Position numbers and translations under genes: made by a program. From positions 1 to 30,971 of the IMG/VR virus record IMGVR_UViG_3300035670_000916: a stretch of DNA of 30,971 nt. One strand, 5' to 3'. The first letter of the stretch is position 1. Each line of letters opens with the position of its first letter. Under the pieces are notes generated by a model. It saw only the letters and a program-made list of their open reading frames with translations, ran no database searches and was not told the origin of the DNA. Shown one piece after another: positions 1 through 30,971 of this stretch. The DNA comes from a virus.

Positions 1-2
1 TC

Positions 3-92
3 AAGGGCGCAGCAGGCAGCAAGGCTGACCACACCGACAAGATCAAGTTCGGTGTACACACCAAGGGTACTAAGGGTAAGGGCAACAAGTAG
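3..92 (+). CDS. 3' end of an unidentified gene (partial)
   Basis: An open frame enters from the left edge and ends at TAG 90-92, giving 29 residues that end in ...KGTKGKGNK. The visible part is rich in Lys and Gly and has no recognisable motif. A basic, glycine-rich C-terminus is common in phage virion proteins, and a portal or head protein would be a natural neighbour here, but the sequence does not show which. The stop is followed after 18 bases by the next start. The true start lies outside the window. Confidence 0.55.
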   Translation, partial: KGAAGSKADHTDKIKFGVHTKGTKGKGNK

Positions 93-110
93 GTTCAAGG
101 GAAAGGTAAG

Positions 111-380
111 ATGGTGAGAGTTCCAAATAGGGATATGAGTGTTCATCTTGCCTACCTTGACTTGCATCTTGCAATAGTTGCGCAGGGTGTCGCGTATTCA
201 CCGGATGTCGCTGACGACATGATCGGTCGAATGAGCAAATTACTGGACGAGTCGCTTATGCGTCTCGCGGAGTATGGTTTGCTTGACACTGAAGAAGAGG
301 AAGACGAGTTCGGTCCGGTCCCTGACCGGGAACTGGTTGACCCTCGTGTAGTGTTTGTGGAGGATGATGAGAATGGCTGA
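111..380 (+). CDS. Small acidic hypothetical protein
   Basis: An 89-residue protein starting at ATG 111, preceded by a purine-rich GGGAAAGG ribosome-binding site (99-106). The N-terminal half is predicted helical. The C-terminal half is strongly acidic (an EEEEDE run, ending VEDDENG). I recognise no domain. The acidic tail could fit a small head-assembly or DNA-mimicking role, but that is only a guess. Its stop overlaps the start of the next gene, so the two are probably translationally coupled. Confidence 0.65.
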   Translation: MVRVPNRDMSVHLAYLDLHLAIVAQGVAYSPDVADDMIGRMSKLLDESLMRLAEYGLLDTEEEEDEFGPVPDRELVDPRVVFVEDDENG

Positions 381-852
381 ACGCCAGTGGGGTGGTCGTA
401 GGACTCCCCGTAATCCTGCACCAGTGTCAGCGCCAGGTCAGTTGTCGCGTCGAACTGATGGTGGTCCGCAGCAGGTTCAAACGGAAATGTCCGGCATGGC
501 GTATGGGGAGAATATGGAGTTTGATGCTATTCAGTCGTCTGCTCCTATGAGTGCGTCTCCTTCAGCGGCTTCACCTCGCGCACGTCAGCGTTCTGCTGGT
601 GCTGCTGGTCGCCAAGCGGGTGGCATGGGTGCTACTCCGTTGTTTGCGCCTACTCAACGTCCTGATGAGCCCGTTACTGCTGGGGCACCGTTTGGTCCTG
701 GCGACGGTCCTATGCAATCTAACATGTCTAGCATGATGAGTGAAGATATTGAAATGATTAAACAGTATCTTCCAGACCTTGAAGCCGCCGCTAATTTTCG
801 TGGGGCACCAAAAACCTTTGTTGCATTGGTTAACTATCTTCGGAGTTTGTAA
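373..852 (+). CDS. Low-complexity hypothetical protein upstream of the giant virion protein
   Basis: 159 residues from ATG 373. This start is preferred over the TTG at 355 because GGAGG (359-363) sits 9 bases upstream and the ATG overlaps the previous stop, as at most junctions here. About 110 residues are disordered, rich in Pro, Ser, Ala, Gly, Arg and Met. The last 40 residues look folded and helical, ending in FVALVNYLRSL. No known family is recognised. A disordered chain with a short helical tail would suit a capsid-internal or chaperone-like partner of the following genes, which is inference. Confidence 0.6.
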   Translation: MAERQWGGRRTPRNPAPVSAPGQLSRRTDGGPQQVQTEMSGMAYGENMEFDAIQSSAPMSASPSAASPRARQRSAGAAGRQAGGMGATPLFAPTQRPDEPVTAGAPFGPGDGPMQSNMSSMMSEDIEMIKQYLPDLEAAANFRGAPKTFVALVNYLRSL

Positions 853-1037
853 TGATGCGGGTTAAAACCGAATGGAAACCTGGCTCATTCTTGGATAAGT
901 TTAATCGTGCAGCCACGGTTTTAGGTTATTCAAATCTTCCATTGGCTTGGGGCGTAGCCAATGTAAATTGGCAGTCACAAAATGATATGGAGAATTTTCT
1001 TCAATCTATTACAACTACCACGCCAGGAACCGAGTAA
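852..1037 (+). CDS. Small hypothetical protein
   Basis: 61 residues, starting at ATG 852, which overlaps the TAA of the previous gene (TAATG); ATG 855 is an equally possible start. The sequence is Trp- and Asn-containing, without membrane segment or Cys pairs. Its TAA overlaps the ATG of the giant gene in the same one-base fashion, so it sits inside a coupled set of virion genes. Function is not recognisable from sequence. Confidence 0.55.
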   Translation: MMRVKTEWKPGSFLDKFNRAATVLGYSNLPLAWGVANVNWQSQNDMENFLQSITTTTPGTE

Positions 1038-4000
1038 TGGAGGATAAGCGTCCATTACTGAATAGGTTTCTTAACAGTTTAAAGGCTGTTGCTCCTATTG
1101 CTGCTCAAAGCGTATTTCCAGGATTTCGCGCTGTCAGCGCAGCAACAGGTCTTGCAGAACAGTTTCCCAGCGCTACCAGAACTGTCCAGTCTGGTCTTGG
1201 TCAGGCGATGGGTGCCGTGGGTGGCGCTGTTACCGCTTGGGACGAAGCAGGAGCGCAAGGTTTTCTTGCTCCTGGTGCGGGCTTAGCATTAGCCCCTGGC
1301 GCCGTTCAACAGCAGGCTGCCCGCACTGGTGTTTCTCCAAGAGTTGTGGGAGAAGTAAGCCAAACTGCTACCGCTCGCCTTGAACAAACTAAGGCAAAAG
1401 CCGCTGAAAAAGTTGGCACTGTTGAAGTTGAACCCATGGGTCCAGTCGGTCCTTTGGTTAATGCTGCTTACCGCGCTGAGCAGGGTTTTTCGTATGCTAT
1501 TTCTCGCCCTGCTTCTACTTTTACTTTGCTTACCGATCCTACTTCACCCCTTTATCAAGGTGGTAGACTTGATGTTGGCACCGTAAGTAAGCCTAGTATT
1601 GAAGGTTTTCAGTGGCGGGATGTTATAGATGCTTGGAATCGTAGCGCAGATGTTTCTTACGGTCGGGCTACTGTAGCGTCTCCACTTATTGCTAATACTA
1701 TTGGTCTTGTTGGCGGCGCCGGTAAGTATAATCCTTGGTCGAATCAAAGCATGGATGAGGCTGATAAGAATGCTTTCTACAATGTTCTTAGTGGAAGTTT
1801 CGATTTTGCTTTACAGACTGTTCTTCCAACAAAAGGTATTCGTCCTGCTCGTATAGCATTGATGAAGAAAAAGGGTCTTACTACTACTGTTGCTTCTGCT
1901 GATGATCTTGTTCGGTTGCGTTCTGATTATGAAATGCATCAGGTTAATAGCGCGGCACGCGAAACTTTGGACAGGGTTAAGCAGTTAACCGAAGAAACCG
2001 CTTCAGGAACTTTTAACGGTAAACCTCTTCTTTCGCAACAAGACCAAGTTGCTTTAAATTTACGCCTTCAAGCCGAAGGTTTGACACCCGAAAAAATTGA
2101 GGCAGCACGAGAAGCCGCTTTACGAGGAACCGAAACCCCTATTGGTCGATCCGTTGTAGAATTGGCTGCTGAAACACGACAGGCTAAAGTAAGATCGCAT
2201 CCTCTTATCGCTAATTCCGAGGGTGCCGATAAAGATAAACTTGCCAGCATTATAGCACGCACAGACGATCAAGATACTGTTTATGAAATTCTTGCGGCAA
2301 ATCTTGGAGACATGACCGCTCTACGACGCTTGCAAGAAGCAGCACCGGATCATGTTTGGGCGCTTGCAGACATGGATGTTGCTATCCGTAACGCTTGGAT
2401 GGACGGTGCGCCGTTTATGCCAACAGGTGAGGCTGCTCGTGTTGTTAAGCAAACATTTGATACTGCGCTAGATCGTGATGCTTACTTTCGCAGTGTTAAA
2501 GAAATGTTTGTTAGTGGTCAAGGATTTCCTACTGCTGGTTCAGTGTGGATGCCAACCCGAAGTCTTCTTGTTGAGGAGATTCGCAAGAAGGGTCGCGCCA
2601 CCGAGTATGCCATTAAAACAGCGGATTGGGATGATGCACCCAAGTGGGTTTCGCAAGTAGCAAAAACTGGTTACGGTCAACCTGTAACTGTTTTTCTTCA
2701 GTGGACTTCTTCACGCCAACCGCTTGGTACGGTTAGTCGTTCAGGTGCCCGACCTAACGACATGTACATCGAGTTTGAAGCAATGGTAAACTCTTTACCA
2801 TTCATGCGGGGTAGTCGGTCTGTAACTGTTGGTCAGGACCTTGTTGACGGTAAAATAACACCGATAACCGTTCCCGCTAATGACTACCGCGCCGCGCTTC
2901 GCCAACGCCTTGTTGATGGAAATAATCGTAATCAGATTCAAGATACTTGGCGAGCAATCGAAGATGAACTTGTTGATGCAGCAGCCGACACTCTTGGCAT
3001 CGAAAGGTCTATTGCTAGAGAGTTTGTTCGCGGCTATCGAATGCAAGCAGACGGTCAACTAGATTATCTTGCTAGAGAAGGTTTTCTTTTTGATGAGGCT
3101 GGTCAGCAAATTCGCGTTTCCCCACTTACTCAACGACAGTTTCTTGATTCATTTACAACATTGCCAATGAATGATATTTATTTGGCCATGCAAAGTGAAC
3201 TTTCAAATCTTCAAAAAGGTTTAATTCGTGGTGGCCAGATTGGTACTGCTGCGTTTGATGCTGGTTTAAAGTTTTGGCGCGTTAACCTTTTGTTCCGTGG
3301 TGGCTATGTAACCAAGTTTGGTGTAACAGAACCATTAATTATGTCTTTGCTTTCTCACGGTACTATTCTTACCGATGAAGGCTTGATGGCTACTATTGGT
3401 AACTTTAGCCGTAATAGAGTTAAGAACATTAAAAGAGTTGCTTATAATCTTGATCTTGACAGAAGCATTAAAAAGCATGTTTTGCGGCAGCCGGTTCAAA
3501 CTCGTAAGCAAGTTGAGGCTGAGTTAAAGAAACTTGTTCAAGAGCGGCATGATACTGAACGTATTATTGATTCTCTTGTTGCCGAACTTGATGACATGCG
3601 TCTTGGTCGCGTTTCTCCCGCAAGAGTAGCCCGCTATGAGGATGAAGTTAAAGGCCGTTTGGTTGAGGCCCAGATAAGACTTGATGGGATTCAAGATATT
3701 CTTGATGGCAGGCTGCCTGAGTGGAGGCAGGTTATTGAACCGGCTAATCTTACTAATGTTCGGGCTTCTTTGCGCAAGTATCGCGCTATTCTTGGTGATG
3801 ATCCAAACTATGTTAATGAGTTAAAGACTGAGATTGCAGATATTCAGGCTAGGGCTACCGCTCGTGGCGGTCGAATGACTGTTAACGACCGTTCTAAGTA
3901 TGAGTATCTTGTTGCTGAACTTGAAGATATTCAAAGCATTGATCCGAAGACGATTACACCTGATCTCCGTGAAAGAATTGCCGCCCTTCAGTCTAGTTAC

Positions 4001-6616
4001 GATGACGCTATTCAGTATTATAGAAAACCTTTGAATGATCCTACGCTTAAAATTCAAGAACTTGAAAAGAATCTTCAGCGTATTGATTCACAAATTCAAG
4101 CGCGTCAGATTGAAATTGGTGCTGGTCGCAAGGAAATAGGCGAGGTTACTGGCGAGCGTGGATTTGAAGGCTCGGGCCAAGGTTACATGACTTTGAATGT
4201 TGGTGGGGAACAGTTCCGTGTTCCTGCTGCTTTCTCTGATCGTGGTTATGATTTTGGTTCTGCTTATCGCGCTGAGGCTTCTGCTGCTCAAACAAGCCGT
4301 TTGACTTTGGACCCGTCTTATCGTATGGGTGAAACTAGTTCGCAGTGGAAGCGTTCGGGTATGGCGGACGTTATTGAGCCTACGAATCCTATTTATTGGG
4401 ATGAGTTGGCTTATGCTGCTAATCGCCATTTACGTGGCGATAAGTTGATTCAACGCTATTTTGAAGGTTCAACGAAAGCGGAACTTGCTGTTTGGTTGAG
4501 AACGCCTGAGGGTCAGGCTTACCAAAAAAGCATGGGTAAGAATTATCTTGTTCCTAATGAGCGTTACAGTGATCCGGTAAGTCCTTTACCGAATATTGAT
4601 GGTTCACCCAGTAATCTTTCGCCAAAGAACCCGCGAGTTATTCTTGAATCAACAACTGAACTTGATGAAGTAATTCGACTTGTAGATCAATACTTTCCTG
4701 ATCCTAAAGTTCGCCAGATGATTGCTGCACGCGAGGTTACGCCTGGTGATTTGCAAAAGGCAATGGGAAATCGCGATGATCTTTCGCGTATTCTTACGGA
4801 TGATTTGATTTTTACTCCTGAGGGTCAAATGTCTCGGGTTATGTCTAGCATTAATAGGGTTCTAGACAAAATCTGGAGTTGGATTGCTACTAATCCTGAG
4901 GATCGTATTGGTCGCTGGCCTTGGTATCAGCGCGAGTTTCGTGCGGTGATGGAAAGACGAGCAAACATTCTTTCCGGTCAGGGTATTAAGATGACGCCGG
5001 AAGCATGGCAGGCTATTCGCCAAGAGGCTCACCGTGAAACATTGTCTAGTTTAGAAAAAACTTTCTACAACATTCGACGGTACAATAATCCTATTTACAT
5101 GTCGCGTTTCCTTTTTGGTTTTCCCGGCGCAACATTTAATGCTTTTTATCGCTACGGTCGCATGACTGTGCGTGAACCTGAGCGCATGCTTGTTGGTGCT
5201 TTAGGGTTTGAAAGCATGCTGAGTAACTATGGTTTAGATGAAGACGGCAATCCAGTGGATGATATCCGCAAGGTAAAAACTATTTTGATTCCTGGGACGC
5301 GACGCGATCCAATGGATACTGGGTTAACTGTTCCTGTTGAATCGTTTTTGACTGTTGCTTTTGACTGGCCTGCTGCTTCATACGCTTCAGCGATTACATT
5401 GGCTCAGGTAAATCGCATGAACCCGAAGACCGAAGAGATGCTTCAAAGGGCTTTGGGTGAAAGTGGCTTTGACGCTATGTTTCCTTATGGGCTTCCACGA
5501 AATCCTGTTTCTGGAATGTTTGGACCTTACCAGAAAGATTTACAATCCGCTTTTCGTGGTGAATCAGATGGCGACTTTACCCGCTTAGCCATTGAGTTTC
5601 ACGCAGATGATATGGCTCGGTGGGAAAAAGAGGGATCAGAAGGCGACATGCCACTGTTTGCTGATGCCGTAGCGGACACTCGCTCATTTTTGTTTAGTCG
5701 TGCTGGATGGAGATTTGGCGAAACATTCTCTGTTCGCCGCAACCCCCCAGGTCAAATGATGAGGGATGCCTGGTTTAGAATCAGGGATCAGTATGGTGAT
5801 ACCCGCGAAGCCAGGGCAAAGTACATGGAAGAGTACGGTGACTGGGCTAGGTGGTACACCTATTCAACTACCGATATGCGTGCGTTCATTCCTCGTTCCT
5901 ATGATGCCTATGAGCGGGTTTGGCGTGATGATCCTAACTTAACTCGTGAAATCGTGTCGCTTCTTGGCGATGACGTTAGCATGGTTTCTTTAATGACTCT
6001 TGGCGCTAGTGACGAGTTTGCGCGTTCGGTAAGTAATTTCTTGCAAGATTCACCTCTTCCTGGCGACAATGTTCCTGTTGTTCGGCGAATGACTATTGAG
6101 AAGTTTAACAACATGGTTCTTGTTGATGATGGATGGACTGAGTTTACTACAAGTAAGTCTGCGTATCAGGCTGAGCGTTTGCGACTGCGTACTTTGCGTG
6201 ATGAGGCCGAGACCGATACTGAAACAAATAAGTATCGTGGTCAGATTAAACAACTGGATAATGCTTGGGATGATTATGTTGTTGATCTTGAATCACGTAA
6301 TCTTCCTTGGGCCGCTGATCGGTCTAGTGGCTTTGAGATTAAACCAAAAAGAGCAACTATTGTTTTGAATAAAATTCTTAATGGAAAGAATTTTATGGCT
6401 AAACATGGTAAAGAACCCATTTGGTTGAAGGTTAAAGATTTCTTGAAAGAACGAGATGTTGCTCTTCAAGGTTTAAAGGACGCAAAAAATTCTGAACATA
6501 AGTCCCAGATTAAGGCTGCTTTTGCTAAGTATGTTGAAGAGAATTACATCGAAAACGATCCAGCATTTTTGAACCTTTGGGATAGATACTATGTTGGGGA
6601 ATGGGTGAGCGAGTAA
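1037..6616 (+). CDS. Giant (1859-residue) virion protein, candidate DNA-ejection/internal core protein
   Basis: One uninterrupted frame of 1859 codons. The N-terminus (residues 1-110) is Ala/Gly-rich and helical. Strong heptad-like charged helices appear around residues 820-890 and 1000-1040. The rest looks alpha-helical with scattered aromatic patches. I see no catalytic motif (no lysozyme or peptidase signature) and no long even-spaced heptad pattern of the kind expected of a tape measure. Phages with short tails carry 900-1700-residue internal proteins that are ejected into the host, and its position before scaffold and capsid genes among other helical proteins fits that role; this is inference. 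AT content is clearly higher than in the genes to the right: single 60-base lines at 1801 and 3481 give 24 and 27 G+C by hand, against 39 at 10321. It could also be a structural protein of another kind. Confidence 0.75.
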   Translation: MEDKRPLLNRFLNSLKAVAPIAAQSVFPGFRAVSAATGLAEQFPSATRTVQSGLGQAMGAVGGAVTAWDEAGAQGFLAPGAGLALAPGAVQQQAARTGVSPRVVGEVSQTATARLEQTKAKAAEKVGTVEVEPMGPVGPLVNAAYRAEQGFSYAISRPASTFTLLTDPTSPLYQGGRLDVGTVSKPSIEGFQWRDVIDAWNRSADVSYGRATVASPLIANTIGLVGGAGKYNPWSNQSMDEADKNAFYNVLSGSFDFALQTVLPTKGIRPARIALMKKKGLTTTVASADDLVRLRSDYEMHQVNSAARETLDRVKQLTEETASGTFNGKPLLSQQDQVALNLRLQAEGLTPEKIEAAREAALRGTETPIGRSVVELAAETRQAKVRSHPLIANSEGADKDKLASIIARTDDQDTVYEILAANLGDMTALRRLQEAAPDHVWALADMDVAIRNAWMDGAPFMPTGEAARVVKQTFDTALDRDAYFRSVKEMFVSGQGFPTAGSVWMPTRSLLVEEIRKKGRATEYAIKTADWDDAPKWVSQVAKTGYGQPVTVFLQWTSSRQPLGTVSRSGARPNDMYIEFEAMVNSLPFMRGSRSVTVGQDLVDGKITPITVPANDYRAALRQRLVDGNNRNQIQDTWRAIEDELVDAAADTLGIERSIAREFVRGYRMQADGQLDYLAREGFLFDEAGQQIRVSPLTQRQFLDSFTTLPMNDIYLAMQSELSNLQKGLIRGGQIGTAAFDAGLKFWRVNLLFRGGYVTKFGVTEPLIMSLLSHGTILTDEGLMATIGNFSRNRVKNIKRVAYNLDLDRSIKKHVLRQPVQTRKQVEAELKKLVQERHDTERIIDSLVAELDDMRLGRVSPARVARYEDEVKGRLVEAQIRLDGIQDILDGRLPEWRQVIEPANLTNVRASLRKYRAILGDDPNYVNELKTEIADIQARATARGGRMTVNDRSKYEYLVAELEDIQSIDPKTITPDLRERIAALQSSYDDAIQYYRKPLNDPTLKIQELEKNLQRIDSQIQARQIEIGAGRKEIGEVTGERGFEGSGQGYMTLNVGGEQFRVPAAFSDRGYDFGSAYRAEASAAQTSRLTLDPSYRMGETSSQWKRSGMADVIEPTNPIYWDELAYAANRHLRGDKLIQRYFEGSTKAELAVWLRTPEGQAYQKSMGKNYLVPNERYSDPVSPLPNIDGSPSNLSPKNPRVILESTTELDEVIRLVDQYFPDPKVRQMIAAREVTPGDLQKAMGNRDDLSRILTDDLIFTPEGQMSRVMSSINRVLDKIWSWIATNPEDRIGRWPWYQREFRAVMERRANILSGQGIKMTPEAWQAIRQEAHRETLSSLEKTFYNIRRYNNPIYMSRFLFGFPGATFNAFYRYGRMTVREPERMLVGALGFESMLSNYGLDEDGNPVDDIRKVKTILIPGTRRDPMDTGLTVPVESFLTVAFDWPAASYASAITLAQVNRMNPKTEEMLQRALGESGFDAMFPYGLPRNPVSGMFGPYQKDLQSAFRGESDGDFTRLAIEFHADDMARWEKEGSEGDMPLFADAVADTRSFLFSRAGWRFGETFSVRRNPPGQMMRDAWFRIRDQYGDTREARAKYMEEYGDWARWYTYSTTDMRAFIPRSYDAYERVWRDDPNLTREIVSLLGDDVSMVSLMTLGASDEFARSVSNFLQDSPLPGDNVPVVRRMTIEKFNNMVLVDDGWTEFTTSKSAYQAERLRLRTLRDEAETDTETNKYRGQIKQLDNAWDDYVVDLESRNLPWAADRSSGFEIKPKRATIVLNKILNGKNFMAKHGKEPIWLKVKDFLKERDVALQGLKDAKNSEHKSQIKAAFAKYVEENYIENDPAFLNLWDRYYVGEWVSE

Positions 6617-7425
6617 TGGTTTTTCCTCCAACATCAAGAAAAAACAATGGCGGGGGTTTTCAAATTCCCGATTACGAAAGTGATGAAGAAACTACTACCA
6701 CAACTCCAGGTGCTAGTGGCGCTGGCACTACAGGTAATTCTTCTCGTGCTGAAACTGTTTTTATCGGTGAGCGTCGCCCTTCTGGTACGGTTGATAGTTG
6801 GCAGCCTTCTGTTCCCGTATACACGAGTAAGACCCAGGCTGAGGGTATGTGGCTTAATCTTCTGCCGGAGCGTCGGCAAGAGATTGACGATTTGGCTAAG
6901 GCTATTGATCCTCGTAGGACTGGTAAAGGTCTTTACATTGAGGCTGTTAATGCCGCAGCAACTGCTCGTCAACGTGGTCAAAATGTAACACCGGCTACTT
7001 ACATCAATCAGTTACTTTTGCAGTATTCGCAGAGTCCTGAATTGTTTGGGGATGACCGTAGCAATCTTAGTCGTCGTGATTCTGGTGCTTACGTTGGTCC
7101 TCGCGCTACTGTCACGATGGCTAGTGAGCGTGACCTTCGTGCCGCTGTGGATGCGATGGCTGCTCAGGTTCTTGGTCGTGCCGCTACTGAGGATGAGTTT
7201 CAGAATGCTTTGAAGCAGGTTCGCGCCGCTGAAACTGGAGAACCAACCATCACTACCACTGGTCCTGGTCGCACTGTCACCCAGTCTGGTCTTACCGCTG
7301 AGGGTCGAAGCAGCATCATTCAAGAGGCGTTGATGAAGGGTCCTGAGGCTGAGGATTTCGGTAAGGCTACGAAGATGATGGACTTGTTCTATTCCGCGTT
7401 GGAGGCGAGGCCAAGTGGCGCGTGA
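6616..7425 (+). CDS. Putative internal virion protein
   Basis: 269 residues from ATG 6616, which overlaps the TAA of the giant gene and has GGTGAG about 7 bases upstream. An in-frame ATG at 6601 would add five residues but lacks a spaced ribosome-binding site. The first 80 residues are disordered (Gly, Thr and Ser runs); the rest is helical, with a segment near residues 170-205 typical of packed helices. No enzyme motif is seen. It lies between two other helical proteins before the scaffold, so a minor head or ejection component is the most likely role. The family is not one I can name. Confidence 0.6.
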   Translation: MVFPPTSRKNNGGGFQIPDYESDEETTTTTPGASGAGTTGNSSRAETVFIGERRPSGTVDSWQPSVPVYTSKTQAEGMWLNLLPERRQEIDDLAKAIDPRRTGKGLYIEAVNAAATARQRGQNVTPATYINQLLLQYSQSPELFGDDRSNLSRRDSGAYVGPRATVTMASERDLRAAVDAMAAQVLGRAATEDEFQNALKQVRAAETGEPTITTTGPGRTVTQSGLTAEGRSSIIQEALMKGPEAEDFGKATKMMDLFYSALEARPSGA

Positions 7426-8404
7426 TGAGTTGACGCCTAACGAGAAGTTGATGGACACCAATAAAGATGGTGAGGTGTCCAGGAAAGAGCGTCGCCAGTT
7501 TGAAAGGCAAGCACCTGAGGCGGTCGCTTCTAAGTGGGGTTTGAGTTACGCCCTTGTGACTCAACTGAGCCAGTCCGCTGACGCTGATGCTCAGGCGATG
7601 GCCCGTTGGTTTGAGGGCAAGACCAGGGAGTATATCAGTAACCCTACTGGTTTCAGTGATCGTGCTTTCATTGAGGAGTTTGATGCTCAACCGTGGGCGC
7701 AGAAGTATAAGCGTGCCGCGATTGAGGATATGGATTTTGAGGCTCAGTTCCCTGACTTGTACCGTCAGGCTGTTGACGCCGATATTGAGGTTCTTCGTGA
7801 CGAGGCGGTGCAGTCTGGTGCCCAGTTCACGGATGATGAACTTCGTGAGTTAGCGAAGCAGAAGCGCCGTTTCGGTTTGAACGAGTCGCAGATGCGGAAC
7901 ACTCTAGCGGAGGCTGCGTTCGCTAAGGATGGTCGCGTTCGTGGTACTGCCGGTCAGTTGCAGACTGGTTTGAAGGAGTGGGCTAGGCGTAACGGTATTG
8001 GTTTATCTGATGCGATGGTGAATGATTATGCCCGTCGCATTCAGGCTGGTGATACTACTGAGTCTGATGTGTTGCAGGATTTGCGTCAAACGTATCTTGC
8101 TGGCGCGTATCCGGCGTGGGCTGACCGTATTGCTGCTGGTCAGGATATTGCTGATATTGCTGCACCGTACCGTCAGCGTGTTGCTCAGTTGTTGGAGATC
8201 AATGAGGATCAGATTGATTTGAGTGACCAGTTGTTGCAGCGTGGGTTGCAGGGTGTTGGTCCGGATGGTAAGCCTCGCGTGACTCCGTTGTATGAGTTTG
8301 AGCAGGAGATTCGTAAGGACCCGCGTTGGGAGTTTACGGATAATGCTTACGATGTTTACTCTCGTGTTGGGGAGAATCTGTTGCGAACCTTTGGATTCCG
8401 ATGA
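7415..8404 (+). CDS. Putative internal virion protein with an EF-hand-like loop
   Basis: 329 residues from GTG 7415, overlapping the previous gene by 11 bases. Residues about 13-24 read DTNKDGEVSRKE, which satisfies the 12-position EF-hand loop (acidic or Asn at 1, 3, 5; Gly at 6; hydrophobic at 8; Glu at 12). This suggests one calcium-binding loop at the N-terminus. The rest is helical and charged, without catalytic motifs. Position and composition suggest a second or third component of the injection apparatus. A single EF-hand loop can also occur by chance, so calcium binding is only suggested. Codon use is intermediate between the AT-rich genes on the left and the GC-rich genes on the right. 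Confidence 0.6.
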   Translation: MARDELTPNEKLMDTNKDGEVSRKERRQFERQAPEAVASKWGLSYALVTQLSQSADADAQAMARWFEGKTREYISNPTGFSDRAFIEEFDAQPWAQKYKRAAIEDMDFEAQFPDLYRQAVDADIEVLRDEAVQSGAQFTDDELRELAKQKRRFGLNESQMRNTLAEAAFAKDGRVRGTAGQLQTGLKEWARRNGIGLSDAMVNDYARRIQAGDTTESDVLQDLRQTYLAGAYPAWADRIAAGQDIADIAAPYRQRVAQLLEINEDQIDLSDQLLQRGLQGVGPDGKPRVTPLYEFEQEIRKDPRWEFTDNAYDVYSRVGENLLRTFGFR

Positions 8405-9489
8405 GCGTTAACTATGATCTGAGCGGACCTGAGTTCGCTGGTGCTCGTGAGGCGGTCCAGGCGGCGGAGCGTGCTCTTGGTGGTCGTACTCTTGGTCAGA
8501 TTAGTGAGGGTTTCGCTGGTGCAGCGCAGCGGGGGGCTGACGCTATGGCTGCACGGCAACCCGAAACGCAGTCCGCTGAGGATTTGTACTGGCAGCAGCG
8601 AGGTGCCGCTGAAGAGGCAGAACGTGTAGCGGTTAGGGAAGCCAACCGTCAGGGTGCTCGTGCTTTCCTCCGTGGCCTACTAGAACAGTACGGTCTTGGT
8701 TCCCTTGCCGGTGAGGTTGAGCGTCTTGTGGGTGACACCACGAACGAGTTGGTGATTGCGCAGCGGTTGCGTGAGACGCAACAGTACAGGGACCGCTTCA
8801 AGGGTCTGCTTGGTTTGCAGCAACGCGGAATCCCCGACATCCGTAACGAAGCAGAATACCTGAACCTGGAGTCACAGTACCGTCAGGTATTCCGTGAGGC
8901 TGGGTTGCGTGACTACCTGGGAACATCCGGCACACAAGCAGAGTATGATTCGATTGCCCGTCTCGTCAGTGACTTCTCCCTATCGGTGAATGAGGTACGT
9001 GACCGTGTAACGGATGCGCAGCGTGTCGTCGCAGAAACACCACAAGAAGTCCGGGACTCCCTGCAACGGTTCTACAACATTGATCCCGCCACACTCACGC
9101 AGTATGTCCTTGACCCGCAACGCACCACGAGCGAGATTCAACGCAGGGCTAACGCCGCTATTGTGGGTGGTTACGCTGCCCGTGCTGGCCTTGATCTTGG
9201 TGCTGGTGTGTCGGAACGTATCGGTGAGTTCCTTGGCGGTGAACGGGACATCCGTGGCACCCAGATCGAACCGCAGTTGACGGAGATCGCTGACATTCAA
9301 CGGTCCACGCAACGGTTGGCTGAGATTGAGCAGGGTGAGTTGAGTGCGGAAACGTCCGCCCTTGCCGCCCTTGACTTGGATCGTGAGGCTCGTGAACGTG
9401 TCCGCACGTTGCAGTCTCGTGAACGGGCCAGGTTCTCCGGTCGTGCGGGTATCACGACGGGCAGCCTCTCAGCGGGTCCTAGCATATAA
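8401..9489 (+). CDS. Putative helical internal virion protein
   Basis: 362 residues from ATG 8401 (ATGA overlap with the previous stop). It is almost entirely alpha-helical and rich in Arg, Glu, Gln and Ala, with a central region about residues 140-300 that alternates amphipathic helices. The C-terminus is short and Ser/Gly-rich. There is no membrane segment or enzyme motif. It is the last gene before the non-coding spacer and terminator-like hairpin, so it closes the left virion operon. By position it could be an ejection protein or a head-completion protein. I cannot assign a named family. Confidence 0.6.
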   Translation: MSVNYDLSGPEFAGAREAVQAAERALGGRTLGQISEGFAGAAQRGADAMAARQPETQSAEDLYWQQRGAAEEAERVAVREANRQGARAFLRGLLEQYGLGSLAGEVERLVGDTTNELVIAQRLRETQQYRDRFKGLLGLQQRGIPDIRNEAEYLNLESQYRQVFREAGLRDYLGTSGTQAEYDSIARLVSDFSLSVNEVRDRVTDAQRVVAETPQEVRDSLQRFYNIDPATLTQYVLDPQRTTSEIQRRANAAIVGGYAARAGLDLGAGVSERIGEFLGGERDIRGTQIEPQLTEIADIQRSTQRLAEIEQGELSAETSALAALDLDREARERVRTLQSRERARFSGRAGITTGSLSAGPSI

Positions 9490-9497
9490 CTGAATAC

Positions 9498-9584
9498 GGG
9501 CGTGACAAGTGAGAGATTAACGCGGTTTACTGGTGCCCCCAGCCCCGTGTTTTTCTAACCCAGGTGCAATTCCTGGCACGTCCA
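9498..9584 (+). other. tRNA-like acceptor stem plus T-arm (degenerate or mimic)
   Basis: GGGCGTG (9498-9504) pairs with CACGTCC (9577-9583) in 7 bp with one G-T wobble. It is directly adjacent to a 5-bp T-arm-like hairpin, CCAGG/CCTGG (9560-9564/9572-9576), with the 7-base loop TGCAATT, which has G where a tRNA T-loop has T55. The overall span of 86 bases fits a class II tRNA, but I find no convincing D-arm, no U33 and no acceptable anticodon loop. The middle instead holds the terminator-like hairpin at 9520-9550. It may be a tRNA remnant, a mimic, or coincidence. Confidence 0.25.
9520..9554 (+). terminator. Rho-independent terminator-like hairpin after the left virion operon
   Basis: ACGCGG (9520-9525) pairs with CCGTGT (9545-9550), including one G-T pair. 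An inner helix CTGG/CCAG (9530-9533/9539-9542) closes the loop, and five Ts lie at 9550-9554. It falls 31 bases after the stop of the preceding gene and before the scaffold gene, the expected place to separate internal-protein and capsid transcripts. The internal loop makes it weaker than the terminators at 22512 and 23047. Confidence 0.4.
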
Positions 9585-9639
9585 CTCCCAACCAGACCGA
9601 CCGGCCCTGGTGGAGAAATCATAGTCCGGTAGTTACAGC

Positions 9640-9666
9640 CATCATCTTCTTCCCCGGTTGATGATG
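9640..9666 (+). repeat. Inverted repeat upstream of the scaffold gene
   Basis: CATCATC (9640-9646) and GATGATG (9660-9666) form a perfect 7-bp stem around a 13-base pyrimidine-rich loop, 39 bases before the scaffold start. It has no T-run, so it is not a terminator. It could be a transcript-stabilising hairpin or an operator for the capsid transcript. No convincing sigma-70 promoter is visible nearby. Confidence 0.35.
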
Positions 9667-9705
9667 TGGGTAGCGATTCACCTAATGAATAGTAAGGGAG
9701 TTACT

Positions 9706-10188
9706 ATGTCTGAGTACGAGTGGGACGACGACGATATCGAAACGTCGAATGACAGTAATGCCATGAAGGAACTTCGGAAAGCCTACAAGAAGTTGCAGGC
9801 TGAGAAGAAGGAACTGTCTGAGATGCTGGATGGCATGCAATCGTCGCTTCGTGAACGCTCCGTCAAGGACGTTATCGCAGCGAAGGGGCTACCTGAGAAG
9901 GTGGCGGCACTTATCCCTAAGGATGCGACCACTTCTGAGGAGGTGGAGGCTTGGATCAACGAGTACGGTGACGTGTTCGGCATCCAGGCTGAGGCTAACG
10001 AGCCTGAACAGTCACGCCAGGTTAACCCTGACTTGGCTGCGTTGAACCGCATATCTGAAACCCAGAGCAGCGGTCAACCTTTCACTAATGACCCCGACCA
10101 GTTAGCAAGTCTAATCAGTGGGGCGCAGGACATGGAGGAATTAAACAAACTCCTGTTCGGTTCCACGACGGGGCCGCAGGCTTACTAA
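9706..10188 (+). CDS. Capsid scaffolding protein
   Basis: 160 residues from ATG 9706, chosen over the upstream ATG at 9658 because GGGAG (9696-9700) is correctly spaced before it. The N-terminus is very acidic (EWDDDDIE). Residues about 25-60 form a charged coiled coil (KAYKKLQAEKKELSEML), and the remainder is helical with a disordered C-terminal third. This size, acidity, coiled coil and position immediately before the major capsid gene are typical of scaffolds that fill the procapsid and leave or are cleaved before DNA packaging. Function rests on context and composition, since scaffolds share little sequence. Confidence 0.75.
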   Translation: MSEYEWDDDDIETSNDSNAMKELRKAYKKLQAEKKELSEMLDGMQSSLRERSVKDVIAAKGLPEKVAALIPKDATTSEEVEAWINEYGDVFGIQAEANEPEQSRQVNPDLAALNRISETQSSGQPFTNDPDQLASLISGAQDMEELNKLLFGSTTGPQAY

Positions 10189-10222
10189 GCCTCGCACAAG
10201 TAACAATAACTACTATTCACCT

Positions 10223-10232
10223 AAGGAGGTGA
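10223..10232 (+). promoter_or_regulatory. Perfect anti-Shine-Dalgarno match before the capsid gene
   Basis: AAGGAGGTGA is an uninterrupted 10-base complement to the 3' end of bacterial 16S rRNA. It ends 9 bases before the capsid ATG at 10242. It is by far the best ribosome-binding site in the window, as expected for the most abundant protein. Confidence 0.8.
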
Positions 10233-10241
10233 AACACTACT

Positions 10242-11174
10242 ATGAGTAACGCTTACACTGGCACTTCTGCTATGGCTGGACTTGTCAAGGCAGCCTATGA
10301 TCGTTACGTTGAGTTCGCTCTGCGTTCGCAGCCGCTGTTCCGCAACCTCGCGGACAAGCGTCCTGTGCAGCAGGCTATGCCGGGTTCTTCGGTGGTGTTC
10401 TCGCTGTACCAAGACCTCGCAGCCGCGACCGGCACTCTCACTGAGACTGTTGATCCGAACGCTGTAGCGATCTCGGACGTGAACACTGTCACTGTCACCC
10501 TGAACGAGTACGGCAACACCGTGCTGAACACCCGCAAGTTGGGTGAGTTCGCGTTCAGTGACGTTGATCCCGCCGTGGCGAACATCGTTGCCTACAACAT
10601 GGCTGACTCGATTGATAAGATCGTTGTCAACACCTTGATCGGTGGCACGAACGTCCTGTACGCCGGTAGCGGCAACACCGCCACTTCTGGTGTGGCTGCT
10701 GGTGACGACATTGAGGGTGGCTTGATCCGTCAGGCTGTCGCTAAGTTGCGTGCCGCTAACGCTGTCCCCCGTGACGGCATGCTGTACGCCTGCTACATGC
10801 ACCCTGAGGTCGCGCATGATCTGCGTTCGGAGACTGGTGCTCTCGCGTTTGAGGATGTCCGTAAGTACACGGACCCGAACGTGGGTAACATCTTGAACGC
10901 TGTGACTGGCGTGTACGGTGGCGCTTACGTGGTGGAGACTCCGCGTGCATACACTGCCACGGATGGCACTTCGTCTGCGAAGGTGTACCGCACGATCATC
11001 GCTGGTCAGCAGGCTCTCGCTGAGGCGACTGCTGTTGAGCCGGGTGTCGTTATCGGCCCGGTTGTTGACAAGTTGATGCGGTTCCGGCCTGTCGGCTGGT
11101 ACTCGTTGCAGGGTTGGGCTCGCTACCGCGAGGCTTCCTTGTACCGGATTGAGTCAACTTCGTCTATCGCTTAG
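10242..11174 (+). CDS. Major capsid protein, N4-gp56-like family (HK97 fold)
   Basis: 310 residues. The N-terminal helix (residues 10-35, YDRYVEFALRSQPLF) is followed by the RPVQQAMPGSSVVFSLY strand and a TGTLTETVDPNAVAISDVNT loop. A long segment (VTLNEYGNTVLNTRKLGEF) then leads to an alpha segment ending NTLIGGTNVLYAG, and a later HPEVAHDLRSETG element. This order is what I recall of the N4-gp56-type major capsid proteins. About 420 copies would form a T=7 shell, but copy number cannot be read here. Scaffold lies directly upstream and a hairpin terminator directly downstream. Codon use is GC-rich and regular, fitting high expression. The family call is by recall of pattern, not by alignment. 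Confidence 0.85.
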   Translation: MSNAYTGTSAMAGLVKAAYDRYVEFALRSQPLFRNLADKRPVQQAMPGSSVVFSLYQDLAAATGTLTETVDPNAVAISDVNTVTVTLNEYGNTVLNTRKLGEFAFSDVDPAVANIVAYNMADSIDKIVVNTLIGGTNVLYAGSGNTATSGVAAGDDIEGGLIRQAVAKLRAANAVPRDGMLYACYMHPEVAHDLRSETGALAFEDVRKYTDPNVGNILNAVTGVYGGAYVVETPRAYTATDGTSSAKVYRTIIAGQQALAEATAVEPGVVIGPVVDKLMRFRPVGWYSLQGWARYREASLYRIESTSSIA

Positions 11175-11186
11175 TTGATGGTGTGG

Positions 11187-11216
11187 GGGGCCGCATCATA
11201 TTGCGGGTGCGGCCTC
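11187..11216 (+). terminator. Hairpin terminator/attenuator after the capsid gene
   Basis: GGCCGCA (11189-11195) pairs with TGCGGCC (11208-11214), extended by one G-T and one G-C pair to 11187/11216, around a 12-base loop. It is followed by a mixed pyrimidine stretch (TCTCACTTTC) rather than a clean T-run. The position 12 bases after the capsid stop suggests partial termination that raises capsid transcripts over tail transcripts. Confidence 0.55.
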
Positions 11217-11243
11217 TCACTTTCAATGGGAAGGTTTTTCTGG

Positions 11244-11546
11244 ATGCGTCGTTTGTGGACTGGTGGCCCTACGAATGTTCGTAAGGCTGGTCGGGATCAC
11301 CGTTTGTGGTGGGTTGGCTGGGATGAGGGCATTGATGTTGTGCGTGATGCTGCCGGTAACTGGGTTGAGTTGACGTATCCTGTTGATGAGGTTTTAACGA
11401 ACGATTACGTGTTTGTCCTGCGTGGCGGGTACCGTAAGATCGTTCCCGAGAATTACTATATCGAATTGGTTGCAGCCGGGTATGGCTCCTATTTCGAGAA
11501 TCTTGATGAGTACACCAACACGATGTTGTATCAGTATGAGGAGTGA
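11244..11546 (+). CDS. Small head-tail region protein of unknown function
   Basis: 100 residues from ATG 11244. I prefer this start over those at 11175 and 11226 because the region upstream forms the capsid-gene terminator and GGGAAGG (11228-11234) is spaced 9 bases before it. The protein is rich in Trp and Tyr, with alternating strands ([21 protein letters not shown]), and looks like a small beta-barrel. Capsid-completion and head-tail joining proteins of this size usually follow the capsid gene, so that role is plausible. No family is recognised. The stop overlaps the GTG of the next gene. Confidence 0.55.
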
Positions 11547-12316
11547 GTGTGGCTGTTATCCCCCCGAATCGTGATGTTGGTGATGATGGTCATATTGATG
11601 ACCATAATGCTATTAATGCTAAACTTGGTGAACTTGCTGCTGTCCTTCCGGTTGCTGGACCGGTTGGTCCTACGGGTGCTACGGGTCCGGTAGGTCCTAC
11701 TGGTTCTGCGGGTCCTGCTGGTGCTTCTGGTGCTCAGGGTTTGCAGGGTGTTCAGGGTGTGCAGGGTCAGCAGGGTGTGTCTGGGCCTACTGGGGCGACT
11801 GGTCCCACGGGACCTAGTGGGGCTACTGGCCCTACGGGTCCTACTGGTGCTGCGTCTACTGTCCCTGGCCCTACGGGGGCAACTGGTCCTACTGGCCCGT
11901 CTGGTCCTGCTGGTGGACCTACGGGCCCTACGGGAGCAACGGGTGCTACGGGGCCTTCAGGGGCTCAGGGAGACGTTGGGGCGACTGGCCCTAGTGGACC
12001 TACCGGGGCTACCGGCCCGTCGGGTCCTAGTGGTCCTCAGGGCGTTACAGGGCCATCTGGTGCCACGGGTGCCACTGGCCCTACTGGTCCTTCGGGTGCC
12101 AATTCGACTGTCCCTGGTCCTACTGGTGCCACAGGACCCACTGGGGCTACGGGTCCTACCGGACCGACGGGACCGACCGGGCCTACTGGTCCTAGTGGTG
12201 CGAGTGTGACAGGTCCCACGGGTCCGACTGGCGCGACGGGTGCCACGGGTGCTACTGGCCCTGCGGGTACTGGTGGCGGAAGTGTTGTTGATGTTCTCAT
12301 GCTGATGGGTGGTTAG
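11543..12316 (+). CDS. Collagen-like tail fibre protein
   Basis: 257 residues from GTG 11543. Residues 1-35 contain a fibre-type start ([16 protein letters not shown]), a pattern common at the N-terminus of phage fibres. From about residue 38 to 235 the chain is almost wholly Gly-X-Y triplets, mostly GPT, GAT and GPS, interrupted twice by a short STVPGPTG segment. A short non-collagen tail ends in [10 protein letters not shown]. Such repeats form a collagen triple helix, so a trimeric fibre is expected, with the C-terminus nucleating or anchoring the trimer. The repeat is also visible in the DNA as strongly recurring 9-base units, making copy number likely to vary. The neighbours are adhesin-like genes. 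Confidence 0.8.
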
Positions 12317-12319
12317 GAA

Positions 12320-12649
12320 ATGGCAGTCGCGTATAAAGTCCTTGGTCAGTTGGAGCCGTCAGCGACGACGGAAACAACCCTCTACACAGTCCCCTCCGCA
12401 ACGGAGGCGGTGTGTTCCACGCTGTCAGTGTGCAACAAAGCCGCTACCGCTGGCACATTCAGGGTGCGTATCAAGATCAACAACGCCGCTGATGACGATA
12501 AGCAGTTCGTGATGTATGACGCGCCTATCGCCGCGAAGGACACGCTGCTGTTGACGTTCGGTGCGACGCTTGGTGCGGGGGATGTGGTGCGGGTGTATGC
12601 GTCTAGCGCGGATCAGACGTTTCAGTTGTTTGGAAGCGAGATTGCCTAA
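12320..12649 (+). CDS. Small beta-rich virion/tail-associated protein
   Basis: 109 residues from ATG 12320 with AGGAA just upstream. The sequence is predicted all-beta: LYTVPSATEAVCSTLSVCNK and a later RVRIKINNAAD strand pair. I recall this type of jelly-roll-like protein with the motif TLYTVPxATxAVxxxLxVCN among aquatic and other phage fibres and adhesins. It lies between the collagen fibre and the glycine-rich adhesin and is probably part of the same host-contact complex. It could instead be a decoration protein on the capsid. Confidence 0.6.
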   Translation: MAVAYKVLGQLEPSATTETTLYTVPSATEAVCSTLSVCNKAATAGTFRVRIKINNAADDDKQFVMYDAPIAAKDTLLLTFGATLGAGDVVRVYASSADQTFQLFGSEIA

Positions 12650-13656
12650 TGGCAATCAAGTCTGTTTCGCTGTCGTTAATTGGTGACGATAAGCGGTCAA
12701 AGTCGATTGTTGACTTGTACAAACAGTCAACTCCGCTACAGATTGAGTACGTCGTCATTGCTGGTGGTGGTTCTGGTGGCTATTCGCTAAATGGTCAAGG
12801 CGCAGGCGGCGGAGGCGCTGGTGGATACCGATCAAACGTATCGGGAGAGTCATCGGGAGATAACTCGTCCGCAGAGGCATCTTTGCAATTGGACGTAAAC
12901 ACGGAGTATGCGATCACTGTCGGCGCTGGGGGCGCGGCTTCTGGTGCAAGTGCTACAGGGCTCTACGGTAACAACGGTTCCAGTTCGCGGTTCTATTCGA
13001 TTGTGTCAGAGGGTGGAGGATCAGGCGGCGGCGGAGGGGTTACGCCTAGGCGCGGCGGAGCAGGCGGAGGGCCGTGGGGTGAACCTGTATCACGGTCTGC
13101 CACTTTGGGAACCCCAAATCAGGGAGGCGACAGTGGAGCCAACTATGCAAGCGCGACAGCCTCACAAGTTGCGGGTGGAGGCGGTGGCGGAACGGGAGCG
13201 AACGGTTCTAACGCTGCACTCAAAGTTGGTGGTAACGGCGGCAATGGAACTGCTTCGTCAATAACGGGTTCCAGCGTCACGCGAGGCGGCGGCGGCGGCG
13301 GCGCTCCCTCTTATACGGGTGTTTCTTCCGGTGGCACGACGCAAGGTGCGGGAGGATCGGGCGGCGGAGGAGCATCCATTGCATCGACCTCTACTGGTTC
13401 ACTGAATGCAACGTCTGATTCGGGTTCAGTTAATACCGGATCGGGCGGCGGAGGAGTATCTGTCAACAACCCTGCTTTGGGTAGCCCCGGCTACAGTGGT
13501 GCTGGGGGATCGGGCGTTGTAATCCTGAAATATCCCGACATTTACACGGCAACATTCTCGTCCGGAGTCACCCACAGCACGACTACTAGCAACGGATTCA
13601 GCGTAACGACGATAACCGCCACATCTACCACTAGCGAGACGGTTACTTTCTCATGA
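12649..13656 (+). CDS. Glycine-rich tail adhesin, one module
   Basis: 335 residues, start overlapping the previous TAA. A 30-residue leader is followed by IEYVVIAGGGSGG. About 230 residues follow, rich in Gly, Ser and Ala, with GGGGG runs separated by short strands, and then the terminal block SGVVILKYPD...YTATFS...TSTTSETVTFS. Polyglycine runs separated by strands fit the polyglycine-II sandwich described for long-tail-fibre adhesins of some T-even phages, where the loops at one end bind the receptor; applying that model here is inference. The module is repeated twice in the next gene, and the terminal blocks are nearly identical, which marks a recent duplication. Confidence 0.75.
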   Translation: MAIKSVSLSLIGDDKRSKSIVDLYKQSTPLQIEYVVIAGGGSGGYSLNGQGAGGGGAGGYRSNVSGESSGDNSSAEASLQLDVNTEYAITVGAGGAASGASATGLYGNNGSSSRFYSIVSEGGGSGGGGGVTPRRGGAGGGPWGEPVSRSATLGTPNQGGDSGANYASATASQVAGGGGGGTGANGSNAALKVGGNGGNGTASSITGSSVTRGGGGGGAPSYTGVSSGGTTQGAGGSGGGGASIASTSTGSLNATSDSGSVNTGSGGGGVSVNNPALGSPGYSGAGGSGVVILKYPDIYTATFSSGVTHSTTTSNGFSVTTITATSTTSETVTFS

Positions 13657-15449
13657 GCATTACCTCGATTTCTGGAAACTCATCCACGCGATCAATCAGT
13701 AAAGCCACATTGAAAGCGGCGATCTCGGTTGAGTATCTAGTAGTTGGCGGTGGCGGCGGAGGTGGTCGCGGAGGCGGAATAGGCGTAGGTGGCGGTGGTG
13801 GCGCTGGTGGCTTTCTCACAGGAACCATCAATGACATACGAGGCGACCACGAATACTACGTGACAGTCGGTAGCGGTGGCGCTGGCGCTTTGAGTTCCGA
13901 ACCGGGAGCAGGGTTCGACGGGGGTGAATCTGTTTTTGCGTCCATCGTTGCTCTCGGTGGTGGTGCTGGTGGTGGGCCGGGACTATCACAAGACGCCGGT
14001 TTTGATGGAGGATCAGGTGGTGGCGGATCGTCTGCCGCTACAGGTGGCTCCAATGGGGCGGGTGTTTCGGGTCAAGGAAACTCGGGTGGTACTGGGGTGT
14101 TTTCAGCAACCGCATCACAACGTGCTGCTGGCGGAGGTGGCGGTGCAGGTGGGGCTGGTGGTAACGCCGCAATCGACACGCCCGGTAATGGAGGATCGGG
14201 CAGCGCAAGTTCGATATCCGGTGCATCCGTGGGCTACGGCGGTGGCGGTGGTGGTGGGTTACACGCTTCCTCTACCGGGTCAGCCTCTACCGCTACCGAT
14301 GGTGGCGGTGCTGGTGGAAAGGGTGTCTCTGGCTCTAACGCGACAACAAATACAGGAGGTGGAGGCGGCGGAGCAGGAAGTGGTACTAACAACGGCGGCA
14401 ACGGCGGTTCCGGCGTAGTCATCCTCCGCTACTCCAAGTTCTACGCCCCCACGTTCTCTGCCGGTGTCACAGCGTCAACGGTGCTTGATGGTGATGAGAA
14501 GGTGACGACGGTTACGGCGACTTCGACGACGAGTGAGACTGTTGAGTTTGGTTTGGATTCCAGTTTCCTTGTGGAGTATCTCGTTATCGCTGGGGGTGGT
14601 GGTGGTGGGACTAATGGCGCTGGTGGAGGCGCAGGTGGTTACCGAGCCAACGTATCTGGCGAGAACAGCGGCGGTGGGGCTTCAGCGGAAGCCGTGCTTT
14701 CTCTAAGTAAGGGCATCACTTACACGGTTACTGTTGGCGCTGGTGGTGCTGGTGGTCTTACATCTGGTCAAGCCAGAGGAGCGAATGGAAGCAGTTCCAC
14801 AGCGTTTTCCATTACTTCAACAGGTGGTGGTGGAGGTGGTGGTGGAAACACAAATACGGTCAATACTTGGATTGCTGGCGCATCCGGTGGCTCTGGTGGT
14901 GGTGGCGCTCCTTGGTGGGGTAGTGGCTCCGGTGCATCGGGAACAACCGATCAAGGATACGGCGGTGGTAACGGCAATGATGCAGCCGTTCCAACGGGCG
15001 GTGGTGGCGGAGGGGCCGGTGCTGCCGGTGCTAACGGTGGAGCAGTAACAAATACCGGCGGTGCGGGTGGCTCAGGTGTTGCAAGTTCCATCACTGGGTC
15101 AAGCGTAACGAGAGCCGGTGGTGGTGGAGGCGGCAACAACAGCATTCCTGCTACTGGTTCAGGTGGTTCTGGTGGCTCCGGTGGCGGAGGTGATGGTGCT
15201 TTACGCCTTGGTAATGGATCACCGGGCTCTGCCAATACAGGTGGCGGAGGCGGCGGCGGAGGTGGCGGAGGCGGTGCTGACGCTAGAAGCGGCGGCAACG
15301 GCGGCTCCGGTGTCGTAATCCTGAAATACCCCGACTCCTACACGGCAACCTTCTCCGCTGGCGTCACCTCATCAACATCCACAAGTGGCGGCTTCACGGT
15401 CGCCACGATCACGGCAACATCAACAACGAGCGAAACGGTAACATTCACA
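12742..15449 (+). repeat. Three tandem copies of a glycine-rich adhesin module
   Basis: The modules run at about 12742-13653, 13728-14550 and 14571-15449. Each begins EY(V/L)V(I/V)(A/G)GGG and ends with GSGVVIL(K/R)Y, then a strand (F/Y)xxTFSxGV, then TATSTTSETV. The ends of modules 1 and 3 are most alike, even in DNA (GTAATCCTGAAATA at both), while module 2 has diverged (RYSKFYAPTF). Similar ends and variable middles suggest exchange between modules. Confidence 0.8.
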
Positions 15450-15452
15450 TGA
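13653..15452 (+). CDS. Glycine-rich tail adhesin with two modules
   Basis: 599 residues from ATG 13653 (ATGA overlap). The protein holds two full copies of the module in the previous gene: residues 26-300 and 307-598. Each has a leading VEYLV(V/I) strand, a long GGGG-containing middle and a closing SGVVILxY...SETV block. Two modules in one chain next to a one-module protein point to duplication followed by fusion. It is probably displayed on the tail tip or fibre and contacts the host. The middle parts differ in loop sequence, where receptor specificity would be expected. It carries no peptidase or glycosidase motif. Confidence 0.75.
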   Translation: MSITSISGNSSTRSISKATLKAAISVEYLVVGGGGGGGRGGGIGVGGGGGAGGFLTGTINDIRGDHEYYVTVGSGGAGALSSEPGAGFDGGESVFASIVALGGGAGGGPGLSQDAGFDGGSGGGGSSAATGGSNGAGVSGQGNSGGTGVFSATASQRAAGGGGGAGGAGGNAAIDTPGNGGSGSASSISGASVGYGGGGGGGLHASSTGSASTATDGGGAGGKGVSGSNATTNTGGGGGGAGSGTNNGGNGGSGVVILRYSKFYAPTFSAGVTASTVLDGDEKVTTVTATSTTSETVEFGLDSSFLVEYLVIAGGGGGGTNGAGGGAGGYRANVSGENSGGGASAEAVLSLSKGITYTVTVGAGGAGGLTSGQARGANGSSSTAFSITSTGGGGGGGGNTNTVNTWIAGASGGSGGGGAPWWGSGSGASGTTDQGYGGGNGNDAAVPTGGGGGGAGAAGANGGAVTNTGGAGGSGVASSITGSSVTRAGGGGGGNNSIPATGSGGSGGSGGGGDGALRLGNGSPGSANTGGGGGGGGGGGGADARSGGNGGSGVVILKYPDSYTATFSAGVTSSTSTSGGFTVATITATSTTSETVTFT

Positions 15453-15835
15453 GTCACTTTGCGAAACTGGACGAGAACAACATTGTCACTTTCGTGACGG
15501 TGGGCCGTCAGGAGGACGACGGCAAAGAACAAGAGTTGTGCGACCGCACCGGGGATGTCTACCGGCAGACCTCGTACAACACTCGCGGCGGTGTGCATTA
15601 CAACCCCGAGACTGGCGAGCCGTCTGAGGATCAGTTGAAGGCGTTGCGGAAGAACTACGCCGGTATCGGGTTCACGTTCGATGAGCAGCGGGATGCGTTC
15701 ATTCCCCCGCAGCCGTTCCCGTCATGGGTGTTGAACGAGGAGTCGTGCTTGTGGGATGCGCCCGTGCCGTACCCGACGGATGGTGAGTTGTATTCGTGGG
15801 ATGAGGCTGCTGGGGAGTGGGTCGCTGCGGAGTGA
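15449..15835 (+). CDS. Small tail-associated protein of an aquatic-phage family
   Basis: 128 residues from ATG 15449 (overlap with the previous stop). The beginning (MSHFAKLDENNIVTFVTVG) and the block RKNYAGIGFTFDEQRDAFIPP followed by PSWVLNEESC and PYPTDGELYSWDEAAG match a protein pattern I recall from T4-like cyanophages and many marine or freshwater phages, annotated only as hypothetical or tail-associated. The W-rich C-terminal part looks like a carbohydrate-contacting fold. It lies straight after the adhesin gene and before a glycosyltransferase, so it probably belongs to the host-recognition cluster. The biochemical role is unknown. Confidence 0.75.
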   Translation: MSHFAKLDENNIVTFVTVGRQEDDGKEQELCDRTGDVYRQTSYNTRGGVHYNPETGEPSEDQLKALRKNYAGIGFTFDEQRDAFIPPQPFPSWVLNEESCLWDAPVPYPTDGELYSWDEAAGEWVAAE

Positions 15836-16887
15836 GATTTCACCTCGTATCGCTACCCCACACCAACACCACGTTCGACTTCACCGCCTGTGCGTTCACG
15901 GAGAAGGTACGCAAGTTCGCCATAATGATGACGAACCTCGGACACGAGGTGTACCTGTATGGCGGTGAACATAACGAGGCACCCGTCACTGAACACATCC
16001 CCTGCCTGACGGAACAGGAACGACTAGACGCTATCGGTGACCTGCATTTCACGATGGCCTCGTTCGACAACACCCTCCCACATTGGGTGCGTTTCAACAC
16101 GACCGCTATCGCGGAGATAAGCAAACGCATCCAGCAGAAGGACTTCATCTGCCTGATCGGTGGCACATCCCAGAAGCCGATTGCTGACGCTTTCCCCCAC
16201 CACATTAGTGTGGAGTTCGGTATCGGTTATCCCGGTACGTTCGCCAAGTACCGGGTGTTTGAATCGTATGCTTGGATGCACGCCGTGTACGGGTCCAGCA
16301 CCACGAACCCCGCCACCTTAGACGGTAACTTCTTCGACGCGGTTATTCCCTCCTACCTGGAGCCTGAGTTGTTTCCGTTGGGTGCTGGTGACGGCGGGTA
16401 CTTGATGTTCATTGGGCGACTGATTGAACGTAAGGGCTACAGGATCGCTGAGATGGTCGCGGAGCATCTAGGTGAACGGTTGATTATTGCCGGTACTGGC
16501 GAGACACCCACCTATGGTGAACCTGTCGGTGTCGTAGGTGCGGAAGAACGAGCACGCCTACTCGGTGGGGCGAAGGCTGTATTCACCCCCACCATCTACG
16601 TTGAACCGTTCGGCACCGTGGTGCCGGAAGCGATGATGTGCGGGACACCCGTCATCACCACCGACTGGGGTGCATTCACGGAAACCGTACAAGACGGTGT
16701 GACCGGGTACAGGTGCCGCACATTGGGTGAGTTCGTGCAAGCAGCACTAGATGCACCCGCGTTGGATCGGGCCGCTATCCGCGACTACTCACTGCAACGT
16801 TACAGCCTAGACGTTGTTGCACCACAGTACGAGAAATACTTCCGCCGCTTGTTGATGCTATGGGATAAAGGTTGGTACACGCTATGA
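15832..16887 (+). CDS. GT4-like glycosyltransferase
   Basis: 351 residues from GTG 15832, which overlaps the previous TGA; the upstream in-frame extension is unlikely. The N-terminal Rossmann half begins VRFHLVSLPHTNTTFDFTAC. The C-terminal half has MFIGRLIERKGY and the family signature EPFGTVVPEAMMCGTPVITT, an E-x7-E motif near residues 258-266 that binds the nucleotide-sugar. This is a GT-B fold enzyme that would transfer a sugar from an NDP-sugar. Substrate cannot be told from sequence. It stands inside the tail gene cluster, so it may glycosylate virion fibres or modify host surface sugars. A second, different GT lies at 29279. Confidence 0.85.
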   Translation: MRFHLVSLPHTNTTFDFTACAFTEKVRKFAIMMTNLGHEVYLYGGEHNEAPVTEHIPCLTEQERLDAIGDLHFTMASFDNTLPHWVRFNTTAIAEISKRIQQKDFICLIGGTSQKPIADAFPHHISVEFGIGYPGTFAKYRVFESYAWMHAVYGSSTTNPATLDGNFFDAVIPSYLEPELFPLGAGDGGYLMFIGRLIERKGYRIAEMVAEHLGERLIIAGTGETPTYGEPVGVVGAEERARLLGGAKAVFTPTIYVEPFGTVVPEAMMCGTPVITTDWGAFTETVQDGVTGYRCRTLGEFVQAALDAPALDRAAIRDYSLQRYSLDVVAPQYEKYFRRLLMLWDKGWYTL

Positions 16888-17201
16888 GTTGCAGATCAGG
16901 TTGCCCCACACAAGACCACGCCACCTACTCCGAGTGTTTGCGTGCAGCGAACGTCACCGTGACCGCGATCATCAACAGCCCCATGCAGCGCATGTTTGAG
17001 CAAACCAAAACCGAACTATCCGCCTACAAGACTGCCCGTGCTAACGGGATACAACCCGAAGGGACAACCATTGACAAGGTACGTTCGGCTGAGACTGCAA
17101 GCCGTCGCCTGGGTCGTCCGTATGATGCAAATACTGACCCCCCCGCGAACATGATCGTGAACAAGAACACTGCCCGTTTCGTGAATGCGAGTAATGAATG
17201 A
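16884..17201 (+). CDS. Small Cys-containing virion-cluster protein
   Basis: 105 residues from ATG 16884 (ATGA overlap with the GT stop). The N-terminus MSCRSGCPTQDHATYSECL holds three Cys and one His in the first 20 residues, a possible metal site. The rest is helical (MFEQTKTELSAYKTARANGI) and then a Pro/Asn-rich tail. I have an impression that this start pattern occurs in phages of Actinobacteria, but cannot confirm it. It sits between the GT and a connector candidate, so a minor virion protein or assembly factor is likely. Confidence 0.6.
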   Translation: MSCRSGCPTQDHATYSECLRAANVTVTAIINSPMQRMFEQTKTELSAYKTARANGIQPEGTTIDKVRSAETASRRLGRPYDANTDPPANMIVNKNTARFVNASNE

Positions 17202-18091
17202 GTACGTTCAGTCAACTGATTGACCAGACACTCATGCACCTGTACGGTTACACAACTATTCAGGACCAAGCCACTTACTTGTCTGCTGGCGTGTCCGCTT
17301 CAGCGACGACGTTGCAGATCGCTGACACTACCGCTATCTCGCGTGGCGTGGTGGAGATCGGTGACGAGTTGATTTGGGTGGATGACGTGAACACGTCCAC
17401 TGGTGGTTTGACTGTGCCACCGTATGGTCGCGGGTTCCGTGGCACTACCGCCATCTCGCACGCTTCCGGTACTCGCGTGGTGTCGTCGCCGCTGTTCCCT
17501 CGCAAGATTGTTCGGGATACCATTAATGACGCTATCTTGTCGGTGTACCCGGAGTTGTTTGCTGTCGGTGAGACAACGTTCACGTTCAACTCCGCGATCA
17601 CCACGTATGCGTTGCCTGCTGGTGCGTTGGATGTGTTGAGTGTGGCGTGGCAGACAACGGGTCCGACATTGGAGTGGATGCCTGTCCGTCGTATGAGGGT
17701 GGACAAACATGCCGCTACCGGGTCGTTCTCGTCTGGTGTCACGTTGAACATTTATGACAGTATCGTTCCTGGTCGAACGATTAAGGTGGTGTTCACGAAG
17801 GAACCGTCAGCGTTGGTGAATGATGCTGATGAGTTCACTACCGTGACTGGTTTGCCTCGCTCATGTGAGGACCTGATTCGCCTGGGTGCCTCGTACCGTT
17901 TGGTGCCGTTCTTCGATTCACCGCATTTGAGTGGTTCTAGCGCGGAGGCTGACTTCTCCAGTCAGCAGCGCGGTATTGGTTCGTCTGCCCAGTTGTCTCG
18001 TTTCCTTCTGCAAATGTATCAGGTTCGCTTGCAGGAGGAGCAGAAGGGTTTGCAGACTTTGTATCCGGTTCGTTCGTACTACACACGTTAG
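17198..18091 (+). CDS. Putative head-tail connector or tail adaptor
   Basis: 297 residues from ATG 17198. Residues 1-15 are helical. Residues 30-95 form a small beta domain (VEIGDELIWVDDV...GRGFRGTTAISHASGTRV). Residues 100-290 mix helices and strands, with a run VRDTINDAILSVYPELF and a C-terminal helix RFLLQMYQVRLQEEQKGL. Helix-rich adaptor rings of short-tailed phages have similar length and end helices, which is why I favour a connector/tail-tube role. The beta domain is also seen in the next gene. No enzyme motif is present. Confidence 0.5.
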   Translation: MSTFSQLIDQTLMHLYGYTTIQDQATYLSAGVSASATTLQIADTTAISRGVVEIGDELIWVDDVNTSTGGLTVPPYGRGFRGTTAISHASGTRVVSSPLFPRKIVRDTINDAILSVYPELFAVGETTFTFNSAITTYALPAGALDVLSVAWQTTGPTLEWMPVRRMRVDKHAATGSFSSGVTLNIYDSIVPGRTIKVVFTKEPSALVNDADEFTTVTGLPRSCEDLIRLGASYRLVPFFDSPHLSGSSAEADFSSQQRGIGSSAQLSRFLLQMYQVRLQEEQKGLQTLYPVRSYYTR

Positions 18092-18101
18092 TTGAGGGGT
18101 T

Positions 18102-18905
18102 ATGGCGCGTAGGTATTATTCTTCTACTGCTGCGAGGACGACGCTCGCTTCGGGTGTGGATGGTTCGACTGTCACGTTGAGTGTCACTGCCGTGTCGGGT
18201 TGGCCCACGCAGTACCCGTACACGCTGATTCTTGATAAGGATACGGTGAATGAGGAGTTGGTGTCGGTGTCTGCCCGTTCGGGTACGACACTCACGGTGA
18301 CTCGCGGGGTGGATGGCACGTCAGGTACCGCTCATTCTGCTGGTGCGACGGTTGAGCATGGTGTGTCTGCTCGTGATTTCGATGAACCGAACGATCATGT
18401 GAATGCTTCGTCTGCTGTGCATGGCTTGTCGGGCACGGTGGTGGGTACTACGGATACGCAGACGTTGACGAATAAGACGTTGACGACGCCTACTATTGCT
18501 TCGTTCGCTAATGCTACGCATGACCATGAGGATGCTGCTGGTGGTGGCACGATCACGGTTGCCGCTATCTCCGATATTGCTGCAAATTATTTCCCGCTGA
18601 ATGTTGCCACGAACGAGGAGACTGCCTCGTACACGCTGGTGTTGGGTGATGCTCAGAAGATCGTGGAGATGAATGTTGCTACCGCGAACACGTTGACGAT
18701 TCCGACGAATGCTTCGGTGGCGTTCCCTGTGGGTACGAGCATTCTTGTGGTGCAGACGGGTGCTGGGCAGACCACTATTGCTGGTGCTGCTGGTGTGACG
18801 GTTAATTCGTATCTTGGTTTGAAGATCGCTGGTCAGTGGGCTGCTGCTACGTTGGTGAAGCGTGCCACGAATACGTGGGTTGCTGTTGGGGCTTTGGTGG
18901 CATGA
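18102..18905 (+). CDS. Tail fibre or spike protein
   Basis: 267 residues from ATG 18102, with GAGGGG just upstream. Residues 15-88 hold a beta domain (VNEELVSVSARSGTTLTVTRG, ending GTAHSAGATVEHG). Next comes the fibre-type linker TDTQTLTNKTLTTPTI (about residues 116-131), a very common phage fibre motif, and then a C-terminal beta-rich domain (residues 170-267) with IVEMNVATANTLTIPTNAS and an AWAAATLVKRATNTW-like end, typical of fibre tips. It may trimerise. The protein ends four bases into the next gene, a coupled overlap. Confidence 0.75.
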   Translation: MARRYYSSTAARTTLASGVDGSTVTLSVTAVSGWPTQYPYTLILDKDTVNEELVSVSARSGTTLTVTRGVDGTSGTAHSAGATVEHGVSARDFDEPNDHVNASSAVHGLSGTVVGTTDTQTLTNKTLTTPTIASFANATHDHEDAAGGGTITVAAISDIAANYFPLNVATNEETASYTLVLGDAQKIVEMNVATANTLTIPTNASVAFPVGTSILVVQTGAGQTTIAGAAGVTVNSYLGLKIAGQWAAATLVKRATNTWVAVGALVA

Positions 18906-19537
18906 TCCCAACACTGATTGGTGGTATCGCTTCTCAGTTAGTTTTCAACGCTGCTACTGGTGGGACTGAGACTACGTTCACTGATGCGGGGAAAACGTAT
19001 AAGCGTCACACGTTTCTATCGAACGGGACGTTCACGATTTCTCGTGCTGTTAAACCGTTCCGTGTCGCTGTGTTGGGTGGCGGTGGGGCCGGTGGTGTCC
19101 CTGCTGACGGGTTTGGTGGCAACGCTGGTTCTGCTGGTGGTTGGCATGCAGCGGATACCACACTGTCTGTTGGTGCCTTGTCGGTAACTATCGGCGCTGG
19201 TGGCGTGGGTGGTTCCAATGTGAGCATCGGTGGTGCTCCTGGTTTTGCTGGGCAGCCTGGAGGCAACACGACCTTGCAGGGTTCTTTTGTTGGTGGTGGT
19301 GGTTTCGGTGGTGGTGCTGGTGGTGTCCCAAGCGCATCTAACACTGCGCCCGGTACAGGTAACCCTACGCCGTCTGCTGATGGTGGTGTGACCACACCGG
19401 ATCGTGCTACGTATGGCATTGCCTCTAATCGTGGTGCTGGTGGTGGCCCTGCAACCGGAACCTACTTGAATCCAACGTCCCCGTCGGGTAGTGGTGGTGC
19501 TGGTGCTGTTGTCATTCAATACGAGATTGCTGGGTAG
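18902..19537 (+). CDS. Glycine-rich tail adhesin, diverged fourth module
   Basis: 211 residues from ATG 18902 (ATGA overlap). After a short leader comes a strand block FTDAGKTYKRHTFLSNGTF, then RVAVLGGGGAGG, a Gly/Ala/Pro-rich middle with GGGG runs and the end GAGAVVIQYEIAG. The VxxLGGGG start and VVIQY end match the modules at 12649-15452 in layout but differ in sequence. It appears to be a separate, older copy, perhaps a distinct receptor-binding tip. It is followed by the nozzle-like gene after 5 bases. Confidence 0.7.
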   Translation: MIPTLIGGIASQLVFNAATGGTETTFTDAGKTYKRHTFLSNGTFTISRAVKPFRVAVLGGGGAGGVPADGFGGNAGSAGGWHAADTTLSVGALSVTIGAGGVGGSNVSIGGAPGFAGQPGGNTTLQGSFVGGGGFGGGAGGVPSASNTAPGTGNPTPSADGGVTTPDRATYGIASNRGAGGGPATGTYLNPTSPSGSGGAGAVVIQYEIAG

Positions 19538-19542
19538 ATCAC

Positions 19543-21495
19543 ATGGCTACTGACTACACTGAGGAAGTCGTTGACGATCTTGGCTTCGGCATCACAGCAC
19601 CCTCCGGTGCCGGTGACATAACACCAGACTCCCAGAAGTGGGACTGCTCCATTGGTAGCCTGAACTTCCTGTTCGCAACCAATGACCAGTTCCCGATCAA
19701 GAGGGAGACGGGTCGGTTCCGTCGTGAACGTATCGACACGGAACGTGACCCCGGCGAGCAGTCCCTTGACTCGGGTTACTGGATTCGCTCGCAGTCATCG
19801 TGGCATTACGGTGCTGGGTTGTCCTCCGCTGAACCGCTGGAGGTGAACAGTGATGAGGCCAGGTTCCGGTTCTTCCAGTCCGGTGGCGTGGACCCGTGGA
19901 CTCCGGGTGAGTTGCGTCTGCTGAACTCCACATCGGCTGTGTACACGGCTAGTGCGTCATGGATTAAAGTGGACGGTATCGGCACGGGTGTGCTGGTTGC
20001 TGCGAATAATGCAAGCACGGGAACTCTCACCTATATCACGAATGCTGGCGCATCCACAGCGATCACTTACGGTGGGTCGGATACGATTGATTCGTTTGAT
20101 GAAACAGGCCAGTATTGGGTTGCTTCGGACACTGCCGGTATCTGGCGTGGTGATTTGCCGTCCGGTTCGGGTACGAAGATTTACAACAATAAGGGCACAC
20201 CCACGTATACGCTGCTGCGCTGGGTGAAATCTCGTGTCATGTACGCGGAGAACGCTGACATTCACGAGATCACTAACCTCACTCCATCGTCGGCTACGTT
20301 GCCGACGAAACTGTACACCCACCCGAACAGTGGTTGGGTGTGGACTGACTTCGCTGACGGACCAACCAGCATCTACGCATCTGGCTATTCCGGTGAGTTC
20401 AGTGCCATCTACAGTATGGGCATTAATATCACCACTACTGCTGTTACTTTGGATCAACCGATCATCGTGACGGAGATGCCTCGCGGTGAGGACGTTCTCT
20501 CCATGTACCAGTATGTGGGTTCGTTCCTGGTGATCGGCACCACACTGGGTGTGCGTGTGGCACAGATCAATCAGGACGGTTCACTCACGGTTGGTCCTCT
20601 CATCTATGACGGTGGCCCGGTCGATGATGCTGTCGCTTACGGGCGTTACCTATATTTCACTGTTCGGGATCAGGGTAGGTCTGGTAACCGTAACTTGCGT
20701 CCCGGCTTGTACCGCATGAACCTGGGTCAGATCGTGAACAACACGCCCCTGGATTTCGCTTACGCAGCGGACTTATGCACACCTGTGGATCATGCTGGGG
20801 ATTGTATCGGTGTGACTGTGGCTAATGACAAGTTGTGGTTCGCTGTCACCGGCACCCCTGGCGGGGTGTACCGGCAAGAATCCACATACGTTCCTGAGGG
20901 CTGGTTGGAGTCTGGTCGTATCCGGCTTGGCACGATGGAGAAGAAAGCCTGGAGGGACCTGCGTCTGCTGGGTGTGAATGGTTTGCAGGGCACGATCACC
21001 GCTTACGCGAACATCTTCGGTATCACTAGCCCCTCCAACTGGGACCCGATTGTTTCCGTGACGGGCGCTAACGAGGATCAGGTCGGTAAACTGAACGTCG
21101 CCGTCCCATCCCCATCCACTGACCTGTATATCGCTTTGAAACTGGAGTCGAACCCGTCGTGTGGCTGTTCCGCGAAGATGATCGGGTATCAGATTCGTGC
21201 GGTGCCGTCACCTCGCAGGAATGAACTACTGGAGATTCCGGTGCTCATGTTCGATTGGGAGACTGACCGTCAGGGCGGCAAGTATGGCGCTTACGGTAAC
21301 GCTTACCGGAAGTTTAAGGCATTGAAGGGCCTGGAGGAAGCGGGTGCCACGGTGGTGTTCCGTGACTTCACGACGGGTGAGCAACTGGAGGTGTATGTGG
21401 AGGAGGTTTCCTATAACCGTACTGCTGCACCGTCGATTGGTACGAAGCGTCACGGCTCTGGTGGTGTCGCTCGGATTCTGTTGAGGACTGTGTGA
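19543..21495 (+). CDS. Tail nozzle/tail tubular-like protein (beta-rich)
   Basis: 650 residues from ATG 19543. The sequence is nearly all beta: repeated WxxxDxxG-like turns (GQYWVASDTAGIWRGDL, VKSRVMYAENADIHEI, FLVIGTTLGVRVAQI, YLYFTVRDQG) suggest a beta-propeller. A C-terminal part has LEIPVLMFDWETD and a strand FRDFTTGEQLEVYVEEVSY. In short-tailed phages large propeller proteins of about this size form the nozzle at the tail tip. No hydrolase residues are evident, so nozzle or baseplate hub is favoured over a receptor-degrading enzyme. The family is not firmly recognised. Confidence 0.55.
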   Translation: MATDYTEEVVDDLGFGITAPSGAGDITPDSQKWDCSIGSLNFLFATNDQFPIKRETGRFRRERIDTERDPGEQSLDSGYWIRSQSSWHYGAGLSSAEPLEVNSDEARFRFFQSGGVDPWTPGELRLLNSTSAVYTASASWIKVDGIGTGVLVAANNASTGTLTYITNAGASTAITYGGSDTIDSFDETGQYWVASDTAGIWRGDLPSGSGTKIYNNKGTPTYTLLRWVKSRVMYAENADIHEITNLTPSSATLPTKLYTHPNSGWVWTDFADGPTSIYASGYSGEFSAIYSMGINITTTAVTLDQPIIVTEMPRGEDVLSMYQYVGSFLVIGTTLGVRVAQINQDGSLTVGPLIYDGGPVDDAVAYGRYLYFTVRDQGRSGNRNLRPGLYRMNLGQIVNNTPLDFAYAADLCTPVDHAGDCIGVTVANDKLWFAVTGTPGGVYRQESTYVPEGWLESGRIRLGTMEKKAWRDLRLLGVNGLQGTITAYANIFGITSPSNWDPIVSVTGANEDQVGKLNVAVPSPSTDLYIALKLESNPSCGCSAKMIGYQIRAVPSPRRNELLEIPVLMFDWETDRQGGKYGAYGNAYRKFKALKGLEEAGATVVFRDFTTGEQLEVYVEEVSYNRTAAPSIGTKRHGSGGVARILLRTV

Positions 21496-21761
21496 TGTCT
21501 CCGAATGAGGTTGCCGGGTTGGTTCTTTCCACGCTCACGATTATGGGTATTCTGCTGGGTGCTTTGGGTTGGTGGATTAACACGAAGATTAAGGCTGCGA
21601 CGTATCAGATTCAACCGTCCACTAATGGTGGTAAGTCGCTGTCTGACCTGCATAAGAAAATAGATCGTTTGTCTAATGATGTTGATTTGATTAAGTCCGC
21701 TGTCCTCCAGTTGGAGGATGATGTGGAGAAACTAGAGCATGATGTGGAAGGGCTACTGTGA
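21495..21761 (+). CDS. Membrane-anchored coiled-coil lysis protein (holin/antiholin-like)
   Basis: 88 residues from ATG 21495 (TGATG overlap). Residues 6-28 form one membrane segment (GLVLSTLTIMGILLGALGWW), followed by a basic linker and a coiled coil (residues 48-86, LHKKIDRLSNDVDLIKSAV). A single N-terminal TM followed by a cytosolic or outer coiled coil just before a holin and an endolysin fits the DUF2746-like or accessory-holin type seen in phages of Actinobacteria; it could also act as a spanin-like bridge. Confidence 0.65.
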   Translation: MSPNEVAGLVLSTLTIMGILLGALGWWINTKIKAATYQIQPSTNGGKSLSDLHKKIDRLSNDVDLIKSAVLQLEDDVEKLEHDVEGLL

Positions 21762-22000
21762 TGTGGACTATTGGTTTCTGGCGTGGAGCGGTGGAGCGTG
21801 CCGTTAAGACAGCGGCCCAGGCTGGGTTGGCTTTCTTCATTGTGGGGGAGACGGGCATTGCTGATGTTGATTGGGCTACTGTTGGGGGTGTGGCTGTGGT
21901 GGCTGCGGTCGCGTCGGTGCTCACGTCGTTAGCGTCTGCACCGTTCGGCCCTGAGGGTACCCCGTCCGTGGTGTGGGATGGTGATGTGGTCGATGGCTAA
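21761..22000 (+). CDS. Holin, r1t-like
   Basis: 79 residues from ATG 21761 (the GTG at 21758 is an in-frame alternative). The start MWTIGFWRGAVERAVKTAAQ is followed by two membrane segments (residues 21-34 and 41-63, VGGVAVVAAVASVLTSLAS). The start pattern W-x3-FW-x3-ERA-x-KT-x-AQ is that of the r1t-type holin family. The protein would accumulate in the inner membrane and open holes on schedule. It overlaps the neighbours on both sides, which ties its dose to the endolysin. Confidence 0.8.
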   Translation: MWTIGFWRGAVERAVKTAAQAGLAFFIVGETGIADVDWATVGGVAVVAAVASVLTSLASAPFGPEGTPSVVWDGDVVDG

Positions 22001-22472
22001 ACTGGTTGCTGCTGGTGTGACCCTTCGGGACCAGATCAATCGCCGGTTCCCGAACCGTGATAAGCGTTCGGATGGGTGGATTGGTGATGCTGCCCATTCT
22101 GCCCGGAAGTCGGACCATAACCCTGACCGGAATGGTTGGGTTCATGCCTTGGATATTGACGAGAATATGGGTCGGGGTCGGTGGCGTAATGGTCGGGCTG
22201 CGATGAGGTTGGCTGACCAGTTGCGTCAGTATGCTGCCTCGGGTTTGCCTGGTTCGGAGCGGGTTAAGTACATCGTGTATGAGGGCAAGTTGTCTAGTGG
22301 CACGTACAAGAATAGGTGGTGGCAGTGGCGTCCCGGTAACTGGGGTCACTATCAGCATATTCATGTGTCATTTACGGCTGCTGCTCAGAAGGATGGGAGC
22401 CTGTTTCCGTTGCCTATCTTGGCTGTGAACCGTAAGCAGAAGAAAGACTGGTCTCAACTGCTGGGCCTGTAG
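21993..22472 (+). CDS. Endolysin, M15-like zinc peptidase
   Basis: 159 residues from ATG 21993, overlapping the holin stop by 8 bases. Metal ligands fit the VanY/M15 D-Ala-D-Ala peptidase pattern: H42 (SARKSDHN), D54 or D56 (WVHALDID), and H122/H124 (HYQHIHVSF). It would cut peptidoglycan peptide bonds. There is no separate cell-wall-binding domain, and the whole protein is close to the catalytic domain in size. It follows the holin and precedes a strong terminator, which is the usual end of a lysis cassette. The absence of a signal peptide means the holin must release it. Confidence 0.8.
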   Translation: MAKLVAAGVTLRDQINRRFPNRDKRSDGWIGDAAHSARKSDHNPDRNGWVHALDIDENMGRGRWRNGRAAMRLADQLRQYAASGLPGSERVKYIVYEGKLSSGTYKNRWWQWRPGNWGHYQHIHVSFTAAAQKDGSLFPLPILAVNRKQKKDWSQLLGL

Positions 22473-22483
22473 TACCCTTTAGA

Positions 22484-22498
22484 GGCCCTGTGAGGGCC
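22484..22498 (+). repeat. Short perfect hairpin after the endolysin gene
   Basis: GGCCCT (22484-22489) and AGGGCC (22493-22498) are separated by GTG only, giving a 6-bp GC-rich stem without a T-run. It precedes the main terminator by a few bases and may pause RNA polymerase. Confidence 0.4.
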
Positions 22499-22500
22499 GT

Positions 22501-22558
22501 AGAGACGTTTTCACCCCCTGTCTGGTATATCTAGGCGGGGGGTGTTTTCGTCGTCTCT
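22501..22558 (+). terminator. Nested late-operon terminator
   Basis: CACCCCC (22512-22518) pairs with GGGGGTG (22538-22544) and is followed by TTTT (22545-22548). Outside it AGAGACG (22501-22507) pairs perfectly with CGTCTCT (22552-22558) across TTTT-type internal loops on both sides. The inner helix plus T-run is an intrinsic terminator reading on the + strand and ends the lysis transcript. The outer helix may strengthen folding or protect the transcript end. Confidence 0.75.
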
Positions 22559-22584
22559 GAGGGCGTGTAAACGGTTACAGGTAT

Positions 22585-22605
22585 TTTGTATGGTTACCGT
22601 ACAAA
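22585..22605. promoter_or_regulatory. Operator-like inverted repeat
   Basis: TTTGTATGGT (22585-22594) and ACCGTACAAA (22596-22605) are complementary with one mismatch around a single T. It lies between the late terminator and the end of the reverse-strand nuclease gene. No T-run follows on either strand, so a protein-binding site or mRNA 3'-end hairpin for the nuclease transcript is more likely than a terminator. Confidence 0.3.
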
Positions 22606-22624
22606 TCTAAAGTTGAAACTTAAA

Positions 22625-23002
22625 CTAATCCATAGTCAGGTAGTCAATCAGGGCTTGAAGAATCTTTGGATCATCCTTGGCATGTCCCAAGGCCAGGTTG
22701 CAGTGGCGACAAAGAATCCCACGAATCTTGCCGGTCTGGTGGTCGTGGTCTATGTGAGTTCCCCTGCCGGGTTTTAGATCAACAAAACAAACCTTGCATT
22801 TGTGATCTTGTGAATCAAGCATGGACTGGTACTCATCTGGGCTGATCTTGTATTTGTTTAGTCTAACCCTGGCATAAAACCGTTCTCGGTTTTGCTTAAC
22901 CCAATCAGAAGCAACCTTGCTGTTACAAGGTTTGCACAAACTTTGGGTTTTGTTCTTAGTAGTAAACTCTATCTTACATTTACTACAGTTTCTAGTATAC
23001 AT
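22625..23002 (-). CDS. Endonuclease VII-type HNH nuclease
   Basis: 125 residues read on the minus strand from ATG 23002. Two CxxC pairs occur early (C6/C9 and C23/C26) and two around the nuclease core (C69/C72 and C98/C101). The core is HIDHDHQTGKIRGILC (about residues 83-98), the signature of the recombination endonuclease VII / HNH group. It cuts DNA, in T4 branched DNA; small members are often selfish homing nucleases. The gene is the only one pointing left between two rightward operons, is AT-richer than its neighbours and has its own promoter. Both suggest insertion, but a resolving role in packaging is possible. Confidence 0.85.
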   Translation of the reverse strand: MYTRNCSKCKIEFTTKNKTQSLCKPCNSKVASDWVKQNRERFYARVRLNKYKISPDEYQSMLDSQDHKCKVCFVDLKPGRGTHIDHDHQTGKIRGILCRHCNLALGHAKDDPKILQALIDYLTMD

Positions 23003-23046
23003 AAGTATATACTAACCCTAACTACTATTAACTATAACTATAGTAT

Positions 23047-23076
23047 AGCCCCGGCCCTCAAAGGCCGGGGCTTTTA
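23047..23076 (+). terminator. Strong intrinsic terminator (+ strand)
   Basis: AGCCCCGGCC (23047-23056) and GGCCGGGGCT (23063-23072) form a perfect 10-bp stem around CTCAAA, followed by TTTTATT. It is the strongest hairpin in the window and reads rightward, so it blocks transcripts coming across the reverse nuclease gene before the early operon. On the minus strand no T-run follows. Confidence 0.8.
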
Positions 23077-23104
23077 TTGTAGTTATAAAAACTATAGTTG
23101 TCAA
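23076..23104 (-). promoter_or_regulatory. Near-consensus sigma-70 promoter for the HNH nuclease gene
   Basis: On the minus strand TTGACA (23104-23099) is followed after exactly 17 bases by TACAAT (23081-23076): a perfect -35 and a five-of-six -10. Transcription would begin near 23069, inside the right arm of the + strand terminator, and run into the nuclease gene 66 bases on. The -10 element directly abuts the terminator T-run. Confidence 0.75.
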
Positions 23105-23109
23105 CACCC

Positions 23110-23127
23110 GACACGCCGGGGCGTGTC
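23110..23127. promoter_or_regulatory. Inverted repeat between the divergent promoters
   Basis: GACACGC (23110-23116) and GCGTGTC (23121-23127) flank CGGG. The site lies 5 bases upstream of the minus -35 and 5 bases upstream of the plus -35, so a protein bound here would touch both promoters. It could be an operator for divergent control; it could equally be a simple hairpin. Confidence 0.45.
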
Positions 23128-23131
23128 TTAC

Positions 23132-23160
23132 TTGCCAAAGAAAAAACCAAACCCCATACT
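23132..23160 (+). promoter_or_regulatory. Candidate promoter for the early/replication operon, apparently leaderless
   Basis: TTGCCA (23132-23137; five of six) is followed after 17 bases by CATACT (23155-23160; four of six), with an A-rich spacer. A start site 7-8 bases after the -10 falls on or next to the ATG at 23168. No ribosome-binding site lies before that ATG, so the mRNA may be leaderless, which is common in Actinobacteria. Confidence 0.45.
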
Positions 23161-23167
23161 CTCGCCC

Positions 23168-23347
23168 ATGAATGAAACCTACCTGAGCCACAGCCAGTTC
23201 ACCACCTGGCTGTCCTGTGGCGAGAAATACCGACTCACCAAGATCGTCGGTGTACAAGAAGACCCAGCCTGGTACTTCGCTGGGGGAACTGCGACACACA
23301 GCGCATGCGACGCTATCGACCATCAACTCCTGAAGGAGAAAGCATGA
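23168..23347 (+). CDS. N-terminal piece of a RecB/Cas4-like nuclease
   Basis: 59 residues from ATG 23168. LSHSQFTTWLSCGEKYRL (residues 6-23) and GGTATHSACDAID (39-51) are the two N-terminal hallmarks of RecB/Cas4-family PD-(D/E)XK nucleases: the first iron-sulphur Cys (C17) and the GxxxH helix (H44). The chain stops at TGA 23345-23347, within the ATG of the next gene, which carries the catalytic half. The two products probably work together. A sequencing error, a real gene split and a frameshift are all possible; the clean ATGA junction favours a real split. Confidence 0.65.
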   Translation: MNETYLSHSQFTTWLSCGEKYRLTKIVGVQEDPAWYFAGGTATHSACDAIDHQLLKEKA

Positions 23348-24015
23348 GCACAGCAGCCTACGAAGCAGGCTTAGCAGCCTTCAGAGAAACCCTAGCCGAA
23401 GAGGAAGCCAAAGCACCCGCAGGCCCATGGAGAGCCGGAGGCAGAGCAACCAAAGCCTACCCTAACAAGGAAGACAAGAACTGGTGGCTCGCTGAAGGAC
23501 CCACCATGGTCCACAACTACTACACCTGGCGGTTACAGAACCCCAACCTGGACATCTGGCACACCCCTGAAGGTGTGCCTGCCATCGAACTAGGTGTAGT
23601 AGTTACCCTGCCGGGGGATGTAACCTTGAAGTCCTATATTGACCGGGTGTTTGTGGATAAAGCAACCGGCAAGACGATGATCGTGGACTTGAAGACAGGC
23701 AAACCACCGCAGGCCGGACTGCAACTCGCCGTGTACCGATTGGCGTTGCAGCAGCAGTTCGGTGAAGCACCACAGTACGGTGCGTTCTGGATGGCACGGC
23801 AAGGCACCCTGGACACCGTGTACAACCTAGACCAGTACCCGCTACCGATGGTGGAACGCTGGATGCGTGACGTTAAGAAAGCCATCGACATGCAGATATT
23901 CGTCCCGCACATCACGATGATGTGTGACTATTGTGGGGTGAAGAAGTTCTGCTATGCTCACGGATCACAAGAGTACACACCCGATTTCGGGGATGATTTG
24001 AAGGAGAAGCAATGA
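23344..24015 (+). CDS. Catalytic half of a RecB/Cas4-like PD-(D/E)XK exonuclease
   Basis: 223 residues from ATG 23344. Catalytic residues are visible: E82 region, D100 (SYIDRVF), D115-x-K117 (IVDLKTGK) and Q127 of the QxxxY motif (LQLAVYRL). The C-terminus has C194, C197 and C203 (CDYCGVKKFC), the three Cys that complete an iron-sulphur cluster with C17 of the preceding piece. The usual role is single-strand exonuclease processing of DNA ends for recombination or degradation. It starts the replication operon, as in many phages of this kind. The next gene overlaps its stop by four bases. Confidence 0.8.
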   Translation: MSTAAYEAGLAAFRETLAEEEAKAPAGPWRAGGRATKAYPNKEDKNWWLAEGPTMVHNYYTWRLQNPNLDIWHTPEGVPAIELGVVVTLPGDVTLKSYIDRVFVDKATGKTMIVDLKTGKPPQAGLQLAVYRLALQQQFGEAPQYGAFWMARQGTLDTVYNLDQYPLPMVERWMRDVKKAIDMQIFVPHITMMCDYCGVKKFCYAHGSQEYTPDFGDDLKEKQ

Positions 24016-24413
24016 GTACCGAACCGACGCATAAGATCACCGTGAAGATCGGTGACAGTCTACGGACCGTGCAAGCGGACACGCATGCTGAGTTCGTGGA
24101 GGAACTGGAGAAGGCACACGAGTCGTTGCAGCAATGCTATGACTTGATCGTGGCTGCCCGTGCAGTGGGCAACGTGGCACAAACCCCAGCACCAGTGCAG
24201 GCTACGGCTACTGCTGAGGTGTCTGCTCCTGCCGCGTTCACGAACGCTAGTGTCCCGCAATGCCAGCATGGACCTAAGGTCGCTAAGAGTGGTGCGTCCG
24301 GTAAGGGACCGTGGAAGGCGTGGATGTGTAGCGCACCGAAGGGTGACCCGACGCAGTGTCAACCGCAGTGGGTTACTCGTGGCACACCGGAGTGGAGTAA
24401 CTTCCCGGCATGA
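24012..24413 (+). CDS. Putative zinc-containing DNA-metabolism protein
   Basis: 133 residues from ATG 24012. Residues 1-50 form a small strand-plus-helix domain (HKITVKIGDSLRTVQADTHA). A Thr/Ala/Pro-rich linker follows, and then a compact C-terminal block with CQHGP (about residues 93-97), AWMCSAPKGDPTQCQPQW and an invariant-looking GPWKAW strand. The three Cys and one His could bind one zinc. Similar short modules are annotated in phages as unknown or single-strand-DNA-associated proteins; its place after the nuclease fits that, but function is unproven. Confidence 0.6.
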   Translation: MSTEPTHKITVKIGDSLRTVQADTHAEFVEELEKAHESLQQCYDLIVAARAVGNVAQTPAPVQATATAEVSAPAAFTNASVPQCQHGPKVAKSGASGKGPWKAWMCSAPKGDPTQCQPQWVTRGTPEWSNFPA

Positions 24414-24418
24414 GACTT

Positions 24419-24646
24419 GGTTGTGCGAAGCGGTATCGGCGGGACCGCACGGCAGCGACTAAGCCGCAGGGAAGGCCACGAAGTACATGCCTAGTCGGAG
24501 ACACGGAGGGACCCGGGACCGTGTCAGCGCAACCGCCCCGACTGACCATCGGGGAACACTGGCCTAAGAGCGTGGAACACCGAATCTGCATTACGGCGCA
24601 CCGGCCCCGGTCAGGGGCGTGGGTTCGACTCCCACACACAACCACC
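24419..24646 (+). ncRNA. Structured tRNA-like RNA with pseudoknotted core (tmRNA-like layout)
   Basis: The ends pair: GGTTGTG (24419-24425) with CACAACC (24637-24643), followed by A and CC. A T-arm GTGGG/CCCAC with loop TTCGACT lies at 24619-24635, one unpaired A before the stem. A D-arm-like hairpin GCGGT/ACCGC with GG in the loop lies at 24430-24448. The interior offers CGGC/GCCG (24450-24453/24463-24466), whose loop CGACTA pairs with TAGTCG (24492-24497), giving an H-type pseudoknot. It also offers helix AGGCCA/TGGCCT (24473-24478/24560-24565) and hairpins at 24500-24525, 24536-24554, 24580-24596 and 24604-24618; loops TGACC (24543-24547) and GGTCA (24609-24613) can kiss. There is no anticodon arm. 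TAGTC is followed by no short stop-terminated tag in the first frame, so it is not a standard tmRNA. The same DNA is open as a 79-codon frame (24410-24649), and an Arg-rich protein is the alternative reading. Confidence 0.55.
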
Positions 24647-24663
24647 TAATCTAAGGATGATTG

Positions 24664-25446
24664 ATGAGACTGCTAGACCGGGCTATCCGGAACATCGACC
24701 AAGGCGGCACCACCGTGCCCATGCCGTTCAAGTCGTGGACCGATAACCAAATGTCTGTTCGCCGTGGTGAGGTCAGCATGATCGCTGGCCCACCCGGTGC
24801 AGGCAAATCCACGGTGGCCCTAGCGATAGCGATTAAGGCACGGGTACCCACCCTGTACGCCAGTGCTGACAGCCACGAGTCCACTATGGCTATCCGGTCC
24901 CTCGCCATGGTGACAGGGTTGCCTCAGGCTGAGGTGGAAGAACGCATGGTGAGTGAACCGGAATGGGCCACAGCCATGTTGAAGGAGAACGTCTCCCACA
25001 TTCGCTGGATGTTCGATGCGTCACCGACACTCGCTGATCTGGAGGATGAGATCAACGTGTACCGGGAACTGATGGGTGACAACCCTAGCCTCGTGATTGT
25101 GGACAATGCTGTGGATGTGACGCACGATAGCGGGGATGAGTTCTCTAGCCTCAGGTCGTTGATGCGTGAGGTGAAGTGGTGGAGCCGGGACACGGGGGCA
25201 GCGTTCCTGATCCTGCACCACACGAGTGAAGGGTACGAGGGCTACCCGTGCCCACCACGAGCATCCCTACACGGCAAGATCGCACAAGTACCATCCCTCA
25301 TCGTTACTTTATCCTCCAGTGAACCTGGCCTGATGGCTGCTGCTGCCGTGAAGAACCGTTACGGACCCGCTGACGCTACGGGTAAGACAGCCTTGTGGAT
25401 GGATTACTTTCCGACGAACATGCAGTTGAAAGACCTAGACTCGTGA
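24664..25446 (+). CDS. RecA-fold replicative ATPase (DnaB-like helicase core)
   Basis: 260 residues from ATG 24664, with AAGGA six bases upstream; the TTG at 24661 is less likely. Walker A GPPGAGKST is at residues 42-50, a Walker B-like strand LVIVDNAVDV near 140-149, and a sensor/H-loop FLILHHTSEGYEG near 180-192. The domain resembles the C-terminal motor of DnaB/RadA-type helicases. The DnaB N-terminal domain is missing, so the protein is a bare motor. It precedes resolvase and primase genes, which supports a replication-fork role. A recombination ATPase of the RadA kind is the main alternative. Confidence 0.75.
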   Translation: MRLLDRAIRNIDQGGTTVPMPFKSWTDNQMSVRRGEVSMIAGPPGAGKSTVALAIAIKARVPTLYASADSHESTMAIRSLAMVTGLPQAEVEERMVSEPEWATAMLKENVSHIRWMFDASPTLADLEDEINVYRELMGDNPSLVIVDNAVDVTHDSGDEFSSLRSLMREVKWWSRDTGAAFLILHHTSEGYEGYPCPPRASLHGKIAQVPSLIVTLSSSEPGLMAAAAVKNRYGPADATGKTALWMDYFPTNMQLKDLDS

Positions 25447-25802
25447 GCACCTACAACAAAGTCAAGGGAACCAAGTTCGAATCGGACCTGGAGAACTACC
25501 TCAACGAGTCAGGGGTAACCGCTAGGCGACTGCCCCGGGCAGGCAGCAAAGACATCGGTGACGTGTCCATCACTTTACCCAAGTTCACTATTGTGATCGA
25601 AGCGAAGAACGTGAAGAAGCAGGACATGGCTGAGTTCTTGCGACAAGCCGACATTGAATCCAGCAACTACGAATCCAAGTACGGCATGCCCACGGTACCT
25701 GTCGTGGTCACGAAGACACGCCAGAAGGGTACCGGTGAGGCGCGAGTGACCATGACCCTTGATACCCTGCTAGACCTAATGAGACTAGGAGGAATCACAT
25801 GA
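25443..25802 (+). CDS. Holliday-junction-resolvase-like PD-(D/E)XK nuclease
   Basis: 119 residues from GTG 25443 (GTGA overlap). Motifs of the Hjc/VRR-like fold are ordered as expected: E13 in KGTKFE, then RLPRAGSKDIGDVSI with D40, and E53-A-K55 in IVIEAKN. These make a metal-binding nuclease core. Small proteins of this kind resolve four-way junctions from replication or packaging. The length equals a minimal resolvase. A related restriction-type endonuclease cannot be excluded. Confidence 0.75.
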   Translation: MSTYNKVKGTKFESDLENYLNESGVTARRLPRAGSKDIGDVSITLPKFTIVIEAKNVKKQDMAEFLRQADIESSNYESKYGMPTVPVVVTKTRQKGTGEARVTMTLDTLLDLMRLGGIT

Positions 25803-25957
25803 TTGAAGAAAACATGCACTATCACTGGATGAAGTTCCGTTACCGGCTAGCATCCTGGATCGTCAGGTTCAACATTGAGGAGGAAGTAGAAGCAGCCTAC
25901 GATGCCGGACTGCAATGGGGTAGGGCCGAACGAGCCAAAGGTCTACCCAATGACTGA
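25799..25957 (+). CDS. Small basic/acidic helical protein between resolvase and primase
   Basis: 52 residues from ATG 25799, overlapping the resolvase stop (ATGA) and ending over the primase start. The protein is helical and Trp-, Arg- and Glu-rich (ASWIVRFNIEEEVEAAYDAG). No motif is recognised. Codon use and the coupled overlaps at both ends are those of a real gene. It may be a small partner of the primase or helicase. Confidence 0.55.
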   Translation: MIEENMHYHWMKFRYRLASWIVRFNIEEEVEAAYDAGLQWGRAERAKGLPND

Positions 25958-26333
25958 AGCCCGGTTCGATATCTGGCCCGTGCTAGAACACTACGGCTGG
26001 GACCTACCATCCCCACGAGGACCATGGCAGTCCATCCGATGCCACGCCCACGAGGACGCCCACGCATCATGCCGTGTCAGCCTAGACGCAGGGCAAATCA
26101 AATGCCTAGCATGCGACTTCAAAGGTGACGCTATAGATGTTGTCCGCTACTACGAGAAAGTAAACTATCCCGATGCTGTCCGTCGATGCGAAGAACTCAC
26201 TGAAGGAAGCGACCGAAACGTACTACAATCAAGTCGGGGATATAGCCGACTATCTTCTCGGACGCGGGATAAACGGCGAAGCCGCTCGTACACACCGCCT
26301 AGGCTTCGTGAAAGAACCAATGATCGGGCATGA
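25950..26333 (+). CDS. DNA primase, CHC2 zinc-finger part
   Basis: 127 residues from ATG 25950. The CHC2 site is clear: C31-x2-H34 (RCHAHEDAH) and C52-x2-C55 (KCLACDFKGDAIDVVRYYE), the DnaG-type template-binding zinc ribbon. After about residue 88 the translation becomes Arg/Ser-rich nonsense-like sequence (RLSSRTRDKRRSRS), while the +1 frame of the same DNA encodes the expected primase continuation. The real domain therefore ends near 26210, and the remaining 40 residues are probably not selected for protein function. See the next gene. Confidence 0.75.
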   Translation: MTEARFDIWPVLEHYGWDLPSPRGPWQSIRCHAHEDAHASCRVSLDAGQIKCLACDFKGDAIDVVRYYEKVNYPDAVRRCEELTEGSDRNVLQSSRGYSRLSSRTRDKRRSRSYTPPRLRERTNDRA

Positions 26334-26790
26334 AACCTACACTGGTCGATTGTCGATACCGTACCTGACACCGACCGGGCCGGTTGATTTACGTTTCCGT
26401 GCCCTGCACCCGGATGAGACACCGAAGTATATGTCTAGGGCTGGTGCGGAGCAGCACATGTACAACGTGCTCGCTTTCCAGGAGGACTCTGATGTTATCT
26501 GTATTTGCGAGGGTGAGATTGACACTATCGTGATGCATAGCATGGTGGGTGTCCCCGCTGTGGGGATGCCTGGTGCTAATGGTTGGAAGTCCTGGTACGC
26601 ACGGGCGTTCAGTGACTACCGGAAGGTTCTTGTCCTCACGGACGGGGATCAGGCTGGTAGGGATATGGGTAAGAAGATTATGCAGGCGATTGATGTGGCT
26701 GTGGTGGTGTCCATGCCGGATGGTTTGGATGTGAATGAAGTGTTCCTTATGGAGGGTGCCGAAGGCATCAGGAAGCGGGTGGGGTTGTGA
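26173..26790 (+). CDS. DNA primase, TOPRIM catalytic part
   Basis: 205 residues from the first in-frame ATG at 26173. The N-terminal segment (ETYYNQVGDIADYLLGRGI, residues 15-33) is the helix that normally follows the zinc finger in DnaG. The TOPRIM domain has E113 (CEGEID) and D157/D159 (LTDGDQAG), the metal-binding triad for RNA primer synthesis. It overlaps the CHC2 gene by 161 bases in the +1 frame, and no good ribosome-binding site precedes ATG 26173. A +1 ribosomal frameshift near 26195-26215, reinitiation, or a sequence error would join the two halves; separate proteins are also known in phages. Confidence 0.75.
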   Translation: MLSVDAKNSLKEATETYYNQVGDIADYLLGRGINGEAARTHRLGFVKEPMIGHETYTGRLSIPYLTPTGPVDLRFRALHPDETPKYMSRAGAEQHMYNVLAFQEDSDVICICEGEIDTIVMHSMVGVPAVGMPGANGWKSWYARAFSDYRKVLVLTDGDQAGRDMGKKIMQAIDVAVVVSMPDGLDVNEVFLMEGAEGIRKRVGL

Positions 26791-26948
26791 GTGAGGATAT
26801 TGCTTGGACGGCTGTGATTGTGCTGCTGGCGATGATTGCCGGGTGGACGTTGGGTGGTCTTGTGATGTGGGCTATCGCTGAGTGGGATGAACACAAGTGG
26901 CGTAAGCGTATGGGTGAGATCGCACGCGAGGGGTTTGATCGTGGATGA
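26787..26948 (+). CDS. Small single-span membrane protein
   Basis: 53 residues from GTG 26787 (GTGA overlap with the primase stop). A hydrophobic segment at residues 8-30 (AVIVLLAMIAGWTLGGLVMW) is followed by a charged helix (EWDEHKWRKRMGEIAREGF). It belongs to no family I know. An early membrane protein in a replication operon could tether replication or alter host membrane functions, which is speculation. The stop overlaps the next GTG. Confidence 0.55.
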   Translation: MSEDIAWTAVIVLLAMIAGWTLGGLVMWAIAEWDEHKWRKRMGEIAREGFDRG

Positions 26949-27321
26949 TGACACAGCAGGATTGGGAGATGCTGCTGCGCTCTCTGACTTCCTTGGGTAT
27001 ACGGGTCGAAAGCCACAACCGTCAGACAGGGAAGATAGTGCTGGCGGTATACCCGTTGCCCCGCCAATCCATAAAGGGTACGGTGTGACGACGGAGGAAC
27101 TGGCGGAGTCGCAGCGCAGGTTCACGAACTACGCACGCTTGCGGATCATGGGCACGGGTCACCGTGAGTACGGTCGTGGCGGTAAGCAAACCTTTGAAGA
27201 CATGTCCTACCATCGGTTGATTGACGAGTTGCGGGATGAGTTGGCTGACGCCGTGAACTACCTGACCTTCCTTGATATCCAGTTATCTAGGTGGAAATCC
27301 ACGTTGGAGGAACGATTGTAA
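26941..27321 (+). CDS. Helical protein with a MazG-like motif
   Basis: 126 residues from GTG 26941 (overlapping the previous stop). Residues 1-55 are Asp/Gly/Pro-rich and disordered. The C-terminal half has the pattern RLIDELRDELADAVNYLTFL (about residues 98-117), with acidic residues spaced as in all-alpha nucleotide pyrophosphohydrolases of the MazG/dUTPase type. Such enzymes clean nucleotide pools during phage replication. Only one of the expected acidic helices is obvious, so the assignment is weak; a plain structural helical protein is the alternative. Confidence 0.4.
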   Translation: MDDDTAGLGDAAALSDFLGYTGRKPQPSDREDSAGGIPVAPPIHKGYGVTTEELAESQRRFTNYARLRIMGTGHREYGRGGKQTFEDMSYHRLIDELRDELADAVNYLTFLDIQLSRWKSTLEERL

Positions 27322-28061
27322 TGCACAGAGTATGGGTCGTGTCAGATTTACAGGTACCGTTCCACGATAAGCGTGCAGTCGATGCGTTGGCGCAATGCAT
27401 CACTGACATGAAGGAGAAGGATGATATTGTTCTCACCATCGGGGACGAGATCGACCTGCAAACAGTGTCACGCTGGTCACAGGGCACGCCCCTGGAGCAT
27501 GAACGTAGCATTGGGCGCGACCGTGACACGACCGTGCAAGTCCTGCGGGACCTTCAAGTACAGCACGTTATCCGATCCAACCACACGGACAGGCTCTACA
27601 TCCAGATAATGCGACGGCTACCTGGCCTGCTTGGGTTGCCTGAGATTGAGATAGAGAACTTCCTACGCCTACCCGAACTAGGTATCACCTACCACAGTGA
27701 GGCGTTCCAGGTGGCACCCGGCTGGGTGGCGATGCACGGTGATGAGGCTGGGGTCTCGCAGATAGCGGGGCAGACAGCAGCGAACCTAACCAAGAAGGTA
27801 GGCATGTCTGTGGTGTGTGGTCACACGCACCGGCTAGGGTTGCAGCCGTACACGACCAGCGTGAACGGTCGCATCACCCGCACCCTGTACGGGTTCGAAG
27901 TCGGCAACCTCATGGACATGCGGCAAGCACTGTATGCGAAGACGCATAACTGGCAGCAAGGTTTCGGCATCCTGTACGTGGATGGGAAGAACGTGTACCC
28001 GCAGCCGGTGCCGATTGAGAAGCGGTCCTTTATTGTGGAAGGAACCGTGTACTCGTGGTAG
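27321..28061 (+). CDS. Calcineurin-like metallophosphoesterase
   Basis: 246 residues from ATG 27321 (TAATG overlap). Motifs run in order: SDLQVPFHD (D9, H15), GDEIDLQ (residues 41-47), RSNHTDR (where GNHD is replaced by SNHT), MHGDE and CGHTHR. This is the calcineurin-like phosphoesterase superfamily, two-metal enzymes that cut phosphodiesters or nucleotides. The GNHD-to-SNHT change keeps the Asn and His ligands but loses the Asp, so rate or substrate may differ. A role in nucleic-acid processing or nucleotide turnover is likely given the neighbours. Confidence 0.8.
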   Translation: MHRVWVVSDLQVPFHDKRAVDALAQCITDMKEKDDIVLTIGDEIDLQTVSRWSQGTPLEHERSIGRDRDTTVQVLRDLQVQHVIRSNHTDRLYIQIMRRLPGLLGLPEIEIENFLRLPELGITYHSEAFQVAPGWVAMHGDEAGVSQIAGQTAANLTKKVGMSVVCGHTHRLGLQPYTTSVNGRITRTLYGFEVGNLMDMRQALYAKTHNWQQGFGILYVDGKNVYPQPVPIEKRSFIVEGTVYSW

Positions 28062-28669
28062 ATGATGCGTTCACCCCGAACGAGTTGAAGATAGCGAAGC
28101 AAGGGGCACTGTCAGCGTACCGCTCCGGTCGTGGCATCGTCACTTCTGATGACATGGTGGGTGAGGCGAACCTGTGGCTCGTGAAGCATGTCGATAAGGT
28201 GCGCTTATGGCGGGATCAAGGTAGGCATGGGCAGAACAAACTGCGTAACGCATGCCGTCAAAGATGTTTGACTATCATCGCTGACGAGCGAAAGAAACGA
28301 TCCGGGTTGCAGCCAGGTGACATCTTCTACTACACGGCGGCGATGGTCCGTGAACTCTTGCCCGATATTTGGGATGAGGACGACTGGACGAACAGCAGCA
28401 TGACTGGTGCTGAAGAGGTACGTTCACCGTCCAGGCCAGCGGAAGGGAACAACAGGTTGGCTATGATCGCTGACATCCGTTCAGCGTTCTACACACTGTC
28501 GAAGAAAGACCAGGCGTTTCTGGAGGATTTCTACCGTGACGGTGGCGTGTCCGCTGATGTGCTGGCGGCAAGCCTGGAGGTGACGGAACGCACGGTGCGT
28601 CGTCGTGACGATAGGATCATGGAGAAACTGGTGGAACGATTGGGTGGTGAGCCACCGTGGAAGAAGTAA
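28055..28669 (+). CDS. Sigma-factor-like / HTH transcription protein
   Basis: 204 residues from GTG 28055, with a purine-rich GGAAGGA upstream. The first 75 residues resemble a sigma region 2-like helix set (EANLWLVKHVDKV, QNKLRNACRQRCLTIIADE). The last 60 contain a region 4-type HTH: AFYTLSKKDQAFLEDFYRDGG, then ADVLAASLEVTERTVRRRDDRIMEKL. This suggests a phage-encoded sigma-like factor, perhaps for late transcription. No promoter consensus for it can be derived here. It closes the rightward operon and overlaps the converging gene by 53 bases. Confidence 0.65.
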   Translation: MVDDAFTPNELKIAKQGALSAYRSGRGIVTSDDMVGEANLWLVKHVDKVRLWRDQGRHGQNKLRNACRQRCLTIIADERKKRSGLQPGDIFYYTAAMVRELLPDIWDEDDWTNSSMTGAEEVRSPSRPAEGNNRLAMIADIRSAFYTLSKKDQAFLEDFYRDGGVSADVLAASLEVTERTVRRRDDRIMEKLVERLGGEPPWKK

Positions 28670-29282
28670 CCCCAACCCACTCGTGACCTTCAAGGTTCAA
28701 GTTCACGAACGGGTTCAACGAATACACCCTCACCCCGTACTCTTCAACAAGCACCCGTTTCACGTCACGCAAATGCTGATCCCACCTGGCAAGCCACGCC
28801 AACACATCACCATCGGCAAGGTTACCTGACACGTACTCGCCGTGATTCGTTTTCCCATCCAGCAAACCACAATCCACACCCACGAGAATAATACTGGTCG
28901 CACCTAGTTTGCAGGCCAGATGCATCGCACCGTGGGCACTCGTGGAACCCACAAGAATCCCACCCTCAGGCCACCTGCGTGAAGCGTCGAAGTCAAACAC
29001 GGTCGGGTAGTGTGGGTAGAAAGTGACGTTGCTCAACGATAACGATGGCTTACCTTCGAAGCCCCGGTCACCCTCCGGTAGATGGAACTGATGGTTGGGG
29101 TGCTGGGTGGCTAGGTTCAGTAGCCCGTGGTAGTGACTGAACGTGTGCAAGTTAATGTCCCGGTCGTACAGTTTTAGTCTTTCCGCAGCCTCGTTCACCG
29201 CTATCACATTCGATCCGATAAAGAAGTCAGGGTCAATGTGGTCAAGTGTTGGCCCCGAACCGAGAACATAGTAGACGCTCAT
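28617..29282 (-). CDS. DUF115-like Rossmann-fold protein (surface glycan-related)
   Basis: 221 residues from ATG 29282 on the minus strand, overlapping the preceding GT stop by four bases. GSGPTLDHI near the N-terminus and SNVIAVNEAAERL give a nucleotide-binding start. GILVGSTSAHGAMHLACKLG followed by IILVGVDCG is the typical DUF115/MptE-like central block. Such proteins accompany glycosyltransferases that build surface glycans or flagellin sugars. It pairs here with a GT in one transcript. The C-terminal tail (about 18 residues) overlaps the sigma-like gene in antisense. Substrate unknown. Confidence 0.7.
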   Translation of the reverse strand: MSVYYVLGSGPTLDHIDPDFFIGSNVIAVNEAAERLKLYDRDINLHTFSHYHGLLNLATQHPNHQFHLPEGDRGFEGKPSLSLSNVTFYPHYPTVFDFDASRRWPEGGILVGSTSAHGAMHLACKLGATSIILVGVDCGLLDGKTNHGEYVSGNLADGDVLAWLARWDQHLRDVKRVLVEEYGVRVYSLNPFVNLNLEGHEWVGVTSSTVAHHPIVPPVSP

Positions 29283-30382
29283 ACTGTCTGATACCTCACC
29301 TTCATGTCGGGTATACTTGTACGAATATCAGCGAACCTGGAGTACACATCCACCCACTCTGCTGCACGGGCAGTGATACTGTGCTCCTGTAATACTTTGC
29401 TGCGTTGGATAGCGGCCTCACGTTTACGGGTCTTATAGTCCAATAGTTCAGTGAGGTTCTGCTTCCACCCTTCAGGGGTGTACGCCACCCTACCGACACC
29501 CTGCAACGCTAACGTCTCATACTCCGGTAAGCCCTGGGCGACGAACGGAATGTTAGAGGCAGCGTATTCTAAGCCTTTGATGTTGGACTTGGCACGGTTG
29601 AAGTCAATCTCACTCAACAGCACAAGCCCGATGTCGAAGTCAAGCATCTCGTGGTAACGGTACAGTGGCTTCATCGGGGTGAGGATCATCCGGTCAGGGT
29701 TCACACCGGCTTTCTCAGCGAACACGGGAGCGTCCGGCATGTGACCGGCATGATGGAACATCAAGTCGTGCTCCTCCAGGAACTCACCCAGCCACGGCAC
29801 GGCAGTGTCAGCGTCGCTGGACCGCCAGTTCATGGCAGCAGCCCAACCCAGTACAGGTTTCTTGTTTCTCATTTCACGCTTACTGAACTGGTTCGGGTTG
29901 ATGCTGTTCTTCACGGTCACAACGTCCCGCACGAGAGGGGCATAATAGTCGTGCAAGAATGGTGTAGACACGGTGAGTAGGTCTGCTTGCTGGATCACTG
30001 CACGGTAATGGTCACGGTTCCTGATCTTGTTCACGTTCGGGTCCGTGTATGTGGCTGCAATGTTGTCCTCATGGATGCCGTCATAATGGTCGTCCACATC
30101 CACGATCAACCGCTGCCCTAGGTTTTGCGCTATCTGCATATGTTTCGGAACCCAGCGGTCCATCATCATCTTCAACACGACCACATCGAACCCGAAGTCG
30201 GCTATGTCTTTGCTGGTGCGGACACCGAACCCGAACTCTCCGGTGAATGCTGGTGGCCCGAACGCTACCTTGTGTCCACGTAGCGTGTTCATCGGCAGCA
30301 TGCAACGGTAGTAGGAGCAGCCGCCGGGTCGCAGCATTCCCTTATCTAGCAGGAAGTCGTCTGCTATGAACGCTATCCTCAC
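29279..30382 (-). CDS. Glycosyltransferase, GT4-like (GT-B fold)
   Basis: 367 residues from GTG 30382, chosen because it makes a GTGA overlap with the 34-residue gene; a longer in-frame start at 30412 would run through that gene. VRIAFIADDFLLDKGMLRPG is the N-terminal Rossmann start; LIVDVDDHYDG near residue 90 and VVTVKNSINPNQF near 160 follow. The C-terminal half has the donor-binding segment SNIKGLEYAASNIPFVAQGL, which occupies the place of the GT4 E-x7-E motif with only one clear Glu. It would transfer a sugar onto glycan or protein. It is in a separate transcript from the first GT, and the two proteins differ strongly. Confidence 0.75.
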   Translation of the reverse strand: MRIAFIADDFLLDKGMLRPGGCSYYRCMLPMNTLRGHKVAFGPPAFTGEFGFGVRTSKDIADFGFDVVVLKMMMDRWVPKHMQIAQNLGQRLIVDVDDHYDGIHEDNIAATYTDPNVNKIRNRDHYRAVIQQADLLTVSTPFLHDYYAPLVRDVVTVKNSINPNQFSKREMRNKKPVLGWAAAMNWRSSDADTAVPWLGEFLEEHDLMFHHAGHMPDAPVFAEKAGVNPDRMILTPMKPLYRYHEMLDFDIGLVLLSEIDFNRAKSNIKGLEYAASNIPFVAQGLPEYETLALQGVGRVAYTPEGWKQNLTELLDYKTRKREAAIQRSKVLQEHSITARAAEWVDVYSRFADIRTSIPDMKVRYQTV

Positions 30383-30483
30383 GGTTGCTTTTCCAAGCCA
30401 CACAACTCGCACACTTCACGACCACGCCACTCGGCATACGTGCATTCATGCGGGTCGAACTCGGGAATGGTCAAGTCACTCAT
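30379..30483 (-). CDS. 34-residue putative zinc-binding mini-protein
   Basis: Minus-strand ATG 30483 to TGA 30381-30379. The translation contains HECTYAEWRGREVCELCG, giving C14 with H12 and a C-x2-C pair (C25/C28), enough ligands for one zinc. The stop overlaps the GTG of the glycosyltransferase, and GGTGG lies just upstream of the ATG. Tiny zinc-ribbon proteins are common in phage early operons and often bind or redirect host proteins. Function is unknown. Confidence 0.5.
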   Translation of the reverse strand: MSDLTIPEFDPHECTYAEWRGREVCELCGLEKQP

Positions 30484-30491
30484 GCCACCTA

Positions 30492-30824
30492 TCATCCTGG
30501 CATCCCTTCACTACCGTAACGGTCAATCGTAGGCCAGTCATATTTCGCTGGCTTCTTCGGTGCGTTCCCGTCATCATCATGCGTATGCGTATCAATCAGA
30601 ATGTCGAACCGTGACACGGGTGGCATGTGGTCACCGCACTCAATCCACTGAGCAGGAGCAGAACCATACGTCAACTCCACATACACACTACCCGAACCCC
30701 AATCAATCTCCGTATCGTTCGGGACATTGTACCTATTCAACCAAGCCACGAGAGTGCGCAAGTCCTCCACTGTCCGTGCCTCCATGCTGGCGAACACAGT
30801 CCCAGTCATCTTCACCTCAGTCAT
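30492..30824 (-). CDS. Hypothetical protein (110 residues)
   Basis: Minus strand from ATG 30824, overlapping the stop of the upstream partial gene. The sequence has a strand-helix-strand start (VKMTGTVFASMEARTVEDL) and an acidic, His-containing stretch (LIDTHTHDDDGN). It ends 8 bases before the 34-residue gene. I recognise no family. It belongs to the leftward operon with the glycosyltransferase. Confidence 0.55.
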   Translation of the reverse strand: MTEVKMTGTVFASMEARTVEDLRTLVAWLNRYNVPNDTEIDWGSGSVYVELTYGSAPAQWIECGDHMPPVSRFDILIDTHTHDDDGNAPKKPAKYDWPTIDRYGSEGMPG

Positions 30825-30971
30825 GCAACCTCATCCCCACCATGTGTTGACAGTCACAACCATTACAATCATCGTGGAAGAACTCAGCCTGCTTGAACGC
30901 AGCCTCAGCATCCCTCAACTTATCGTCAGCCTTCAACCCAAGGCCACGCTTATTCAACTCTCCACCAGTCT
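30817..30971 (-). CDS. C-terminal part of a Cys-rich hypothetical protein (partial)
   Basis: The frame enters from the right edge on the minus strand and stops at TGA 30819-30817, giving 50 visible residues. A helix (ADDKLRDAEAAFKQAEFF) precedes HDDCNGCDCQHM, whose three Cys and two His are close together and could bind metal. The stop overlaps the ATG of the next gene, which ties it to the same operon. The start is outside the window. Confidence 0.5.
   Translation of the reverse strand, partial: TGGELNKRGLGLKADDKLRDAEAAFKQAEFFHDDCNGCDCQHMVGMRLHD

What the first reader, a model, noticed from the sequence alone, without database searches (positions are those of the whole stretch)
24419..24646. 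tRNA-like RNA with a pseudoknotted core inside the replication operon
Seen directly: a perfect 7-bp end-to-end stem, a classical TTCGACT T-arm and a D-arm-like hairpin with GG in its loop. Instead of an anticodon arm there is a roughly 170-base domain that can form an H-type pseudoknot (24450-24497), a 6-bp long-range helix (24473-24478/24560-24565) and several hairpins, two with complementary loops (TGACC/GGTCA). Known: a tRNA-like domain plus pseudoknots in one RNA is the layout of tmRNA, which some mycobacteriophages encode. But this element is short, lacks an evident tag frame ending in a stop, and has one extra base between T-arm and acceptor stem. Inference: a reduced tmRNA relative, a decoy of ribosome rescue or tRNA enzymes, or a new phage RNA class. 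Codon use of the open frame (AGG, CGA, AGA, GGG rich) is unlike the neighbouring genes, which favours RNA.
Basis: partly seen in the sequence, partly recalled or inferred. Interest (0 to 1): 0.8.

Follow-up and report, generated by a model that had tools for sequence, protein, structure and literature searches.

The report
New phage tRNA-like mobile RNA family
The element is a real folded RNA gene shaped like the top half of a tRNA with its anticodon arm replaced by a large variable domain; it belongs to an apparently undescribed family of movable small RNAs found in many uncultured phages, whose job is still unknown.

Summary
Window 24418-24644 encodes a structured, tRNA-like RNA, not a protein. 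Homologues confirm an 8-bp end stem, a D-arm and a T-arm, plus a nested, branched anticodon-side domain, with strong compensatory changes. The RNA belongs to a family of about 28 distinct sequences from uncultured phages, 91-236 nt long. They share an 8-bp end stem of freely varying sequence, a conserved D-arm, one spacer nucleotide and a UUCGACU T-loop, around a variable middle. It was inserted into this phage: phages 96% identical have the empty site, the insert's left edge is the RNA's first base, and 8 bp are repeated. Other members sit elsewhere, often antisense to neighbouring genes behind promoter-like sites, so it most likely acts in trans. It is not a tRNA, tmRNA, Y RNA or known Rfam family by the tests run. 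Best mechanistic guess: a tRNA-elbow mimic that binds a host tRNA-handling protein, with the variable arm as effector or decoy. That function is inferred, not shown.

The parts
24418..24644 (+). whole tRNA-like RNA (227 nt)
   Evidence: covariance model R1, 209 bits; covariation
24418..24425 (+). end (acceptor-like) stem, 5' strand UGGUUGUG
   Evidence: pairs 24637-24644; both sides change together across members
24637..24644 (+). end stem, 3' strand CACAACCA; no encoded CCA follows
24426..24447 (+). CGAAG linker and D-arm (CGGU-AUCGGCGGG-ACCG)
   Evidence: second stem pair left free in the search pattern is GC, AU or CG in all 24 strict members
24450..24457 (+). anticodon-side helix 5' strands CGG and GCG (pair 24601-24603 and 24597-24599)
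   Evidence: CGG/CCG, CCG/CGG, CGU/ACG, UGC/GCA; GCG/CGC to GAG/CUC
24466..24469 (+). helix GCAG, pairs CUGC 24586-24589
   Evidence: GGAG/CUUC, GCAA/UUGC, GUUG/CGAC in homologues
24476..24480 (+). helix CCACG, pairs CGUGG 24571-24575
   Evidence: CCAUG/CAUGG, CCGCG/CGCGG, CCGUG/CACGG in homologues
24489..24563 (+). branched end of the arm: GCC-U-AGU (24489-24495)/ACU-GGC (24558-24563) enclosing hairpins, among them 24536-24554
   Evidence: AGU/ACU to AGC/GCU; GCC/GGC to GUC/GAC
24604..24618 (+). variable-arm-like hairpin
   Evidence: sequence only; length and sequence differ between members
24619..24635 (+). T-arm GUGGG-UUCGACU-CCCAC, then 1-nt spacer A24636
   Evidence: UUCGACU in 26 of 28 members; stem covaries
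24410..24417 (+). left copy of 8-bp direct repeat ATGAGACT (holds the TGA stop of the upstream gene)
   Evidence: empty site in L002-L004
24645..24663 (+). rest of the insert, with ribosome-binding-site-like AAGGA (24653-24657)
   Evidence: absent from the empty site; RBS by inspection
24664..24671 (+). right copy of the repeat = start of the DnaB-like helicase gene

Best explanation
A mobile phage gene for a stable, trans-acting, tRNA-mimicking RNA. Shown by comparison: an 8-bp end stem, a D-arm and a T-arm (the parts that form a tRNA's elbow and acceptor helix), with the anticodon arm replaced by a domain that differs from phage to phage. Shown: it is gained or lost as a discrete insert whose left edge is the RNA's 5' end, and it occurs in different genomic places and orientations. 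Inferred: it is cut out of the operon transcript (elsewhere transcribed from its own promoter), folds a tRNA-like elbow, binds a host protein that recognises that elbow (a tRNA-processing, -modifying, -cleaving or ribosome-rescue factor), and the variable arm sets what it does there, most likely as decoy or adaptor during infection.
For: Covariation in every major helix. Family with constant tRNA-like frame and variable middle, 91-236 nt. Exact architecture in 24 of 97 D-arm pattern hits against 229 of 19,400 (1.2%) controls. Clean insertion against a 96% identical relative, 8-bp repeat, left edge at the RNA's first base; 0-4 nt from it in L061, L030 and L055. Element 91% identical between window and L093 while the adjacent helicase gene is 67% identical: horizontal movement. 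Antisense to flanking genes in L098, L102, L105, L222, L236, L096 and others, with -35/-10-like sites whose -10 ends about 8-12 nt before the RNA in L098, L102, L105, L202, L222, L228. Next to a tRNA-Thr gene in L098/L100. Coding frame not conserved.
Against: No expression data. No binding partner, no shared neighbour gene and no phenotype: the decoy/adaptor step is inference. In the window lineage it lies at one operon junction in several phages, which also fits a cis role. Promoter-like matches are weak (several at or above 5% in random 60-mers of the same locus). The D-arm consensus was itself the search query for many members, so its invariance is partly selected; nine members found by synteny or by 3' motifs agree with it.
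Confidence: 0.5

Rival explanations
1. Cis-acting processing or regulatory element of the replication operon: a tRNA-like structure that RNase P/RNase Z cut to separate or tune the helicase message.
For: Co-directional, just before the helicase start, in the window, L030, L061, L093; the insert brings an RBS-like site.
Against: Close relatives do without it. L068 carries it elsewhere in the genome, and many members lie antisense to their neighbours. The large conserved middle domain is not needed for a cleavage signal.
Confidence: 0.15
2. Decoy of ribosome rescue: a tag-less, tmRNA-like RNA that titrates SmpB, like the tRNA-like-domain-only tmRNA of mycobacteriophage DS6A (PMC4131195, PMC11915505).
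For: Published precedent for a phage tmRNA reduced to its tRNA-like domain; similar molecules inhibit tmRNA. Topology (tRNA top half plus large domain instead of the anticodon arm) is tmRNA-like.
Against: D-region no more like 22 real tmRNAs than shuffles (10.0 against 9.0); tmRNA UUCGAC D-loop motif absent; no G3:U70; no RF00023 match beyond the T-arm.
Confidence: 0.12
3. Decoy or antagonist of host tRNA-targeting defence, or of RNA-decay factors that bind tRNA-like domains (as PNPase binds YrlA).
For: Phage-restricted in the collections searched, mobile, tRNA-mimicking, variable arm; YrlA precedent (PMC8394870).
Against: No direct evidence; no linked defence or counter-defence gene found.
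Confidence: 0.25
4. A translation tRNA with an intron or degenerate anticodon arm.
For: T-loop, D-arm and end stem resemble tRNA.
Against: ARAGORN and Rfam tRNA/group I models do not match the window RNA; no anticodon stem-loop once the middle is removed; no encoded CCA in any of 28 members; 8-bp end stem plus spacer.
Confidence: 0.04

Closest known systems
tmRNA (RF00023), including phage tmRNAs and the DS6A tRNA-like-domain-only form
   Same: tRNA-like ends and T-arm, large domain in place of the anticodon arm, phage carriage
   Different: no tag frame, no pseudoknots, no G3:U70, different D-arm with a true stem, 8-bp end stem and a spacer base
Bacterial Y RNA YrlA
   Same: non-coding RNA that mimics tRNA D and T arms; modular second domain
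   Different: YrlA's own ends form the Ro-binding stem and its tRNA-like part lies at the far end; here the RNA's ends are the acceptor-like stem; no Ro protein in 18 of these phage records
Canonical and type II tRNA
   Same: D-arm with GG loop, T-loop UUCGACU, variable-arm-like hairpin, end stem
   Different: no anticodon arm, no CCA, 8-bp stem, 1-nt spacer, 5-nt linker before the D stem
Phage RNase P substrates and phage stable RNAs of unknown role (phi80 M3 RNA, T4 RNAs C and D; from memory, not tested)
   Same: small phage RNAs linked to tRNA processing
   Different: no sequence or structure comparison was made here

Membership tests
tmRNA | matches the tmRNA covariance model | tested here: not met
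   only a 17-nt T-arm match, 7.4 bits, to beta_tmRNA; none above gathering
tmRNA | tag reading frame with resume codon and stop | tested here: not met
   no frame conserved across homologues
tmRNA | alanine identity pair G3:U70 | tested here: not met
   U3-A70 in the window RNA and its near relatives; end-stem sequence varies freely in the family
tmRNA | conserved D-loop (GGUUUCGAC type) | tested here: not met
   score against 22 tmRNAs within shuffled range
tmRNA | SmpB binding / trans-translation | not testable with these tools
   needs experiment
tRNA | recognised by ARAGORN or RF00005 | tested here: not met
   0 genes in the window; no RF00005 match up to E 10; one short relative, L211, gives a sub-threshold match, 18.8 bits
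tRNA | anticodon arm | tested here: not met
   position occupied by a 150-nt branched domain
tRNA | elbow-forming D- and T-loops | tested here: met
   GG in the D-loop, UUCGACU T-loop, stems covary; the tertiary contact itself is inferred
Bacterial Y RNA (YrlA) | ends form the Ro-binding stem, tRNA-like module at the far end | tested here: not met
   topology differs
Bacterial Y RNA (YrlA) | Ro/Rsr (TROVE) partner gene | tested here: not met
   0 of 18 records, control rings in Deinobacterium chartae; records are partly fragments
Group I intron in a tRNA | group I core (Rfam Intron_gpI) | tested here: not met
   no match up to E 10; found helices are nested

The most novel reading that the evidence does not exclude
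A previously undescribed, phage-restricted family of mobile tRNA-elbow RNAs: a constant tRNA-like frame carries interchangeable effector arms and moves between phage genomes as a unit defined by the RNA's own 5' end, possibly through an RNA-level or RNA-end-guided mechanism, to capture host tRNA-binding proteins.
Probability: 0.45. Interest if true: 0.85.

Novelty: categorically new. Interest (0 to 1): 0.74.

Why it matters
Why phages carry tRNAs and tRNA mimics is an open question. A family that keeps the tRNA top half but swaps the decoding arm for diverse structures separates the elbow from decoding and points to tRNA-binding proteins as the target. The conserved frame gives a covariance model, ready bait for pull-downs and a way to find more members in metagenomes; the insert precisely delimited by an RNA end is a testable case of small-RNA gene mobility.

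Tried and rejected
Protein reading: frame not conserved, no family hits. tmRNA homology through the D-loop, my own idea: refuted. Y RNA: a T-arm hit next to a Ro gene in mycobacteriophage Chaser looked promising but is a differently arranged RNA without the D-arm; no TROVE gene in carriers. Group I intron: no Rfam match. Members among isolated phages: BLAST with members finds only T-arm-sized or chance-sized matches; related Beephvirinae and ct2KA10 genomes hold none, the weak hits lying mostly in tRNA arrays. Members in bacterial genomes: none among 44 pattern hits from about 85,000 species genomes, none in 396 actinobacteria (no positive control). Shared neighbour gene: none. DS6A's own sequence: two accession numbers recalled from memory are not in the collection, and one BLAST did not surface it among the listed rows.

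Full report
Observation. The described sequence is present. The window holds no tRNA or tmRNA by ARAGORN and no Rfam match at gathering threshold; at E up to 10 only a 17-nt T-arm match to beta_tmRNA and a spurious lncRNA appear. The fold energy of the 228-nt stretch is unremarkable against shuffles (z -0.39), so homologues were needed.

Homologues by synteny. A scan of 2.9 million viral contigs with the neighbouring DnaB-like helicase gave 65 loci. Reading the DNA upstream of the helicase showed related elements in L030, L053, L055 and L061, and an exactly empty site in the closest relatives L002-L004 and L066. DNA patterns added L068, L093/L094 and L035. None of this used the protein frame, and the frame is not conserved: homologues have stops and length differences that shift it.

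Structure. On a MAFFT alignment of seven homologues (A2) the hand-derived structure pairs in 93.8% of cells, against 36-42% when partners are slid by 1-3 columns, with 14 pairs changed on both sides. It consists of: end stem 24418-24425/24637-24644; CGAAG linker; D-stem 24431-24434/24444-24447; anticodon-side helices 24450-24452/24601-24603, 24455-24457/24597-24599, 24466-24469/24586-24589, 24476-24480/24571-24575 and 24489-24495/24558-24563; inner hairpins; variable-arm-like hairpin 24604-24618; T-arm 24619-24635; single spacer A24636. Examples of compensation: AGU/ACU to AGC/GCU, GCC/GGC to GUC/GAC, GCG/CGC to GAG/CUC, GCAG/CUGC to GGAG/CUUC, CCACG/CGUGG to CCAUG/CAUGG, CCGCG/CGCGG and CCGUG/CACGG.

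A wider family. A covariance model (R1) run over the fetched DNA found further members in unrelated contigs: L098/L100, L105/L097/L101/L103/L108, L102, L096/L104, L107 and, weakly, L099. A pattern that left the second D-stem pair free (CGAANCNGTNNNGGCGGGACNG) returned 62 stretches. Over all loci, 24 of 97 distinct pattern hits have the strict architecture (at least 7 of 8 end pairs, exactly 1 spacer nucleotide, at least 4 of 5 T-stem pairs) against 229 of 19,400 (1.2%) controls; in those 24 the free pair is GC (15), AU (7) or CG (2), never a mismatch, while non-members show mismatches. With looser limits 28 sequences are listed. End-stem sequences differ completely, for example UGGUUGUG/CACAACCA, AUGAAGUU/AACUUCAU, GGUCAGGC/GCCUGGCC, UGAUGUUG/CAACAUCA. 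The T-loop is UUCGACU in 26 of 28. No member has CCA after the end stem. Lengths run from 91 to 236 nt because the middle domain differs. L107 and L099 are the least certain members (T-stem of 3 pairs with a 3-nt spacer; 2-nt spacer and mismatches). The D-arm consensus is partly a product of the pattern searches, but nine members found by synteny or by 3' motifs agree with it.

Mobility. Against L003 (96% identical on both sides) the window matches up to 24417 and again from 24664, and the two matches share 8 bases of the relative, ATGAGACT. The insert therefore begins at the RNA's first base and ends 19 nt beyond its last, and its tail carries an RBS-like AAGGA for the helicase gene. The same comparison puts the left edge 0 nt (L061 against L044), 2 nt (L030 against L023) and 4 nt (L055 against L051) from the RNA start. 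The element is 91% identical between the window and L093 while the adjacent helicase gene is 67% identical in DNA. L068 has a related element behind a sigma-factor-like gene while its helicase junction is empty. How it moves is unknown; no transposase or reverse transcriptase was linked to it.

Transcription. In the window, L030, L061 and L093 it lies inside a co-directional replication operon (RecB-like exonuclease, gp49-like protein, DnaB-like helicase, resolvase, primase). In L098, L102, L105, L222 and L236 it lies antisense near the terminase gene, and in L096 antisense between head genes, with promoter-like hexamers whose -10 ends about 8-12 nt before the RNA in several (TTGACA-17-TACAGT in L202; TTGTAA-17-TATGAT in L102). 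These matches are individually weak but agree in spacing. In L098/L100 a tRNA-Thr gene follows at once. A gene that works antisense to its neighbours and in different places is most simply a trans-acting RNA.

What it is not. tmRNA: no tag, no G3:U70, no model match, and its D-region is no closer to 22 tmRNAs than shuffles. tRNA: no anticodon arm, no CCA. Y RNA: different topology, no Ro gene in 18 carriers. Group I intron: no model match. Literature searches in open-access PMC found no description of this family; subscription journals were not covered, so an existing description cannot be excluded. The nearest functional precedents are the tRNA-like-domain-only tmRNA of phage DS6A, similar molecules of which inhibit tmRNA (PMC4131195, PMC11915505), and YrlA, whose tRNA-like domain binds PNPase (PMC8394870). 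'Categorically new' refers to the RNA family; tRNA mimicry as a principle is known.

Distribution. No member was found in 50,697 phage records by BLAST with several members, and none among 44 D-arm matches from about 85,000 bacterial and archaeal genomes. The carriers known so far are uncultured phages. The window phage is distantly related to Caudovirales ct2KA10 and Streptomyces Beephvirinae by its helicase, so an actinobacterial host is likely, not shown.

Mechanism and confidence. That this is a structured, tRNA-like, mobile RNA gene I hold at about 0.9. That it acts in trans: about 0.75. That the tRNA-like frame serves to engage a host tRNA-elbow-binding protein, with the variable arm as effector or decoy: about 0.5, by inference from the conserved parts and from precedents. 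Which protein: unknown.

Noticed in passing
L165 (Mycobacterium phage Chaser 40564-40944): Between the Ro-like RNA-binding protein gene and gene 52 lies an unannotated RNA with T-arm and D-arm in YrlA-like (permuted) order, flanked by repeats; it looks like a phage Y RNA.
   Followed up: partly
L244-L246 (Streptomyces phages Percastrophe, FlowerPower, Manuel): Relatives of the window phage by helicase and gene order carry arrays of about 19-22 tRNAs covering nearly all amino acids upstream of the major capsid gene; the window has no tRNA.
   Followed up: no
L202, L211, L222, L228, L236, L105 just 3' of the element: A conserved CTGCTAYAnT follows the RNA, which reads as an extended -10 (TGnTAnAnT) on the same strand; in L202/L211 it also extends the end stem by 8 pairs.
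   Followed up: partly
window 22480-23030: Endonuclease VII-like gene region (22625-23002, minus strand) interrupts similarity with the 96% identical relatives; possibly another mobile insertion.
   Followed up: no
L055 130-211 and L035, L036, L048-L051, L054, L064 downstream of the gp49-like gene: A strong hairpin with complementary GTGTGG.../...CCACAC-type arms follows the gp49-like gene in many relatives; L053 and L055 carry the RNA directly behind it.
   Followed up: no
inner hairpin loop, window 24542-24548 and homologues: The 7-nt loop CUnnnCA (CUGACCA, CUCACCA, CUGAACA, CUCGACA) of the inner hairpin is partly conserved across distant members and resembles an anticodon loop in size and U33 position.
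   Followed up: no
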